Source of the DNA: Rhodobacteraceae bacterium REDSEA-S34_B6
GTDB lineage: Bacteria; Pseudomonadota; Alphaproteobacteria; Rhodobacterales; Rhodobacteraceae
Assembly (NCBI GenBank): GCA_001627925.1
Contig: LUQC01000034.1
Coordinates: 13,681-75,973 of the forward strand
DNA length: 62,293 nucleotides
Direction of reading: 5' to 3'
A program made the position numbers and the translations under genes. This document shows positions 1 through 62,293 of this stretch, piece by piece. The notes beneath the pieces were generated by a model, which did not search any database, was not told where the DNA came from, and saw only the letters and a list, made by a program, of their open reading frames with translations. Position 1 is the first letter of the stretch, and each line of letters starts with the position of its first letter.

Positions 1-752
1 CACAAAATGTAATGGCATTTGTTGCTGAACCTGTCGTTGGTGCAACCCTCGGGGCAGTTCCTGCAGTCGATGGATATTTTAAAACGATCCAAGAAATTTG
101 TGATCACCATGGGATACTTTTGATCTTAGATGAAGTTATGTGTGGTATGGGACGCACCGGCACTCTTTTTGCTTATGAGCAAGAGGCTATAGCCCCTGAT
201 ATTGTATGTATCGCTAAAGGTCTTGGGGCTGGATATCAGCCAATAGGTGCCACTATTTGTACCGACAAAATTTATGCAGCAATTAAAAATGGTTCTGGGT
301 TTTTTCAACACGGTCATACTTACTTGGGTCACCCCATGGCAGCCGCGGCGGCAAATGCCGTTTTGGATGTTCTGCTAGACGATAATATTTTAGAAAACGT
401 TAATGTTATGGGACATCAATTTAAACATGCTTTGGATACTAAATTCGGTCAACATACCCATGTTGGAGATATTCGCGGTAGAGGATTATTTTATGGCTTA
501 GAACTTGTTGAAGAGAGGGAAACTAAAGAGCCGTTTTCTTCCTCCTATTATATAGCAAGAAAGATTAAGGCTATTGCTAAGAAAAGAGGACTATTATGTT
601 ATCCAATGTCTGGTACGGTTGATGGGAAAATAGGAGACCATATATTATTAGCGCCTCCCTATATTATTAATGAAGCAGAGATAAATGAGCTAATAGGCTT
701 GCTCGCGGATAGTTTAGAAGAAGCTCTTCAATCGCCAGAAGAAACACTGTAA
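1..752 (+). CDS. Class-III PLP-dependent aminotransferase, 3' part
   Basis: The C-terminal part of a fold-type I, class-III aminotransferase runs in from the left edge. The frame is already open before the first Met at 12, so the start lies outside the window. Counting from that Met, LDEV (about 39-42) carries the Asp that contacts the PLP ring nitrogen, and IAKGLGAGYQP holds the Schiff-base Lys at about 69. HGHTYLGHP (100-108) supplies the phosphate-binding Thr of the partner subunit. The family includes omega-amino acid, diaminobutyrate and taurine transaminases, and the substrate cannot be read from this fragment. It converges on the DmdA-like gene 40 bases downstream. The family is sure; the specific function is not. 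Confidence 0.9.
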   Translation, partial: QNVMAFVAEPVVGATLGAVPAVDGYFKTIQEICDHHGILLILDEVMCGMGRTGTLFAYEQEAIAPDIVCIAKGLGAGYQPIGATICTDKIYAAIKNGSGFFQHGHTYLGHPMAAAAANAVLDVLLDDNILENVNVMGHQFKHALDTKFGQHTHVGDIRGRGLFYGLELVEERETKEPFSSSYYIARKIKAIAKKRGLLCYPMSGTVDGKIGDHILLAPPYIINEAEINELIGLLADSLEEALQSPEETL

Positions 753-791
753 TGCATTAAATTTTGACGCTATTACTAAAAATTAGGCACC

Positions 792-1901
792 TTAACTTTT
801 GGTAATGCTTTTATTTGGATCGTAGAATGGTAAATCAACGATATGTGCTGGAAATGATCCGTGTGATGTCTCGACCTGAAACTTTATACTCTTATCGATG
901 GATTTAACGGAAAGCATCGCAAGTGCTATATTTTTTTTAAGCCTTGGGGAGTAGACTGCTGACGTTACTTTCCCCACTTTTTGTTTCCCTTTTTTAACCG
1001 GCCAAAACTTAGTATTAGGGCCACCAAGAGGATCGCACTCAATTACTAAACCAACCTGAGTTTTATTCACGCCTTCAGTTCTGATTTTAATAAGTGCCTT
1101 TTTCCCAATAAATTCTTGAGATGAATCTATATTAACAAGCCGATCAAGGCCCAGCTCGAAAGGGTTAGTGCTAATGTCAGCATCGGCATGATAGGATAAC
1201 ATGGCGCCTTCTATGCGTCTAATTGATGATGTGTGACCCGGTTTGAGCCCCATAGGTTCCCCTATTAACATAATATGGTTCCAAAGTTCACTTCCCATCG
1301 TTTGATCTGTAAGAAAGATCTCATACCCAAGTTCGCTAGACCAGCCAGTGCGAGATACAATCAAAGAAATACCGTTCCACTTATATTCTCGATGCCAATA
1401 GTATTTTAGATCTAAGATACTTTCCCCAAACACCTTAACCATAATATCCCGAGACTTTGGACCCTGAAGTTGCAGTGGTGAAGCATCTGGCTCAAAAATA
1501 TGTACCTCATAGTCTGTGTTTACCGCTACACCCTGTGCCCACAATAAAATATCACTATCTGCTAAAGAAATCCAAAAACGATCATCCGCCAATTTCAAAA
1601 GAACTGGATCGTTAAGAAGTCCACCATCTTGATTTGTTATCAGTATATATTTGCACGTCAAAAGTTGTACAAATTTTGCGGCGTCCGGCCCAGAAATTTC
1701 TACCTGCCGCTCGACAGATACATCGCAGAGTATCGCTTCATTAACTAGGTTCCAGAAATTCTGTTCAGGATCTCCAAAGTCTCTAGGTATATACATGTGG
1801 TTATATACGGAAAAGCCCTTAGCACCCCATTCTATTGTAGCATCGAAATAGGGGGATTTGCGGATTTGCGTGCCAAATCCGAAGTCATCAGATTTTCTCA
1901 T
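792..1901 (-). CDS. DmdA-like aminomethyltransferase (GcvT/DmdA family)
   Basis: A 369-residue folate-dependent methyltransferase of the GcvT fold. The N-terminal half resembles DMSP demethylase DmdA more than glycine-cleavage T protein: YNHM at 33-36, DVSVERQVEI at 60-69, LNDPV at 96-100, SLADSDILLWA at 112-122 and LQGPKS at 145-150. The later signature motifs differ. Where DmdA, from memory, has SGWSKQGGFE, this protein has TGWSSELGYE (185-194), and the SYGND-type motif reads SYHADADIS (236-244). A related substrate is therefore more likely than DMSP itself. It stands alone on the minus strand with no dmdBCD genes next to it. Family assignment is firm; the substrate is unknown. Confidence 0.85.
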   Translation of the reverse strand: MRKSDDFGFGTQIRKSPYFDATIEWGAKGFSVYNHMYIPRDFGDPEQNFWNLVNEAILCDVSVERQVEISGPDAAKFVQLLTCKYILITNQDGGLLNDPVLLKLADDRFWISLADSDILLWAQGVAVNTDYEVHIFEPDASPLQLQGPKSRDIMVKVFGESILDLKYYWHREYKWNGISLIVSRTGWSSELGYEIFLTDQTMGSELWNHIMLIGEPMGLKPGHTSSIRRIEGAMLSYHADADISTNPFELGLDRLVNIDSSQEFIGKKALIKIRTEGVNKTQVGLVIECDPLGGPNTKFWPVKKGKQKVGKVTSAVYSPRLKKNIALAMLSVKSIDKSIKFQVETSHGSFPAHIVDLPFYDPNKSITKS

Positions 1902-2026
1902 GAGGATCCTTCAAGATAAAAAATTATTTCTCTCTGAAAAGGCAATTAGCATCAATTCGATTTAATGCAACGTTCCCTGTACTTTTTAATCAAATTAAAT
2001 ATTACTCTTTTTATTTGTTAAAGTCG

Positions 2027-3055
2027 TTATGATTTATTTTTCTTTATTTGAACTAAAAAGAGATCCCTAATTAGCGAAAGCCAATTGAGTAGTCTAGACA
2101 CTAATTTGATACAGAAAGTTTTTAAAATTTTTGCAATCTCGTAGATTGGCTCCAAATAAAGATCCTTTATTCTGCTTTCTTTCCCACTCTCATAGGTATC
2201 TAATCCAAAAAATACTTTACCTTTATTTTCTGATAAGTGTAATGATCCAAAAACCCAATCCCATATTGCCAATGCAGCCCCAAAATTTTTATCGTAATGC
2301 TCTTCTGCAATGGAGTGGTGTACTTGATGCTGTGATGGTGAAATCAAAATATGCTCAAGCCATTTCCAATAGGCTATATCTATATGACTGTGTCGTAAAT
2401 TTGATCCGGTTGCGTGGAAAAAAAATACCAGTATGTTTACTCCCACGATTGTGTAAAGATCGACAGCATTGCCAAAAAAAAATAAAAAGCTTGGGATTAC
2501 TAAGCCCTGAGCAAAAACACTTCTTAAAGAAAATAATACTCCTTCCAAAGGGTGAACTCGGTAAACTGTAATTGGAGTCATGGTTTTAGCTGAGTGGTGT
2601 ACCTTATGTATAGCCCATAGTAGCGGTATTTTGTGCATCCATCGGTGGACGATGTACTTTGTGAAATCGTCAACTACAAACAGAGTAATTGTAAACAATG
2701 CAATTATAATACTGGTAGGAGTACTAGCGAAAAAATTTTGATTGAAACTATCTACGCTGTGTAAAAACATATAGATCGCGGTAGAAATTGCAACTTGTGA
2801 AATCAGTAACGGTGATATGAAGAAAGTAAACACTCTGTTGACTAAGAAGAGTTTATAATCAGCTTTTGCAGATCCTGACCATAGTATCTTTCGATCAAAA
2901 ATCTTTTTAAAAGTACTCTGCAAGCTTTGTCGTTTAACGAATAAAAGCCAAAGAGATGCCAGCACAACAGATAATATTAAATAACCTGTGAATACTCTTT
3001 TTTTTGGATTAATAAAGTCCGAAAGAAAAAATTCGATAATGTTAATATCATCCAT
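2027..3055 (-). CDS. Sterol desaturase / fatty acid hydroxylase family membrane protein
   Basis: A 342-residue integral membrane di-iron enzyme. Hydrophobic spans lie near residues 22-40, 78-98, 114-130 and 185-215. The His clusters of the fatty acid hydroxylase superfamily are present: HRWMH (137-141), HKVHH (150-154), a single H near 168, RHSH (221-224) and HQVHH (243-247), which together ligand two irons. Members hydroxylate or desaturate lipid substrates using O2 at the membrane. The substrate here is unknown; bacterial candidates include fatty acyl chains, ornithine lipids or carotenoids. It lies downstream of the DUF4856 gene on the same strand with a hairpin between them, so it is probably transcribed separately. 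The C-terminus is Lys-rich. Confidence 0.88.
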   Translation of the reverse strand: MDDINIIEFFLSDFINPKKRVFTGYLILSVVLASLWLLFVKRQSLQSTFKKIFDRKILWSGSAKADYKLFLVNRVFTFFISPLLISQVAISTAIYMFLHSVDSFNQNFFASTPTSIIIALFTITLFVVDDFTKYIVHRWMHKIPLLWAIHKVHHSAKTMTPITVYRVHPLEGVLFSLRSVFAQGLVIPSFLFFFGNAVDLYTIVGVNILVFFFHATGSNLRHSHIDIAYWKWLEHILISPSQHQVHHSIAEEHYDKNFGAALAIWDWVFGSLHLSENKGKVFFGLDTYESGKESRIKDLYLEPIYEIAKILKTFCIKLVSRLLNWLSLIRDLFLVQIKKNKS

Positions 3056-3076
3056 TGATGGCTACCACTTGGCTGA

Positions 3077-3102
3077 AGTAAGGGCAGAATAATGCCCTTA
3101 CT
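3077..3102 (-). terminator. Terminator-like hairpin after DUF4856 gene
   Basis: A perfect 10-bp inverted repeat (AGTAAGGGCA / TGCCCTTACT) with a six-base loop lies 17 bases past the DUF4856 stop and before the hydroxylase start. There is no U-run after either arm. It could end transcription by another route or act as an RNA-stabilising 3' stem. Confidence 0.5.
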
Positions 3103-3119
3103 AGTTCAACATTTAGATA

Positions 3120-4523
3120 TTAATCAGTTTCTGCACTGCTTGCAGAGTCTAATTTATCTGTTAGCGCTTGCAAATCGTTAAGCCCATCATTTGCACGGGC
3201 TTTAACGCTAAACTGATCAACCATCATTTGCTGTATCTTAAGCATATGCAGCTGATAATCAGACCATGATTTTTTACGATCCATTACGAAATTACCGTTG
3301 GAATCCATGCCTGTTACGTAAGAATTATTTAGTGTAACTGGTCCGAAACCAATTAGTTCGTTCATCTTTGTGGCAGTTGCTCCAAGGTTACTTTTACCAG
3401 ACTGCATAGCCATAGCGAAACCTTTTAGCTCTCCCCAATGTTTTGCATAGGTTCGATAAGCTTTATTCAAATCATCGCCACTTAGATCTTTCATTTTATT
3501 AATGTCTTTGTACACTGAGCCAGCATATTTAAATACCGCTTCCGCAAGTACTTTTTCCCAATTTTCTTCAATTGTCGCAGCATAAGCTTTTAGCTGAGAA
3601 CGTTCACTGTCTGATAATGCATCTCCAGCTGCAGCGGTGATTAATTTACGACCATCCAAAAAAGCATCAAACATTGTATTGGTGTAGTTTGTAGATTTTG
3701 TGCCTGATCTATCAAATGCAGCTGCGTAGTAGCACGGTCCGAATACATATTCTGATTTAAGGTCAACCATTCCATCTCCGTTTTTATCGGCGACACCCTG
3801 ATTTTTCATTTTTGCAATTTCATAGACTTTATTTGGATTAAAACCATGCTGGTGAGCCGCTGCCCCCCAATATCCAAATGCCTCATCCCAAGAATGTTCT
3901 TTTCCAGTGTAATGAACTCCATCTTTGTATGGCTTATTATTAGGTTTTTTCTCTGCACTGAGTTTTTCGTCAAGGTAATTATCTACAGCCTGATTATAGG
4001 CCATTGCTCCCATAGTATATTTTGAGATCAATTGAGCCCAGTCGTATCCGGTGTCTGCATCAAAACCTTTATTAGATTTGGCTGCCATGGCTATCATATT
4101 ATATGCCACGTCTTTACCCGACATGTTGCCTGGCCATGCTGGCATAGCGCCATCATAAAACTTACCAGAGATATTTTTACCTTTTGAGATTTGGTGTAAA
4201 GATGTTTGCTTAATTTTGAATCCATCTTTTGATTTAGGTGCAATGATTGGAAGGTCATCGTCTGAACCATTGAAATATGAAAGCATCTGCGCTTCCAAAT
4301 CAGCAGCGTTTCCACCGCCGTTACCTTTGCCAGCTAATTTTTTTAGACTCTGTTCTAATACATGCCTTGCAATTTGACCTGAGTAAGAAACGGTATTTGT
4401 TTTATCTCCAGAGTAACCTTTAAGAGTTACTGGGAAGGGTCCATATCCGTCAGATAGTGCCATCGTTCCAGATAATGCTACAGCAATGATTGCCGTAGTG
4501 ACTTTGAGCTTTTTCATAATCAT
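3120..4523 (-). CDS. Secreted DUF4856 family protein
   Basis: A 467-residue exported protein with a typical signal peptide (basic MIMKKLK, hydrophobic core to about 22, cleavage near ALS-DG). The body matches, from memory, DUF4856, a family of uncharacterised envelope proteins often found near iron or heme uptake genes and imelysin-like proteins. Recognition rests on the N-terminal YSGQIARH region, the MSGKDVAYNMIAMA region and the C-terminal helical half. A DKNGDGMVDLKSE loop (about 254-266) resembles a calcium-binding loop but lacks the usual last acidic residue at position 12. AGGAG lies six bases before the first ATG. It is divergent from the hemP operon, which supports a role in iron or heme acquisition; the molecular function is unknown. 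Confidence 0.78.
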   Translation of the reverse strand: MIMKKLKVTTAIIAVALSGTMALSDGYGPFPVTLKGYSGDKTNTVSYSGQIARHVLEQSLKKLAGKGNGGGNAADLEAQMLSYFNGSDDDLPIIAPKSKDGFKIKQTSLHQISKGKNISGKFYDGAMPAWPGNMSGKDVAYNMIAMAAKSNKGFDADTGYDWAQLISKYTMGAMAYNQAVDNYLDEKLSAEKKPNNKPYKDGVHYTGKEHSWDEAFGYWGAAAHQHGFNPNKVYEIAKMKNQGVADKNGDGMVDLKSEYVFGPCYYAAAFDRSGTKSTNYTNTMFDAFLDGRKLITAAAGDALSDSERSQLKAYAATIEENWEKVLAEAVFKYAGSVYKDINKMKDLSGDDLNKAYRTYAKHWGELKGFAMAMQSGKSNLGATATKMNELIGFGPVTLNNSYVTGMDSNGNFVMDRKKSWSDYQLHMLKIQQMMVDQFSVKARANDGLNDLQALTDKLDSASSAETD

Positions 4524-4565
4524 CTATTTCTCCTATTTTGACGAAAACTTTAAAACTGACTATTT

Positions 4566-4593
4566 TTATCAACTTTATTCCACACTTTGTCAA
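4566..4593 (-). promoter_or_regulatory. Sigma70-type promoter for DUF4856 gene
   Basis: Read on the minus strand, TTGACA (4588-4593) is followed after 16 bases by TGATAA (4566-4571), about 43 bases upstream of the ATG. The -35 box is a consensus match and the -10 box a moderate one. The palindrome at 4609-4633 lies just upstream, where a regulator could act on both divergent promoters. Confidence 0.5.
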
Positions 4594-4608
4594 CATTCCC
4601 GATAAAAA

Positions 4609-4633
4609 TAATCAGGATTGACATTCCTGATTA
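4609..4633. promoter_or_regulatory. Palindromic operator candidate between DUF4856 and hemP genes
   Basis: A perfect 8-bp inverted repeat (TAATCAGG / CCTGATTA) has a nine-base centre, ATTGACATT, that holds a consensus -35 box (TTGACA, 4618-4623) facing the hemP side. A bound protein would therefore cover that promoter. Iron- or heme-responsive control is inferred only from the flanking genes. The site does not match any Fur, Irr, RirA or IscR consensus that I can recall with certainty. Confidence 0.5.
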
Positions 4634-4710
4634 AATAAATCAAGATTTAAGACAGCCAGCTCGAATCTCTGCAAGCTACTCTCCAAAATCAGTAAAGGGG
4701 CACAGTAGAG

Positions 4711-4863
4711 ATGGATTTTCACGAAGACAGGGAGAAGGAGCCAGTCACTGACCTGCAGGAGGTGCTTAGTATGTTAAGTACTTTAGGTGGCTCAGAAATC
4801 TGGCAGTTAGCGTGGTTAATCGACCGCGTTGAAGATAGAGAATGGGGAATGTCATGGCTTTAA
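4711..4863 (+). CDS. Small acidic ORF preceding hemP
   Basis: A 50-codon frame starting MDFHEDREKE and ending REWGMSWL, rich in acidic residues and Trp (four in the last 20 residues). An AAAGGGG stretch lies 10 bases before the ATG. Its stop overlaps the hemP start region by 10 bases, the arrangement of translationally coupled genes. I do not recognise the family. Coding is supported by position, the ribosome-binding-like sequence and the overlap; a leader peptide that couples hemP translation is the alternative. Confidence 0.45.
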   Translation: MDFHEDREKEPVTDLQEVLSMLSTLGGSEIWQLAWLIDRVEDREWGMSWL

Positions 4864-5027
4864 AGGTTGTAGATGAAGGCAAAAGCGGTGATGCTGCTAT
4901 GGAAGAAGTACCTACTTATGACGCCTTGGAACTTACAAAAGGTGGAAAGGTTGCAACCATTACCCTAGCTGGCAAGCATTATACCTTAAGAATAACCAAA
5001 GCAGTAAAATTGATCCTAACAAAATGA
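4854..5027 (+). CDS. hemP: Hemin uptake protein HemP
   Basis: A 57-residue protein ending in the HemP signature: Y-D-A-L-E-L-T-K-G-G, then ITLAGKHYTLRIT and the terminal KLILTK. HemP/HmuP proteins are small cytoplasmic factors encoded with heme uptake systems; in rhizobia HmuP helps activate the outer-membrane heme receptor gene. The start is placed at ATG 4854 because GGGGA lies 4-5 bases ahead; ATG 4842 in the same frame is possible. The stop overlaps the next start (ATGA), giving a compact three-gene unit. No TonB receptor or heme ABC transporter is in the window. The operator candidate at 4609-4633 probably controls it. Confidence 0.88.
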   Translation: MALKVVDEGKSGDAAMEEVPTYDALELTKGGKVATITLAGKHYTLRITKAVKLILTK

Positions 5028-5497
5028 ACGTTTCTCAAAGATCTCGTGGTGGAGCGCCAGTCGGGTTTCTCTCGGAACTTGGCCCAATTGAGGCTAATGC
5101 AATTACATATCTACGATTGTGGTGCCAAAGCGTGGACGCACACGACGCAATCGCACGAGATTTCCAAGTTGTATTTGGTGAAACAAGAGGGCGGAAGATA
5201 ACAGACAGTTTTGAGGCTCTTTGCAAGTTGTGTGTCGAAAATGGTCGGCGACCACTAATGAGGCATGGATTGGACTGCAAATGTTTTGGAGCCGATGAGT
5301 CTTGTTTTGCAAATTTCATAGGATATGCATCGGAAGGAGCTGGTGAGGATGCACTTATGATAGCTATGACGATTGTAAAGCCTGAAAAAGCACAAGTTTT
5401 AGCAGGGCTAGCAGAGGATTTTGGACTTGCTCTTAGAACCATTACAGCGAAATGCCAACTATCTGGTCAAGCATTTCATGGTAACACTCTTCACTAG
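5024..5497 (+). CDS. Conserved Cys-rich protein in hemP operon
   Basis: A 157-residue soluble protein whose start overlaps the hemP stop by four bases. The central part holds a compact Cys cluster: C-K-L-C near 66-69, then C-K-C near 85-87 and a further Cys near 93, with RRPLMRHG between them. Such spacing suggests a metal or Fe-S site. The rest is helical (YLRLWCQSVDAH; DALMIAMTIV; LAEDFGLALRTI). From memory similar proteins accompany hemP in Rhodobacteraceae but carry no function. Position implies a role in iron or heme metabolism, possibly sensing or cofactor handling. The gene is certain; the function is unknown. Confidence 0.75.
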   Translation: MNVSQRSRGGAPVGFLSELGPIEANAITYLRLWCQSVDAHDAIARDFQVVFGETRGRKITDSFEALCKLCVENGRRPLMRHGLDCKCFGADESCFANFIGYASEGAGEDALMIAMTIVKPEKAQVLAGLAEDFGLALRTITAKCQLSGQAFHGNTLH

Positions 5498-5526
5498 GCT
5501 TATGAATTAATCTAACTCCGGTGAGA

Positions 5527-6030
5527 CTATTTAATTTGGGTCTGAATACCCGCCACTACCCAATAAACCTCATCCGATACTGATGCTACCTTTTGATTCA
5601 TAAACCCGGCATTATCCCGAAATTCCCTCGCCAGCAAATTATCTGGAACAATTCCGGTGCCTACTTCATTACTTACTAATACAATGTCTGACTTTGAATT
5701 TATTAGCGTAGTAATGAGTTCATCAATTTTCTCGTCTAGATTATTTTTATTAAGAAGATGATTTGAGAGCCACAGTGTCAGGCAATCTATCAAAACCGGT
5801 CCTCTCGTGCCTATTTTTTGAATTTCACCAGAAATATCCAATGGCGCTACAATTGTAGTCCAATTTTTATCACGGCGCTGCTGGTGTCTTTTAACTCTTA
5901 GCGCCATTTCTTCATCTAGTATCTCGCAAGTTGCCATGTAAAAGGGATTATTGCCTAGATTTAAGGTGTAATTTTCCGCTGAAATGGACTTACCAGATCT
6001 TGCACCGCCTATAAAAAATGAAATACTCAT
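5527..6030 (-). CDS. cobU: Adenosylcobinamide kinase / adenosylcobinamide-phosphate guanylyltransferase
   Basis: A 167-residue cytoplasmic bifunctional enzyme (CobU, or CobP in the aerobic nomenclature). It phosphorylates adenosylcobinamide and then transfers GMP to give AdoCbi-GDP. The P-loop GGARSGKS occupies 8-15. The conserved RHQQRR segment holds His49, which corresponds to the guanylylated His of the family. LIDCLTLWLSN and SNEVGTGIVP are further signatures. Length is normal. It is divergent from the cobC-like and cobS genes, with 59 bases between, which makes a lower-ligand assembly block. No B12 riboswitch fits in that gap. Confidence 0.93.
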   Translation of the reverse strand: MSISFFIGGARSGKSISAENYTLNLGNNPFYMATCEILDEEMALRVKRHQQRRDKNWTTIVAPLDISGEIQKIGTRGPVLIDCLTLWLSNHLLNKNNLDEKIDELITTLINSKSDIVLVSNEVGTGIVPDNLLAREFRDNAGFMNQKVASVSDEVYWVVAGIQTQIK

Positions 6031-6089
6031 GAAGTAATAATAAACATAGTTAAGATGGAAGTTTAATAGTAAATCGGCTTGGAAAACTG

Positions 6090-6659
6090 TTGGGTAATAA
6101 ACTTATAATGATACGCCATGCGCCAGTTATTTCTGATGGCTTATTTTATGGTTCACGCGATGTAGCCTGTCGGTGTCCTAACACTCAAGAAGCAAAAAAA
6201 ATAAGGGCCAGTCTGCCGAATGACTTCAATTTGTATGTAAGTTCTGCAAAGAGATGCTTGACAACGGCCAACAGCTTATTTCCCGAAATGAAAGCACCAG
6301 CTTACGATGCGTTAAGAGAGCAAAATTTTGGAAGCTGGGAAGGTATCCCGTATGAAAAGATACCAGATATTGGAGCTCTTTCGAGTAAAGAATTAGGTGA
6401 ATTTCGGCCGCCTGAAGGAGAAAGTTTTAATGAGGTGTGTGTACGTGTTAACCTTGCGGTAGACGAAATTCTAAAAAAAAGTAAAAATCAGGAGAACATT
6501 GTAATCGTGGCGCATTCAGGCACAATTCGCGCTGTGCTATCAACCCTGGTTGGAACTTCTGCATTAAGTTTTCAATTCGATAACTTGTCTCTTAGCGAGG
6601 TTATTTTTTTGACCGATGGTATGGTTGTCAGTTATTTGAATAAAGTTATCACCCAGTAA
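6090..6659 (+). CDS. Histidine phosphatase, CobC-like (alpha-ribazole phosphatase candidate)
   Basis: A 189-residue branch-1 histidine phosphatase. The RHAP motif at 9-12 holds the nucleophilic His10; Arg55 (SSAKRC), Glu77 (REQNFG) and His142 (VAHSG) complete the phosphate pocket. Its place between cobU and cobS suggests alpha-ribazole-5'-phosphate phosphatase (CobC), which acts before or after the CobS step. Sequence alone cannot separate CobC from other small phosphoesterases. The start is a TTG at 6090, because the first ATG (6108) would remove the beta-strand before RHAP; the ribosome-binding site is weak. Confidence 0.82.
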   Translation: MGNKLIMIRHAPVISDGLFYGSRDVACRCPNTQEAKKIRASLPNDFNLYVSSAKRCLTTANSLFPEMKAPAYDALREQNFGSWEGIPYEKIPDIGALSSKELGEFRPPEGESFNEVCVRVNLAVDEILKKSKNQENIVIVAHSGTIRAVLSTLVGTSALSFQFDNLSLSEVIFLTDGMVVSYLNKVITQ

Positions 6660-6698
6660 TGTTGTGCCATTTCGAAATAAAAAATTGAAAGCCCGATT

Positions 6699-7472
6699 AT
6701 GAAACGTCTTTATCGCCAACAGCATCTTGTAGATTTTATGGCTGTTGTAATGCAGTTTACGCGCATAAAAATTAAGTGGTCTTTTTTTTCTGATGAAGCA
6801 CCGGATTTAAAACGTGCCTGTTGGGCTTTCCCTCTCGCTGGTTGGTTATTGGGCTTAATAGCGGGTGGTCTCGGACAAATATTAATACTCATGGATTTAC
6901 CCATCATTCTCGGTTGTGCAATCGCAATTGCATTTTGTATTTACCTTAGCGGCGCCTATCATGAAGATGGTTTAGCGGATATGGCCGATGGTTTTGGAGC
7001 CGGTGGTGACGGTAGAAGAATAAGTAATATAATTCACGACAGTCGACTCGGAACGTATGGGGTGTCAGCATTGAGTTTGGCAATTATTGTTCGCGTACTC
7101 CTAGTTTCCAGTTTAGTTGAAACTGGACTTTGGCTTTGCTTAATAATGGGCTCGGGTCTGGCCGTTGGAAAAGGCTTCGTAATGATTAATCGTAGACTTT
7201 TTGTAGTGTCCGAATTTGCTGGGACGGCAACGGTCTCTTTTCTTGGGAATAATATTCGCCAAATAGTTTGCCTATTGCTGTGGTTTTTGCCATGCCTATT
7301 TATTTTTTCGTTGGAGCAACTGGCCTTGGGCATTTTTCTGTGTGTGCTGGTATCCCTGTGGTGTGGATTTAGAGCAAAGTTTTATTTGGGAGGTATAACG
7401 GGAGACATTTTGGGCGCTACTGCCTTTCTAACAGAATTAGCATTTTTTTTAGGTATACTATTATTGGCTTAA
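6699..7472 (+). CDS. cobS: Adenosylcobinamide-GDP ribazoletransferase (cobalamin synthase)
   Basis: A 257-residue inner-membrane enzyme that joins AdoCbi-GDP and alpha-ribazole to form adenosylcobalamin. Hydrophobic spans fall near 45-60, 65-85, 112-135, 140-155, 180-200 and 205-222. The conserved acidic loop HEDGLADMADGFG (88-100) and the following RLGTYG segment contain the catalytic and metal-binding residues of CobS. It lies 39 bases after the phosphatase gene and is probably co-transcribed. cobT, which makes alpha-ribazole phosphate, is not in the window. Confidence 0.93.
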   Translation: MKRLYRQQHLVDFMAVVMQFTRIKIKWSFFSDEAPDLKRACWAFPLAGWLLGLIAGGLGQILILMDLPIILGCAIAIAFCIYLSGAYHEDGLADMADGFGAGGDGRRISNIIHDSRLGTYGVSALSLAIIVRVLLVSSLVETGLWLCLIMGSGLAVGKGFVMINRRLFVVSEFAGTATVSFLGNNIRQIVCLLLWFLPCLFIFSLEQLALGIFLCVLVSLWCGFRAKFYLGGITGDILGATAFLTELAFFLGILLLA

Positions 7473-7509
7473 GCTAACGTGTTATTCCGGGCCGCTAAAC
7501 TAATAATCT

Positions 7510-8520
7510 TCAACCGTCAAAATCAACGATTTCCGTTAGCTCTAAAGCCCTTTTACGTAATTTTGCTATTGTCATCAAATTTACTGCATCAGCGTCAAAG
7601 TCTCCCCAGCTTTTAACTAAGTCGTCTACTTGCGTTCCTGGAGCTATTGGATATTCAAAATTTGCTGTCGCATAAATTTCTTGTGCCTCTCCGGAGCTGA
7701 GAAACTCCATCAGCTTCAGAGCATTGTCTTTATTAGGAGAAAATCTGGCCATCCCTATTCCCGATACATTTACATGTGTTCCCCCATTTTCAAACGTTGG
7801 AAACACTATGTTAACGCTTTTTGCCCAATCAGTCTGCTCAGGATCTTTTAACATTTTTCCCATATAGTATGTATTTCCTATGGATAGATCACATTCACCT
7901 GCCCATATTGCTTTCACTTGAGCTCTGTCATTACCTTGTGGTTTTCGGGCAAGGTTTTTCTTCAACCCTTTCAGCCACTCTATTGCATAGTCTTCGCCGT
8001 GATGATGAATTATCGCAGAGGTTAGTGCTAAGTTATATGCGTTTAATCCCGATCGGATACAAATTCTACCCTTCCATTTTGGGTCTGCTAATTCTTCATA
8101 CTTTACAATTTCGCCATTTTTCACGCGTTCGTTACTTGCATAAATTATTCTAGCTCGGATAGTTAACCCAAACCAGTGACCGGCAGGATCGCGATACTTA
8201 CTGGGAACATTTCTAGAAAGTTGGTCGCTATTTACTTGTTGCGTAAGTTCAGCCTCTACCAAGGCAGATAATCTCGAGATATCCACTGTGAGAACAACAT
8301 CGGCAGGGCTTCGCTTTCCTTCTGCTTTCATTCGCTCAATCATACCTTTTCTAAGGTAAACAGTGTTTACTTTTATACCGGTTTTATTAGTGAAAGCAGT
8401 TGTTAAGGGTTCAATTAAAAACGGTTGACGGTAGGAGTAAATATTCACTTCTGACGCTGATGCATACGAACTAAAAAAAAGAGGTACGAAAAGGAGCGTA
8501 ATGTAAGCAAATTTTTTCAT
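7510..8520 (-). CDS. Fe(3+) ABC transporter substrate-binding protein
   Basis: A 336-residue periplasmic iron-binding protein of the FbpA/FutA type. The signal peptide has a clear hydrophobic core, with likely cleavage after ASA (20-22). The mature start EVNIYSYRQ and ADVVLTVDIS (73-82) are characteristic. The paired tyrosines in GNTYYMGKM (218-219) are the iron ligands of the family. The cognate permease and ATPase are absent from the window, so the gene is separated from the rest of its transporter or works with one elsewhere. A consensus-like promoter lies upstream at 8549-8577. Confidence 0.92.
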   Translation of the reverse strand: MKKFAYITLLFVPLFFSSYASASEVNIYSYRQPFLIEPLTTAFTNKTGIKVNTVYLRKGMIERMKAEGKRSPADVVLTVDISRLSALVEAELTQQVNSDQLSRNVPSKYRDPAGHWFGLTIRARIIYASNERVKNGEIVKYEELADPKWKGRICIRSGLNAYNLALTSAIIHHHGEDYAIEWLKGLKKNLARKPQGNDRAQVKAIWAGECDLSIGNTYYMGKMLKDPEQTDWAKSVNIVFPTFENGGTHVNVSGIGMARFSPNKDNALKLMEFLSSGEAQEIYATANFEYPIAPGTQVDDLVKSWGDFDADAVNLMTIAKLRKRALELTEIVDFDG

Positions 8521-8548
8521 GAACTATATCCCTGTAAGTTAGAAACTC

Positions 8549-8577
8549 AACTAAATATTTCCGAGTAAATTTGTCAA
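8549..8577 (-). promoter_or_regulatory. Promoter candidate for Fe3+-binding protein gene
   Basis: On the minus strand, TTGACA (8572-8577) is followed after 17 bases by TTAGTT (8549-8554), about 28 bases before the start codon. The -35 box is perfect and the -10 box weak, as expected for an activated or iron-repressed promoter. No clear palindrome overlaps it. Confidence 0.4.
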
Positions 8578-8640
8578 GATAAAATTTTTTTAATTTAGGC
8601 CGCTTTTCTTTCAGCTTTAAAAAGTTTTTATACCCTAGAT

Positions 8641-9435
8641 GTGACTTTAATATTAGACGAGTTAGCCAAGATCATCAATGAGCAAATATATGATTTGTCA
8701 GACGCTGACTTTGCTCAACAGTGCAAAAGAGAATTAGATGAAAAAGGTGTTTTGACTTTATCAAACTTTTTAAACGCTAATACTTTAAAAGAACTGGTGG
8801 AAGAGGCCGAAAATGGCGCCTCACAAGCATATTACACTAATTCCACCCACAACGTTTATTTAACGAAAATTAATAATAATTATAAACCCGAGCATGTCAT
8901 TAATAAACAATTAGTTTCATCAAAAGGTTGTATTTGTACCGACCAAATTCAGTCGGACTCAAAACTAAAAAAACTCTATAATTCAAATATTTTTAAAAGC
9001 TTTATTGCGGCAGTAGTTGGAGAGAAATCATTATTCCCATACGAGGACCCACTCTCCTCAATCAATGTCCATTATGCTGGAGCTGGGCAGGAACTGAATT
9101 GGCATTTTGACAATTCGGAGTTTGCAATAACACTTCTCTTGCAAAGCCCGATAGGGGGTGGTGAATTTCAATACCTAAAAGATTTTAGGAATGCAGAAAA
9201 AAATGAGATGAATTTCAGGGGTGTAGAAAAATTACTCACTGGCTCTATTGCTCCGGATATTTTGAATATGAAACCTGGAACACTGGTTTTGTTCAGAGGT
9301 CGAAACTCAATTCATCGGGTTACGCCAACTATTGGCAATTTAAAACGGATTCTTGTGGTCTTAGCTTATAATTCTGAGCCAGGAATTGCATTATCAGAGA
9401 GTGCGCGTCAGACATTTTATGGCCGCCTTTGTTAG
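8641..9435 (+). CDS. 2-oxoglutarate/Fe(II)-dependent oxygenase, BesD/ArpA-like
   Basis: A 264-residue jelly-roll Fe(II)/2OG enzyme. WHFDNSEF (154-161) gives the HxD pair His155 and Asp157, His225 in RNSIHRVTP is the distal iron ligand, and Arg236 is a candidate 2OG-binding residue. The surrounding ITLLLQSP and GGGEFQYLKD segments resemble, from memory, the group that contains amino-acid hydroxylases and the lysine halogenase BesD. In the halogenases the Asp is replaced by Gly; here it is kept, so hydroxylation is expected. The start is GTG 8641 with no clear ribosome-binding site. It precedes a TRAP transporter on the same strand. The substrate is unknown, possibly a free amino acid. Confidence 0.72.
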   Translation: MTLILDELAKIINEQIYDLSDADFAQQCKRELDEKGVLTLSNFLNANTLKELVEEAENGASQAYYTNSTHNVYLTKINNNYKPEHVINKQLVSSKGCICTDQIQSDSKLKKLYNSNIFKSFIAAVVGEKSLFPYEDPLSSINVHYAGAGQELNWHFDNSEFAITLLLQSPIGGGEFQYLKDFRNAEKNEMNFRGVEKLLTGSIAPDILNMKPGTLVLFRGRNSIHRVTPTIGNLKRILVVLAYNSEPGIALSESARQTFYGRLC

Positions 9436-9599
9436 CTAAGCTATAAATTGTGGCTTTGTGATATTTAATGTATCATTGCGCTGGACTTCATGTTGGTACA
9501 ATAATTACATGTCTTAATACGAAATTATTAATTTACCTTATGGATTTTAGTATGGGTAAATATACATTATGAAGCTCAAGAACCTTTTGGGAGAAAATT

Positions 9600-10613
9600 A
9601 TGAATATTTTAACTAAAGTAAGCGTTACTGCATTTGCTCTAGGATTGGCGACTGAAACATTTGCCGAAGAATGGAATGTGTCCGTTTGGGGTAAACGTAG
9701 AGCCTTTACCGAGCATGTTGAAAAGTTAGCCGAGCTAGTAAGTGCAAAGACTGGTGGAGAATTCACTATGAATATTTCTTATGGTGGATTGTCAAAAAAC
9801 AAGGAAAATTTGGATGGAATAAGCATTGGCGCATTCGAAATGGCACAATTTTGTGCGGGTTATCACAGAGATAAAAATAGGGTTGTGACAGTATTAGAAC
9901 TTCCATTTTTGGGTGTTGAAACGCTTGAACAGGAAGTTGCGGTGTCGAGCGCTGTTTATGCTCATCCTGCCGCCACGGAAGAAATGGCACAGTGGAATGC
10001 AAAACTACTCATGACATCACCCATGCCTCAGTACAATCTCGTCGGCACTGGAGAGCCGAGAGATACGCTGGAGGACTTCAATGGCATGCGAGTGCGCGCT
10101 ACTGGTGGATTGGGTCAAGCATTCAAGTCTGTAGGTGCAGTTCCAACATCGGTTACGGCTACAGAAGCATATCAAGCTATGGAGTCGGGTGTTGTTGATA
10201 CAGTTGCGTTTGCTCAGCATGCACACCTGTCTTTTGGAACAATAAATCAAGCGGATTGGTGGACTGCAAATCTAAATCCTGGAACTGTGAATTGTCCAGT
10301 TGTCGTTAACATTGATGCGTATGAAGGACTTTCTGCTGATCATCGTGAAGCGCTTGACGGGTCTATTGAGGAAGCACTTGATCACTACCTTGATAACTAT
10401 GGCAAGTTATTAGCTAAGTGGGATACTGTTCTTAGTGAAAAAGGTGTGAAAAAAGTTGAGATAAGTGACTCTGTTATACAGGAGTTTAGGGCAAAAGCGG
10501 CAGACCCTATTCGGGATGCTTGGATAGCTGATATGGAGGCCCAAGGTATTCCTGGACAGGAGCTTTACGATTTAGTTATGAGCACCTTAGCAAAAGCTAA
10601 AGCGTCAAATTAA
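9600..10613 (+). CDS. dctP: TRAP transporter solute-binding protein (DctP family)
   Basis: A 337-residue periplasmic binding protein with a signal peptide cleaved near TFA-EE (20-24). The family arginine that clamps the substrate carboxylate lies in GMRVRATGG (162-170). The downstream TATEAYQAMESGVVDT segment is also typical. The start is supported by GGGAGAA shortly before the ATG. DctQ and DctM follow, forming a complete tripartite sodium-driven importer of an organic acid. The specific ligand cannot be deduced; dctP is a generic family symbol. Confidence 0.9.
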   Translation: MNILTKVSVTAFALGLATETFAEEWNVSVWGKRRAFTEHVEKLAELVSAKTGGEFTMNISYGGLSKNKENLDGISIGAFEMAQFCAGYHRDKNRVVTVLELPFLGVETLEQEVAVSSAVYAHPAATEEMAQWNAKLLMTSPMPQYNLVGTGEPRDTLEDFNGMRVRATGGLGQAFKSVGAVPTSVTATEAYQAMESGVVDTVAFAQHAHLSFGTINQADWWTANLNPGTVNCPVVVNIDAYEGLSADHREALDGSIEEALDHYLDNYGKLLAKWDTVLSEKGVKKVEISDSVIQEFRAKAADPIRDAWIADMEAQGIPGQELYDLVMSTLAKAKASN

Positions 10614-10626
10614 TTCCAAACTTAAA

Positions 10627-10652
10627 GTTGGGCTGGTTCACACCGGCCCAAC
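10627..10652 (+). terminator. Intercistronic hairpin between dctP and dctQ
   Basis: An 11-bp stem (GTTGGGCTGGT / ACCGGCCCAAC, one G-U pair) with loop TCAC sits 13 bases after the dctP stop. It is not followed by a U-run. In binding-protein operons such stems commonly stabilise the upstream mRNA or attenuate read-through, giving more binding protein than permease. Confidence 0.6.
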
Positions 10653-10674
10653 CGATTAGCTCTGGGAGCAATTT

Positions 10675-11304
10675 ATGGGTGGCCAAGTATCTGTAATTGA
10701 AGACTCAAGTCTATTGAGTCGCTTTGATTTAGGCCTTCTAAAAATAGAGAAAGCTTGTGCGCTAATAAGCGGCTTGGCAATATTTTCTCTTATGTTTCTA
10801 GCTGCATATTCTGTTACTGGACGAAAATTTTTTAATTCACCGCTGGCGGGTTATGTCGACTATATAGAAGCTGCTATGCCGATAATTGCAATTATGGGCG
10901 TGTCTTATGTTCAGAGAGACGGTAGCCACATCCGAATGGATCTTTTCGTATCATTGTTAAAGGGACGTTCGTTATGGATGTTTGAACTGATATCGGTGAT
11001 ATTAATATTTATATTGATTACGTCTCTTACATGGGGTGCCTGGTTACATTTCGATCGATCTTTTGATTGCGCACGCCCGTTTTGCAGTAGGGATAGCTCA
11101 ATTGATATTGGGATACCAATTTGGCCATCAAAACTGGTTGTTCCGTTTGCTTTTTCAGTATTAGCTTTACGTCTTATATTGCAAGGAATTGGATATTCAC
11201 GCGCTCTTTTGTTGGGTTTAGAGAAGCCGGCGGCTGTACCACTTGTCCTGAACGCCACGGAACAGGCAAGGCTGGAAACAGACGCTATTGATAGAGCGAA
11301 GTAA
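10675..11304 (+). CDS. dctQ: TRAP transporter small permease (DctQ family)
   Basis: A 209-residue membrane protein with the four-helix layout of TRAP small subunits: spans near 25-47, 60-80, 96-116 and 155-172. The MPIIAIMGVSYVQRDGSHIRMDLF-type region (about 64-87) is the family signature. A Cys-containing loop (about 136-142) links helices 3 and 4. The start ATG 10675 follows GGGAG at a good distance. The stop overlaps the dctM start (TAATG), so the two subunits are translationally coupled. Confidence 0.88.
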   Translation: MGGQVSVIEDSSLLSRFDLGLLKIEKACALISGLAIFSLMFLAAYSVTGRKFFNSPLAGYVDYIEAAMPIIAIMGVSYVQRDGSHIRMDLFVSLLKGRSLWMFELISVILIFILITSLTWGAWLHFDRSFDCARPFCSRDSSIDIGIPIWPSKLVVPFAFSVLALRLILQGIGYSRALLLGLEKPAAVPLVLNATEQARLETDAIDRAK

Positions 11305-12701
11305 TGGAAAATATTACAATAGGTCTATGGGTGAGCGGCGGAATGCTAGTTCTCGTTTTCGCAGGGATGCGAGTAGCTTTTGCTGCTGGTCTAGCAGGCT
11401 TTTTGGGACTTGTTTGGCTACGTTGGAACGGGTTTGATTATGACCCAGATAGGTTCGCGAAGGCACTGCAAATCAGCGTCAAAATTGCTGGGTTGACCCC
11501 ACACTCTAAAGTAAGTGCACAAGTTCTAAGTTTGATCCCCGTTTTTATTCTGATTGGCTATTTGGCTTACTATGCAAAATTGACAACTGCCCTGTTTGAG
11601 GCCGCTAAGCGTTGGATTGCCTGGGTGCCGGGAGGCTTGGCGGTATCAACGGTTTTTGCGACTGCAGGTTTCGCGGCTGTTTCGGGAGCATCGGTTGCAA
11701 CGGCTGCTGTATTTGCTAGAATTGCCATCCCTGAAATGCTCAAAATAGGTTACAATAAGCAGTTCGCGGCTGGTGTAGTGGCTGCGGGCGGTACGCTGGC
11801 CTCACTAATCCCACCGTCTGCAATTCTTGTTATTTATGCAATAATTGTTGAACAAGATGTGGGAAAATTATTACTAGCCGGGTTTGTTCCAGGTGCATTT
11901 TCAGCTTTTGTCTATGGTGCTTTAATTGTGTCGATGGCTGTTTTTTTTAAAAATATTGGACCTCCTGTGAGTGGTTTTACTTGGAAAGAACGAATTGAAA
12001 GCTTACCTCCAGCCTTCCCAATTGTAGCTGTCGTCATCATCATTATTTTCTTTGTTTATAATCCATTTGGAGACGCCTGGGGGACACCGACTGAGGGTGG
12101 GGCGATAGGAGCGTTCATTGTCTTTATAATGGCTTTGTACAGAGGAATGCGGTTAAAGCAACTTAAAGAGGCTTTGCTAGAAACAGCAAAATTAACCATA
12201 ATGATTTTTACCATAATATGGGGTGTATTGATATATGTAAGATTTCTGGGTTTTGCGGAGTTGCCTGATGCATTTTCTGAGTGGATTACGTCTTTGGAAA
12301 TGTCACCAATTTTAATACTAATCTTTATATTGCTCGGCTATGCCATCCTTGGCATGTTTATGGATGCTATTGGAATGTTGCTACTAACCTTGCCTGTAGT
12401 TTATCCTGCGGTAATGGCCTTAAATGGTGGCGAGTACGTTTCCGCAACTGATAGTGCTTTTGGAATGTCTGGGCCAATGTGTGCAATATGGTTTGGAATT
12501 CTGGTGGTGAAAATGGCCGAATTTTGTTTGATCACCCCACCAATTGGATTGAATTGCTTTGTTGTTGCTGGGGTGCGTGATGATTTAAGTGTTCAAGATG
12601 TATTTAAAGGCGTTACACCTTTTTTCATAGCTGATGCTTTTACTATAGCTATTTTGATAGCTTTCCCTCCGATTGTTCTTTGGCTTCCATCACTCGCTTG
12701 A
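11304..12701 (+). CDS. dctM: TRAP transporter large permease (DctM family)
   Basis: A 465-residue polytopic subunit that forms the transport channel with DctQ. Recognisable features are the N-terminal AFAAGLAGFLGL region, the FATAGFAAVSGASVATAA helix pair (about 114-132), the GTLASLIPPSAILVIYAI motif (about 163-181) and the second repeat MFMDAIGMLLLTLP (about 353-366). The duplicated hairpins match the elevator-type ion transporter fold. The protein is full length for the family, and the operon ends here, facing the nuclease gene. Confidence 0.92.
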   Translation: MENITIGLWVSGGMLVLVFAGMRVAFAAGLAGFLGLVWLRWNGFDYDPDRFAKALQISVKIAGLTPHSKVSAQVLSLIPVFILIGYLAYYAKLTTALFEAAKRWIAWVPGGLAVSTVFATAGFAAVSGASVATAAVFARIAIPEMLKIGYNKQFAAGVVAAGGTLASLIPPSAILVIYAIIVEQDVGKLLLAGFVPGAFSAFVYGALIVSMAVFFKNIGPPVSGFTWKERIESLPPAFPIVAVVIIIIFFVYNPFGDAWGTPTEGGAIGAFIVFIMALYRGMRLKQLKEALLETAKLTIMIFTIIWGVLIYVRFLGFAELPDAFSEWITSLEMSPILILIFILLGYAILGMFMDAIGMLLLTLPVVYPAVMALNGGEYVSATDSAFGMSGPMCAIWFGILVVKMAEFCLITPPIGLNCFVVAGVRDDLSVQDVFKGVTPFFIADAFTIAILIAFPPIVLWLPSLA

Positions 12702-12727
12702 AAGCATATTAGTTTTTTGGTTTTAGG

Positions 12728-13093
12728 TTATTTAGTATACCTTTGCCATACATCATATTTTGGCCATATTTTGCAGCTCGTATTGTTTATCATAGTAGTC
12801 GCAAAATCTGTTTCATTGATCCTACAATACCCCACCAATCGTTTGTAGCTCATTGCACCAGTTAAGTCACAGATTACCTTTAAATTCTTAAATTGCGAGG
12901 CAAATTTTGACGCAAGCTGGCCTTCTGCCGTATCATTTTCGGGGCAGTCTAATGCCGCTATACGGACAGGGATATTCCCCACCTCAATTGTATCGCCGTC
13001 TCTGACGTGGGAGATTATGCCGGTAAGTATGGAATATTCGAGAGCTTTTGCTTGCGGAATAAAAGTAGAAATTAACACTAATATTAAGATCAT
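12728..13093 (-). CDS. Secreted thermonuclease-family protein
   Basis: A 121-residue staphylococcal-nuclease-like protein with an N-terminal hydrophobic signal (about 1-18). VRDGDTIEV (30-38) supplies the calcium-binding acidic residues. Arg44 and Glu52 (VRIAALDCPEND) and Arg85 (YKRLVGYC) match the catalytic Arg-Glu-Arg triad. Two Cys pairs (50/75 and 90/107 by rough count) could form disulfides, fitting export. It is a single gene between convergent dctM and the co-directional metG. It probably degrades extracellular or periplasmic nucleic acid. Confidence 0.82.
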   Translation of the reverse strand: MILILVLISTFIPQAKALEYSILTGIISHVRDGDTIEVGNIPVRIAALDCPENDTAEGQLASKFASQFKNLKVICDLTGAMSYKRLVGYCRINETDFATTMINNTSCKIWPKYDVWQRYTK

Positions 13094-13162
13094 AAAGCTG
13101 AAGATCCTAATAATAGAATTATACCAGCCGTGGGCACAAAATAAGATAATTTACTCTCCTTC

Positions 13163-14782
13163 TCAGCGAGTCCCCGAAAATTGAGAGCGCCAGTTTTCAC
13201 ACTCCTCATCACTTATTTTTTGGAACAACATCTCTGGAACTGTAAACTTAGCACCTGCGATCAAGGTATTGGTGGCCTCAAGTACATTTTCGGGCCAGCT
13301 CCAGTCATCACAGTCCATAGCCAACATAAGTTTTTCTGATGTGGTCGGAATAAATGGTTGAGATAAAACCGCATAAATTCGAATTAAATTAAGTGCTAGT
13401 CTGATTTGCGCTGCTGCTGTGCCTTCATCCTCTTTATATACAGACCATGGTGCCGAAGATTGTAAATATTCGTTTCCTAAAGCCCAGATAGCGCGAAGCT
13501 CAGATGCAGCTTTGCGAATTTCTATTTTTTCCATATATTTTTCGTAACATTTAACTTGGCTTGCTAAGTTATCAATCAGACTACCCTCAGCCTGACCATA
13601 GTCTCCGCCAGATGGTATTTCTTCACCAAATTTAGACCGGCAAAATTTGGTTACTCTGCTTACAAAGTTGCCTAGAACATCAGCCAGATCTTTGTTTATG
13701 CTACTTTGAAAATTATCCCACGTAAATTCAGAGTCAGAGCTTTCAGGAGCATGGCTAAGCAGCCACCAGCGCCAATAATCCGCAGGAAGAATCTTAAGTG
13801 CATCGTCCATGAAAACACCTCGACCTCTCGAAGTAGAAAATTGACCGCCGTCATAGTTTAAATAGTTAAAAGATTTTATATAGTCTACAAGCTTCCAAGG
13901 TTCGCCTGAGCCCAAAATAGTGGCAGGGAAAGAAAGAGTATGAATACCCGCATTTACCCATTCCTGCGCACATGCGATGTACTCAATTGGAGCATCAAAC
14001 CAGACATAAAATACCTTGTCTTCCATTCCAGGCCAAGGACTGTTACCTTTTTTAACGGGAATGCCCCAGTCTAGGTCTCTTGTAATTCCACGATCCTGCA
14101 ACCCATCGCCATCATGTAGCCATTTCTTCGCAATAGATGTTGTGAGAACGGGCCAATCCGTCTTACTCTCAATCCAGTTTTCCAAGTTATCTCTCATATT
14201 GGATTGGCAAAGATACAAATGCTTAGTTTCTCTTTGCTCCAGTTCTGTTGCTCCCGAGATTGAGGAGCGCGGGTTTATGAGATCTGTAGGATCTAACTGC
14301 TTCGTGCAATTATCACATTGATCGCCTCTAGCATCTTCAAATCCACAGGCAGGGCAGGTTCCCTCGATATAACGGTCAGGTAAATACCTTCTGTCAACAT
14401 GAGAATAAATTTGCGTTTCTATAACTTCTTTAATTAAACCTGCTGCTTCTAATTGACCTGCGAAGTGCTGGGTTAACTTATGATTTTCTTGGCTTGAAGA
14501 CCTTCCGAAGTGATCAAAAGAAAGGCGGAACCCATCTGCTAATTGCGCCTGGACTGCGTGCATTTCCTCACAATATTCTGATATGTCTTGGTTAGCCTTA
14601 GCTGCTGCTAGCTCTGCAGGGGTTCCATGTTCATCTGTTGCACATAGAAATAAGACTTCATTACCGCGTGCTCGCTGATACCTAGCATATAAATCAGCGG
14701 GAAGCTGGCTGCCAATTAGATTTCCAAGGTGCTTTACGCCATTTATATAGGGTATTGCTGAAGTTATAAGGTGCCGCTGCAT
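13163..14782 (-). CDS. metG: Methionine--tRNA ligase, apparently lacking an internal segment
   Basis: A 539-residue class-I synthetase that charges tRNA-Met. The HIGH-type motif is HLGN (18-21), a zinc knuckle has Cys143/146/156/159, and the KMSKS-type loop is FSTS (315-318), as in other Rhodobacteraceae from memory. The C-terminal anticodon-binding helices are present. The protein is about 30-33 residues shorter than relatives. The shortfall maps after [10 protein letters not shown] (271-280), which runs straight into HTLSFPATI and omits the conserved GKDN-type region near the active site. The deletion is in frame. Since metG is essential, an artefact must be considered (see findings). Confidence 0.9.
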
Positions 14783-14963
14783 AGTAAGCCTGTTGTTTTA
14801 CAACGGTTTAGCTCATGTCGACGAAATTTGGAAGGGACATAGATAATGCGTTTTATTGTAAAGCAGGTTGTATTATTTGCTGATGTGAATAATTAGTCTC
14901 ATTAACTCCTTTTTCGCTATCGTTGTTTATGAGGCCAACGCTGGCTCTATCTAGTAGCTTTTT

Positions 14964-15575
14964 TCATGGAGCTAATGATATTTCAAGTTGGTTTTTAATT
15001 TCTGTTAGTAAGAATTTGTTCTCTGGTACTAAGCGTGCGCGCGTCAAATCTATTTTCCATTGATATGGTGTGTTTGTATGATTAGATCTAATATACCAAC
15101 GTGTTTCAACACCTAATGCACCTCCATCCTTTGGTGTTAGTATCAATGGCAATGGGACAATCTTTGTTGATTTACAACTTTTAGCTGCTAAGTGCATACG
15201 CCTAATTTGTGTGAGGGTGGGGATCTGTTCTAGCTCTGCTATGATTAGTGGTGGTGCGCCAATTCTGAGACTTTCTTCTATGCACCACAGTGTGTTCTTA
15301 AAAGATGGTGAATTAATAAATATAAATCGATGTGGGTTAACCCATTTTGAGACTCCATTTGGGTTAATCGTATGCTTAGAGTATGAAGAACGAATCCATA
15401 ATATCGGGCCTTTGCACCTTTGAGCTAAAAGGAATGGAAAAAATAATCTAGCTGGCCCATAGCATTCATGTACGCGTCCATGTTCCAGTCCTATATTTTC
15501 ATAGAACGGAATTTTAGGTTGGCTTGTTGTGCTGCCGTTTATTAAGAGACTCAAGTTCATAGGTAAAAATATCAT
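14964..15575 (-). CDS. imuA: ImuA-family protein, orphan
   Basis: A 203-residue RecA-like protein matching alphaproteobacterial ImuA: GRVHECYGPAR (33-43), GPILWIRSS, INPNGVSKWVNPHRF, a WCIEESLRIGAPPLI region, RRMHLAAKS and GVETRW near the C-terminus. ImuA normally works with ImuB and DnaE2 in SOS mutagenesis. Here the downstream gene is metG and no imuB or dnaE2 follows. A LexA-type box abuts the first ATG, so translation may instead begin at the in-frame ATG 15560. A small palindromic sequence and no other gene lie in the 180 bases between it and metG. Confidence 0.8.
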   Translation of the reverse strand: MIFLPMNLSLLINGSTTSQPKIPFYENIGLEHGRVHECYGPARLFFPFLLAQRCKGPILWIRSSYSKHTINPNGVSKWVNPHRFIFINSPSFKNTLWCIEESLRIGAPPLIIAELEQIPTLTQIRRMHLAAKSCKSTKIVPLPLILTPKDGGALGVETRWYIRSNHTNTPYQWKIDLTRARLVPENKFLLTEIKNQLEISLAP

Positions 15576-15590
15576 GTTCTTGTTTTGTTC
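15576..15590 (-). promoter_or_regulatory. LexA-type SOS box at imuA start
   Basis: The sequence GTTC-N7-GTTC is the direct-repeat LexA operator of alphaproteobacteria. It ends one base before the imuA ATG codon, so a bound repressor would block the promoter or the start of the transcript. The match is exact and the gene is a known SOS target family. Confidence 0.82.
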
Positions 15591-15661
15591 TCAAATAGTT
15601 TCTTGTGTTTAACAATATTTTGTCTACGACTTAAATTTGATACTTACCGGGAGAAATCACT

Positions 15662-16708
15662 ATGAAAATGTTTGATTTAGGGCAAACAGGGTTAAAAGTT
15701 TCTGAATTATGTTTAGGTACCATGACTTATGGCACACAAACATCTGAAGCTGATGCTTATAAGCAAATTGATTTGTGCTTATCAAATAATATAAATTTCA
15801 TAGATACGGCTGAAATGTATCCAGTAAATCCAATTTCGGCTGAAACCGTTGGGCGCTCAGAGGAAATAATTGGTCGATGGATATCCGCGAACAAGAGCCG
15901 GAGATCAAATTTTATATTAGCCACTAAACATTCGGGAAAAGGTCTTTCGCATGTTAGAAATGGTGCGCCAATCGCCAAAGACACCATTCAGGATGCAGTA
16001 GAAGGTAGTCTCAAAAGGCTTAAAACTGACTACATTGATTTATACCAGTTCCATTGGCCGAATCGAGGCTCATATATGTTTCGCCAAAACTGGAAATATG
16101 ATCCATCTAAGCAAGACAAAAAAATTACATTAGAAAATATGTATGAATGTCTCGTTACCCTTCAAGATCAAGTAAAAAAAGGTAATATAAGACATTTTGG
16201 CTTGTCGAATGAAAGTGCCTGGGGAACTGCTAATTGGTTAAGACTATCAGAACAACACAACTTACCTAGAGTGGCGACTATTCAAAATGAATACTCGCTA
16301 TTATGCAGATTATACGATACTGATTTAGCTGAATTAAGCGTTAACGAGGGAGTTGGTCTAATGGCTTTTTCGCCCTTGGCAGCTGGTCTGTTAACAGGTA
16401 AATATTTGGACGGGAACGTACCAAAAAATTCACGAAAGTTGATAAATAAAGATTTAAGTGGAAGAGACAATGCTAGATCAGAAGTCGCAGTTAGGTCATA
16501 TTTGAGCATAGCAGAAGAGTTTGGAATTCAACCTATACACCTTGCATTAGCTTGGTGTAGAACGAGACCATTTATGTGTTCTTCCATTTTTGGAGCAACA
16601 TCAGTCGATCAGTTACCAGTCATTTTAGGATCAGTAGACATCGATTTGAATGAAGAATGTTTAGATCTGATAAATGAAACTCACAAACTTAATCCAATGC
16701 CTTACTAG
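15662..16708 (+). CDS. Aldo/keto reductase, Tas family
   Basis: A 348-residue NADPH-dependent aldo/keto reductase. The TIM-barrel tetrad is visible as Asp49 and Tyr54 (FIDTAEMYP), Lys near 88 (LATKHSG) and His near 129 (QFHWPNRG). The Tas-type insertion HWPNRGSYMFRQNW and the C-terminal LAWCRTRPFMCSSIFGAT separate it from other AKRs. Tas-like enzymes reduce diverse carbonyls; the physiological substrate is unknown. GGGAGAAA lies before the start. It is transcribed away from imuA, and the 86-base gap holds the LexA box, so weak SOS co-control is conceivable but unsupported. Confidence 0.9.
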   Translation: MKMFDLGQTGLKVSELCLGTMTYGTQTSEADAYKQIDLCLSNNINFIDTAEMYPVNPISAETVGRSEEIIGRWISANKSRRSNFILATKHSGKGLSHVRNGAPIAKDTIQDAVEGSLKRLKTDYIDLYQFHWPNRGSYMFRQNWKYDPSKQDKKITLENMYECLVTLQDQVKKGNIRHFGLSNESAWGTANWLRLSEQHNLPRVATIQNEYSLLCRLYDTDLAELSVNEGVGLMAFSPLAAGLLTGKYLDGNVPKNSRKLINKDLSGRDNARSEVAVRSYLSIAEEFGIQPIHLALAWCRTRPFMCSSIFGATSVDQLPVILGSVDIDLNEECLDLINETHKLNPMPY

Positions 16709-16751
16709 ATATTTGGTATTCAAAAAAATTGAATATTGGTAATTGTAGATA

Positions 16752-17648
16752 ATGGAAATATGGGTCCTTCTCTCACTTGGTGCCGCGATTTTCCAAACGC
16801 TACGGTTTGTTCTGCAAAAATTTTTAAGTGATACAGGGCTGGGTGTTGATGGAGCAACCTTTTCAAGATTTATATACTCTGCTCCAATCCTTTTGGTGAT
16901 TGCGCTAATATGGTTTGGTTATTTTGGCTATCCAACCGTAAATAATAATTTTTTAATTTTTTGTGTAATTGGGGGAATTTCTCAAATATTTGCCACACTG
17001 TGCGTAATAGCACTTTTTAAGCAGCGCAACTTTGCAGTAGGTATGGCTTTCAAAAAAACAGAAACTCTACAAATTGCCCTGGTTTCATTTATCGTGCTGG
17101 GCGAAAAAGTATCGACTACTGCGTTTTATGCGATTTGTATTGGATTTGTAGGATTAATTCTTCTATCAAAAGAGGCCTATAAAAAAAGCTTTTTTAAGTA
17201 TGGTATATTCAACCGGTCTGTTCTGCTGGGTCTGCTGTCCGGTTTTTTATTTGCAATTTCTGGTGTGTATTATCGTGCTTCCACCCTATGTGTATTAGAC
17301 GAAAATTCAATTAATAGAGCAATTTTGACCTTAACATGTGTTTTAGTGTTTCAAGTAACCATGATGGGCGGATGGCTGCTAATTTTTAATCGCCGTGAAC
17401 TTATTGCTGTTTGGAAAGTACGCAATATTGCGGTTTGGGTTGGGCTAACCTCGTTAGTAGGTTCGTTTTTTTGGTTCTGGGCCTTTTCGCTGGTAAATGC
17501 AGCCTTGGTAAAAGCCGTAGGTCAAATAGAATTACTATTTTCAATTTTAGCTAGTACGGTTTTATTCAAAGAAAAAATAACCTTAAGGGAACTATTTGGT
17601 ATTTTTACAATTATGCTAAGCGTTCTGGGAGTAATTGCGTTATCTTAA
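16752..17648 (+). CDS. DMT-superfamily (EamA) transporter
   Basis: A 298-residue membrane protein with about ten hydrophobic spans in two repeats, the EamA layout. The first repeat ends near ILLSKEA (about 139) and the second in TVLFKEKITLRELFGI (about 264-279), the usual amphipathic segment. Conserved aromatic and Gly positions such as FFWFWAF and GFVGLIL fit. Family members export or import amino acids, nucleosides or other metabolites; direction and substrate are unknown. It is co-directional with the reductase, 43 bases downstream. Confidence 0.85.
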   Translation: MEIWVLLSLGAAIFQTLRFVLQKFLSDTGLGVDGATFSRFIYSAPILLVIALIWFGYFGYPTVNNNFLIFCVIGGISQIFATLCVIALFKQRNFAVGMAFKKTETLQIALVSFIVLGEKVSTTAFYAICIGFVGLILLSKEAYKKSFFKYGIFNRSVLLGLLSGFLFAISGVYYRASTLCVLDENSINRAILTLTCVLVFQVTMMGGWLLIFNRRELIAVWKVRNIAVWVGLTSLVGSFFWFWAFSLVNAALVKAVGQIELLFSILASTVLFKEKITLRELFGIFTIMLSVLGVIALS

Positions 17649-17649
17649 G

Positions 17650-18342
17650 TTAGTTAATGTAAGAAAATTCACCGATACCGTCATTTTGAAAAAAGGGTAC
17701 TCTTTTCAAGTTCATATTTTTACCTAAATTTGAAATAACCTCCGCAAATATAACCTCTGTAATAAACGGCAAATCAAATTTTCTTACTTCTTGAATGGGT
17801 ATCCACTGTAAATGAGACAGTTCGTTGGAAGCGCCCGAGAAGTCATCTAAATTTATTTCTTCGGAAAGGGTATCTGCATCAAGATATAAAAATCGAGCGT
17901 CAAAGCGTCGTGGGCGTCCAGGTGGAGTAATTGCTCGGAATACAAATTTGAACTTAGATGCATCAGGGACTAAGCCTAAGTTTGCAACCGGCTTCCATTC
18001 TGGAGGAATTACCCCTGTCCATTTTTTCTTACAGCCTACTATAATTCCTGTTTCTTCAAAAAGCTCTCGAATTGCTGCAACACTAAGTGCAAAAACTAAA
18101 TCTTTGTTACATTTATAAGTCATCCTAGCGGTGCAGTTACCATTGAGTTGTTTGAACGACTTTACTAGAAAGTCATTTTCGTCAACTGCTCCTCCTGGAA
18201 AGACAAACTTGTTAGGCATAAAGCTCGCATTTTTGCTCCTCTGTCCCATAAGAACAGATGGATTTGATTTTCTGTTGCGGATTAATATTACAGAGGCCGC
18301 GTCTTTGATTTCAGAATTTTTATTCATTTTACACGCAATCAT
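17650..18342 (-). CDS. Nudix hydrolase
   Basis: A 230-residue Nudix protein. The box is split by a long insertion: FPGGAVDE (48-55) is followed after about 35 residues by AIRELFEETGI (90-100), with Glu96 and Glu97 as metal ligands. This layout matches the NUDT19/RppH-unlike group that includes putative CoA or acyl-CoA diphosphatases. The C-terminal half has a SHLQWIPIQEV segment typical of the fold. Start at 18342 or, giving MNKNSE, at 18327; neither has a clear ribosome-binding site. It converges on the DMT transporter with one base between. Confidence 0.85.
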   Translation of the reverse strand: MIACKMNKNSEIKDAASVILIRNRKSNPSVLMGQRSKNASFMPNKFVFPGGAVDENDFLVKSFKQLNGNCTARMTYKCNKDLVFALSVAAIRELFEETGIIVGCKKKWTGVIPPEWKPVANLGLVPDASKFKFVFRAITPPGRPRRFDARFLYLDADTLSEEINLDDFSGASNELSHLQWIPIQEVRKFDLPFITEVIFAEVISNLGKNMNLKRVPFFQNDGIGEFSYIN

Positions 18343-18628
18343 TTGGTAATAATACGAGAACGCAGAATATTAAACTTATTTACAACCCTCAATATGTCTC
18401 CTCAAATTTCCACGCAACGTAATTTACGGAGAATGAATTTTTGATGAAACTAAACCCCTAATATTTTATTTTGGCAAGAAAATAGGCCTTAGAAATTAAT
18501 TCCTAAAATATAGTTTAATATTAAACTATATTTTTTGGTTTTGGATATTTGCTCTTTCCGCAAAGCTTTCTTGTCAAATCTTATAAAGTCGATAAAGGTT
18601 ATACTTACCGGCTTATAGGGGTAGTTTT
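18343..18628. other. Intergenic region with divergent promoters
   Basis: This 286-base gap separates the divergent Nudix gene and the nucleoside salvage operon. It is very AT-rich and holds a 30-bp perfect palindrome (separate entry). No RNA gene or further ORF is evident. Confidence 0.5.
18505..18534. repeat. 30-bp perfect palindrome upstream of cdd
   Basis: A continuous perfect dyad of 30 bases centred at 18519/18520, reading AAAATATAGTTT, AATATT, AAACTATATTTT. It contains only one G-C pair per arm, so it is a poor terminator; T-rich sequence follows. It lies 95 bases before cdd and is a candidate operator for a dimeric regulator of the salvage operon. Confidence 0.6.
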
Positions 18629-19018
18629 ATGCTTAAAGATATAGCAAGGAGTGTCTGGTCAAATGCTTACGCTCCATATTCGAAGTTTAAGGTTGGAGTG
18701 GCAATTAAAACTATTGATGGATCAATATTTTCGGGAGTTAATGTCGAAAATGCTGCATATCCGGAAGGAACATGTGCGGAAGCAGCAGCTATTGCGGCGA
18801 TGTGTGCTACGGGTCAACGGGAAATAGCTGAGGTTTATGTAATAGCTGATTGCAAAGAACCCGTCCCTCCATGTGGTGGCTGTCGCCAAAAACTGGCAGA
18901 ATTTTCTAAGCCAGATGTTCCTGTAACAATGGCCACAATAAGTGGAAAGGAAAAGACTACTTCGGTGAGAGATCTTTTACCCGGTTCATTCAGCAATGAC
19001 TTTTTCACTAAGATATGA
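18629..19018 (+). CDS. cdd: Cytidine deaminase
   Basis: A 129-residue homotetrameric-type cytidine deaminase that converts (deoxy)cytidine to (deoxy)uridine. Zinc ligands are Cys49 (TCAEAA, with catalytic Glu51), Cys82 and Cys85 (PCGGC). YSKFKVGVA (17-25) and the NVENAAYPEG substrate loop (38-47) are typical. It is the first gene of a five-gene salvage operon. Its stop overlaps the deoA start by four bases, showing translational coupling. Confidence 0.95.
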   Translation: MLKDIARSVWSNAYAPYSKFKVGVAIKTIDGSIFSGVNVENAAYPEGTCAEAAAIAAMCATGQREIAEVYVIADCKEPVPPCGGCRQKLAEFSKPDVPVTMATISGKEKTTSVRDLLPGSFSNDFFTKI

Positions 19019-20331
19019 AAAATTTTACTGCTCAAGCATTACTCTCAAAAGTAAGAAATAAGATCTCGTTGACGAGGGATGAATTAGTCTGGTTTGCGAG
19101 AGGGTTGGCAAATGGTACGGTTACCGATGCACAGGCCGGCGCCTTTGCAATGTCTGTTGCATTAAACAGCTTGGGCAGCCAGCAATCTCGAACTCACTGG
19201 ACTTTAGCCATGCGGGATAGCGGTAAAACCTTATCTTGGGACGTTGGGGCACCGGTTTTGGACAAGCATTCAACTGGAGGGATTGGTGACTGTGTTTCAC
19301 TTGTTCTAGCTCCACTTCTTGCATCAGTCGGTGTTTGCGTTCCAATGATTTCTGGAAGAGGTTTAGGCCATACAGGTGGCACTTTAGATAAGCTCGAGTC
19401 AATCCCAGGTGTGAAGGTCATGCACTCCGACAAAAGGCTCGTCGAAATTATCAAGAATTGTGGTTGTGTAATCGCAGGAGCCAATCAAGACATTGCCCCA
19501 GCGGATAAGCGGCTTTATGCCGTAAGAGACGTTACATCAACTGTTGACAGCTTAGACCTAATTACAGCCTCTATTTTATCAAAGAAACTTGCCTCGGGAT
19601 TAGATGGTTTAGTTTTAGATATTAAATGTGGGTCTGGAGCATTCATGACAGACCTTAACCAGGCTACTAAACTTGCGCAGGCTCTGGTTAAAACGGCAAA
19701 TGAGGCGGGCTGTCCGACAACTGGTCTTATAACGGACATGAACCAACCTCTAGCTCCTGCAATGGGAAATGCCCTTGAAATAGTTGAAGCAGTTCGGGTT
19801 ATGTCTGGAGATAAGGGAGGTAGATTGCGGTCTATAACGGTGTCGCTTGGCGCAGAGATCCTCACAGCTCAAAAATTATTTAAAAATACACAACAAGCGT
19901 CGGTCGAATTAGAGAGACAAATCAATAATGGCGCTGCTATGGAAAAATTTAGTGAAATGATTGCATTAATGGGCGGTCCCAGCAATTTTGGTAATGATTT
20001 TGGCAGATACCTTCCGGAATCCACTGCAGTTATTGAAGTTTGCGCCTCTGCGTCAGGATATTTAGAAGGATGGGATGGGCAATTATTGGGCAATATCGTT
20101 GTTAAACTTGGTGGTGGGCGACTTGTCGAAACGGACAAAGTTGACCATGCTGTTGGATTTAGTGATATCGTTAGTGTTGGGACGAAATTGTCAAAGGGAA
20201 CGCCAATTCTTAAAATTCACGCCGCGCGTATCGATCATGCGGAATCAGCAAAAATACAAGTTTTGCAAGCAATGAAAGTGAGCGATACCCCTCCGAAAGA
20301 AGCAGAGTTAGTTTTGAAGCGAGTAACTTAA
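19015..20331 (+). CDS. deoA: Thymidine phosphorylase
   Basis: A 438-residue nucleoside phosphorylase that releases the base and deoxyribose-1-phosphate from thymidine or deoxyuridine. KHSTGGIGD (84-92) is the phosphate-binding signature, followed by SGRGLGHTGGTLDKLE (about 113-128). The C-terminal alpha/beta domain is complete. The product goes to DeoB, the next gene. Start overlaps the cdd stop by four bases and the stop overlaps the deoB start by one base. Confidence 0.95.
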   Translation: MKNFTAQALLSKVRNKISLTRDELVWFARGLANGTVTDAQAGAFAMSVALNSLGSQQSRTHWTLAMRDSGKTLSWDVGAPVLDKHSTGGIGDCVSLVLAPLLASVGVCVPMISGRGLGHTGGTLDKLESIPGVKVMHSDKRLVEIIKNCGCVIAGANQDIAPADKRLYAVRDVTSTVDSLDLITASILSKKLASGLDGLVLDIKCGSGAFMTDLNQATKLAQALVKTANEAGCPTTGLITDMNQPLAPAMGNALEIVEAVRVMSGDKGGRLRSITVSLGAEILTAQKLFKNTQQASVELERQINNGAAMEKFSEMIALMGGPSNFGNDFGRYLPESTAVIEVCASASGYLEGWDGQLLGNIVVKLGGGRLVETDKVDHAVGFSDIVSVGTKLSKGTPILKIHAARIDHAESAKIQVLQAMKVSDTPPKEAELVLKRVT

Positions 20332-21545
20332 TGCCCAGAGCTATACTTCTTGTAATGGATTCTGTGGGGGTTGGAGGGGCCATAGATTCAGATAAATATT
20401 TTAATGGCTCTATAAGTGACTCCGGCTCAAATACTATTCTCAATATTGCAAAAGCATGCGACTCCGGCCTCGCAAATGAAGGCCGAACTGGTCCCTTGAG
20501 AGTTCCAACTTTACAATCTTTAGGTCTAGGAAACGCGATTTCTTTATCAACTGGAGAAACAGCCCCAAACATTCCGATCTATGAAAAAGGAGCAGCATAT
20601 GCGGTGGCGGCCCCGGTATCTATGGGAAAAGATACTATAACAGGTCATTGGGAGTTAGCTGGTGTATCACTGGATCGTGATTGGCACTATTTCCCAGATA
20701 TTGGTAAGGCGTTTGATACAGAATTAGTAAATCTCATTTGTGATCTTGGGAAACTTGACGGTATTCTGGGCAATTGTCATGCATCTGGAACAGAAATACT
20801 GAATGAACTTGGTGAGAAGCACTGCCAGTCTGGTAAGCCAATTTGTTATACGTCGGCTGACAGTGTTTTTCAGATAGCAGCTCATGAAGAGTATTTTGGT
20901 TTATCTCGCTTATATGATTTGTGTCACTTACTGGCACCTTATCTTCATGAAATGAACGTAGGCAGAGTGATTGCTCGTCCTTTTACCGGCAATAATAAGT
21001 CTGGATGGTCGCGAACCAACAACCGGCGTGATTTTGCTATGGCGCCTCCTAAAAAAGTACTAAGTGAATGGATGCAAGAAGATGGAATTGCAACATTAGC
21101 CTTGGGAAAAATAGGGGATATTTTTTCAATGCGTGGTTTCGATCGCCTTATAAAGGGTGAGGATGTTCAATTAATGCAAGCGTTGGAGGCAGAAATTGAA
21201 ACTGGATCTGATAATAGTTTTATTTTTGGTAATTTTGTAGAATTCGATACGTTGTACGGCCACAGACGCGATATTTCCGGGTATGCAAAGGCTTTAGAGT
21301 GGTTTGATACCGAAATTGCAAAAATAATTGGTAAGTTAAGGAAAGATGATTTTTTAGTTCTAACTGCTGACCATGGAAATGATCCAACCTGGAGCGGTTC
21401 TGAGCACACAAGGGAAAATGTTCCTATTCTGATGGTAGGTGCTTCTCCTAATAAAAATAAAAAAGTGAATTTTGTTGATGTTGCTGCAACAGTTGCTAAT
21501 TTTATGAGTTTACCTACAATTGGTCCCGGAAAGAGTCTCTTATGA
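20331..21545 (+). CDS. deoB: Phosphopentomutase
   Basis: A 404-residue alkaline-phosphatase-superfamily enzyme that interconverts (deoxy)ribose-1-phosphate and -5-phosphate. Asp10 (MDSVGVGG) and TADHGNDPTWSGSEHTREN in the C-terminal part bind the two metals. The phosphorylated Thr is in KDTITGHWE (Thr102). The protein is full length. It lies between deoA, which makes its substrate, and add. deoC, the next step of deoxyribose breakdown, is not in the window. Confidence 0.95.
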   Translation: MPRAILLVMDSVGVGGAIDSDKYFNGSISDSGSNTILNIAKACDSGLANEGRTGPLRVPTLQSLGLGNAISLSTGETAPNIPIYEKGAAYAVAAPVSMGKDTITGHWELAGVSLDRDWHYFPDIGKAFDTELVNLICDLGKLDGILGNCHASGTEILNELGEKHCQSGKPICYTSADSVFQIAAHEEYFGLSRLYDLCHLLAPYLHEMNVGRVIARPFTGNNKSGWSRTNNRRDFAMAPPKKVLSEWMQEDGIATLALGKIGDIFSMRGFDRLIKGEDVQLMQALEAEIETGSDNSFIFGNFVEFDTLYGHRRDISGYAKALEWFDTEIAKIIGKLRKDDFLVLTADHGNDPTWSGSEHTRENVPILMVGASPNKNKKVNFVDVAATVANFMSLPTIGPGKSLL

Positions 21546-22540
21546 TTATGAGAAAATTGCCGAAAATCGAGCTTCATTTGCATCATGAGGGTGCGGCGCC
21601 GCCAAGTTTTATCCAACAACTTGCAGCTGAAAAGAACGTTGATCTATCTGGTATTTTCAAAGCCAATGGTGATTATAGTTTTTCAACTTTTAATGAATTC
21701 TTGTCAACTTATGAGGCTGCGTGTCAGGTATTAAAAGAACCAGAAGATTTTCATCGTCTTACTTTATCAATATTAGAAAAGTCGGCAGAAAATGGTGTGA
21801 TTTATACAGAAGTTTTTATTTCACCAGATTTTTGTGGTGGAGGAGATTTAACTGCATGGAGGGAATATTTGGCGGCGATAGAGAGTGCAGCGGATATTGC
21901 AAAAAAAGATCTAGGGATAGAAATGCGAGGCATCGTAACTTGCATTAGACATAATGGGCCAACCCTAGCCAAAAGAGCTGCGATTTGTGCAGCAGAAACC
22001 GCTTCCAAATTTGTTGTAGGTTTTGGCATGGGGGGTGATGAACTAGTCGGTAGCCAAGCAGATTTTAAATTCTCTTTTGATATGGCTGAGGAGGCTGGGC
22101 TAGGATTAACCACACACGCAGGTGAATGGGGAGGAGCTGAGAGCGTGAGACAGGCGATCCAGGATCTAAGCGTTACCCGTTTGGGCCATGGCGTTCAAAT
22201 AATTAATGATTCAAATTTAGTTACGGAAGCTATGGATAAAAAAATAACATTGGAAGTCTGTCCTGGTTCAAATGTATTTCTTGGTATATTTGAAAAGCTC
22301 TCACTGCATCCTATTGACTCACTGTTAAACAGCGGTGTCTCAGTAACAGTATCTACTGATGATCCACCCTTTTTTAATACAACCATGACAACAGAATATA
22401 ATAATCTTAAAGATGTTTTTGGTTGGGATGAAGATATCTTTAAAGTTATAAATCAAAATGCAATTCACGCCGCTTTTTGTGATGAGAAGCAAAAATTAAT
22501 ATTACTCGAGAGGATAAATACTGAATGGACCAAAACCTAA
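21542..22540 (+). CDS. add: Adenosine deaminase
   Basis: A 332-residue metal-dependent TIM-barrel deaminase that turns adenosine into inosine. Metal ligands are His12 and His14 (ELHLHHEG), His near 193 (THAGEWGG) and Asp near 277 (STDDPPFF). The catalytic Glu lies in the [11 protein letters not shown] segment. The start [12 protein letters not shown] overlaps the deoB stop by four bases. Placing a purine deaminase in a pyrimidine salvage operon makes this a general nucleoside-use unit. Confidence 0.94.
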
Positions 22541-23157
22541 TTATTGTTGATCATCCATTAGTCCAACATAAGCTTACTTTGATGCGAGAAAAAGAAACTC
22601 CGACTGCCTTATTTAGACAATTATTACGCGAAATAAGCCAGTTTTTGGCCTATGAGGTAACTCGCGAATTACCCACACGGTTAAAAAAGATTGAGACACC
22701 ACTTGTTCCTATGGATGCACCTGTGATGGCAGGAAAAAAGCTGGCTCTAGTATCAATTCTTAGGGCAGGAAATGGCCTTCTGGATGGTGTACTGGAATTG
22801 ATCCCGTCTGCCCGCGTTGGTTTTGTTGGTCTCTACAGAGATGAGAAAACATTGCAGCCGGTCGAGTACTATTTTAAGGTTCCAGACGGCTTAGAGGACC
22901 GAGTAGTCATTGCGGTAGATCCGATGCTTGCAACAGGAAATTCATCTGCAGCTGCAATTCAGCGTTTGAAAGACGCGGGAGCTAGGGACATCAGGTTTTT
23001 GTGCTTGCTTGCTGCACCAGAGGGTGTAGAGCGAATGAGAGAGGCGCATCCTGACGTTCCGATTGTAACGGCCGCGCTAGATGAAAAATTAAATGAAAAT
23101 GGTTACATTGTGCCTGGATTGGGTGATGCTGGAGACCGTATGTTTGGGACGAAATAA
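22525..23157 (+). CDS. upp: Uracil phosphoribosyltransferase
   Basis: A 210-residue type-I phosphoribosyltransferase that makes UMP from uracil and [19 protein letters not shown] (about 132-146) is the PRPP-binding loop, SILRAGNGL (about 74-82) binds pyrophosphate, and the C-terminal [13 protein letters not shown] is the uracil-binding flap. It recovers the uracil released by DeoA. The start overlaps the end of add by 16 bases. It is the last gene of the operon. Confidence 0.95.
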
Positions 23158-23182
23158 AAAATTTTTCCTAAACAAAGAGTGT

Positions 23183-23198
23183 CGGTGGTCACCCACCG
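23183..23198. terminator. Possible bidirectional hairpin between upp and M48-like gene
   Basis: A perfect 6-bp GC-rich stem (CGGTGG / CCACCG) with a four-base loop lies at the junction of two convergent genes, overlapping the last codons of the minus-strand one. No U-run follows on either strand, so termination is only suggested by position. Confidence 0.35.
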
Positions 23199-24208
23199 CA
23201 AATGGTCTGTAAAGCAAGCCAAGAACTATCGTCTAAACTTGGTTTTCTAGCTTTTTCTGATTTTTTCTCACTATTTATCAAAAATTGCGTAGTTTGGCCT
23301 GTAACATCTTTGGCGTAAGAGTACGGAAGAGAAGAAATTTCTCTATTATTAAACTCCTTCATAAGAGTATCTAAGTCTAAACTCACTTTGTTTTTTGTGA
23401 TCCAATCTTTTGAAAAGCCTCGAAGAGTCTTGGCATCTGGACTTTTTCCGAACAAAAACTGAATTATTTCCACATTGCTCATTTGCCTCATTAGCTCGTC
23501 CAAAGCATTACTTTTTGCTTCCCGTTGTATCTGGGCCAACACATAACCTGCCAACACATCAGGGTCATCAAAGTCTTCTACAAGAGCTTTTGAAATTAAA
23601 ATGATTTTTCCTGGAAGGTGTAGTACATCAATAGTTTCACTTGGCACTATATAAAACGTGTATTCTAAAAAGCCTAAGTTTGAGACAAATTTATCTAATG
23701 CCATTTTCCCAAGCTCTCTTGAGCACGGTGCTCCAACAAATGAAATAAATTCATTAAACACAGCTTCGCCAATTTCCTGTTCTCTAACTTCTGGAATTAT
23801 TTTTTGGGTATAATCGCGAAGAGCAGTGGGAAGCCAAAAAATACTTAACCCCGAAATTATAAGTAAAATTGATGCTAAGCTATAAATACGCAGCCGACCT
23901 GGCTTTGGTCGCCTACGATCCACCACTTTCATTAATTTTTCGATCGCTTCTGCCATTTCATTTTCATTATTCCCCAACTCAAGGGTTTCACTGGGATCCC
24001 CATCTGGATGATATAGCTTATGCCCATCTTTAGACTGTTTTATAGCAAGTGCGGCAAGTGACCAGTGAGCGAGTGGTTTTTCATTTATATCAGTGATAAC
24101 CAATGATGACTCACCAATTGATATTATTACATCAATCCTTTGAGCCTCAGCGCTCTTGCGCCAAATCCCCGTTGCTTCCAATCTTTGATACTGGGTTAAG
24201 GCAGTCAT
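23189..24208 (-). CDS. Membrane-anchored protein with degenerate M48-like domain
   Basis: A 339-residue protein. Residues 1-95 form a soluble domain with a PH-like beta pattern, one transmembrane helix spans about 108-126, and the C-terminal region is outside or inside depending on topology. Around 187-230 the order ETIDVLHLPGKIILISKALVED, then DPDVLAGYVLAQIQRE, parallels M48 peptidases, in which a LPGG-type segment precedes VLAHELGH. The HExxH zinc motif is absent here (AQIQRE), so it is probably catalytically dead. From memory, similar uncharacterised proteins occur in other Rhodobacteraceae. Function is unknown; a scaffold or chaperone-like role is possible. Confidence 0.6.
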   Translation of the reverse strand: MTALTQYQRLEATGIWRKSAEAQRIDVIISIGESSLVITDINEKPLAHWSLAALAIKQSKDGHKLYHPDGDPSETLELGNNENEMAEAIEKLMKVVDRRRPKPGRLRIYSLASILLIISGLSIFWLPTALRDYTQKIIPEVREQEIGEAVFNEFISFVGAPCSRELGKMALDKFVSNLGFLEYTFYIVPSETIDVLHLPGKIILISKALVEDFDDPDVLAGYVLAQIQREAKSNALDELMRQMSNVEIIQFLFGKSPDAKTLRGFSKDWITKNKVSLDLDTLMKEFNNREISSLPYSYAKDVTGQTTQFLINSEKKSEKARKPSLDDSSWLALQTICGG

Positions 24209-24257
24209 CTTTATCTACTTTTGCGACTTGGGTTAGCGCAATTACCTAAACTAATCG

Positions 24258-25889
24258 CTACGCTAAATCCTTAGCGACTTTTCGGAGTTCAAATTTTTGT
24301 ATCTTGCCGGTCGATGTCTTCGGTAATTCTTGAAAAACAATTTTCTTCGGACATTTAAATCCAGCTATTTTCGTGCGTGAGAAATCAATCAATTCACGTT
24401 CGTTTGGTACAGCATTAGGCAGTAGCTCCACAAAAGCGCACGGTACTTCTCCCCACTTTTCGTCAGGCATTGCGACAACTGCACACAGCGATACGCTCTC
24501 ATGTGCCATAAGCACACCTTCAACCTCAACCGAACTAATATTTTCGCCACCAGAAATAATTATATCTTTCGCACGATCGGCTATTTGGATATATGTATTA
24601 GGGTGCTGGATTGCTATGTCTCCCGAGTGAAAATAGCCCCCTGAAAAAGCTGTATTCGTCGCCTCCTCATTCTTGTAGTACCCTTTCATAACTGAGTTAC
24701 CTCGGATCATTATTTCGCCCTGGGTGGCGCTGTCCATTGGAATTTGCTTCATTTTATCATTCATGACGGTGATATCTTCCATCATAGGCATAGCAACACC
24801 TTGCCGAGCCTTTATCGTTGCCCGTTCCTCATCCGTTACAGCGGCCCAGTCGTTATCTTGCCATAAACATTCTGTAACGTGTCCATATGTTTCAGTTAGG
24901 CCATAGACCTGGGTAACATTGAATCCTAATTTTTCCATCTTGTCCAAAGTCGCAGGTGCGGGTGGGGCACCCGCTGTGAAAACCTCAACTTTATGGTCAA
25001 AATGCTTTCTTTCTTTTTGGTCTGCATTCACAATCAAATTAAGTACTATAGGAGCTCCACCAAAAAATGCGACTTTTTCGTCAGAAATAGCACTATAAAT
25101 TGCTGATGCTGAAATTTCCCTGCAGCACACTAGTTTACCCCCAACCATTGGCATGAGCCATGTATGGTTCCAACCGTTACAATGAAAAAGTGGCACAATT
25201 GTCAAAAAGACTGGGAATATTTGCATTCTCCACGAAACCACAGTTCCCATGGTCATCAAATAGGCGCCGCGATGATGGTAGACCACTCCCTTTGGTCGTC
25301 CCGTTGTTCCCGATGTATAATTTAATGCGAGGCTTTCCCATTCATCCTGTGGCATCAACCATTCAAATTGTTTATCTCCAGATGACAAAAATTGCTCATA
25401 GGTTATATACTTCCCACTGCTTTGAAATCCTGCGCTAGGGTCTGGAACCTCTATGATTAAAGGAGCATTCCCGTCTACTTTAGCACATGCGCTCTCTGCC
25501 AGTGGTAAAAATTGGGTGTCAACCAAAACAACTTCAGCTTCTCCATGGTTAAAAATGTAGGAAACAGTGTCTACGTCTAAACGAGTGTTTATGGTATTTA
25601 AAACAGCGCCACATGCTGGGACACCAAAATGAGCCTCAGCTTGTGCAGGAACATTGGGCAAAATAGTCGCTACAACGCTGCCAGGTTTTACGCCCACATC
25701 GATTAGCGCCGACGCGAGTTGGCTGCAGCGAGCATGATATTCAGCATAATTTACTCGATGATTATTGTATACAACTGCTGTGCTAGTCGGGAATACTTTT
25801 GCTGCTCTTTGTAAGTGAGAAAGGGGAGTTAACGGAACAAAATTTGCTTGAGTTTTCTCTAGTCCTACTTCGTCTTTCATCCAGCCCAT
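24258..25889 (-). CDS. Acyl-CoA synthetase (AMP-forming)
   Basis: A 543-residue adenylate-forming ligase that activates a carboxylic acid, probably a medium or long fatty acid, to its CoA thioester. YTSGTTGRPKG (191-201) is the P-loop, QVYGLTETYGH (about 321-331) binds AMP, and YFHSGDIA with the later DRAKDIIISGGENIS hinge follows. The C-terminal catalytic Lys lies in PKTSTGKIQKFELR. It sits downstream of the beta-oxidation genes on the same strand after a 126-base gap. Activation for that pathway is the likely role; a DmdB-like role on methylthiopropionate cannot be excluded. Confidence 0.9.
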   Translation of the reverse strand: MGWMKDEVGLEKTQANFVPLTPLSHLQRAAKVFPTSTAVVYNNHRVNYAEYHARCSQLASALIDVGVKPGSVVATILPNVPAQAEAHFGVPACGAVLNTINTRLDVDTVSYIFNHGEAEVVLVDTQFLPLAESACAKVDGNAPLIIEVPDPSAGFQSSGKYITYEQFLSSGDKQFEWLMPQDEWESLALNYTSGTTGRPKGVVYHHRGAYLMTMGTVVSWRMQIFPVFLTIVPLFHCNGWNHTWLMPMVGGKLVCCREISASAIYSAISDEKVAFFGGAPIVLNLIVNADQKERKHFDHKVEVFTAGAPPAPATLDKMEKLGFNVTQVYGLTETYGHVTECLWQDNDWAAVTDEERATIKARQGVAMPMMEDITVMNDKMKQIPMDSATQGEIMIRGNSVMKGYYKNEEATNTAFSGGYFHSGDIAIQHPNTYIQIADRAKDIIISGGENISSVEVEGVLMAHESVSLCAVVAMPDEKWGEVPCAFVELLPNAVPNERELIDFSRTKIAGFKCPKKIVFQELPKTSTGKIQKFELRKVAKDLA

Positions 25890-26015
25890 ATCGGTTCAGC
25901 CTTTAATTGTTTGTTCACATGCTCGTACCACAATAAAGCCAAAATTAATAGCTTTTGCAACTCAACTAAGGTTAGCAGATAACATTTTTTATTTTTAGAA
26001 TTGGCTTTTTGACTT

Positions 26016-27611
26016 TTATAAAGTGGTGTCTAATTTTTCCGGTGAAAATCGCTCATAGAAAGCCTCATTATTTTTTCCCATATCAGCTAGAAGAGGTGGG
26101 CAGTCAAATCTTGATCCATACGTATTGCATAATTCCTGACTGCGTTCTGCAGCGTATGGCGTTCCTAGGATATCTAGCCAACTTAGGGGTCCCCCGGACC
26201 AAGGAGCAAAACCCCACCCCAAAACAGCACCCACATCTCCCTCTCGAATATCCATTAGAACGCCTTCCTCCAATGCACGGACGGCCTCTAGTGCTTGGAT
26301 AAACATAAGTCTATGCTGCACCTCTGTGAGGTGGGGTATGGTTTTTGATATAGGATACTTTTCTTCTAAACCTGTCCAAAACCCATCTCTTTTGCCATTT
26401 TCGTTATAGTTGAAAAATCCAGCTTTGGCTTTTCTTCCTAGACGGCCATTATCCTCCATCCAAAACAAAATTTCGTCAATTTGATCGTTTGGATATGATT
26501 TACCCATAGCCGCCCGAGTAGCACGCGCAATTTTTGCGCCCAGTTCTATGGAAGTTTCATCGACGAGTTGTATTGGTCCGAGAGGAAATCCTAATTGCTT
26601 CGCCGCACTTTCAATAATACTGGGAGGTATCCCCTCAGTAATCATTCTAAGCCCTTCATTAAGGTAAGGAATGATGCAGCGGTTAGCGTAAAAAAACCTG
26701 GCGTCGTTGACAACAATGGGAGTCTTTTTAATCTGGCGAACAAAGTCCAAAGCTTTTGCAACAGCTAAATTATCAGTTTTTTCCCCTTTGATGATTTCAA
26801 CGAGTAACATTTTCTCGACGGGACTGAAGAAATGTATCCCAATATAATTCTCAGGATATTTGCTCGCCTTAGCCAATTCGGTTATTGGAAGTGTTGAGGT
26901 ATTAGACGCAAATATACAGTTTTTCGGGACTATTTCTAACACTGCCTTCGTGACATCAGATTTAACCTGTGTATCCTCAAAAACTGCTTCGATAATCAAA
27001 TCTGCCGCAGAAAGTTTTGTGTAGTCATCTGTTGCTAAAATACGGTTGAGGGTTTCTATTTTATTTTTGTCAGATACTTTTCCACGTTTTATACCAGCAT
27101 TTAGATATTTTTCGGAATACGCCTTACCCTTATCTGCAACATCCTGGTTTTGATCAACCAACACTACTTCGACGCCGGCTTGAGCTGCTACCAGTGCAAT
27201 GCCGGCCCCCATCATTCCCGAGCCCAATACTCCAACCGTCTTAACACGCTGATCTGGTACTTCTTTTGGACGAACAGCTCCCTTTTCTAGCGCACCTTTA
27301 CTAATGAATAGGCTTCTAATCATAGCAGATGAAGAAGGGTTCATAACAATATTTGTGAACCAACGAGCTTCAATCTTTAATGCAGTATCAAAAGGAACTA
27401 GTGAGCCCTCATAAACGGCACTCAGTAAGGCTTTTGGCGCAGGATAAGCGCCCATGGTTTTACCAGTAACCATAGCAGAAGCACCAACAAAAGTCATGAA
27501 GCCAGATGGGGAATAGGGTGCTCCGCCAGGTAGTTTATAACCTTTCTGATCCCACGGCTTTAATATATCCGCATCACTTGCCGCCAGTACCCAAGCTTTT
27601 GCATCTGACAT
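26016..27611 (-). CDS. fadJ: FadJ-type 3-hydroxyacyl-CoA dehydrogenase, 3' fragment of a broken gene
   Basis: A 531-codon frame holding the C-terminal two thirds of the beta-oxidation bifunctional enzyme. The NAD-binding motif GSGMMGAGIA, the FASNTSTLPI and GIHFFSPVEKM signatures and two C-terminal dehydrogenase domains are intact. Homology continues upstream of the first Met in the same frame to about 27701 (GASEFLLEGKTVDPSKAK), so the Met at 27611 is not the original start. The hydratase half is in another frame upstream. About 13 residues of the AGGTTRL-type region are missing at the junction. Either a disrupted gene or a sequence error. Confidence 0.88.
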   Translation of the reverse strand: MSDAKAWVLAASDADILKPWDQKGYKLPGGAPYSPSGFMTFVGASAMVTGKTMGAYPAPKALLSAVYEGSLVPFDTALKIEARWFTNIVMNPSSSAMIRSLFISKGALEKGAVRPKEVPDQRVKTVGVLGSGMMGAGIALVAAQAGVEVVLVDQNQDVADKGKAYSEKYLNAGIKRGKVSDKNKIETLNRILATDDYTKLSAADLIIEAVFEDTQVKSDVTKAVLEIVPKNCIFASNTSTLPITELAKASKYPENYIGIHFFSPVEKMLLVEIIKGEKTDNLAVAKALDFVRQIKKTPIVVNDARFFYANRCIIPYLNEGLRMITEGIPPSIIESAAKQLGFPLGPIQLVDETSIELGAKIARATRAAMGKSYPNDQIDEILFWMEDNGRLGRKAKAGFFNYNENGKRDGFWTGLEEKYPISKTIPHLTEVQHRLMFIQALEAVRALEEGVLMDIREGDVGAVLGWGFAPWSGGPLSWLDILGTPYAAERSQELCNTYGSRFDCPPLLADMGKNNEAFYERFSPEKLDTTL

Positions 27612-27664
27612 TGGAGTATCGCTAACCTCATCGATAATTCCTGATGATTTTGCCTTGCTTGGGT

Positions 27665-28183
27665 CTACAGTTTTTCCTTCAAGTAAAAACTCGGATGCTC
27701 CAAATATCCAGGAAAAATACCCACTTTAATTTCAGGTAGCCCAATTTTTGCTTTGTTATTATTTGCAGCAAAAATGCGATGTGTGCAGAGTGGAATTTCT
27801 AAGCCTATTCCGAGCGCGGTTCCCGGAAGAACTGTTACAATAGGTTTCCCACCTTTGTTTGTTTTGGGATCCATTCCTGCGCGTTCGATTTTGCGCATAA
27901 TTGTATGCATTTGCATGAACCCGTCGAACAAACCTTGGGCAGGATTGGCACCATTTAAATTTTTTAAATCTGCTAAAACTTTGAGATCCATTCCAGCAGC
28001 AAAATCAGGTTTTGCACTGGTAATTATCGCACCAATTATATTATCATTTAATAGGACTTCATCGACCAGGCTATCCAAAAGTTTAATAGCTTCGAAATTT
28101 AAGATATTAAAAGCCTTTTCGGGGCAATCCCACACGATGGTAGCTATCTGATCTGTGTCTATCTTTATTGTAAAATCTGCCAT
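27665..28183 (-). CDS. fadJ: FadJ-type enoyl-CoA hydratase, 5' fragment of a broken gene
   Basis: A 172-codon frame with the N-terminal crotonase domain of the same bifunctional enzyme: AGMDLKVLADL oxyanion-hole region, GTALGIGLEIPLCTHRI and IGLPEIKVGIFPG. After FPG (27707-27715) the frame turns into unrelated residues and stops within 15 codons. The continuation is found in another frame from 27701. The fragment alone contains one catalytic Glu region but not the second half of the crotonase fold, so it is unlikely to work alone. It follows the thiolase gene by eight bases. Confidence 0.88.
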   Translation of the reverse strand: MADFTIKIDTDQIATIVWDCPEKAFNILNFEAIKLLDSLVDEVLLNDNIIGAIITSAKPDFAAGMDLKVLADLKNLNGANPAQGLFDGFMQMHTIMRKIERAGMDPKTNKGGKPIVTVLPGTALGIGLEIPLCTHRIFAANNNKAKIGLPEIKVGIFPGYLEHPSFYLKEKL

Positions 28184-28191
28184 TTCATACC

Positions 28192-29403
28192 TTAAACTCG
28201 CTCAATAATTGTTGCGGCACCCATCCCGGATGCTACGCATAGAGTGGCGAGACCTATTGTTTTATCTTGACGTTCCAATTCGTCTAAAAGTGTTCCTAAA
28301 ATCATTGCCCCAGTGGCGCCGAGTGGGTGTCCCATCGCGATTGCTCCACCGTTTACATTCACTTTGTCATGATTTACTTTAAATGCTTGCTCAAACATGA
28401 GAACTATTGAGGCAAATGCTTCATTTACTTCAAAAAGATCAATGTCACCGATTGTAAGTCCACTATCTGAGAGAATTTTGTTCGTGGCTGGAACCGGTCC
28501 AGTGAGCATGATAGTTGGTTCAGTACCTACTTTACATGTTGCCCGAATTTTAGCTCTTGGCTTCAACCCTCGAGCTTTACCAAAATCCTCATCACCAATT
28601 AATATTCCTGCAGCTCCATCGACTATGCCTGAACTATTCCCGGCATGATGAATATGATGTATTTTATCTATCTCTGGATATTTCATTAAAGCCACTTTGT
28701 CGAAACCGGGCATTGTCTCTCCCATATCCTGAAATGCTGATTTTAACGCACCGAGCTTTTGCATATCGGTATCAGCTCTTATATATTCGTCGTGCTCTAG
28801 AATTGTTAATCCATTGATGTCTGTTACTGGTACAATTGACTTAGAAAACCTATCTTCATTCCAGGCAATACTTGCTCTTTTTTGACTTTCCACAGCTAAT
28901 TCATCTGCTTGATCGCGAGAAAAACCATACTTTGTGGCAATCAAATCAGCACTAATCCCTTGCGGTACAAAATAGTTATTCATGGTAAAGCTTGGATCAA
29001 CAGCAACAGCGCCGCCATCACTACTCATCGGAACTCGGCTCATGCTTTCTACACCACCAGCAATGTAACAATTTCCAGCTCCTCCTCGAATTTGATTGGC
29101 TGCGAGGTTGACTGCTTCTAATCCTGAAGCACAAAATCTATTAATCGAAATGCCAGGTACGTTTTCATCTAATTCAGAAGCCAAAACTGCTGTTCTTGCG
29201 AGACAAGCCCCTTGTTCTCCAATCTGAGTAACGTTTCCCCATATTACGTCCTCAATATAATGTCCGTGTAATTCATTTCGCTTTTTAATGTTGTTTAGAA
29301 CTGTTGTAGATAAGGCAAGAGCGGTTACTTCATGTAGACTGCCGTCCTTCCGTCCTCGGCCTCTAGGAGTACGGACAGCATCATAAATAAAAACTTCTTT
29401 CAT
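28192..29403 (-). CDS. fadA: Acetyl-CoA C-acyltransferase (thiolase)
   Basis: A 403-residue thiolase for the last step of beta-oxidation. The start is placed at MKEVFIYDAVRTP (29403), where AAAGGA lies seven bases upstream; the frame is open further upstream but overlaps the GST gene and lacks homology. Cys91 (NRFCASG) is the acylated nucleophile. GGAIAMGHPLGATGA carries the active-site His and the C-terminal LCVASGMGAA the second Cys. It is complete and lies between the GST and FadJ genes in one operon. Confidence 0.93.
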   Translation of the reverse strand: MKEVFIYDAVRTPRGRGRKDGSLHEVTALALSTTVLNNIKKRNELHGHYIEDVIWGNVTQIGEQGACLARTAVLASELDENVPGISINRFCASGLEAVNLAANQIRGGAGNCYIAGGVESMSRVPMSSDGGAVAVDPSFTMNNYFVPQGISADLIATKYGFSRDQADELAVESQKRASIAWNEDRFSKSIVPVTDINGLTILEHDEYIRADTDMQKLGALKSAFQDMGETMPGFDKVALMKYPEIDKIHHIHHAGNSSGIVDGAAGILIGDEDFGKARGLKPRAKIRATCKVGTEPTIMLTGPVPATNKILSDSGLTIGDIDLFEVNEAFASIVLMFEQAFKVNHDKVNVNGGAIAMGHPLGATGAMILGTLLDELERQDKTIGLATLCVASGMGAATIIERV

Positions 29404-29413
29404 ATTAAATCCT

Positions 29414-30049
29414 TTACTTAGGTGGATATGCTCGCTCAAGTAAATCGTAAGGGTGCTTCCAATTTTCGTATGTTTCAATTTTTGATAACCAGCGATCGAT
29501 ATTTGGATAAGATTTTCTATTAAATCCATAGTCTTCTGGGTAGAATAGATATGAACAACAGGACAAATCGGCAGCGCTAAACTGATCTGCTGCAATCCAA
29601 TTCTGCTCTCTGAGGTGACTTTCTAATATAGAAAGAGCAGTACTATTTCGCTTCTGAAGATAACTGATTACTTCAATGGGTTTTTTGTCTTTCGGAATAA
29701 AATTCATTAAAAACCGAGTAGGTCCAAGGCTCCCGGATAATCGCGAGTTGTCCCATAATACCCATCGTAAAATTTCAGAGCGTTCTTGTTCATTTTTCCC
29801 AAAATAGATGCCTGTTTTTCCGTGCAGATAGTCCAATATAGCGCCTGATTGTGAAATTTTTTTATCACCATGTACAAGAACAGGAACTTCAGCCATTGGA
29901 TTTATTTCATTTTTATAAGTTTCTGATCTTGCTTCACCTCGAAAAAAGTCGATGAAGATCTGCTGCCAGTCGGCTTTTGCGAAATGAAGGGCCAGAGCAA
30001 TTTTATAGGAATGCCCGCTCTCACCAAATGAATGTAGCTGGAATTTCAT
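29414..30049 (-). CDS. Glutathione S-transferase family protein
   Basis: A 211-residue GST fold. The thioredoxin-like N-terminal domain holds NPMAEVPVLVHGD (about 50-62, with the cis-Pro) and SQSGAILDYL (about 66-75), the glutathione gamma-glutamyl contact. The helical C-terminal domain has the N-capping FSAADLSCC motif. It is embedded between acyl-CoA dehydrogenase and thiolase genes with 12 and 10 base gaps, so it is co-expressed with beta-oxidation. It may detoxify reactive acyl or aldehyde products; the substrate is unknown. Confidence 0.88.
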   Translation of the reverse strand: MKFQLHSFGESGHSYKIALALHFAKADWQQIFIDFFRGEARSETYKNEINPMAEVPVLVHGDKKISQSGAILDYLHGKTGIYFGKNEQERSEILRWVLWDNSRLSGSLGPTRFLMNFIPKDKKPIEVISYLQKRNSTALSILESHLREQNWIAADQFSAADLSCCSYLFYPEDYGFNRKSYPNIDRWLSKIETYENWKHPYDLLERAYPPK

Positions 30050-30061
30050 ACTGTATCCTAC

Positions 30062-31843
30062 TTAGAAATTTTCTGGCTTCAATTTCATGACTACGTTGGA
30101 TCCTGTTCTGATGCGTGCTAGGTGTAGCTTTGTAAATGGTAACTGTCTTTCCATAAAATATTGGCCAGTTGAAATCTTGCTTTGATGAAAATCATTATTA
30201 TGTGACCCTGAGGTTGTTGCTTCAAATGAAGCCTCAGCCATTTTACACCACATAAAACCAAGACATACGTATCCAAAGAGGTGCATGAAGTCATAAGATC
30301 CAGAAAGTGCATCGTTTGGATTCTTTATCCCTTTGTCCATGAAATACAGGACAGCACCCTCTAAATCGGCTGTCGCAGATTTCATGGGTTCTAAAAATAT
30401 ATTATCAAATTCTTCTGATTTTTTTTGATTTTCTTTTATGTAAGTCTTCAAAATTGTGAAGAATGCTATCATATTTTTGCCCTGATCCTGAGGCAATTTT
30501 CGTCCAACCAAATCCAAAGCCTGAATACCATTCGCGCCTTCATAGATCATAGCAATACGTGCGTCTCGCGCAAATTGAGACATTCCCCATTCTTCTATAT
30601 AACCGTGCCCGCCATATATTTGCTGGGCTTGGATTGTCATATCAAAACCCTTGTCAGTCAAAAATCCTTTAATCACAGGTGTTAAAAGTCCTATTAAACC
30701 ATCGGCATTGATATCTGAGGTTCGAGTAGCTTTGTCGATGATATTTGCACCCCAAAGAATGAATGCTCTACTTCCTTCTGAGAAACATTTCTGATCCATT
30801 AAATTCCGCCGAATATCTGGATGGACAATGATTGGATCGGCTAATCCATTAGGATTCTTACTACCTGTGACATCTCTTCCTTGTAAACGGTCTTTAGCAT
30901 AGGCAAGAGCATTTTGATAAGCTAACTCTGCTTGTGAGAGACCTTGCAAACCCACCCCAAGCCTGGCTTCGTTCATCATTGTGAACATCGCTCTCATACC
31001 TTTGTGCTCTTCACCCACTAAATATCCAGTTGCTCCATCATAATTCATCACGCACGTAGCATTTCCATGGATTCCCATTTTCTTTTCTATTTTCCCCACC
31101 GATACTTGGTTGCGCGCTCCCAAAGAGCCATCGTCGTTTACCAAAAATTTTGGGACAATAAAAAGTGATATGCCTTTTACGCCAGCAGGTCCATTTGGTA
31201 TTTTCGCAAGTACTAAATGTATGATATTTTCTGCAAGATCATGATCACCTGCAGAAATAAAGATTTTTTGTCCACTTATTTGGAATGTTCCGTCAGATCT
31301 CCTAATGGCTTTTGTCCTCATCAGGCCAAGATCTGTCCCGCAATGAGGCTCAGTCAGATTCATTGTACCCGTCCATTTGCAATTTACCAAATTCGGCAAG
31401 TACTTTTTTTTCTGTTCATCACTGCCATGAGAATAAATTGCAGAATAAGCACCATGTGTTAGGCCGTGATACATCCCAAGTGCCATGTTCGCACTAGCAA
31501 ACATTTCTCCAACGGCAATGCTGACCAGATACGGCAGACCTTGGCCCCCAAAATTTACATCACAATCAATTCCAGTCCACCCACCGTCTCTGAGTTGATT
31601 AAAGGCGTCTTTGAAACCAGGTGGAGTATAAACTATACCATTTTCAAAAGTGCATCCATGTTCGTCTCCAATAGAATTCAATGGCGCGAGCACCTCATTA
31701 GAAATTTTTGAAGCTTCTTCTAAAATCGCATTTAAATACTCTTCATCTAGTTCGCTGTACCCTGGTATCGGACTATCATGAATTTCTAATACGTCCTGTA
31801 ATACAAATTTTATATCGTCGATTGGTGCGGAGTAGCTTGGCAT
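30062..31843 (-). CDS. Acyl-CoA dehydrogenase, DmdC-like long form
   Basis: A 593-residue FAD enzyme of the acyl-CoA dehydrogenase group with an extra C-terminal helical domain. [15 protein letters not shown] (about 159-173) and [10 protein letters not shown] are flavin and substrate contacts. [17 protein letters not shown] (about 430-446) includes the likely catalytic Glu. This subgroup includes DmdC, the 3-methylthiopropionyl-CoA dehydrogenase, but most genomes carry several paralogues that act on fatty acyl-CoA. The operon context (thiolase, FadJ, GST) favours fatty acid oxidation. It begins 18 bases after the MerR regulator gene. Confidence 0.92.
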
Positions 31844-31861
31844 TATTTTGGTTCCATTTCA

Positions 31862-32260
31862 CTATTCGGCTGGCTCATAAGACAACTTGGCTTGAACCAT
31901 AAGTTCTTTTCCGAGAACCAATTGTTCTTTTAACTCTTTAATCGTTTCGCCAAGTTCATAGTGCTGTGACTCAAGTTGTTTCAGTCTTTCTTTTGCCAAT
32001 TCATACGTTTTGACTAGCTGTGTCTGCTGTTGATCGCCCATGTCATATAAGTCAAGCAATTGTCTGATTTCTTCCAGCGAGAAACCAAATCTTTTTCCTT
32101 TAATAATTAATTTAAGACGTGCTTGGTCACGTTTTGTAAAAAGTCGTCTTTGACCGTCTCGAATGGGAAATAGAAGCTCTTTAGCTTCATAAAACCGCAG
32201 TGTCCTAGCGGTCACACCATATTCGACGCACATGTCGCGGATGGTTAATGGGTCACTCAT
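31862..32260 (-). CDS. MerR-family regulator heading beta-oxidation operon
   Basis: A 132-residue MerR-type activator/repressor. The winged HTH spans about 5-75 with TARTLRFYEAKELL, RLFTKRD and IIKGKRFGFSLEEIRQLLDLY. A coiled coil (about 85-125) provides dimerisation. No Cys-rich metal loop is present at the C-terminus, so it is likely one of the acyl-CoA or branched-chain degradation regulators (LiuR-like). It is the first gene of the operon with acyl-CoA dehydrogenase, GST, thiolase and FadJ. Operator candidates lie upstream at 32303-32328. Confidence 0.87.
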   Translation of the reverse strand: MSDPLTIRDMCVEYGVTARTLRFYEAKELLFPIRDGQRRLFTKRDQARLKLIIKGKRFGFSLEEIRQLLDLYDMGDQQQTQLVKTYELAKERLKQLESQHYELGETIKELKEQLVLGKELMVQAKLSYEPAE

Positions 32261-32302
32261 CTTTAACTCTTTTTGTTTTATTTTAATTGATAAACTAGAA
32301 AA

Positions 32303-32328
32303 GTTAACGTTAACGTAAACAAACGTTT
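32303..32328. promoter_or_regulatory. Palindromic operator candidates for MerR regulator
   Basis: Two perfect palindromes lie side by side 43-68 bases before the first MerR gene: GTTAACGTTAAC (32303-32314) and AAACGTTT (32321-32328). A TTGACG -35-like box (minus strand, 32329-32334) adjoins them. ACGTTAACGT-type palindromes are, from memory, typical of LiuR-type MerR sites. Autoregulation of the operon is the likely role. Confidence 0.55.
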
Positions 32329-32354
32329 CGTCAACTTAGCTCTCTAAAGAGTTT

Positions 32355-32618
32355 TTAGTCGATGAATACATGCATTTGGGCGTCTGTGCCCTCTTTATCA
32401 TAAATTAATAGCCACTGTCTAAGTTCTTCTAATTGAAATCCAAATTTCCTGCCGCGTAAAATCAATGTCATTCTTGCACACTCTCTGGCACCATAAAAAC
32501 GTGAGCGTCCAACCCTTTCTGGACTCAATAATTCAATATATTCGTAATAACGTAAAGTTCGTGGTGTCACCTCGAATTTCGCACACATTTCCTTGAAAGA
32601 AAGCTTACCTTCACTCAT
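32355..32618 (-). CDS. MerR-family DNA-binding protein, C-terminally short
   Basis: An 87-residue MerR protein with an intact winged HTH (FKEMCAKFEVTPRTLRYYEYIELL, then GRSRFYGARECARM and LRGRKFGFQLEELRQWLLIYD). It ends right after the first turn of the expected dimerisation helix (QMHVFID), so about 40 residues of coiled coil seen in relatives are missing. The start is ATG 32618, four bases after GAGGTG. It may still bind DNA, perhaps as a heterodimer with the neighbouring MerR, or be a decaying gene. The first part of the helix is encoded, and no remainder is visible in the other frames. Confidence 0.72.
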   Translation of the reverse strand: MSEGKLSFKEMCAKFEVTPRTLRYYEYIELLSPERVGRSRFYGARECARMTLILRGRKFGFQLEELRQWLLIYDKEGTDAQMHVFID

Positions 32619-32775
32619 AAAACACCTCAAGTCTTGCGCCAAGTGTAGTGCTGTCTTACTAATCCATCAAGGTCGATGAGAATAATTTTAGTAACCCATA
32701 AGATTCAATTTTAAATCAACCAATAATTGTTACCTGCTTAAGGGTTAGCATACTTAATATCTAAAGGGATAGGAT

Positions 32776-34089
32776 TTGGATTCTTCGATAGGCATAAGCC
32801 ACCGCCGCGTGATGTCCATAGCGCTTCCTATTGTGTTATCCAATATTTCGATTCCAATCCTCGGCGCTATTGATACTGGTGTGATTGGGCAGCTTGGAAA
32901 TGCCGTTGCAATTGGGGCAGTTGGGATCGGTGCGATAATTCTCAGTGCAGTTTATTGGTTGTTTGGTTTCTTGCGAATGGGGACCACAGGGTTTGTAGCT
33001 CAAGCATATGGCAGAGATGATACATCCGAAGTGGTAGCCCTACTTGTCCGTGGCCTTTTAATTGGTTTAGCGTGTGGTTTTTTTGTCATTTTAATACACC
33101 CAATATTATTTTGGTTATCTTTTCTAATATCTCCGAGTTCTGCTGAAGTTGAGTTACTAGCGCTAGATTATATGAGTATTCGTATTTTCTCTGGGCCAGC
33201 AATAATTGCTACCTATGCAATCATGGGATGGCTAATCGCATTAGAGAAAACCAAATATGTACTTATATTACAGTTGGCAATGAATGGTTTGAACGCGGCT
33301 CTAGATTTTTGGTTTGTGCTAGGTATGGGGTGGGGTGTCGAGGGTGTTGCATGGGCTACTTTTATAGCTGAATGGTTTGCTTTTTTTATGGGCTTGGGAA
33401 TATGTTTCGCACTATCCCAAAATTTTCCAAAAATAGACTGGTCTTTGATATTTTCTAAGACAAAAGTGATTGCTATTTTGGTAGTAAATAGAGATATTTT
33501 TTTACGGTCATTTATGCTCGAAATAATATTTGTGTCTTTCCTTATGACCTCAGGAAAATTTGGTGACGTTGAATTAGCGGCAACTCAAATTCTACTCCAA
33601 TTTTTGCATATCTCTGCTTATGGGATGGATGGCTTTGCTTTTGCAGCAGAGGTTTTAGTGGGACAGGCTGTCGGTAAATCTAATCGCTCTATGCTCAGAG
33701 ACGCCGTAGTTAAGTCGGGAGTGTGGACCTTTACAATTGCTGTGTTTATGGCAGTTACTTATGCTTTTTTGGGAGAGTTTTTTATTGAAATAATGACAAC
33801 ATCAAATGAGGTCAGACTGGTTTCTGAAAATTTTCTAATTTTCATTGTTCTTGGCCCTATCTTTGGGGCACTACCTTTTCTAATGGATGGTATTTTTGTT
33901 GGCGCTACTCGCTCAGTTGATATGCGCAATATGATGTTTTTATCACTAATTATTTACGCGCTATCTGCATATATTTTAATTAACTTATACGGGTTTTACG
34001 GTCATTGGGTCGCACTCTTAGTCTCATATGCAGCACGAGGCATATCACTACTTACAAAATATCCAAGATTAGAAAGTTCAATTATTTAA
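32776..34089 (+). CDS. MATE-family efflux transporter (DinF-like)
   Basis: A 437-residue membrane protein with twelve predicted helices in two lobes, the MATE layout. SNISIPILGAIDTGVIGQLG (about 23-42) is the helix 1 signature, and FGFLRMGTTGFVAQAYG-type residues follow (about 64-78). The second lobe repeats the pattern near FAAEVLVGQAVGKS. It belongs to the DinF subgroup by its compact N-terminus. The start is TTG 32776, preceded by AAAGGGA. It converges with arsC and overlaps its end by eight bases. Substrate is unknown; drugs or organic cations are usual. Confidence 0.9.
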   Translation: MDSSIGISHRRVMSIALPIVLSNISIPILGAIDTGVIGQLGNAVAIGAVGIGAIILSAVYWLFGFLRMGTTGFVAQAYGRDDTSEVVALLVRGLLIGLACGFFVILIHPILFWLSFLISPSSAEVELLALDYMSIRIFSGPAIIATYAIMGWLIALEKTKYVLILQLAMNGLNAALDFWFVLGMGWGVEGVAWATFIAEWFAFFMGLGICFALSQNFPKIDWSLIFSKTKVIAILVVNRDIFLRSFMLEIIFVSFLMTSGKFGDVELAATQILLQFLHISAYGMDGFAFAAEVLVGQAVGKSNRSMLRDAVVKSGVWTFTIAVFMAVTYAFLGEFFIEIMTTSNEVRLVSENFLIFIVLGPIFGALPFLMDGIFVGATRSVDMRNMMFLSLIIYALSAYILINLYGFYGHWVALLVSYAARGISLLTKYPRLESSII

Positions 34090-34432
34090 ATAACTCCATA
34101 GCTCGTTCTGGAGGACGTCCTATCACTGCCTTGTCACCAGATATTATAATAGGTCGCTCAATCAAAATTGGGTTTTGTAACATTGCCTCAATAAGTAACT
34201 CATCTTTACTAGTTCGGCTCAACCCTGAAGCGCGAAATATTTTCTCGTTTGTACGTACAAGCTCTATAACAGGGATTGATAACTTTTCTATTAGGGACAT
34301 CAGGTCTTCGTAGGTAAAGCTTTCATTTAGGTAATGAAAAACATAAACATTAACAGACGTATCTTTGAGTAAATTTAAGGCAGTCCTTGATTTTGAACAT
34401 CTTGGGTTATGCCAGATCGTTGTCATAGCCAT
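34082..34432 (-). CDS. arsC: ArsC-family arsenate reductase (glutaredoxin type)
   Basis: A 116-residue thioredoxin-fold protein. Cys12 in NPRCSKSR is the catalytic residue, and LVRTNEKIF (about 58-66) with RPIIISGDKAVIGRP (about 93-107) supply the arginines that bind the oxyanion. It is the last gene of a DUF952-pyrD-arsC unit and starts inside the pyrD end by 10 bases. No ars regulator or efflux gene is near, so a housekeeping Spx/ArsC-like redox role is as likely as arsenate resistance. Confidence 0.88.
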   Translation of the reverse strand: MAMTTIWHNPRCSKSRTALNLLKDTSVNVYVFHYLNESFTYEDLMSLIEKLSIPVIELVRTNEKIFRASGLSRTSKDELLIEAMLQNPILIERPIIISGDKAVIGRPPERAMELFK

Positions 34433-35481
34433 TCCTTTGCGCGAGTTCCGACGGCTTCTCCCACATTTTTGAAACCATTTTCTTTTAAATAGAAATCTAA
34501 TTCTCTAAGAATTTTGTTTGTAACAGAAAAACCTGAATAAATAAGGGCAGAGTATATTTGCACTAAGGAAGCTCCAGCCTGGATTTTTTGAAATAATTGT
34601 TTGCCTGTAAATACGCCACCGACACCAATTAATGGTATTTTACCCTCAGTAATAGAATAAAGTTGCGCAAGCACACGCGTTGACATCTCAAATATTGGTA
34701 CTCCCGATAGCCCACCTTTTTCATGTTGATAAATACTTTTTAGATTGTCTCGCTGGGTGGTTGTATTCGTCGCGATAATTCCGTCGATATTTGTGTCCTT
34801 CGCAACTAAAGCAATGTGTTCTAATTCATCTTGTTCAAGGTCTGGTGCTATTTTTAAAAATACAGGAACCCTAGATTTAAAATTATCCTGACTAGCCATT
34901 ACTCCATTTAATAATTCACGTAATTCTCTTTCTGATTGGAGCTGTCTTAAATTCTCAGTATTTGGTGATGAAACATTGACAGTAGCAAAATCAACAAATT
35001 CACAACATGTTTTAAACACATTTGCAAAATCAGCAATACGATCAGCGCTGGTTTTATTAGCTCCAAGGTTTAAGCCAATTATCCCGTTCGAAGGGCGTTT
35101 AGACAATCTTTTTGCGACTGCAAGCATGCCATCATTGTTAAATCCAAACCGATTTATAATGGCTTCATCTTCTTTAAGCCTGAACAGGCGTGGTTTAGGA
35201 TTTCCGGATTGAGCAAGAGGAGTAACAGCTCCAATTTCGATGAAGCCAAATCCAAATTTCATAAGGGGTTTAATAGCTTCTGCATTTTTATCGAAACCAG
35301 CTGCTAAACCTAATGGATTGTTAAATTTCAATCCCGCAACACTAAGTTCCAAAGTTTTTGCGTGAAAACCTGGGGTGCTTGGGATAAACCCAAATTTTAG
35401 AGCTTTGATAGCTAAGTTGTGAGCTATTTCCGGCTCAAAGTTTGATAATAATTGAAGGGCAATTTTTTCAGATAATTTCAT
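34423..35481 (-). CDS. pyrD: Dihydroorotate dehydrogenase (quinone)
   Basis: A 352-residue class-2 enzyme that oxidises dihydroorotate to orotate with quinone at the inner membrane. The start is set at MKLSEKIALQLL (35481), since the typical N-terminal amphipathic helix begins there; the frame is open to 35511. FGFGFIEIGAVTP, the catalytic Ser loop NVSSPNTENLR, FLKIAPDL and IGVGGVFTG are intact. It overlaps the DUF952 gene by 14 bases and arsC by 10, so the three are coupled. Confidence 0.94.
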   Translation of the reverse strand: MKLSEKIALQLLSNFEPEIAHNLAIKALKFGFIPSTPGFHAKTLELSVAGLKFNNPLGLAAGFDKNAEAIKPLMKFGFGFIEIGAVTPLAQSGNPKPRLFRLKEDEAIINRFGFNNDGMLAVAKRLSKRPSNGIIGLNLGANKTSADRIADFANVFKTCCEFVDFATVNVSSPNTENLRQLQSERELRELLNGVMASQDNFKSRVPVFLKIAPDLEQDELEHIALVAKDTNIDGIIATNTTTQRDNLKSIYQHEKGGLSGVPIFEMSTRVLAQLYSITEGKIPLIGVGGVFTGKQLFQKIQAGASLVQIYSALIYSGFSVTNKILRELDFYLKENGFKNVGEAVGTRAKEWL

Positions 35482-35815
35482 TAATACCCTCGGGCAACGA
35501 ATGATGACCATTTTTCTTTTTTAAATGAGTATGCCATTCTATGTCAGCCATCAGTAGCTCTCTATACAAATGCGGAAAATCCTGCCCTCTGCGGGAGGGT
35601 TCCCATTTAAGGTCTGTTGAAAATTTTTCTGCTTTACAAGCAGCTAATACCAAATCTTCGTAATCCGAAAAATGCTTACTCATGGTTTCCATGAGTTGTG
35701 ACGCTTTAGAGAAATGTATGTATCCATCTGATATATCAACAGGCGCTCCTCTGGTTCGCCCATCATTTGTAAAAACTTTCCATTGATCCGGTAAGAAAAT
35801 TTTAAATACTAACAT
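35468..35815 (-). CDS. DUF952 domain protein
   Basis: A 115-residue protein of the DUF952 family: DISDGYIHFSKASQL (about 28-42), a YEDLVLAACKAEK segment and the C-terminal FPHLYREL. DUF952 proteins resemble glutathione S-transferase-unrelated small folds and have no assigned reaction. It is the first gene of a unit with pyrD and arsC, an order seen in many Rhodobacteraceae. The function is unknown; co-expression with pyrimidine synthesis is implied. Confidence 0.86.
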   Translation of the reverse strand: MLVFKIFLPDQWKVFTNDGRTRGAPVDISDGYIHFSKASQLMETMSKHFSDYEDLVLAACKAEKFSTDLKWEPSRRGQDFPHLYRELLMADIEWHTHLKKKNGHHSLPEGINEII

Positions 35816-35976
35816 AAATCGTGTGATGCCTAAATATCATTGTTTGGTCAAGGCCGATAGGGCCAAATGAGCAAAAAGTCAGACCAACTTTTGATTAACT
35901 TGTATTTTTATCTCGTTTATGCTGAGACATACAAGGAAAACAGATAGATTGTTATTAAATCCATAAGGACATAAAT

Positions 35977-36738
35977 ATGTCAGAAAAAATTGCATTTTTA
36001 GCGGCTGATACGGACAGTGCACAAGCTGCATTGCATGAGCTGACAGAAATCTATGGACAATGTGATTTCAAGGAGGCTGACTATATCGTTGCGTTGGGTG
36101 GCGATGGTTTTATGCTTCAAACTTTACATCTTTGTCAGAATTTTCGTGCCCCGGTGTATGGGATGAATCGTGGAACCGTTGGTTTTATGATGAACGCTTA
36201 TGAAACGGATGCATTGCCGTTGCGACTTTCTAATGCCGAGGAGCAAATAATTAATCCTCTTATCATGAAAGCCACACTAGTTAATGGAAAAGTTAAAACA
36301 GCACTGGCGATAAATGAAGTATCGCTTTTAAGAGCTGGGCCACAAGCTGCCAAGTTGCAAATATGGGTTGATAACCGACAGCGGATGGATGAACTAGTAT
36401 GCGATGGTGTTTTAGTTGCCACGCCAGCAGGATCAACCGCATACAATTATTCTGCTCATGGCCCCATACTCCCCATGGGCGCAGATGTTCTCGCGATGAC
36501 TGCTTTAAACGCATACAGACCGCGTAGATGGCGTGGTGCATTGTTACCAAAGACTGCAGTCGTTCGAATAGATGTACTTGATAATACTAAAAGACCCGTA
36601 ATGGCAGATGCTGACAGTATATCTTTTAAAAATGTCAAAAAAGTTGAAATTAGTTCAGAGACTAAGATCCAGCATAGAATTCTTTTTAATGAAGGCCATG
36701 GGCTAGATGAGCGATTAATTCAAGAACAATTTGTTTAA
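35977..36738 (+). CDS. nadK: NAD kinase
   Basis: A 253-residue cytoplasmic enzyme that phosphorylates NAD to NADP. GGDGFML (41-47) is the phosphate-binding GGDG motif. NRGTVGFMMN (about 64-73), the NE-S segment INEVSLLRAG and TPAGSTAYNYSAHGPI (about 149-164) complete the active site. It is short like other alphaproteobacterial forms. AAGGA lies before the start. It converges on the amidase gene with a four-base overlap. Confidence 0.95.
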   Translation: MSEKIAFLAADTDSAQAALHELTEIYGQCDFKEADYIVALGGDGFMLQTLHLCQNFRAPVYGMNRGTVGFMMNAYETDALPLRLSNAEEQIINPLIMKATLVNGKVKTALAINEVSLLRAGPQAAKLQIWVDNRQRMDELVCDGVLVATPAGSTAYNYSAHGPILPMGADVLAMTALNAYRPRRWRGALLPKTAVVRIDVLDNTKRPVMADADSISFKNVKKVEISSETKIQHRILFNEGHGLDERLIQEQFV

Positions 36739-38177
36739 TTCAACCAACCTAATTTCTCCCATAGCTTTTCACAAAGAGTACCGCAGCATTCCTCAATCGC
36801 GATCAAAGCTGCAACAACGGTATCTTCGCGCCAACGTTTTCCAATGATTTGAATTCCAATTGGGACAGGGCCTGCCGTAGTATTGGCAATATGTGTTGGC
36901 ACAATACCTGCTGGATGACCAATAAAATTCATTGAATATGACCAGAGTGCTGCACCTAGAACTTCAGTTACACCTGCCTTTCCCTCAGAATCGCGATCTG
37001 GATAAAAAAAGCTAGTTGGTAATAAATTCGAAATAATTAGCGGATACTCATCCATGAACAGTGACCATTCCCGAGCATAATGAGTTCGGTTTGCCATCGC
37101 TGTTAAAAGCTTTTTGCCGTCATAAGGTTCAAATTGGCGAAAATATTCATCAAAAATCATTTGTATTTTTTCAGAACCATTTCTGCGTATGTCTTCTCCT
37201 AAAAGAGCTTGTACTTCTCCCAATAGTGCACTGTACCCGGTTTTTGCAGTCTCTTCTAAGAGTGGTGGAGTAACCTCGTGTATCTCGAACCCAACATTGC
37301 TCAACGCATCAGCGGCTATTTTTAAACCCTTGACGATTTCCGGATCTGTATCGAAGCCTGGTGTTTCAAAACAAAGAGCTACTTTCCGCGAATTTTCTGA
37401 TAAATGAGAAGTATCCCATGGCATTGGTACATGAAATGGGTCCCTAAGATCTGATTGAATTATTTCTGGCATGGCTAATTGAAGATCATAGGCACTTCTT
37501 GTAATTAAACCTTGTACTGACATCGATTGGGCAAGAATTCCCCGCTCACTGGTTTGACTTGAGTTCCACGCTGGCACCCTTCCTAAGCCAGGTTTTAGAG
37601 TCACTGCGCCAGTTGCCACAGATGGAAAGCGAAGTGAACCTCCGATATCATTTCCATGAGCCAAAGTACACATTCCAGCCATCACGGCAGAACTTGCGCC
37701 ACCAGAAGAGCCACCTGGGGACAAATGCTTGCCCCATGGATTATTAGTCCGTCCGTATAAAGGATTTTCTGTATCAGCTCTGAAAGAAAATTCTGGAGTA
37801 TTAGTTCTACCAACAAAAACCGCTCCTGCATCCATGAGATGATCAACAATTGGAGCATTGGTCTTAGCTATTAGATTTTTTAATGCTGTTACACCGTTGC
37901 TTGTGGCGTATCCCTTCTGGTCCACATTTATTTTAACACTTACCGGAATACCAAATAGTCGTCCTTTTGGTTTGCCTGCAGCTACTGCGCTATCAAGGCT
38001 TTCTGCGCGTTCGATAGCATCATCGGACATATCATCTACAATAGCATTCAGTTGAGGGTTTACTTTTTTTATCTGCTCAATACATGCAACGGTTATATCA
38101 GTAGCACTTAATTCGTTATTTCTTGTTTTTTTAAAAAGCTCACGGGCATTAAGAGCCCAAACAGGTTTATTCAACAT
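36735..38177 (-). CDS. Amidase (amidase signature family)
   Basis: A 480-residue hydrolase. The Ser-Ser-Lys triad is visible: Lys82 (PVSVKINVD), Ser157 within the GGSSGG motif (155-160) and Ser181 in GNDIGGSLRFP (175-185). The rest of the fold, including GIPTHIANTTAGPVPIGIQ-type substrate loops near the C-terminus, is complete. No gatB or gatC is adjacent and the length is typical of stand-alone amidases, so GatA is unlikely. It hydrolyses an unknown amide. It is transcribed away from the DUF3572 gene. Confidence 0.9.
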   Translation of the reverse strand: MLNKPVWALNARELFKKTRNNELSATDITVACIEQIKKVNPQLNAIVDDMSDDAIERAESLDSAVAAGKPKGRLFGIPVSVKINVDQKGYATSNGVTALKNLIAKTNAPIVDHLMDAGAVFVGRTNTPEFSFRADTENPLYGRTNNPWGKHLSPGGSSGGASSAVMAGMCTLAHGNDIGGSLRFPSVATGAVTLKPGLGRVPAWNSSQTSERGILAQSMSVQGLITRSAYDLQLAMPEIIQSDLRDPFHVPMPWDTSHLSENSRKVALCFETPGFDTDPEIVKGLKIAADALSNVGFEIHEVTPPLLEETAKTGYSALLGEVQALLGEDIRRNGSEKIQMIFDEYFRQFEPYDGKKLLTAMANRTHYAREWSLFMDEYPLIISNLLPTSFFYPDRDSEGKAGVTEVLGAALWSYSMNFIGHPAGIVPTHIANTTAGPVPIGIQIIGKRWREDTVVAALIAIEECCGTLCEKLWEKLGWLN

Positions 38178-38471
38178 GTCCTACACCTTAATTTATTTAG
38201 AGCGTAACCAATAGCTGTCGAAGATCAATTAGATTTTACTGTAAGTGAGAAGCCTCTGGATCGTTTTCCAGCTATTATATACTTTTTTATAGCTCATGGG
38301 CTTTCCCTTAAATGCAAATAAGCACCTGTGGAGAATGCTTCAATTTCTGTTTTCTGCAAGGGGCATTGAGAAGATATTGAATTACCTGTTGTATATCACC
38401 TGATGATAGCTATGAATATATCTAATAGCGTTTTGGAACAGCTGGCTGACAGTCTGCTTTAAATATAAATT
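38178..38471. other. Intergenic region between divergent amidase and DUF3572 genes
   Basis: The 294-base gap must hold two divergent promoters. I see no RNA gene, repeat, operator palindrome or further ORF in it. Confidence 0.4.
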
Positions 38472-38750
38472 ATGACAATAGAAGAAGCAGAAATTTATGC
38501 ATTAAAAGCCACAGACTGGCTTATTTCAAACCAAGATCTTGTGGAAGCTTTTATGGCATCGACTGGAGTATCTGCAATTACTATTAAGAGCGAATTCCAT
38601 GATGGGATATTTTTGGCAGCTGTTTTAGATTTTCTGTTGCTTGATGACAATTGGGTTATTGCAGCCTGTCAAGCTATGGAGCTAGAGCCTGAAGCGATGT
38701 CCGCTGTTAGGCAACTTTTGCCGGGCGGTGAAAAAGTAAATTGGACCTAA
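38472..38750 (+). CDS. DUF3572 family protein
   Basis: A 92-residue helical protein matching DUF3572 of alphaproteobacteria: the [10 protein letters not shown] start, [17 protein letters not shown] (about 16-32), [13 protein letters not shown] and the C-terminal [22 protein letters not shown]. No function is known. In Rhodobacteraceae the family often neighbours response regulator or HAD genes. Its end overlaps the HAD gene by ten bases if the TTG start of that gene is used. Confidence 0.82.
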
Positions 38751-39442
38751 GTCGTATGCATTTTGATGGTATTTTGTTTGATAAAGATGGAACTCTTTTT
38801 GATTTCCATAAGACATGGAGTAACTGGACATCAGATGCAATCGAATATCTTTGTGGAGATAATTCAGCAAAGAAAAAGTTAGTTGCAAAAGCACTAGGGT
38901 ACGATCAGAAAAATCAGTCCTTTTTAAAGTCAAGTTTGTTAATTGCGGGAACAGCTGAACAGGCAGCAGAAAAAATTGCACCATTTATAAATGATATGAG
39001 CCAACATGAAATTGAGAGTTTTTTGTTAAATTCTGCAAAAAAGGTGAAACTTATTGAGGTAATTCCATTAGAGAAATTTCTTAAAAATTTAACCTTGAAG
39101 GGTTTGAAAATAGGTCTTGTAACAAATGATTTTGAGGCTGTGGCACATTCCCATCTAAAGACTGCTGGAGTTCACAAATACTTTGACTTTATTGCGGGAT
39201 ATGACAGCGGTTTTGGAATCAAGCCAGAGCCCGGGCCTCTATTAAAATTTTCTGAGCTTTTCTCGATTGCACCGCACAGCGTGGCCATGGTGGGGGACAG
39301 TACTCATGATTTGTTCGCCGCTGAAAAAGCGGGTATGTATAAAATTGGTGTTCTTACTGGCTTAGCTTCACATTCTGATCTGGCTCCTTATGCCGATTGT
39401 GTGCTTGATAATATAGGAAAGATAGAAACGCTCTTAACTTAA
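38741..39442 (+). CDS. HAD-family hydrolase (phosphoglycolate phosphatase-like)
   Basis: A 233-residue haloacid dehalogenase-type phosphatase. The nucleophile motif is FDKDGTLFD (13-21, Asp14 and Asp16). The Thr of motif II is in LVTNDFEA, motif III has Lys in GIKPEPGP and motif IV is [11 protein letters not shown]. The cap is the small helical type seen in Gph. Start TTG 38741 overlaps the DUF3572 end; ATG 38756 is an alternative. The gene is probably co-transcribed with DUF3572. The substrate is unknown. Confidence 0.88.
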
Positions 39443-39533
39443 TTATGTTTAATGCGACTCAGATTGTCGCAAAAGAACAGGAAATTAGTCGTACAGCTCG
39501 GTGTCTTAGAAATAAGAAAACGAGAGCGAGCAT

Positions 39534-41093
39534 ATGACTGTAACCAAATCCAGACGAAAACGGGGTGGTGGGCGAGCTGGCAATGCTGGTAGAAGGGGTG
39601 GTTCATCTATTCTTCAGCCACCCTGGCACCTTACTGCAAATATAGATAAGCCGACCGAGCCATTGAATGAGGAGGGCGTGACAGCAATCCATCTTGGTGC
39701 AATGGAAATACTAGAAGAAATTGGACTTGAAATACTTAATCAAGAAGCTAGAGATCTCTTAAAAAAAGCTGACTGCCTCGTTTCAGGAGAAAATGTTAAA
39801 TTTGATCGCGAATTTATAATGGAGATGATAAATAAAGCGCCTTCAAATTTTGATATTACACCACGAAATCCAGAAAAAAAAATTACTGTGGGTGGGAATA
39901 AAATATTATTTGGGAATGTTTCCTCTCCACCAAATTACTGGGATACAAAAATCTGTCGAAAAGTGCCTGGCACGAGGGAGACCTGTAAAAATTTACTTAA
40001 GCTTAGCCAATATTTCAATTGCATTCACTTTGTTGGAGGCTACCCAGTCGAACCAGTGGATCTTCATCCCAGCACACGCCATCTTGATGTTCTTTATGAC
40101 AAATTAACTGTCACTGACAAAGCACCCCATGCCTACAGCTTAGGAAAAGAGCGGGTAGAAGATGTTATTGAAATGGTGCGAATTGCTGGTGGATGGACAG
40201 ATGAAGAGTTCGATAGCAGTCCAAAAATGTATACAAACATTAATTCAACGTCTCCGCTGAAGCATGATCAGCCTATGCTTGATGGATGGATGAGATTGGC
40301 CAGACGAAATCAAGGTTTGATAGTAACACCATTTACCCTAGCTGGAGCGATGGCGCCAGTTACAATGGCAGGTGCAGTTGCGCAATCGATTGCTGAGGGT
40401 CTAAGTGCCATAGCACTCGCCCAGTACATAAATCCTGGTGTTGGATGTGCTATAGGAACTTTTACTTCTAATGTTGATATGAAATCTGGCGCTCCGGCAT
40501 TTGGGACACCTGAATACATTCGGGCAACTCAAATGACAGGTCAATTAGCTCGTTTCTACGGTCTCCCATTGAGGTCGTCTGGAGTATGCGCAGCAAACGT
40601 ACCTGATGGTCAATCTATTTGGGAAACGTCTAACAGCTTATGGGCTGCCGTACAATCAGGGTCAAATATTATATATCATGCTGCTGGATGGTTGGAAGGA
40701 GGTCTTATTGCAAGTCCAGAAAAATTTATCATGGATTGTGAAATTATACAGCAAATCCAGAGGTATATGGACCCAAAAATACATGCCACGGATGCCGATA
40801 GTATCGCAATTTCAGCTATAAAAGAAGTTGGCAGTACTGGACATTTTTTTGGTGTGGAGCATACACAAAGGCGTTACGAAAGTGCTTTTTATCAGCCCTT
40901 TTTATCTGATTGGAAAAATTATGAAGCATGGGAGGCTTCAGGTGCAGTATGGACACCTGAACGTGCATATAAGCTATACGAACAAATTCTTCATGAATTT
41001 GCAGAACCATTGATCGATCAAGGAATAAAAGAAGAATTGAAGGAATTTGTAGATCGTCGAAAAGTAGAGGGCGGTGCCCCAACGGATTTCTGA
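39534..41093 (+). CDS. MttB-like (COG5598) methyltransferase without pyrrolysine
   Basis: A 519-residue TIM-barrel protein of the trimethylamine methyltransferase superfamily. The frame is continuous, with no in-frame amber codon, so it belongs to the non-pyrrolysine branch that includes the glycine betaine:corrinoid methyltransferase MtgB. The N-terminus is basic and Gly-rich (residues 4-24) as in other Rhodobacteraceae copies. GAMAPVTMAGAVAQSIAEGL (about 265-284) is a family signature. No corrinoid protein or corrinoid:folate methyltransferase is adjacent. The substrate is probably a quaternary or tertiary amine. Confidence 0.88.
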   Translation: MTVTKSRRKRGGGRAGNAGRRGGSSILQPPWHLTANIDKPTEPLNEEGVTAIHLGAMEILEEIGLEILNQEARDLLKKADCLVSGENVKFDREFIMEMINKAPSNFDITPRNPEKKITVGGNKILFGNVSSPPNYWDTKICRKVPGTRETCKNLLKLSQYFNCIHFVGGYPVEPVDLHPSTRHLDVLYDKLTVTDKAPHAYSLGKERVEDVIEMVRIAGGWTDEEFDSSPKMYTNINSTSPLKHDQPMLDGWMRLARRNQGLIVTPFTLAGAMAPVTMAGAVAQSIAEGLSAIALAQYINPGVGCAIGTFTSNVDMKSGAPAFGTPEYIRATQMTGQLARFYGLPLRSSGVCAANVPDGQSIWETSNSLWAAVQSGSNIIYHAAGWLEGGLIASPEKFIMDCEIIQQIQRYMDPKIHATDADSIAISAIKEVGSTGHFFGVEHTQRRYESAFYQPFLSDWKNYEAWEASGAVWTPERAYKLYEQILHEFAEPLIDQGIKEELKEFVDRRKVEGGAPTDF

Positions 41094-41179
41094 TCTTTGT
41101 CCAAATATTTTTGAATTTTAGAATTCTTTTTCTGGTGTTTAAGTTAGAAACTAGCTAGTACCCTCACTGACATAACAAA

Positions 41180-41872
41180 ATGGGCCTCATTATCATGGGA
41201 CAAGATGTAAAACTCGCACCATCTATACTTGCTGCGGACTTTGCGGATTTTGGAAGAGAAATCCAGGCTGTTGAGGGACAAGGAGCTGATTGGATTCATG
41301 TAGATGTAATGGATGGGCACTTTGTTCCCAATTTAACATTTGGTCCAGCTTTATGCAAAGCTATCCGCCCCCATGTAAAGACTGTGATGGATGTACATCT
41401 AATGATTAGTCCAGTTGAACCGCATATAGCTGCATACGCAGAAGCAGGCGCGGATATTATTACAGCTCACTACGAAGCTACACATCACCCACATCGTACG
41501 ATACAGGCAATTCGTGCTGCTGGTTGCAAAGCCGGGATAGCTTTGAATCCCAGCACACCTGCAGAAAGCGTAGAATATCTTTTGGACTCCGTTGACCTAA
41601 TTTGCGTAATGACTGTCAATCCAGGATTTGGCGGCCAAAGTTTCATTAATTCTCAATTGCAAAAAATAAGGAAGTTGAAATCAATGATTGGTTCACGGCA
41701 AATTTTTTTAGAAATTGACGGTGGAATTGATACTGAAACTGCAGCAAGTGTAGTAGAGGCAGGTGCAAATGTTTTGGTTGCAGGTTCGGCAGTATTTAAG
41801 GGTGGTTCAGTCGATAAACCACTTGTATACGGCGAAAATATATCAGCTATCCGGAACACATTTAAAAACTAA
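41180..41872 (+). CDS. rpe: Ribulose-phosphate 3-epimerase
   Basis: A 230-residue TIM-barrel epimerase interconverting ribulose-5-phosphate and xylulose-5-phosphate. [13 protein letters not shown] (about 13-25), [17 protein letters not shown] (about 39-55) with metal-binding Asp and His, [12 protein letters not shown] (about 143-154) and EIDGGI (about 181-186) are complete. The start is 41180 or the in-frame ATG 41195, with no strong ribosome-binding site for either. It may serve the pentose phosphate pathway only; no other pathway gene is beside it. Confidence 0.95.
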
Positions 41873-42015
41873 AGTTCGTTGCAATTGTTAAAAATTCCAC
41901 TGGTTAACAGATATGAAAAATTTGACAGCCGGTTTGCCTCCAAACTAAGACAATGTGGGGTTGAAATTGTAAAGAGCAGTACAAAAAGTGGATTTTCCGA
42001 CTTGGATCTTTTTAA

Positions 42016-42090
42016 TGGCAGCCCGTACGAGAATCGAACTCGTCTTTCCAGGTTGAAAACCTGGCGTCCTAACCGATAGACGAACGGGCC
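42016..42090 (-). tRNA. tRNA-Glu (anticodon UUC)
   Basis: The minus strand folds into a full cloverleaf of 75 bases including an encoded CCA. The acceptor stem GGCCCGT pairs with ACGGGCT (first pair G-U), with discriminator G. The anticodon arm CCAGG-TTTTCAA-CCTGG exposes TTC. The T arm is ACGAG-TTCGATT-CTCGT. The D arm has the GGTTAGG loop of glutamate tRNAs. Confidence 0.96.
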
Positions 42091-42185
42091 GCTCTGCCTG
42101 TGATTGTTGTATTTATGTAAACCATTAAAGCTGTGCAAGTAGAAAATGCATGAACATATTTTTTTTTACGTTCTTGCTCCTGTAT

Positions 42186-42413
42186 CTACAACTCTTCCGG
42201 CCAGGCTGCATCCTCTATAATGAGTTGAGGAGATTTTCTGCCTTGCCAATGATTAACGTCTAATTTCCCAAGCAAGTGTGCTTTTTTACCACAATGTTCT
42301 GTTAAAGCTTGCCCTAAATTTCCTTCAAAAGCCCTGAAACATATCGCATCCATTGTTTTGCCACTATCATCTGAAAAACGAACTTTTAGGTGATTTTCAA
42401 CCGAAAGGGCCAC
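42186..42413 (-). CDS. recJ: RecJ C-terminal fragment, frameshifted
   Basis: A 75-codon frame beginning at GTG with the end of RecJ: ENHLKVRFSDDSG, MDAICFRAFEG, then HLLGKLDVNHWQGRKSPQL, the C-terminal OB-like region. It overlaps the end of the main recJ frame in another phase. Homology begins at about codon 6, so the first five residues are a read-through of the junction. It cannot be an independent gene. Confidence 0.85.
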   Translation of the reverse strand: MALSVENHLKVRFSDDSGKTMDAICFRAFEGNLGQALTEHCGKKAHLLGKLDVNHWQGRKSPQLIIEDAAWPEEL

Positions 42414-43872
42414 AATTTTCTAATTCATCAATAAGACCAATGTTTACTCCACCAATAAAAAGGACTCCATCCACCAAAACTTTCTGGGCTTCTGGATCCA
42501 TAAACTCTTCTTTTTTAGCAAGTTCGCACAATCTATTCATTGCTGGGTATAGTTGCTCTTTCGTTAGGCTTAAGCCTGCCGCCATTTTGTGCCCGCCACC
42601 CTTTTGTATCAGCCCTTCACGCTGTAGGCGTTGAATTGCGAAACCTAAATCAAAACCTGGAACAGATCTGCCGGATCCTTTACCTTGATCGCCATCAAAA
42701 CCAAGTACAAGTGCAGGCATATTAAATTTATCTTTTAGCCTTGATGCGACAATTCCAATAACTCCCGGGTTCCACCCGTCCCCGGCTGCCCAAGTGATTG
42801 ATTCTTCAGACTGGTTTCTATCGATTTGTGCTAGTGCTTCTTCTCGGACGATATTCTCTATCTCCTTCCTTTTAATATTAAACTCCTCTATTTGTTCACA
42901 AAGTTCATTTGCCTCTGGAACGGACGTCGAGCACAAAAGCCTGAGTGCTAAATCTGCTGGACCTATTCTTCCAGGTGCATTTAATTTAGGGCCTAATAGA
43001 TATCCTAAATGATACGAGGTAGGACTTGAGTTCAGGGCTGACTTGTCCATAAGAACTTTTAAACCTAATCGCTGTCTTTTCGATAAAATTTTTAGACCTT
43101 GAAGAACGAAAGCTCTATTAGCGCCCACTAAAGGTGCGACATCCGCAACTGTCCCCAAGGCAACTAAATCTAAGTAATCCATTAGATTGGGTGAAGATTT
43201 GCCACTATTCTTCAATTTACGGCCGCATTCCACCAAAGATAAAAATACTACTCCCGCAGCGCATAAATATGATAAATTGCCACTTTCAACTTGTCTGTTT
43301 GGATTTACAATAGTGTGACACTTGGGATCCACTTCGGAGCCTAAGTGATGATCTAAAATAAGAACATCACATTCTTCGTTTACGGCCTCGAAAGCCTCAT
43401 GACCCATGGTCCCACAATCAACACAAATGATTAGGTCATGTTTAGAAGACAGTACTTTCATAGCCTGTTCATTAGGCCCATAACCCTCCTTTATCCTATC
43501 GGGCACATAAATATCTGGTTCTAAATTGAAAAACCGATACCAAGAAACAAGCATTGCTCCAGCAGTCGCCCCATCAACATCATAATCAGCAAAAATTACG
43601 ATTCTTTCCCTATGGTCGAGAGCACGTATCAGCCGCTCAGCGGCTTTCGATACATCAAGTAATTGTTTTGGATCTGGTAGTAAGTTTTTGATAAGAGGGT
43701 TTAAATACGTATCCACGCTTTCGGGAGAGATTGCTAATCTTGCCAAAACACTGGCTACAGGTGGCTTTTGTCCGGTAATTTGTGATATGGCTTCTGCACG
43801 CCTATGTTGCTCATCATTAGGCCCAATCCATTTTCTTCCCGTAATTGACTTATGGACACCTAAAAATGCCAT
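42397..43872 (-). CDS. recJ: Single-stranded-DNA exonuclease RecJ, truncated by frameshift
   Basis: A 491-codon frame with the DHH and DHHA1 parts of RecJ, the 5'-3' ssDNA exonuclease of recombination and mismatch repair. IFADYDVDGATAGAML (about 93-108) is the DHH-type motif I, ICVDCG and LDHHLG follow, and DGWNPGVIGIVASRLK with GKGSGRSV and KGGGHKMAAG make up the DHHA1 domain. Translation stops right after LENCGPFG, where relatives continue with about 22 residues before a motif that here appears in another frame. The last 70-odd residues are thus detached. It lies downstream of glpX, as usual in the family. Confidence 0.9.
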   Translation of the reverse strand: MAFLGVHKSITGRKWIGPNDEQHRRAEAISQITGQKPPVASVLARLAISPESVDTYLNPLIKNLLPDPKQLLDVSKAAERLIRALDHRERIVIFADYDVDGATAGAMLVSWYRFFNLEPDIYVPDRIKEGYGPNEQAMKVLSSKHDLIICVDCGTMGHEAFEAVNEECDVLILDHHLGSEVDPKCHTIVNPNRQVESGNLSYLCAAGVVFLSLVECGRKLKNSGKSSPNLMDYLDLVALGTVADVAPLVGANRAFVLQGLKILSKRQRLGLKVLMDKSALNSSPTSYHLGYLLGPKLNAPGRIGPADLALRLLCSTSVPEANELCEQIEEFNIKRKEIENIVREEALAQIDRNQSEESITWAAGDGWNPGVIGIVASRLKDKFNMPALVLGFDGDQGKGSGRSVPGFDLGFAIQRLQREGLIQKGGGHKMAAGLSLTKEQLYPAMNRLCELAKKEEFMDPEAQKVLVDGVLFIGGVNIGLIDELENCGPFG

Positions 43873-43881
43873 AATGAAACC

Positions 43882-44850
43882 TTATTTTTTTGGCACGCGA
43901 TAAATCATCCGCCTTACTGAGCCAGTTTTTGATCGCATCAAAATTGTCTCGGCAGTAATATGAGTTATTTCACGTTTTATACCTTCCAAGAGTGAACCGC
44001 TAGTAACTCCAGTCGCAGCGAAAATAACATGTTGTGTAACCATATCATCTCTTGAATAAATTTGGGACAGATTATTTATTCCCGCTTTTTCTGCACGGAA
44101 CTTCTCATCGTCGTTTCTAAATATTAGTTTGCCGTGGATTTGCCCACCCATACATTTAAGAGCCGCTGCAGCAAGGACTCCTTCGGGGGCTCCGCCCACC
44201 CCCATATACATATCGATGCCAGTTACTTCAGATTCAGCACAATGCATAACCCCAGCTACGTCTCCATCTGAAATTAAGCGAATTGCTGCCCCAGTGGATC
44301 TCACTTGTTCTATCATCTCCTGATGTCTTGGGCGCTCCAGAATACAAACTGTTATATCACTCGGATCGCAATTTTTTGCCTCCGCCAATACCTGAACTCT
44401 TTCATAAGGTGACATATCAAGAGATAATAAATCTGGCGAAAAACCGGGGCCGATTGCCAGCTTTTCCATGTAAACATCGGGGGCATGCAGCATTGAATCC
44501 TTAGGGCCCATTGCAATTACTGTCAAAGCGTTGGGCATATCTTTAGCTGTTAATGTAGTTCCTTCTAAAGGATCTAGAGCAATGTCAACGCCTGGGCCAT
44601 TACCAGTACCAACTTCTTCACCGATATAAAGCATAGGCGCTTCATCACGCTCACCCTCGCCGATAACAACTGTTCCGGATATATCAAGTAAATTTAATTG
44701 CTCTCTCATCGCATTAACGGCGGCTTCGTCTGCTGCTTTTTCGTCACCACGTCCAATAAGCGAGACGGATGCGATCGCTGCAGCTTCTGAGACCCTTGCT
44801 AATCCAAGGGAAAGCATACGGTCATCAAATTCAATCTTTGGGTTATTCAT
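43882..44850 (-). CDS. glpX: Class II fructose-1,6-bisphosphatase
   Basis: A 322-residue metal-dependent phosphatase of gluconeogenesis and the pentose cycle. GEGERDEAPM (about 63-72), DIALDPLEGTTL (about 89-100) and GVGGAPEGVLAAAALKCMGG (about 217-236) are GlpX signatures containing the metal-binding acidic residues. Some homologues also act on sedoheptulose bisphosphate. It lies 17 bases after hom and nine before recJ, an order common in alphaproteobacteria. It is complete. Confidence 0.95.
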   Translation of the reverse strand: MNNPKIEFDDRMLSLGLARVSEAAAIASVSLIGRGDEKAADEAAVNAMREQLNLLDISGTVVIGEGERDEAPMLYIGEEVGTGNGPGVDIALDPLEGTTLTAKDMPNALTVIAMGPKDSMLHAPDVYMEKLAIGPGFSPDLLSLDMSPYERVQVLAEAKNCDPSDITVCILERPRHQEMIEQVRSTGAAIRLISDGDVAGVMHCAESEVTGIDMYMGVGGAPEGVLAAAALKCMGGQIHGKLIFRNDDEKFRAEKAGINNLSQIYSRDDMVTQHVIFAATGVTSGSLLEGIKREITHITAETILMRSKTGSVRRMIYRVPKK

Positions 44851-44867
44851 ATCAAAGTTCTCTGGCT

Positions 44868-46154
44868 CTAAAGTGGCTCAATGCGTAGTGCGACTGGTTT
44901 ATCGTGTACAACCCCAGTTTTGGGTAAATTAGCTAAAGCTTTCTCAATAGACTTAGGTTCAGTGGCGTGTGTCACAATGAGAACTGGGGCATGATCATCA
45001 GCATGAGCATATTGGCGCATTCGATCTATTGATATTCCAAAATCGCCAAGTAACGATGCTACTTTGGCCAATGCGCCTGGCTTGTCTGACAGAGATAAGC
45101 GTAAGTAGTAAGGTGCGTAGGTATTTGATTTAACAGGTTGGATTTCTTTTAAAATATTTGCCGGCTGTCCAAAAGTAGGTAGTCTTACACCTCTTGCAAT
45201 ATCTATAATATCTGACATTACAGCACTTGCAGTAGGGCCTTCTCCTGCTCCAGGACCACTAAGAATAATCTGTCCAACGTGGTCGCCCTCGAGCATCACC
45301 ATATTCGTCCCACCTTCCAGTTGGCCAAGTGGTGACGTGGCTGGTACTAAGCATGGTGACATTCGCTGTTCAAGGCCGTCCCCATTGAGTTGTGCAACAC
45401 CGAGTAACTTAATTCTAAACCCCATGTCTGCTGCATGATTTATGTCATCGATTGAGATTTGTCCGATACCTTCTAATTCTACAGCGTCAAAGTTTACTTT
45501 TGTTCCAAATCCAATTGATGCAAGCAAAGCAAGTTTATGCCCAGCATCAATTCCACCAACGTCAAGAGTAGGATCAGCCTCTAAATATCCTAGAGCTTCA
45601 GCTTCTTTAAATATTTCCTCGTAATTCAGCCCGGATGACTGCATACGTGTCAAAATATAATTACATGTTCCATTCATTACACCAACAACACGAGTTAACC
45701 TGTTGCCCGCAAGTCCTTCAGTTAAAGCCTTAATGACTGGAATACCCCCTGCTACAGCTGCTTCAAATCGGAGTAATTTGTTTTTACCCTCTGTTTTTTC
45801 AGCCAGTTCTTGTCCGCTGTGCGCTAATAATGCTTTGTTTGCTGTTACTATGTCTTTGCCAGTATCAATGGCTGCCACAATGGAATCTTTTGCTGCCCCT
45901 TTGTGACCCCCAATTAGCTCAACGAAAATATCAATATCTTTTCTTTTAGCCAATGAAATTGGATCACTCTCCCATTGGTACTTGCTCAAATCAACACCAC
46001 GATTTTTATTTTTTGCTTTTGCTGACACTGCGACAATTTCAATTTTTCTGCCTGTCCTAGCCTGTAGTATTTTCTCATTTTGTTGGATAATTTTTACTAC
46101 GCCAATGCCTACCGTTCCCAATCCGGCAATACCGATCTTTATTGGATTGGTCAT
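44868..46154 (-). CDS. hom: Homoserine dehydrogenase
   Basis: A 428-residue NAD(P)-dependent enzyme that reduces aspartate semialdehyde to homoserine for threonine and methionine synthesis. GLGTVGIGVV (11-20) is the Rossmann motif. ANKALLA and GVMNGTCNYIL (about 157-167) line the active site, and LGYLEADPTLDVGGIDAGHKLALLA follows. The C-terminal 75 residues (YLRLSLSDKPGALAKVASLL) form an ACT domain, so feedback by threonine is likely. First gene of hom-glpX-recJ. Confidence 0.96.
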   Translation of the reverse strand: MTNPIKIGIAGLGTVGIGVVKIIQQNEKILQARTGRKIEIVAVSAKAKNKNRGVDLSKYQWESDPISLAKRKDIDIFVELIGGHKGAAKDSIVAAIDTGKDIVTANKALLAHSGQELAEKTEGKNKLLRFEAAVAGGIPVIKALTEGLAGNRLTRVVGVMNGTCNYILTRMQSSGLNYEEIFKEAEALGYLEADPTLDVGGIDAGHKLALLASIGFGTKVNFDAVELEGIGQISIDDINHAADMGFRIKLLGVAQLNGDGLEQRMSPCLVPATSPLGQLEGGTNMVMLEGDHVGQIILSGPGAGEGPTASAVMSDIIDIARGVRLPTFGQPANILKEIQPVKSNTYAPYYLRLSLSDKPGALAKVASLLGDFGISIDRMRQYAHADDHAPVLIVTHATEPKSIEKALANLPKTGVVHDKPVALRIEPL

Positions 46155-46354
46155 TGTGGGTTCCTTTACTGAGTTCCGCGCTACAGATGCGATTTAACCT
46201 TAAAGATAATATTAAGCAACAGCTGACCGATATCGCATTACTCATAGTATAGTTTAAGAATGGATAAATTATTTGAAGTTATAAATGCATTATTTGTCGC
46301 TTTTAGAAAAGCTCACAAAGATTTGCTGGCGAAATTAGCTCTATGGAGAAAATA

Positions 46355-47302
46355 ATGAAACTTGGTTTTATAGGTTTGGGTAATGTCGGCAGTAAGTTAG
46401 CTGGAAGCCTTCTTCGGAACGGATTTGATTTGTCCGTTTTTGATTTGAACAGTCAGTTAGTAGAAGAATTTGCATCGAAAGGTGCCGGAATTGGTGAAGA
46501 CCCTGCACATTTAATGCGTTTCTGTGATCTTGTGATAACTTGTTTGCCCAGTCCTGCCGCCTCCAATTCAGTTATGCAGTTAATGCTTCCTTTTGTAAAA
46601 GAGGGAAAAACCTGGTTGGAGATGTCGACGACAGATGATGCCGAAGTTAGGCGTCTGGGGGTTGAAGTTATCAGTAGGGGCGGTAAAGCTGTTGATTGTC
46701 CAGTATCTGGAGGCTGCCACCGCGCAAATACCGGAAATATCAGTATTTTTGCTGGGTGTGATCGAGCGACATTTGAAATGATCTTACCTTTGTTAACTAC
46801 TATGGGTAGGCGGGTTATTCACACAGGCGAACTAGGTAGTGCTAGTATACTTAAGGTTATTACCAACTTTCTTGCTACAGCAAATTTAGTATCATGCGCA
46901 GAGGCCCTTACGGTTGCTAAGGCTGCAGGTTTGGATTTGAGAAATGCCTATGAGGCTATTAGAATTTCATCTGGCACTTCGTTTGTTCATGAAACTGAGA
47001 GCCAAGTAATATTAAACGGCAGCCGAGACATCTCGTTTACAATGGATTTAGTGGCGAAGGATATTGGTTTATTTCAAGCAGTTGCAGATAGAGAAAATGT
47101 ACCACTTGATTTAAATCCGTTGTTGATAGAGGTTTTTGAAGATGGAATAAAACGGTTTGGCTCAAGAGAGCTGTCTCCCAATATCATAAAGAGATTAGAA
47201 AGTGCGACAGGTTTGGATATAACGGCCCCAGGGTTCCCAGCGGAAATGATAGATAACGAACCGGAAGAGCCAGGTTATGAGGTAGAAGTGAATAAAGGTT
47301 AG
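46355..47302 (+). CDS. Beta-hydroxyacid dehydrogenase family protein (3-hydroxyisobutyrate dehydrogenase-like)
   Basis: A 315-residue NAD(P)-dependent dehydrogenase. The start is ATG 46355 (MKLGFIGLGNVGS) because GGAGAA lies just ahead; the upstream ATG 46343 is less well placed. The Rossmann motif GLGNVG, the substrate loop DCPVSGGCHRA (about 114-124) and the catalytic Lys in ILKVITNFLATA mark the family, which includes tartronate semialdehyde reductase. VAKDIGLF is the cofactor-domain end. It is encoded 81 bases before the sarcosine oxidase operon on the same strand, and a link to methylated-amine or glycine catabolism is inferred. Substrate unknown. Confidence 0.85.
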   Translation: MKLGFIGLGNVGSKLAGSLLRNGFDLSVFDLNSQLVEEFASKGAGIGEDPAHLMRFCDLVITCLPSPAASNSVMQLMLPFVKEGKTWLEMSTTDDAEVRRLGVEVISRGGKAVDCPVSGGCHRANTGNISIFAGCDRATFEMILPLLTTMGRRVIHTGELGSASILKVITNFLATANLVSCAEALTVAKAAGLDLRNAYEAIRISSGTSFVHETESQVILNGSRDISFTMDLVAKDIGLFQAVADRENVPLDLNPLLIEVFEDGIKRFGSRELSPNIIKRLESATGLDITAPGFPAEMIDNEPEEPGYEVEVNKG

Positions 47303-47331
47303 CTATTCATTTAAGAGAAAATTTATTTTAC

Positions 47332-47343
47332 GAAAGTACTTTC
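47332..47343. promoter_or_regulatory. 12-bp palindrome upstream of sarcosine oxidase operon
   Basis: GAAAGTACTTTC is a perfect 12-bp palindrome 40 bases before the soxB start, in an AT-rich spacer. It could be an operator for a substrate-responsive regulator, but 12-bp palindromes also arise by chance and no second copy was noticed. Confidence 0.3.
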
Positions 47344-47382
47344 ATTGGTTAACTTTGTTGCCTGACAAGAATGGAGGACAGA

Positions 47383-48636
47383 ATGCGCTTCTCAGCATTG
47401 CGCATATTTAAAGAAGGTCTAACGGGCAACATGAATTGGGAGCCGCATTGGAGGAACCCTAGTCCAAAATCTAGGTATGATGTGATAGTAGTAGGTGGTG
47501 GTGGTCATGGTTTATCCACTGCTTACTACTTGGCTAAAAACCATGGAATAAGAAATGTTGCAGTCCTCGAAAAAGGACATCTCGGCAGTGGTAACATTGG
47601 CCGAAATACCACTATCGTTAGAGCCAATTATTTATTACCTGGAAATTCTGAATTTTACAGTCATTCCCTAAAACTTTGGGAGGGGTTAGAATCAGATCTC
47701 AATTACAATGTTATGATGTCCCAACGTGGTCTTATAATGTTGTGCCATTCAGATGGACAACGAGATGCATTTGTACGGCGAGCCAATGCAATGAGAAGCA
47801 GGGGGGATGACGCTCAGATGTTGTCTGTGCAAGACCTGCGAAAACTTTTACCGTATCTAAATTATAATAGTGCCCGGTTCCCAATTTATGGTGGTTTGCT
47901 ACAAAAAAGAGCTGGGACTGCAAGGCATGATGCGGTGGCGTGGGGCTATGCTCGAGCTGCAGATCAAAGGGGCGTTGATTTGATCCAAAACTGTGAGGTA
48001 ACTGGCTTCAACATAAACAGTGGAAGAATTACAGGTGTTGAGACAACTCGTGGAAGAATTGAAGCAAATAAAGTTGCGATTGTTGTGGCTGGTCGTTCAA
48101 GCCAAGTAGCTCAGTTGGCGGGCATCCGACTGCCGATAGAAAGTCATATTTTACAGGCTTTTGTAACCGAAGGACTCAAGCCCATAATTAACAATGTGGT
48201 CAGCTTTGGAATGGGCCATTTTTATATTAGCCAATCTGATAAAGGTGGCCTTGTTTTCGGCGGCGACTTGGACGGATATGCATCCTATGCCCAAAGAGGT
48301 AATTTACCTTTATTGGAGCATGTTTTCGAGGCTGGTATGGCACTGATGCCGATGATCGGTAAAGCGAAGGTTTTAAGGTCATGGGGCGGAATAATGGATA
48401 TGTCGCCCGATGGGAGCCCAATTATTGATAAAACATCAGTCGACGGATTATTTATAAATTGTGGATGGTGTTATGGAGGCTTTAAAGCGGTTCCAGCTTC
48501 CGGATACGCTTACGCCCACTTAATAGCTACTGATAACCATTTTCATACTGCAAAGAATTATAGATTTGAGCGTTTTCAAACTGGGTACCATTTGATGGAT
48601 GAGGAGGGTACAGGTTCGCAACACAACCTGCATTAG
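47383..48636 (+). CDS. soxB: Sarcosine oxidase beta subunit
   Basis: A 417-residue flavoprotein of heterotetrameric sarcosine oxidase, which demethylates sarcosine to glycine with transfer of C1 to tetrahydrofolate and production of H2O2. The FAD motif VVGGGGHGLSTAY (about 36-48) is clear. GTARHDAVAWGYARAAD (about 182-198) contains the His expected to hold covalent FMN at the alpha/beta interface. The C-terminal GWCYGGFKAVPASG segment is typical. Start 47383 follows GGAGGA; 47371 is in frame but unlikely. First gene of soxBDAG. Confidence 0.94.
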   Translation: MRFSALRIFKEGLTGNMNWEPHWRNPSPKSRYDVIVVGGGGHGLSTAYYLAKNHGIRNVAVLEKGHLGSGNIGRNTTIVRANYLLPGNSEFYSHSLKLWEGLESDLNYNVMMSQRGLIMLCHSDGQRDAFVRRANAMRSRGDDAQMLSVQDLRKLLPYLNYNSARFPIYGGLLQKRAGTARHDAVAWGYARAADQRGVDLIQNCEVTGFNINSGRITGVETTRGRIEANKVAIVVAGRSSQVAQLAGIRLPIESHILQAFVTEGLKPIINNVVSFGMGHFYISQSDKGGLVFGGDLDGYASYAQRGNLPLLEHVFEAGMALMPMIGKAKVLRSWGGIMDMSPDGSPIIDKTSVDGLFINCGWCYGGFKAVPASGYAYAHLIATDNHFHTAKNYRFERFQTGYHLMDEEGTGSQHNLH

Positions 48637-48681
48637 AGCTAAATGATAAAGACAGTGTTTTAAGAGAATGAGCTGATTGAA

Positions 48682-48954
48682 ATGAGAATACTATGCCCAA
48701 ACTGTGGCGATAGAGACATACGGGAATTCTACTACCGCGGATCTGCACAGGATTTACATCGGCCAAATCTGGAGGATCGTCTTTCTGATTGGCACGCGTT
48801 TTTACATCTTAGGGATAATACAGCGGGTGAAATTCGTGATTTATGGTATCATGAGAAAGGCTGTAATAGCTGGCTCGTTGTGACTAGAAATACTATGACG
48901 CATGAAATTATAAAGACAGAATTAGTGAAAAATACGGACGAAAGACGGGCATGA
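48682..48954 (+). CDS. soxD: Sarcosine oxidase delta subunit
   Basis: A 90-residue small subunit. CPNCG (5-9), with His near 57 and Cys near 61 in WYHEKGCNSW, forms the zinc site of the family; the REF-Y-RG segment (14-20) is also typical. It binds the alpha subunit and completes the tetramer. Stop and soxA start overlap by four bases, so translation is coupled. Confidence 0.93.
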   Translation: MRILCPNCGDRDIREFYYRGSAQDLHRPNLEDRLSDWHAFLHLRDNTAGEIRDLWYHEKGCNSWLVVTRNTMTHEIIKTELVKNTDERRA

Positions 48955-51884
48955 GAATAGCTTCACAGGGAATTTTGAACCGAGATAAGGAGATAACTTT
49001 TTATTTTGACTCAAAACCGTATAAAGGATTTATCGGCGACACTGTTGCTTCAGCACTTCTTGCAAATGATGTCCATTTAGTCGGCCGCTCATTTAAATAC
49101 CATCGGCCGAGGGGTGTATTGGGCATCGGTTCTGAAGAGCCCAATGCACTTATTTCAGTGCATAAAGGTGGAAGAGTAGAACCTAATGTTAGAGCTACGG
49201 TGCAAGAAATATCTCAAGGTTTAATAGTAGCTAGTCAGAATTCTTGGCCGAATCTAAAATTTGATGCTCTGGCTATCAATGATATTGCTGCTCCCTTTTT
49301 AAGTGCTGGGTTCTACTACAAAACTTTCATGTGGCCTCCAAGGTTTTGGGAGGCTTTGTATGAGCCTATAATTCGTCGCGCAGCTGGCCTAGGACGGCTA
49401 GATCCTAAAACTGATGACGACAATTATGATCAAAATTTTCTTTTTTGCGATCTTTTGATTATTGGCGGTGGTCCATCTGGATTGCTTTCCGCCTTACTAA
49501 CGGCAAGGGCCGGCCTGGATGTAATACTGGTAGATGAAAATGCAAACCTCGGTGGCCAGCTTCGTTTTGAAAATACAATTATAGATGGGGATCATTGTAA
49601 AAACTGGGTCGATCGCTGTCTGGTTGAATTGCAATCACTAGATAATGTCAGAATGATATCGCGAGCGACAGTTTTCGGCATTTATGATCAGGGAACTTTT
49701 GGTGTAATAGAACGACTTTCTCACCACGTTCAACATACTGACAATGATGCTGTTGTAGATCGTTTTCACCGTGTAGTTGCCTCCGCAAGCATATTGGCAT
49801 CTGGGTCAATAGAACGTCATATTGCTTTTGGCAATAACGATCGTCCTGGAATTATGATGGCAGGTGCAGTTCGTGGTTACTTAAATCATTATGGTGTTTC
49901 GACAGGAAGATCTGTTTCGATTTTTGGTAATAATGATGATGCTTTCAACACAGCGCACGATTTAAAGGATGCCGGTGTGGAAATAGCTGCTTATGTCGAT
50001 AGTAGAAGTGATGCCGGTATCCAAGGTGATTTTCCAATTTTTAGAGGGGCTGAAGTTTATGATACCGGCGGAAGACTAGCGCTTGAACATATTTGCATAC
50101 GAGATGAAAAAGGAGAGCACAAAATACAAACAGATTGTCTTGGAGTGGCAGGTGGTTGGAACCCAAGTATACATTTAAGTTGCCACACAAATTCAAAGCC
50201 TGAATGGAACAATGAAATTTCCGCCTTTATTTCTAGGGAAAACAGTGTCCCCGGTATGAAAGTTGTCGGTTCAGCAAATGGTCATTTTACAACGTCGGCC
50301 TGTTTTAAATCTGCGTTGGAAGTAGTGACTGAACTACTGAATTCAAAAGGAATGAAGATAAAAAGTAAATCGCTACCCAAGGCTTCTGATGCAGAGTACA
50401 ATATTAGCCCACTTTGGGCTGTGGAGGGGCATAAAAGAGCATGGTTAGATTTTCAAAATGATGTAACTACAAAAGATATAGTGCAGTCAGTAAACGAAAA
50501 TTTTAGCACTGTCGAACACATGAAACGTTACACGACACAAGGGATGGCAACTGATCAGGGTAAAGGTTCGAACGTTATCTCGATTGCGCTACTTGCTGAT
50601 GCCAGTGGTGAGAGTATAGAAAGCACTGGCACTACAACTTTCAGGCCACCCTATACACCAATATCTATTGGGGCGATTGGCTCCTCCGGAAGGGATAAAG
50701 GATTTGCCCCGGAGCGATTTACGACAACGCATTCTACCTCGATTGCGCTCGCTGCACCTATGATTGAAGCTGGTTTGTGGTATCGTCCGAGCTATTATCC
50801 CAAGATAGGTGAGAATGATTGGTTGCAGTCTTGTAATCGTGAAGTTTTAAGTGTTCGAAAAAATGTTGGGATATGTGATGTTTCAACGCTTGGCAAAATC
50901 GAACTTCAAGGGTTAGATGCCGGTAAATTTCTTGATTTTGTGTATACTAACTCCTTTAGCTCTCTGGCTGTAGGCAGAGTTCGGTATGGGTTGATGTTGA
51001 GAGAAGATGGATTCGTAATGGATGATGGCACATCAGCAAGGCTATCAGAAAACTCATACCTTATGACAACTACTACTGCTGCGGCAGGTTCTGTTATGCG
51101 ACATTTAGATTTTGTTCACCAAGCCTACAGGCCAGATTTAGATGTTAGATTTGTGTCAGTGACAGAGCAATGGGCGCAATTTGCTGTTTCTGGCCCTAGG
51201 TCCAGAGATGTTATTACATCAATTTTGGATGAGCCTCTAAATAAAAAGGCTTGGCCTTTCATGGCATGTGGTGAAATTAAAGTCATGGGTGTAAAAGCAC
51301 GCCTTTTCAGAATTTCATTTTCTGGTGAGCTAGGATTTGAACTGGCCATACCTTCACGATATGGCGCTAGCCTCTTTAATGTTCTAAAGTTAGTAGCTGA
51401 GCAGCATGGAGGCGGTATTTATGGTATGGAGGCTATGAATGTTATGCGCCTAGAGAAAGGATTTATCACACATGCTGAAATCGATGGAAGGGCTACGGCC
51501 TATGACGTTGGCATGCAAAGAATGCTAAGTCAGAAAAAAGATTTTATTGGAAATAAAATGGCACAAAGGCCAGGACTACTAGACCCTAATCGAGAAAGGC
51601 TGGTTGGACTAAAAACGAAAGGGTCTATAAGTAGACTGAAGGCGGGATCACAGCTTTTCAATGTTAACGATGAACCTCTGGCTGATAATAATCAAGGCTT
51701 TATATCTTCGGTGGCCTTTTCACCTATTGAGAATTGCCACATTGGGCTAGCTTTCTTGAAGCGTGGACCAGAGCGATGGGGCGAGCATATAAATGCCGTT
51801 AATTTTATGGCTGATAACCAGTTAGAATGTGAGGTTTGTAATCCTGTATTCTATGATCCAGATGGAAAAAAAATGCATGCGTAG
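48951..51884 (+). CDS. soxA: Sarcosine oxidase alpha subunit
   Basis: A 977-residue subunit with an N-terminal ferredoxin-like region (GDTVASALLANDV, about 24-36), a NAD-binding Rossmann domain (LLIIGGGPSGLLSALLTARAG, about 165-184) and a C-terminal GcvT-like tetrahydrofolate domain from about 590 on (FSGELGFELAIPS, MEAMNVMRLEKGF). The last domain accepts the methyl group from sarcosine. It is near full length for the family. It overlaps soxD and soxG. With the DmdA-like and MttB-like proteins it makes three methyl-handling enzymes in the window. Confidence 0.95.
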   Translation: MRIASQGILNRDKEITFYFDSKPYKGFIGDTVASALLANDVHLVGRSFKYHRPRGVLGIGSEEPNALISVHKGGRVEPNVRATVQEISQGLIVASQNSWPNLKFDALAINDIAAPFLSAGFYYKTFMWPPRFWEALYEPIIRRAAGLGRLDPKTDDDNYDQNFLFCDLLIIGGGPSGLLSALLTARAGLDVILVDENANLGGQLRFENTIIDGDHCKNWVDRCLVELQSLDNVRMISRATVFGIYDQGTFGVIERLSHHVQHTDNDAVVDRFHRVVASASILASGSIERHIAFGNNDRPGIMMAGAVRGYLNHYGVSTGRSVSIFGNNDDAFNTAHDLKDAGVEIAAYVDSRSDAGIQGDFPIFRGAEVYDTGGRLALEHICIRDEKGEHKIQTDCLGVAGGWNPSIHLSCHTNSKPEWNNEISAFISRENSVPGMKVVGSANGHFTTSACFKSALEVVTELLNSKGMKIKSKSLPKASDAEYNISPLWAVEGHKRAWLDFQNDVTTKDIVQSVNENFSTVEHMKRYTTQGMATDQGKGSNVISIALLADASGESIESTGTTTFRPPYTPISIGAIGSSGRDKGFAPERFTTTHSTSIALAAPMIEAGLWYRPSYYPKIGENDWLQSCNREVLSVRKNVGICDVSTLGKIELQGLDAGKFLDFVYTNSFSSLAVGRVRYGLMLREDGFVMDDGTSARLSENSYLMTTTTAAAGSVMRHLDFVHQAYRPDLDVRFVSVTEQWAQFAVSGPRSRDVITSILDEPLNKKAWPFMACGEIKVMGVKARLFRISFSGELGFELAIPSRYGASLFNVLKLVAEQHGGGIYGMEAMNVMRLEKGFITHAEIDGRATAYDVGMQRMLSQKKDFIGNKMAQRPGLLDPNRERLVGLKTKGSISRLKAGSQLFNVNDEPLADNNQGFISSVAFSPIENCHIGLAFLKRGPERWGEHINAVNFMADNQLECEVCNPVFYDPDGKKMHA

Positions 51885-52431
51885 TTTATCGGCGTTACGT
51901 CCTGCGGCAGGGTTGTGCCCCGTAAAATTTGATGGATTAGAACTCGTCGAATTGGACCTCTCTTACCTTTTTTCGATCTCACCATTTCCTGGATTTGAAA
52001 AAAAATGCTCCGCAATTCTCAAAGAAAACCATGGACTATACTTGCCAAAGGTTTGCAGAGCTACGGGAAATTCAAGGGTAAGAGCAATTTGGTTTGGAAG
52101 CTTCACTTTGTTAGTCGGCGAAAAACCTGATCTCGCAATAACTGATTTAGCCGCAGTCACTGATCAAAGTGATGCTTGGTGTACGTTAAGGTTGAGAGGC
52201 AAATGTGTCGAAGAGGTACTGCAGCGTCTTTGTCCAATTGATGTGCGCTTGAGCAAGTTTAAAACTGGGTATGTTGCGAGGACCATGCTGGGGTTGTTGC
52301 ATGTAACCATTCATAGAAGCGGTAAAGAGCAATTTGATATATACAGTTATAGATCAATGTCACAGACATTGGTTAGTGAAATAACGTATTCAATGAAAAA
52401 GACTGTGAATATCGTTAAACAAAATTTTTAA
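51877..52431 (+). CDS. soxG: Sarcosine oxidase gamma subunit (divergent)
   Basis: A 184-residue protein in the soxG position. The start is ATG 51877 (MRSLSALRPAAG), overlapping the soxA end by eight bases; frame is open further upstream inside soxA. VRAIWFGSFTLLVGE (about 66-80), an ITDLAAVTDQSDAWCTLRLRGK region, RLCPIDVRLSKF and the closing YSYRSMSQTL match the GcvT-like SoxG fold weakly. It binds soxA to complete the tetramer. The family is divergent; context makes the assignment. Confidence 0.82.
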   Translation: MRSLSALRPAAGLCPVKFDGLELVELDLSYLFSISPFPGFEKKCSAILKENHGLYLPKVCRATGNSRVRAIWFGSFTLLVGEKPDLAITDLAAVTDQSDAWCTLRLRGKCVEEVLQRLCPIDVRLSKFKTGYVARTMLGLLHVTIHRSGKEQFDIYSYRSMSQTLVSEITYSMKKTVNIVKQNF

Positions 52432-52491
52432 CTTGCCATTATTGATATGCGTTTCACTGGACAACCATACAAGAAAGACTGATGATAAATC

Positions 52492-54285
52492 ATGAGCTTA
52501 CCAAATGGATTCTTAGATGAACTTAGGTCTAGAATTTGCCTATCAGATGTAGTTGGGCGTAAAGTCCAGTGGGATTTGCGCAAATCCAACCAGGCTAGAG
52601 GTGATATGTGGGCTCCTTGTCCGTTTCATCAAGAAAAAACAGCAAGTTTTCATGTGGACGATAATAAGGGGTTTTATTACTGTTTTGGTTGTCAAGCTAA
52701 AGGTGATGCGATCGGTTTTATAAAAGAAACAGAGAATGTAAACTTTATTGAAGCAGTGGAGATCCTAGCTTCAGAAGTTGGCCTTCAGATGCCTGAATTT
52801 GATCCAAAGTCCAAAGAAAAAGCCGACCGAAATAAAATATTGCTCGAAATTATGGAGCAGTCTGTAAATTTTTTTCGCCTTACACTCAATTCAAAGCAGG
52901 GAAAGCATGCACTCGAGTATTTAAAGAAGCGTGGACTTTATGCAGATGCTATTGAGCGTTTTGAAATAGGCTTTGCGCCTGCAGATCAAACTATTCTAAC
53001 TCAGAAATTGATAGATAAGGGTTATGATTTGGACGCAATTATTGAAACTGGCATGTCTGCAAAATCTGATGAGGGCAATCGAATATATGATCGTTTTCGA
53101 GGGCGAATAATGTTCCCAATTCGTGACAGTAGGGGACGGTGTATTGCATTTGGTGGAAGATCTTTAGATCCTGCGGCTCGGGCAAAATATCTTAATTCTC
53201 CTGAAACACCTTTGTTTGATAAAGGTAGTAATCTTTATAACTTAGTAAGTGCAAGGTCTGCCGTTGGAAGGGGTGAGCCCTTGATTGTTACCGAAGGATA
53301 TATGGACGTAATTGCCCTAGATTCAGGAAATTTTAATGGAGCTATAGCTCCGCTTGGTACTGCGATTACTGAAAAACAATTGCAACTTATGTGGCGTATA
53401 TCACCTGAACCAATCATCGCTTTGGATGGTGACAAAGCGGGATTGCGTGCTGCCTACAGGTTAATTGACCTTTCTCTTCCACTTCTTAAAACTGGTAAGG
53501 CATTAAGGTTTTCAATTATGCCAGAGGGTAAGGATCCTGATGACCTAATTCGAAACGAGGGGGCTTCTTTATTTAAAAATCTTATCGATGAAGCAGTGCC
53601 AATGGTGGATTTGATCTGGAGAAGAGGAATACAAAATACCAGAAAGACCGAATTTAAAAGTAATTCCAGATTGATGCCACAAAGCAATACGAAGTCATCT
53701 TTCTTAGTGGCGGCAGACGAAAAAACGGTATCAGCGCAAATCCGCGAGTCGACAATTATAGCAGTGTTGATGACGTTTCCAGAATTGATTGAGATATTCT
53801 ACGATGAGTTAATAATGATAGATCTCGTAAGTCCCGACTGTGATTTGATCCTTAAGGAACTCGTTAAAATAGACAAAGGAATCAAAGCCGAAATCAAGAA
53901 TGAACTTATGGAGAAAATTGGTGATGAGAAAGTCGAGAAACTTTTGAGCCTATCACACCTGAGAGTTTTACCCTGTCTTCGTGCAAAAGGTACAATAGAA
54001 ATGGGTCAACAAACTCTGCAGGAGGAACTTGCAAAGCTCAATAGTGAACGAGGTCTATTGGTAGAAGTGGATGAAATTAATAATACACCGCCCGAAGAAT
54101 GGCATGAAAGAGACTTCTCTAGACTTGGAATGGCCAATAACGCAAAACAGCGAACAGTGAGTTCCGTTCAGGAGGATACAATTAATTATGAGCAAGCGCA
54201 AAACGGTTTGAACATAAATCGAGAAGAACGTCTTAAACTAGATGAAATTCGGAAAACCATTAGCTTTGATAAGAAAAAAAAGTAA
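52492..54285 (+). CDS. dnaG: DNA primase, apparently lacking part of the catalytic core C-terminal subdomain
   Basis: A 597-residue primase that makes RNA primers at the replication fork. The zinc-binding domain has Cys43, His46, Cys64 and Cys67. The TOPRIM domain shows VTEGYMDVIAL (about 264-274) and ALDGDKAGLRAAYR (about 307-320), then FSIMPEGKDPDDLIR. After VDLIWRRGIQN (about 370-383) the sequence jumps to a linker-like region, omitting about 40-45 residues that relatives have (the helical segment starting with a SPE-RA-type motif). The DnaB-binding C-terminal part is present. The loss is in frame. dnaG is essential, so see findings. Confidence 0.9.
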   Translation: MSLPNGFLDELRSRICLSDVVGRKVQWDLRKSNQARGDMWAPCPFHQEKTASFHVDDNKGFYYCFGCQAKGDAIGFIKETENVNFIEAVEILASEVGLQMPEFDPKSKEKADRNKILLEIMEQSVNFFRLTLNSKQGKHALEYLKKRGLYADAIERFEIGFAPADQTILTQKLIDKGYDLDAIIETGMSAKSDEGNRIYDRFRGRIMFPIRDSRGRCIAFGGRSLDPAARAKYLNSPETPLFDKGSNLYNLVSARSAVGRGEPLIVTEGYMDVIALDSGNFNGAIAPLGTAITEKQLQLMWRISPEPIIALDGDKAGLRAAYRLIDLSLPLLKTGKALRFSIMPEGKDPDDLIRNEGASLFKNLIDEAVPMVDLIWRRGIQNTRKTEFKSNSRLMPQSNTKSSFLVAADEKTVSAQIRESTIIAVLMTFPELIEIFYDELIMIDLVSPDCDLILKELVKIDKGIKAEIKNELMEKIGDEKVEKLLSLSHLRVLPCLRAKGTIEMGQQTLQEELAKLNSERGLLVEVDEINNTPPEEWHERDFSRLGMANNAKQRTVSSVQEDTINYEQAQNGLNINREERLKLDEIRKTISFDKKKK

Positions 54286-54393
54286 CTGAGCTGATAAAAA
54301 AATGTATTTTATCGTTCATTTGGGTGGCCGAATCAGTGAATTTGTATATTGATTCTCTCAAAACGAATCATTCAACGTTATTGGGAGTTGTGA

Positions 54394-56373
54394 ATGGCCG
54401 CCAAGGATACAGAAGAAAAAAAATCAGAAGATCAAGAAGCAGATCTCTCCCTAGATATGAGCCAATCTGCAGTTAAGAAAATGATCGCAGAGGCTCGTGA
54501 GCGTGGGTACATCACATACGATCAACTAAACAATGTATTGCCTCCCGATCAAGTATCGTCGGAACAAATTGAAGATGTTATGTCGATGTTATCGGAGATG
54601 GGAATAAATATTATTGAAGATGATGAGGCTGAAGAAGAAGATAATAGGAATACTGAACTAGTAACAACAGCCGGAACCAAGGATGTTGCTCTTTCGTCAG
54701 GAGACACTGAAAAGTTAGATAGAACGGATGATCCAGTTCGCATGTACTTGCGAGAAATGGGATCCGTTGAATTACTCAGCAGAGAAGGTGAAATTGCGAT
54801 CGCCAAGCGCATCGAGGCTGGTCGAAATACAATGATTTCAGGTTTGTGCGAGAGTCCTCTAACTTTTCAGGCGATAACAATATGGCGCGATGAGTTGCTC
54901 AACGAAGATATTCTGCTTAGGGATGTCATAGATCTTGAAGCGACTTTTGGAAATCAGTTAGGTGAAGACGATGAGCCAGTTATAGACACCGCAAATGTAA
55001 CTGCTGAAAAAGCGGCAGTAAAGAATAGTGAGCCAGAATTAGATGCTGATGGAAATCCGATTATTCATGATGACGACGATGACGAGGATGATGAACATTC
55101 AAATATGTCTCTGGCTGCCATGGAGGCCGCCCTTAAACCTCAAGCGCTAGAAACTTTAGATCGCATTGCGGATGACTATGAGCGTCTTTCTACAATGCAG
55201 GATGTTCGCATTTCTGCAGCTTTGAACAAAAGCAAAAATTTTACTTCTGATGAGGAGGAAACCTATCAGTCGCTAAGAGCTGAAATTGTGCAGCTGGTAA
55301 ACGAATTACATCTTCATAATAACAGAATAGAGGCACTTATCGATCAGCTATACGGTATCAATCGTAGGATTATGCAAATCGATGGGGCGATGGTTAAGTT
55401 GGCTGATCAGGCCCGTATTAACCGTCGGGATTTCATTGAAGAGTATCGAGGTCATGAGTTAGATCCCGGTTGGTTAGATAGTATGGCAGAAAAAACTGGC
55501 CGTGGCTGGCAAATGTTTATTGAAAAGTCGCGTGAAAAAGCGGAAGAACTCAGGGCAGATATGGCCCAGGTCGGCCAGTATATTGGATTGGATATAGCAG
55601 AGTTTCGCAGAATCGTAGCACAAGTCCAAAAAGGTGAGAAGGAAGCCCGCCAAGCAAAAAAAGAAATGGTTGAAGCTAATCTAAGGTTGGTGATTTCGAT
55701 TGCTAAAAAATACACAAATCGTGGCTTACAGTTTCTTGATTTGATTCAAGAGGGTAACATTGGGTTGATGAAAGCGGTTGATAAATTTGAGTATAGGCGT
55801 GGCTATAAATTTTCAACATATGCAACTTGGTGGATTCGGCAGGCCATTACTCGTTCGATAGCAGATCAAGCACGAACAATTCGGATTCCTGTCCATATGA
55901 TTGAGACGATAAACAAGTTGGTCAGGACTGGCCGTCAAATGTTGCACGAGATAGGTCGAGAACCGACCCCCGAGGAATTAGCAGAAAAGCTACAGATGCC
56001 GCTTGAAAAAGTTCGCAAGGTTATGAAAATTGCTAAAGAACCTATTTCACTCGAAACGCCTATTGGTGATGAGGAGGATAGTCAGCTTGGAGATTTTATA
56101 GAAGATAAAAATGCAGTTTTGCCTCTCGACAGTGCGATACAAGAAAATCTCAAAGAAACTACGACCAGAGTATTGTCATCACTAACGCCTCGTGAAGAAC
56201 GTGTTCTGCGGATGAGGTTTGGAATTGGTATGAATACCGATCACACTTTGGAAGAAGTAGGCCAACAATTCAGTGTGACTAGAGAGCGGATTAGGCAAAT
56301 TGAAGCCAAGGCACTCAGGAAACTGAAACATCCCAGCCGTTCTCGCAAGTTAAGAAGTTTCTTGGATCAGTAG
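54394..56373 (+). CDS. rpoD: RNA polymerase sigma factor RpoD (sigma70)
   Basis: A 659-residue primary sigma factor. Region 1.1 covers about 1-85 and the alphaproteobacterial acidic spacer is marked by [11 protein letters not shown] (about 225-235). Regions 2.1-2.4 ([25 protein letters not shown]-type, about 440-490, with [18 protein letters not shown]) bind core and the -10 box. Region 4.2 ([20 protein letters not shown], about 613-632) binds the -35 box. It follows dnaG, as in the classic dnaG-rpoD pair. The start is GTG-free ATG 54394 with GGGAG ahead. Confidence 0.97.
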
Positions 56374-56402
56374 AGCTCTAATTTTAGTGGTAAACGGGAA
56401 AT

Positions 56403-56822
56403 TTGACTAAGCTTAAAAAGATCGTAATCAAAACAGACGGACCAGGTCTTTATGAGTTTACTGATGACCTAAAGACTTGGGTTGATGGTGACGGTATTTT
56501 GCATCTTTTTGTAACACATACTTCCGCTAGTCTACTAGTTCAGGAGAACTTTGATCCAGAAGTAAAAATAGATTTAAATAATTTTTTTCAGCGATTAGTG
56601 CCGTTAAGTTCTGATCCAAGCATGAGCTACCTTACACATCGATACGAGGGTGAAGATGACATGCCAGCGCATATAAAAGCCTCTCTCGGTCAAGTTTCCT
56701 TAGCCATCCCTGTAATGAAAGGTGAATTGGCTCTGGGTTCCTGGCAAGGAATATATTTATTCGAACATAGGAAGGCTCCAAAGATTAGAGAAGTTGTAGC
56801 AAAGCTGCAAAGCGACATATAA
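56403..56822 (+). CDS. yjbQ: YjbQ/UPF0047 family protein
   Basis: A 139-residue protein of the YjbQ family, whose members can show thiamin-phosphate-synthase-like activity. VTHTSASLLVQENFDPEV (about 38-55) and the LTHRYEGEDDMPAHIKASL segment (about 79-97) contain the conserved His and acidic residues of the trimeric fold. LALGSWQGIYLFEHR is near the C-terminus. Start is TTG 56403 with weak GGGAA ahead; it lies 29 bases after rpoD. Physiological role is unsettled. Confidence 0.9.
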   Translation: MTKLKKIVIKTDGPGLYEFTDDLKTWVDGDGILHLFVTHTSASLLVQENFDPEVKIDLNNFFQRLVPLSSDPSMSYLTHRYEGEDDMPAHIKASLGQVSLAIPVMKGELALGSWQGIYLFEHRKAPKIREVVAKLQSDI

Positions 56823-56934
56823 TTTTACCAGAATAAAAAAAAGTGTATCAAATAGTATTACGACACAATATGTTGTTGGTAGAAAGCTGGGAACAACAGC
56901 CCATGCTCGATAAAACTGTTTGAAAGGAAGATCA

Positions 56935-57399
56935 ATGCGCTGCCCTTTTTGTGGTAATATTGATACTCAAGTCAAGGATTCCAGGCCTGCTGAAGATCAC
57001 GTATCAATTCGCAGAAGAAGATTTTGCTCCGCATGCGGAGGCCGATTTACAACGTATGAGCGGGTGCAATTGCGGGACCTAGTAGTCATAAAGTCTAATG
57101 GTCGTCGAGAAGAATTTGATAGATCAAAGCTAGAAAGATCTATTCGAATTGCGCTGCAAAAGAGACCAGTTGAGCATGAGCGTATGGATCAAATGATTTC
57201 TGGAATTGTGCGCAGATTGGAAAGCTCGGGCGAAACAGATATTCCCTCCAATCAAATTGGTGAAATCGTTATGGAGTCCTTGGCGCGAATTGACACAGTT
57301 GCCTATGTCCGTTTTGCCAGTGTTTATAAGAATTTTCAAAACCCGGATGATTTTGACAAATTTGTTAGTGAGTTACGCCCAAAACCAGTCGAAGAATAG
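56935..57399 (+). CDS. nrdR: Transcriptional repressor NrdR
   Basis: A 154-residue repressor of ribonucleotide reductase genes. The zinc ribbon has Cys3, Cys6, Cys31 and Cys34 (MRCPFCG and FCSACGG). The ATP-cone domain (about 49-138) senses dATP and ATP. The start is ATG 56935, preceded by AAAGGA; the frame is open to 56920. It precedes ribD by eight bases, an order widespread in proteobacteria. Complete. Confidence 0.95.
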
Positions 57400-57407
57400 C
57401 CTGAAGC

Positions 57408-58511
57408 ATGGTTAGTCAGTCCTTGACTTATGAACATTATATGACTGTAGCTTTGTCTCTTGGTCGCCGCGGGCTTGGTAAAACCTGGCCTAATCCCTCA
57501 GTCGGCTGCGTTATTGTTAACGATGGTGTTGTCGTTGGAAGAGGAAATACTGGGGATGGTGGCAGGCCACATGCCGAGACTCAGGCATTGGCCCAAGCCG
57601 GTAACCGGGCTAAAGGAGCAACTGTTTTTGTAACATTGGAGCCCTGCTCTCATGAGGGTCAGACAGGTTCTTGTGCAAAAGCTCTAATCGATGCAGGTGT
57701 TGGCCATGTAGTAGTAGCAATTAAAGACGATGATCCGCGTGTAAACGGTTCCGGTTTGTTAATGTTAAAATCAGCTGGAATTAAAGTCACAACTGGGGTT
57801 CTCTCTGAAAAAGCAAAATATGCTCATAGCGGCTTTTTGACAAAAACTAACGAAAGTAGACCTAAGGTAACTTTAAAATTAGCAACTAGTCTTGATGGGC
57901 GGATTGCGACACGATCAGGTGACAGTCAGTGGATTACAAGTGAGAAATCGAGAGAAATAGTTCACCTTCAACGATCGTCTCACGACGCAATAATGGTTGG
58001 CGCCGGAACCGTTAGAAAAGATAACCCAAGACTGACTGTAAGAAATATTGCGCGTGCAGCAAATCCTGTTCGAGTGTTAATTTCAAATAAAATCAACTTA
58101 CCTCAAGATAGTAAAATATTTGCTTCTATGAAGTCTCACCCCACTTGGATCGTCCACGGTACTGATACAAATGAAGGAACAAAAAAGACATGGGCCGAAG
58201 AGGGAGCAAAGCTGCTGGAAGCAAAATGTATTAATGGTAAGATTATACTCAAAAACGCACTTAAAAACTTGGCATTTGAAGGGCTTACTTCAGTTTATTG
58301 CGAAGGTGGCAGTCATCTAGCCGCAGGCTTACTGTCAAACAACCTTGTAGATGAATTGATTATTTTCACAGCAGGAATTATTATAGGAGAGGATGGTTTG
58401 CCGACAGTTGCATCGTTAGGACTTGATAAACTCCAAAACGCTCGACGCTTAGATTTAATGGAATCTGTAACTCTGGGTGATGATATAATGACTCGATGGT
58501 CTGTAAAATAA
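57408..58511 (+). CDS. ribD: Bifunctional riboflavin biosynthesis deaminase/reductase RibD
   Basis: A 367-residue enzyme. The N-terminal deaminase has HAET (55-58, zinc His and catalytic Glu) and PCSHEG with Cys80 and Cys89 as zinc ligands. The C-terminal reductase (from about 148; LKLATSLDGRIATRSGDSQWIT) binds NADPH and the pyrimidine. DAIMVGAGTVRKDNPRLTVR and SVYCEGGSHLAAGLL are further reductase signatures. It makes 5-amino-6-ribitylamino-uracil phosphate. It follows nrdR; ribE is 148 bases on. Confidence 0.95.
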   Translation: MVSQSLTYEHYMTVALSLGRRGLGKTWPNPSVGCVIVNDGVVVGRGNTGDGGRPHAETQALAQAGNRAKGATVFVTLEPCSHEGQTGSCAKALIDAGVGHVVVAIKDDDPRVNGSGLLMLKSAGIKVTTGVLSEKAKYAHSGFLTKTNESRPKVTLKLATSLDGRIATRSGDSQWITSEKSREIVHLQRSSHDAIMVGAGTVRKDNPRLTVRNIARAANPVRVLISNKINLPQDSKIFASMKSHPTWIVHGTDTNEGTKKTWAEEGAKLLEAKCINGKIILKNALKNLAFEGLTSVYCEGGSHLAAGLLSNNLVDELIIFTAGIIIGEDGLPTVASLGLDKLQNARRLDLMESVTLGDDIMTRWSVK

Positions 58512-58659
58512 TCAACATCCAGAAAACTATAAAAATCAAAATAATTTAGTTTGAAACTACCACTTCTATTCTTGCTTTTATCTAGGTAAGTTCCAGATAT
58601 CCAGATTAGTAAGGTATTGAAATTCTAATTTTCAAAAAATAAGTCGGAAGGATTGTAGC

Positions 58660-59277
58660 ATGTTCACTGGAATAGTAACCGACATAGGTAGAATTATTGA
58701 GCTTGAAAAGCGAGGTGATTTAAGGGCACGTGTAGAGACAAAATATGATATGAGTACTGTCGCGATCGGTGCGTCTATTGCATGTGATGGAATTTGTTTA
58801 ACAGTAATCAAAACTGGTTCTAATTGGTTTGACGTAGAGATTAGCGCAGAAAGTGTTGAAAAGACCCACTTGAAATTTAACACATGGGTGATTGGAACAA
58901 GCCTTAACCTGGAAAGAGCTCTGAGAGTTGGAGATGAGCTTGGGGGGCATATAGTGTCTGGGCATGTCGACGGGGTCGTTGAAATAGTCGATATTAAGGA
59001 TGAAGGCGACAGCACTAGGTTTGTTCTTTTAGCACCCTCAGATTTGCAAAAATTTATTGCTCCAAAAGGGTCGGTCGCCTTAAATGGAACTTCTCTAACT
59101 GTTAACGAGGTCCATTCGTCAAAATTTGGAGTAAATGTAATTCCTCATACTAAAGAAGTAACTACTTGGGGCTCTTCAAAAATTGGTGACCATTTAAACT
59201 TAGAGATTGATACGCTGGCTCGCTACGTGGCACGATTGAAAGAAGTGAATGAAGAGATCGCTCACTCGGCTGGCTGA
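58660..59277 (+). CDS. ribE: Riboflavin synthase alpha subunit
   Basis: A 205-residue protein with two lumazine-binding repeats: MFTGIVTDIGRI with SIACDGICLTV in the first, and GGHIVSGHVDGVVEI with VALNGTSLTVNEV in the second. It dismutates two lumazines to riboflavin. AAGGA lies before the ATG. The upstream gap has no FMN riboswitch consensus that I can see. Its last 16 bases overlap the convergent YeeE/YedE gene. Confidence 0.95.
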   Translation: MFTGIVTDIGRIIELEKRGDLRARVETKYDMSTVAIGASIACDGICLTVIKTGSNWFDVEISAESVEKTHLKFNTWVIGTSLNLERALRVGDELGGHIVSGHVDGVVEIVDIKDEGDSTRFVLLAPSDLQKFIAPKGSVALNGTSLTVNEVHSSKFGVNVIPHTKEVTTWGSSKIGDHLNLEIDTLARYVARLKEVNEEIAHSAG

Positions 59278-60332
59278 AATCCCTCAATCAGTTGAAAAAG
59301 ACCAATTCGCGCTCCTATAAATATGCAGAATAATGTAATTGGAGCAGAATAACTCAGAGTGCTAAATGCCGTTAAGCCTTGGCCAACAGAGCAGCCGAAA
59401 GATATTACAGCGCCAACGCCCATTATTGAGGCACCAAGGATTTGACGTTTCAGTTCTCGTGGGTCTTCACATGCCTCCCAGCGAAAATGGCCTTTTATTA
59501 GAGAGCCGATAAACGCACCAATAAGTACTCCGAGCACTGCTCCGATACCAAACTTTATATTTATGGCACTTCCGTACATAGCGTAAAGAATAGTTTCACC
59601 TGCTGGTGCAACAAATGTGAAAGACTGAATTGCAATGGGATCGTATGATATCGAAGCTATCCATGATGTCCCTAGCCATCCAGCAACAATAGCTACCGCT
59701 ACAATTACCGACCAAAAAATAGAGTTGAATTGTATTTTGTTTTTCCAGTTATAGAGGCCATAAATTAGAAAAATTACTCCTATTGTTGAACCTCCAATTA
59801 CTGGATTAATTCCAAGGCTATGAAACCCAAGGTATGATAAACTTGGTGGAATGGGAGACTCCAGAGGCATCACAGGAAATAAGCTCGCGCGTGTTTTTGC
59901 TAGTGGCCCGGAGATGGTGATATAAGCAGAAACTCCCATCACTAAAACAATTACAAACGAGCGTAAGTCCCCCCCTCCGAGACGAGCTAGAGCTCCATAT
60001 CCACAATTGCCACAGATTGCCATACCATATCCAAAAAGAAGACCTCCTAATACTGAAGAATATGGGTTCCATTCAGTTGAAAGGTATAGACTTGCTAAAC
60101 TATTAATTAGTCCAAAATTTGATAAAAAGTGCACGGATATAATGCTAAGGCCGAGTGCGATTGCCCACATGCGGACCCTTATTTGTGAGCCACCATAAGT
60201 TGCATCTTCAATTGCTCCAAGTGTACAAAATCTACCCATTCGAGCGGCTAATCCTAAAAGAATACCTCCGATTAAACCAATAAGAGCTGAAAGTTCATTT
60301 CCATCTAGAGCCTCAAGCACAGCGTATAGCAC
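59262..60332 (-). CDS. YeeE/YedE-family sulfur transporter (SoxT/TsuA-like)
   Basis: A 356-residue polytopic membrane protein with about ten helices. The family's pore Cys positions are present: GRFCTLGAIED (about 33-43), MAICGNCGYGALARLG (about 105-120) and FGCSVGQGLTAFS (about 319-331). TsuA homologues import thiosulfate, and the SoxT group is encoded with sox genes. It lies 47 bases after the persulfide-sensor gene on the same strand, so it probably moves a sulfur compound and is controlled by that sensor. Exact substrate unknown. Confidence 0.88.
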   Translation of the reverse strand: MLYAVLEALDGNELSALIGLIGGILLGLAARMGRFCTLGAIEDATYGGSQIRVRMWAIALGLSIISVHFLSNFGLINSLASLYLSTEWNPYSSVLGGLLFGYGMAICGNCGYGALARLGGGDLRSFVIVLVMGVSAYITISGPLAKTRASLFPVMPLESPIPPSLSYLGFHSLGINPVIGGSTIGVIFLIYGLYNWKNKIQFNSIFWSVIVAVAIVAGWLGTSWIASISYDPIAIQSFTFVAPAGETILYAMYGSAINIKFGIGAVLGVLIGAFIGSLIKGHFRWEACEDPRELKRQILGASIMGVGAVISFGCSVGQGLTAFSTLSYSAPITLFCIFIGARIGLFQLIEGFQPAE

Positions 60333-60379
60333 TCCCGCATTTGTAGTTGATTTTATGCTTGGAGATCACAACAACAGTA

Positions 60380-60721
60380 TTAAGCATCGTTCTCAGCACA
60401 AAACAGATCATATACCACTTCTAGCACACGTTTAGGCTTATCGTCGGCGAGGCGATAATAAATAGTTTTCCCATCGCGTCTTGGAACTACAAGTCCCTCA
60501 AGCCTAAGTCGCGAAAGCTGTTGTGATACTGCGGCTTGTCTTGCTGAAAGAAGATCCTCAAGTTCAGTGACAGATTTTTCACCAGAAACTAAATGACATA
60601 AAATCATTAGACGTCCTTCATGACTTATCGCCTTTAAAAAAGCCGAAGCGCTCGTGGCTTTTTCCACAACAGCATCCAGTTCGTCTTCTGACATATTCTC
60701 TGTTATGACTGGGAGTGTCAT
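60380..60721 (-). CDS. soxR: ArsR-family persulfide-sensing repressor (SoxR/SqrR-like)
   Basis: A 113-residue ArsR-type winged-helix repressor. The HTH is SVTELEDLLSARQAAVSQQLSRL (about 50-72) and the wing DGKTIYYRL follows. Cys42 (ILCHL) and Cys108 (LFCAEND) match the two Cys of SqrR/BigR, which form a polysulfide bridge with persulfides. It therefore likely de-represses the sox genes and the YeeE/YedE transporter. It sits next to soxS on the same strand. This soxR is not the superoxide regulator. Confidence 0.88.
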   Translation of the reverse strand: MTLPVITENMSEDELDAVVEKATSASAFLKAISHEGRLMILCHLVSGEKSVTELEDLLSARQAAVSQQLSRLRLEGLVVPRRDGKTIYYRLADDKPKRVLEVVYDLFCAENDA

Positions 60722-60789
60722 TACAATTTAACCCTCAAGTGTGCTTTAGGTTAGTCCAAATTGCTATTACGTTCAATTTCTATTTGATT

Positions 60790-61185
60790 TTATTCATTTA
60801 ATATTATCAACCCTTCGTCAAAATTTGTTTCTCGTTTAAGTATCACTTCCAGCATTCCCCAAAATAAATCGTCTCCAATATACCCCTCTATTCGAGCGAT
60901 TTCTCTTAAATTTTTTGTAAGTATGAATGTAGGTGTGAAAACAACAGGGTGAACAAATGTAATTTTTTCATCATACTCACTAATGTCAACTCGCACTAAT
61001 GGGGCAAAGTTTCCTTCAGCAGTCTTTGGATAAATAGCGGATAATTCTTCATCCCATATCTCACAATAAATACATCCCTGCTGCTCAACATAAATTAGAT
61101 TGTAGTTTTCGCTCGCCTTTAGAAAATTAGAACTCAAATAAAGTGCCAGTGCAGAGAATGTAAGTGATTTTAGTAAAATTCTCAT
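60790..61185 (-). CDS. soxS: Thioredoxin-like protein SoxS
   Basis: A 131-residue periplasmic thioredoxin-fold protein with a signal or anchor segment (about 1-21). CIYC (38-41 in QQGCIYCEIW) is the redox motif and HPVVFTPTFIL the cis-Pro loop. SoxS keeps SoxYZ active by reducing it. The start is ATG 61185, which gives a clean signal peptide; an in-frame TTG at 61209 is possible, and neither has a good ribosome-binding site. It is divergent from soxV, the arrangement known from Paracoccus. Confidence 0.85.
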   Translation of the reverse strand: MRILLKSLTFSALALYLSSNFLKASENYNLIYVEQQGCIYCEIWDEELSAIYPKTAEGNFAPLVRVDISEYDEKITFVHPVVFTPTFILTKNLREIARIEGYIGDDLFWGMLEVILKRETNFDEGLIILNE

Positions 61186-61200
61186 GGAGATAAGCCGTGA

Positions 61201-61245
61201 TTGACGCAACTTGTTACTTTTTCTATAATATGAATATGTGAATTA
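61201..61245 (+). promoter_or_regulatory. soxV promoter with probable SoxR operator
   Basis: TTGACG (61201-61206), 17 bases, TATAAT (61224-61229) is a near-consensus sigma70 promoter for soxV. An ATATGAATATGTGAAT-like stretch (about 61228-61243) overlaps the -10 box and start site. This resembles ArsR-family operators, and SoxR is known to bind the soxS-soxV gap in related bacteria. Confidence 0.6.
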
Positions 61246-61260
61246 GACAAGGATTTGCCA

Positions 61261-61998
61261 ATGTTGGATGTCTCATTATGGGGAGCTTTCATTGGCGGAT
61301 TAGTTGTATTTTTCTCTCCTTGTATATTGCCTATTGTACCTTTTTATTTGAGTTACATGGCAGGATCTGGTCTTGCAGCTATCAAGGCTAGTGATACCAT
61401 GTCACATGAAATTCGCAGACGCGCTGTAATATCTTCAATCAGTTTTTCGTTAGGAATTATATGCGTGTTCGTTCTTCTAGGTGCAGCAGCATTTTCTATT
61501 TCGCAAACATTTCGAAGTTATCAAGATGAATTCAGATGGGTAGCTGCAGCAATCATTCTAATAATGGGTTTGCATTTCCTGGGTGTACTAAAAATTGCGT
61601 TTCTTGATCGCCAGTTTCAAATTCAAATTGGTGATACTGGTAAGATGAATGTATTAGGATCCTTTGTTGTTGGTGTTGCCTTCGCTGCCGGCTGGACCCC
61701 CTGTGTGGGCGGTGTGCTCACGGCCGTTATCATGACCGCTTCACTGGAGACAACAGCTTATCGCGGTCTATTGTTACTGTTTGTATTCGGGGTTGGTTTG
61801 ACCATGCCTTTTATAATTGCGGCCTGGTTCATAAATCCTTTTCTGCGTTTTATGGCGAAGTTTCGCGCGTATCTCAATTACGTGGAAAAGCTTATGGGGT
61901 TGCTGCTAATATTTTTTGCTGGTCTTCTGATAACTGACTCAATTAATGGCTTAGCCAACTGGATGTTGGTCTCTTTCCCTAATCTGTTTGGAGTATAA
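61261..61998 (+). CDS. soxV: CcdA-like thiol-disulfide transporter SoxV
   Basis: A 245-residue inner-membrane protein of the DsbD/CcdA family with six helices. The redox Cys pair is Cys21 (FFSPCILPIVPF) and the Cys near 148 (GWTPCVGGVL). It passes electrons from cytoplasmic thioredoxin to periplasmic SoxW for reactivation of the sulfur-oxidation complex. ATG 61261 is seven bases after AAGGA; the TTG at 61255 is too close. SoxW follows by three bases. Confidence 0.92.
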   Translation: MLDVSLWGAFIGGLVVFFSPCILPIVPFYLSYMAGSGLAAIKASDTMSHEIRRRAVISSISFSLGIICVFVLLGAAAFSISQTFRSYQDEFRWVAAAIILIMGLHFLGVLKIAFLDRQFQIQIGDTGKMNVLGSFVVGVAFAAGWTPCVGGVLTAVIMTASLETTAYRGLLLLFVFGVGLTMPFIIAAWFINPFLRFMAKFRAYLNYVEKLMGLLLIFFAGLLITDSINGLANWMLVSFPNLFGV

Positions 61999-62001
61999 AA
62001 G

Positions 62002-62293
62002 ATGGTTAATAAGTTTCTTAAAATTTTACTGCTCGCTACGTCCCCACTATTTGTTAATCCTGCCATTGCGCTAGAGGTTGGAGATGATGGCCTTCATAAA
62101 ACACGTTGGATGCAGGATACCTTTAAGGATCTCCGTGAGGATTTAGAAGAGGCAAACGCTGAAGGAAAGCGACTTGTCTTATTTTTTGAACAAATTGGCT
62201 GTATTTATTGTACAAAAATGCACAAAGAGGTTTTTTCGAAAGAAAATATTTCAGATTACATTGAGGATAATTTTTTTGTAGTACAATTAAATC
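62002..62293 (+). CDS. soxW: Thioredoxin-like protein SoxW, 5' part
   Basis: The first 97 codons of a periplasmic thioredoxin, running off the right edge. The signal peptide spans about 1-23 (cleavage near AIA-LE). The redox motif CIYC (67-70) sits in FFEQIGCIYCTKMH. SoxW receives electrons from SoxV. It is likely followed outside the window by soxXYZAB genes. Confidence 0.9.
   Translation, partial: MVNKFLKILLLATSPLFVNPAIALEVGDDGLHKTRWMQDTFKDLREDLEEANAEGKRLVLFFEQIGCIYCTKMHKEVFSKENISDYIEDNFFVVQLN

Follow-up and report, generated by a model that had tools for sequence, protein, structure and literature searches.

A divergent DUF4856–hemP locus with candidate iron-box operators in a Rhodobacteraceae bacterium and its possible role in ferric-iron import

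The closest known counterpart of the locus reported here is the Iron-Rhodo-box/IscR regulon of Rhodobacter sphaeroides, which includes the hemP-irpA-bfd-bfr operon. According to a study of this regulon, IscR binds the promoters of hemP and of iscR itself, and hemP, irpA, and afuA are upregulated in the absence of IscR (PMC4618611). HemP-type proteins have been reported to activate heme-receptor genes, and some of them bind heme (PMC9131926). In the same source, which cites Amarelle 2019, the HmuP-responsive element (HPRE) is described from the leaders of heme-receptor genes. Further related systems are the ferric ABC transporters FbpABC/FutABC and the imelysin/IrpA and EfeO-type iron proteins (PMC3143127).

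The stretch of DNA analysed here (the window; 62,293 bases) originates from a draft genome of a Rhodobacteraceae bacterium that is 95.5% complete. A preliminary description had reported a gene for a secreted DUF4856 protein divergent from a small ORF, hemP, and a gene for a Cys-rich protein. This layout is borne out by the ORFs and by matches to PF16148 and PF10636: the DUF4856 gene (3120–4523, minus strand) is separated by a gap at 4524–4710 from a microprotein-hemP-CxC operon (4711–5497, plus strand). Downstream of the DUF4856 gene lies a gene for an FA_hydroxylase-family integral membrane protein (2027–3055, minus strand; PF04116, 83.5 bits, cut-off 31), which has the His boxes HRWMH, HKVHH, and HQVHH in its translation. 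An FbpA/FutA-type ferric-binding ABC transporter protein is encoded at 7510–8520 (minus strand) and matches the solved ferric-binding proteins 1q35 (FbpA, E 5.5e-104) and 1y9u (E 3.7e-89). While irpA, bfd, and bfr follow hemP in R. sphaeroides, here DUF4856 and hydroxylase genes are located beside hemP in a divergent layout. This arrangement with DUF4856 beside hemP is present in six genomes of the genus, referred to as clade A; a further genome of the genus, G006, has hemP but no DUF4856 match.

As in the Iron-Rhodo-box regulon, 19-bp palindromes are found at or over promoters of iron genes. Box 1 (4598–4616, matrix score 20.4) is of the TGA-N9-TCA type and lies on the hemP side, box 2 (4626–4644, score 21.3, the highest in the window) covers what is presumed to be the spacer ahead of the hemP -10 element, and box 3 (4555–4573, score 17.1, rank 4) is located about 31 bp 5' of the DUF4856 start. 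Box 4 (8560–8578, score 19.9, rank 3) is found about 40 bp 5' of the ferric-binding gene. When the gap was shuffled 2000 times, the score of box 2 was equalled in two cases and that of box 1 in three. Box 1 is found in all six clade-A genomes and in G006 and reads CCTGATAAAAATAATCAGG in three clade-A relatives; box 2 scores between 16.6 and 21.4 across the six clade-A genomes. Box 3 has a score above 10 in five of these six, G003 being the exception, and box 4 is present at the ferric-binding gene in all seven genomes of the genus examined (clade A and G006).

The preliminary description had pointed to a perfect palindrome in the gap enclosing the -35 box on the hemP side. Its geometry was confirmed: the sequence TAATCAGGA-TTGACAT-TCCTGATTA has 9-bp arms (4609–4633) around TTGACA at 4618–4623, and ATCAGGATTGACATTCCTGATTAAAT is the same in six genomes of the genus, with the outer arm deviating in one (G010). 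However, the conserved units of the gap are the 19-bp palindromes at 4598 and 4626 with a spacing of 28 bp, and the palindrome is contained in a direct repeat of the same period (4593–4619 and 4621–4647). The perfect palindrome is therefore a by-product formed by the inner half-sites of two adjacent boxes. Its interpretation as an operator was rejected because the 19-bp unit recurs in relatives and tandem boxes yield the inner symmetry by themselves; a terminator-like stem on the minus strand (4633–4609) reflects the same symmetry. Since a sigma-70 scan listed no promoter at TTGACA, its designation as a -35 box is based on visual inspection and on its conserved position.

The matrix for the 19-bp palindrome was trained on hemP upstream regions of 27 other Rhodobacteraceae genera, with the genus studied here excluded. 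This set comprised 27 of 39 hemP genomes of the same family outside the genus, namely those that had the best hemP scores and yielded a locus; three loci from other families (L016–L018) were left out, and two of the 27 genomes (G068 and G088) have DUF4856 elsewhere in the genome. Matrix sites are present in 26 of the 27 hemP upstream regions, with a mean best score of 18.2, whereas 40 shuffled runs did not exceed 10.2, and tandem boxes spaced by 26–29 bp occur in 13 of them. In the window, only the four boxes reach a score of 17 or higher, compared to an average of 0.65 matches in shuffled windows. With a strict box pattern, no enrichment was found across the whole genome (25 matches versus 29 in the reversed control); several of the genome-wide high scorers fall within genes, and one good candidate (L252) lies close to a contig end without a readable target gene.

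Boxes are also associated with DUF4856 genes beyond this genus. In one genome collection, at least 556 relatives of the protein are present, and 80 of their loci, many of them from genera known as marine, were examined; 43 loci were retained as non-redundant (<85% identity), 42 of which had 250 bp of upstream sequence. A box is found within 250 bp 5' of DUF4856 in 24 of these 42 loci, compared to 14 of 226 intergenic controls and seven of 840 shuffles, and in 21 of the 24 no hemP was found within 7 kb. The remaining 18 upstream regions have no box scoring 15 or higher. Intergenic stretches and shuffles replaced an earlier control (18 of 450) that had included operon-internal genes.

In length and symmetry, the boxes fit the Iron-Rhodo-box bound by IscR as it is described for R. 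sphaeroides (PMC4618611), with which the locus shares palindromes over the hemP promoter and iron genes as probable targets. On account of this fit, a predicted iron control of both directions is well supported. The shared iron-responsive control proposed in the preliminary description is thereby strengthened, with putative operators at both divergent promoters as well as at the ferric-binding gene, and an iron response of the divergent unit would be expected. By analogy, IscR is the probable binder of the boxes. The genome encodes an IscR candidate in the order iscR-cysteine desulfurase-sufB, as in R. sphaeroides, which reaches 142 bits and is thus below the cut-off of the NCBIfam IscR equivalog (207.55). 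Like R. sphaeroides IscR, it contains the sequence PCPAV; it has two Cys residues (15 and 140), whereas the R. sphaeroides-type family has been described with one. In contrast to the IscR-bound iscR promoter of R. sphaeroides, no box was found upstream of iscR in this genome (best score 9.3), and this region carries an Irr-like palindrome.

The DUF4856 protein has 467 amino acids and matches PF16148 with 39.8 bits (cut-off 22.3), the match being confined to residues 149–296. Its hydrophobic N-terminus, judged by eye, reads as a signal peptide. The AlphaFold2 model is mostly helical with a mean pLDDT of 90.4. A Foldseek search with this model gave no match at E 0.001 or better, and the best VIA-align hits were vinculin/catenin bundles with Z up to 9.0, which is under the level meaningful for helical bundles. 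No match was obtained for the protein profile among solved structures or for DUF4856 on the plasmids searched. Among 16 genomes of the genus, a DUF4856 match is missing in five, one of which is 96% complete. Among the open-licence papers searched, none names "DUF4856" or "PF16148".

In the six clade-A genomes, DUF4856 occupies the slot beside hemP in which relatives can have imelysin/IrpA. Imelysin matches are absent from all 16 genomes of the genus, and of 36 relatives having both genes, 11 encode imelysin no more than 2 kb from hemP (hand count). DUF4856 resembles imelysin and EfeO-type proteins in being presumably secreted, helical, probably iron-regulated, and hemP-adjacent in some relatives, and in having an HxxE motif (H362–E365), but it has no GxH motif and no detectable sequence relation to them. 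Homology to imelysin was not detected by sequence: there is no PF09375 match, and the hhalign probability is 0.6 of 100; the structural match to the imelysin 3n8u (Z 5.1, rmsd 3.8, 125 residues aligned) is at noise level. In the imelysin study cited above, specific binding of heme or ferric ion was seen for neither of the two proteins assayed (PMC3143127), so the shared slot by itself does not indicate iron binding by DUF4856.

A hydroxylase gene lies directly 3' of DUF4856 in 75 of the 77 loci that extend far enough to include it, and a ferric solute-binding protein (SBP) is encoded within 7 kb in 40 of the 80 loci examined and in 16 of the 43 non-redundant ones; in 21 control loci lacking DUF4856, neither of the two was matched above 100 bits. 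As in FbpABC/FutABC systems, the SBP gene in many of these loci is followed by a gene for a permease-type protein, which was checked in three loci and is just below the cut-off in one, whereas DUF4856 and the hydroxylase are additional components. In tight DUF4856-hydroxylase-SBP operons, the gaps between hydroxylase and SBP genes are mostly -4 to 63 nt, and in five loci both are located in a single open frame (own models; Pfam on two). Each of these in-frame junctions has an ATG ahead of the signal-like segment of the SBP, some with SD-like bases, so that the two may be made as separate proteins. The constancy of the hydroxylase as a partner would also be compatible with membrane remodelling under iron limitation, in which the hydroxylase alters a lipid with DUF4856 as a partner in the envelope, while co-regulation would be all that ties the ferric SBP to them. 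The only NCBIfam match of the hydroxylase, and its closest named model, is OlsE, with 45 bits far under the cut-off of 475. The tight operons and in-frame junctions favour a direct link to transport, and remodelling is regarded as unlikely.

With respect to hemP, a gene within 7 kb of DUF4856 was found in seven of the 43 non-redundant loci, one of them from this genus, and in several orientations. The DUF4856–hemP neighbourhood, whose lack of conservation would have spoken against the preliminary description, thus recurs outside the genus. The hemP-divergent layout is also present in the culturable relative Cognatiyoonia sediminum (L148); Ruegeria halocynthiae and Shimia marina have DUF4856 and the hydroxylase elsewhere. 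It could be argued that unrelated genes, each iron-regulated separately, share an intergenic region by chance, considering that 70 of the 80 loci, some of them truncated by contig ends, showed no hemP within 7 kb, and that the arrangement is not constant, with the ferric SBP gene taking the place of hemP as divergent partner of DUF4856 in clade B and G068. However, chance association with one hemP per genome of about 4 Mb would, by our own estimate, give well under one such pair among the 43 loci, which makes this explanation very improbable.

On the other side of the gap, the 50-amino acid microprotein (4711–4863, plus strand; no Pfam match) overlaps the start of hemP (4857–5027, plus strand; PF10636, 44.7 bits, cut-off 25), for which an alternative in-frame start exists at 4842. 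The 50-amino acid form is encoded in all six clade-A genomes and has a C-terminal motif of the W-L-[IFL]-D-x-[VIL]-E type; peptides with a similar ending, judged by eye, precede hemP in 13 of 27 other genera. The start of the gene for the 157-amino acid CxC protein (5024–5497, plus strand; no Pfam match) overlaps the hemP stop (ATGA). Of the Cys and His residues of this protein, which has seven Cys, only H81, C85, and C87 are invariant in an alignment of 20 sequences, as part of the invariant motif H81-x3-C85-x-C87-x3-D91-E92. A Foldseek search with the CxC protein gave no match at E 0.001 or better, and the best VIA-align hit had a Z of 4.9.

The leader contains a degenerate HPRE-like element (CAGCCAGC...GCAAGC; 4653–4676, plus strand), which is kept in clade A and G006. 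It shares GCCAGCCAG-like repeats in the 5' leader of an iron gene with the HPRE, but surrounds a short hairpin and belongs to the hemP leader, and not to that of a heme-receptor gene (PMC9131926, citing Amarelle 2019). The hairpin element was also seen in other hemP leaders. A stem test started from 26 leaders and three further loci (L148, L171, and L178), 29 in total, of which 20 remained, as nine of the 26 have no repeat pair. Rfam gave no match on the divergent gap and, on 16 hemP loci, none except for one tRNA.

A role of DUF4856 and the Cys-rich protein in heme handling, as assumed in the preliminary description, is not supported. In such a heme unit, both proteins would bind or transfer heme under the control of HemP, in agreement with the known function of HemP-type proteins and with the location of the CxC gene next to hemP in 14 of the 26 CxC-encoding genomes from outside the genus (hand count). 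The one TonB-dependent receptor found in the draft genome does match two models of heme receptors, with 125 and 117 bits against cut-offs of 324 and 317, and a binding protein encoded beside it is closer to the heme binder IsdE (63.5 bits) than to BtuF (45.1 bits), both under the cut-off. However, the best NCBIfam match of the receptor is TonB-B12 (194.5 bits, below the cut-off of 599.7), among solved structures BtuB (E 5e-21) precedes PhuR (E 4e-8), and the receptor gene adjoins a gene for a BtuC-like permease. In addition, linkage of DUF4856 to ferric SBPs is commoner than linkage to hemP (16 versus seven of 43 loci), and the imelysins tested lacked specific heme binding as well. A heme unit is accordingly considered quite improbable. 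That DUF4856 is accompanied by a membrane enzyme, and in many loci by a ferric importer as well, favours iron uptake over heme handling.

The reading preferred here, with a probability of roughly 0.6, is that of an iron-repressed divergent unit in which DUF4856 and the hydroxylase assist the import of ferric iron via an FbpA/FutA-type ABC transporter. The two back-to-back promoters would be covered by three operators (4555, 4598, and 4626), with a fourth at the ferric-binding gene, and Fe-S-loaded IscR would, by analogy with R. sphaeroides, repress both directions under iron-replete conditions. To the right, expression of the translationally coupled operon would yield the microprotein, the small regulator HemP, and the CxC protein, and leftward expression would yield DUF4856 and the hydroxylase-family membrane protein. 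The biochemical roles of DUF4856, the hydroxylase, and the CxC protein are inferred: DUF4856, presumably secreted and helical, may capture iron or an iron ligand or pass it on, and the hydroxylase may modify this ligand or a membrane lipid at the same site. DUF4856 and the hydroxylase are thus best read as an accessory to the import of ferric iron that is repressed by iron and has so far not been described. More speculatively, and with clearly lower confidence, DUF4856, a membrane di-iron hydroxylase, and FbpA/FutA might constitute an undescribed oxygenase-assisted ferric import system that has its hydroxylase and SBP in a single frame in some lineages and that replaces imelysin in small-genome Rhodobacteraceae; HemP might there regulate ferric instead of heme uptake, and its own mRNA via the HPRE-like hairpin.

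Growth is limited by iron across large parts of the ocean. As a rule, ferric transport in such bacteria is deduced from the solute-binding protein (PMC4771312), and if a second secreted partner and a membrane oxygenase share this type of operator, the set of genes counted as iron markers would change. The hairpin in the hemP leader and the microprotein would offer a direct test of HemP action where a clear heme receptor is not evident. For a so far uncharacterised protein with this many relatives, the locus offers a testable function in iron acquisition.

The gene encoding the DUF4856 protein (3120-4523) is read leftward and is followed in the same direction by a gene for an FA_hydroxylase-family protein (2027-3055). 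Three frames run rightward: an ORF for a 50-aa microprotein (4711-4863), hemP (4857-5027), and an ORF for a 157-aa protein termed CxC protein (5024-5497). The microprotein frame stops within hemP, and the hemP stop and the start of the 157-aa ORF are joined by ATGA; these start/stop overlaps read as putative translational coupling of the three frames. The source genome is a 2.4-Mb draft of 111 contigs with a completeness of 95.5%. Among the matches listed, its nearest named DUF4856-bearing relatives are uncultured Rhodobacteraceae and Marinovum assemblies; relatives with names in AG- and AH- are presumably single cells from the surface ocean.

Among the 147 relatives searched, 16 belong to the genus, and many of these are only 53-81% complete; DUF4856 was found in 11 of them, hemP in 10, the 157-aa protein in nine, and an imelysin (IrpA-type protein) in none. 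The layout of the window, with DUF4856 adjoining hemP and the microprotein preceding hemP, is common to six genomes (clade A, 6/6 for the microprotein). In the five genomes of clade B, the DUF4856-hydroxylase pair is divergent from a homolog of the window gene for an FbpA/FutA-type ferric-binding protein (SBP; 7510-8520, minus strand), the contig stopping inside the hydroxylase gene in one of the five. In a clade-B genome, the CxC gene appears split into two parts, one of which has its match interrupted by a stop (L083 6539-7100 / L152 12572-13130). A further genome, G006, has no DUF4856 match and no microprotein before hemP, yet hemP and one iron box are retained at the same place, which argues that this box belongs to hemP.

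The preliminary description had reported a perfect palindrome enclosing the -35 box of the hemP side. The palindrome (4609-4633, around TTGACA) is exact but is located within a 28-bp direct repeat. A 19-bp palindrome, here called iron box, was recovered from the hemP upstream regions of 26 out of 27 same-family genomes outside the genus (those with loci returned out of 39 with hemP), with a mean best score of 18.2 compared to at most 10.2 for 40 shuffled sets. In 13 of the 27 upstream regions, the two top sites are spaced 26-29 bp apart. When the whole window was scanned with the resulting matrix, scores of at least 17 were reached at four positions only: 4626 and 4598 on the hemP side, 4555 some 31 bp before the start of DUF4856, and 8560 some 40 bp before that of the ferric-binding gene. 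In shuffled windows, the mean was 0.65 such hits. In clade B, the gap between DUF4856 and the SBP gene contains boxes in 5/5 genomes (best scores 17.4 to 21.0). A box scoring at least 15 is present in 24 of 42 non-redundant DUF4856 upstream regions (all but two of the 42, L134 and L149, from outside the genus), compared to 14 of 226 intergenic controls (p ~1e-13, an optimistic value given the relatedness among loci) and 7 of 840 shuffles. For 21 of these 24, no hemP was found within 7 kb. In contrast, over the whole own genome, a strict box pattern showed no enrichment (25 matches vs 29 in the reversed control). At a contig end in L252 (1501-1519), a box scoring 19.3 lies near a TTGACA and is covered only by a 60-aa frame; its target gene would fall past the contig end.

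The Iron-Rhodo-box, as described for Rhodobacteraceae, is a palindrome of 19 bp that precedes iron genes. The hemP promoter of R. sphaeroides is bound by IscR at a site overlapping or near the -35/-10 elements, and hemP, irpA, bfd-bfr, afuA, and others are upregulated in an iscR mutant (excerpts of PMC4618611). The window boxes would correspond to the Iron-Rhodo-box, judged by the same gene, promoter position, length, and symmetry. In the own genome, a single Rrf2 match is strong, and another falls below cut-off. The strong match is an IscR with the PCPAV motif, encoded in the order iscR-cysteine desulfurase-sufB. No iron box was found upstream of this iscR. Instead, a perfect TTTAGAATTATTCTAAA palindrome, which we take to be Irr-like, precedes the start of iscR by 93 bases (L096).

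Downstream of the box, AGCCA follows directly in 22 of 26 hemP leaders (mean of 5.0 and maximum of 12 in shuffles). Two AGCC[ACG] repeats are present in 20 of 26 (mean of 3.6 and maximum of 10 in shuffles). In a test covering 29 leaders, nine of them without a repeat pair, a stem of at least four pairs between the repeats was found in 13/20 compared to 11% in shuffles, the stem sequences being different. Within the family, this AGCCA-hairpin-AGCC element recurs ahead of many hemP genes (leaders in L019-L045, L148, L171, L178); at its position in the window (4653-4676), a single repeat is left and the stem is weak. The element is similar to the HmuP-responsive element (HPRE) of heme-receptor leaders (excerpt of PMC9131926), whereas here it precedes hemP itself; no Rfam family matches it. 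The microprotein (4711-4863) has no match in Pfam. By eye, 13 of the 27 other genera have a similar ending of the type W-L-[IFL]-D-x-[VIL]-E, as do L148, L171, and L178.

In some relatives, an imelysin gene is found near hemP (within 2 kb in 11 of 36 relatives having both, by hand count). One such locus, read by eye, has the order hemP-CxC-imelysin-porin-like-Bfd-Bfr-diheme oxidoreductase, followed by a second imelysin match. DUF4856 and imelysin occur together in three genomes (G068, G088, G090) and are thus not mutually exclusive; a sequence relation between them was not detectable, and the fold comparison gave a Z of 5.1 over 125 residues, which is at the level of noise. According to an excerpt of one study, neither of two imelysin proteins tested specifically bound heme or ferric ion (PMC3143127).

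Scanning of 84,980 species genomes yielded at least 556 confirmed DUF4856 relatives, the best 80 loci of which were used for neighborhood counts. Of the 77 loci that extend far enough to show it, 75 encode the hydroxylase directly downstream of DUF4856. In L195, the DUF4856 frame is split and the hydroxylase is present further on, and in L211 (Neptuniibacter) no hydroxylase was found near DUF4856. Within 7 kb of DUF4856, a ferric-type SBP is encoded in 40/80 loci (16/43 non-redundant) and hemP in 10/80 (7/43). In 21 control loci (228 kb), the same models found no SBP, hydroxylase, or DUF4856 above 100 bits. Many loci have the order DUF4856-hydroxylase-SBP followed by an ORF of about 490-550 aa, which was of permease type in three checked cases (one slightly below the Pfam cut-off). 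The gap between the hydroxylase and SBP genes is mostly -4 to 63 nt. In five loci (L206-L209 and L213; L206 and L208 are near copies), our own models place both proteins in a single open frame, two of the five having been checked with Pfam. At each of these in-frame junctions, an internal ATG precedes a signal-like stretch, in some cases together with SD-like bases, so that the single frame may, but need not, yield one fused protein.

The predicted model of the DUF4856 protein is confident and largely helical (pLDDT 90.4). Possible metal ligands are invariant or near-invariant (among them E209, H210, D213, E214, E328, H362, E365, and many Tyr), and an Asp-rich loop, D246-x-N-x-D-G, is present; the conserved residues may bind iron.

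The one TonB receptor found in the genome adjoins a BtuC-like permease and best matches TonB-B12/BtuB (NCBIfam 194.5 bits, below cut-off; PDB sequences). Heme-receptor models match it less well, also below their cut-offs, and one neighboring binding protein matches IsdE (heme) better than BtuF, both below cut-off, leaving room for heme uptake in this genome. A roseobacter heme transporter has been reported with its own receptor cluster (PMC5225302, in part), and FutA1-like ferric SBPs are common in marine Roseobacter genomes (PMC4771312, in part). HemP-type proteins are regulators with reported transcriptional or post-transcriptional action, and the action of one of them extends to a siderophore receptor (PMC9131926). 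Regulation of ferric uptake would therefore suit the unit no less well than heme transport. The ordinary part of the locus is a hemP promoter with an iron box. The new part is the DUF4856-hydroxylase pair, for which we propose, from sequence, a function as ferric-uptake companion that would be under the same kind of control.
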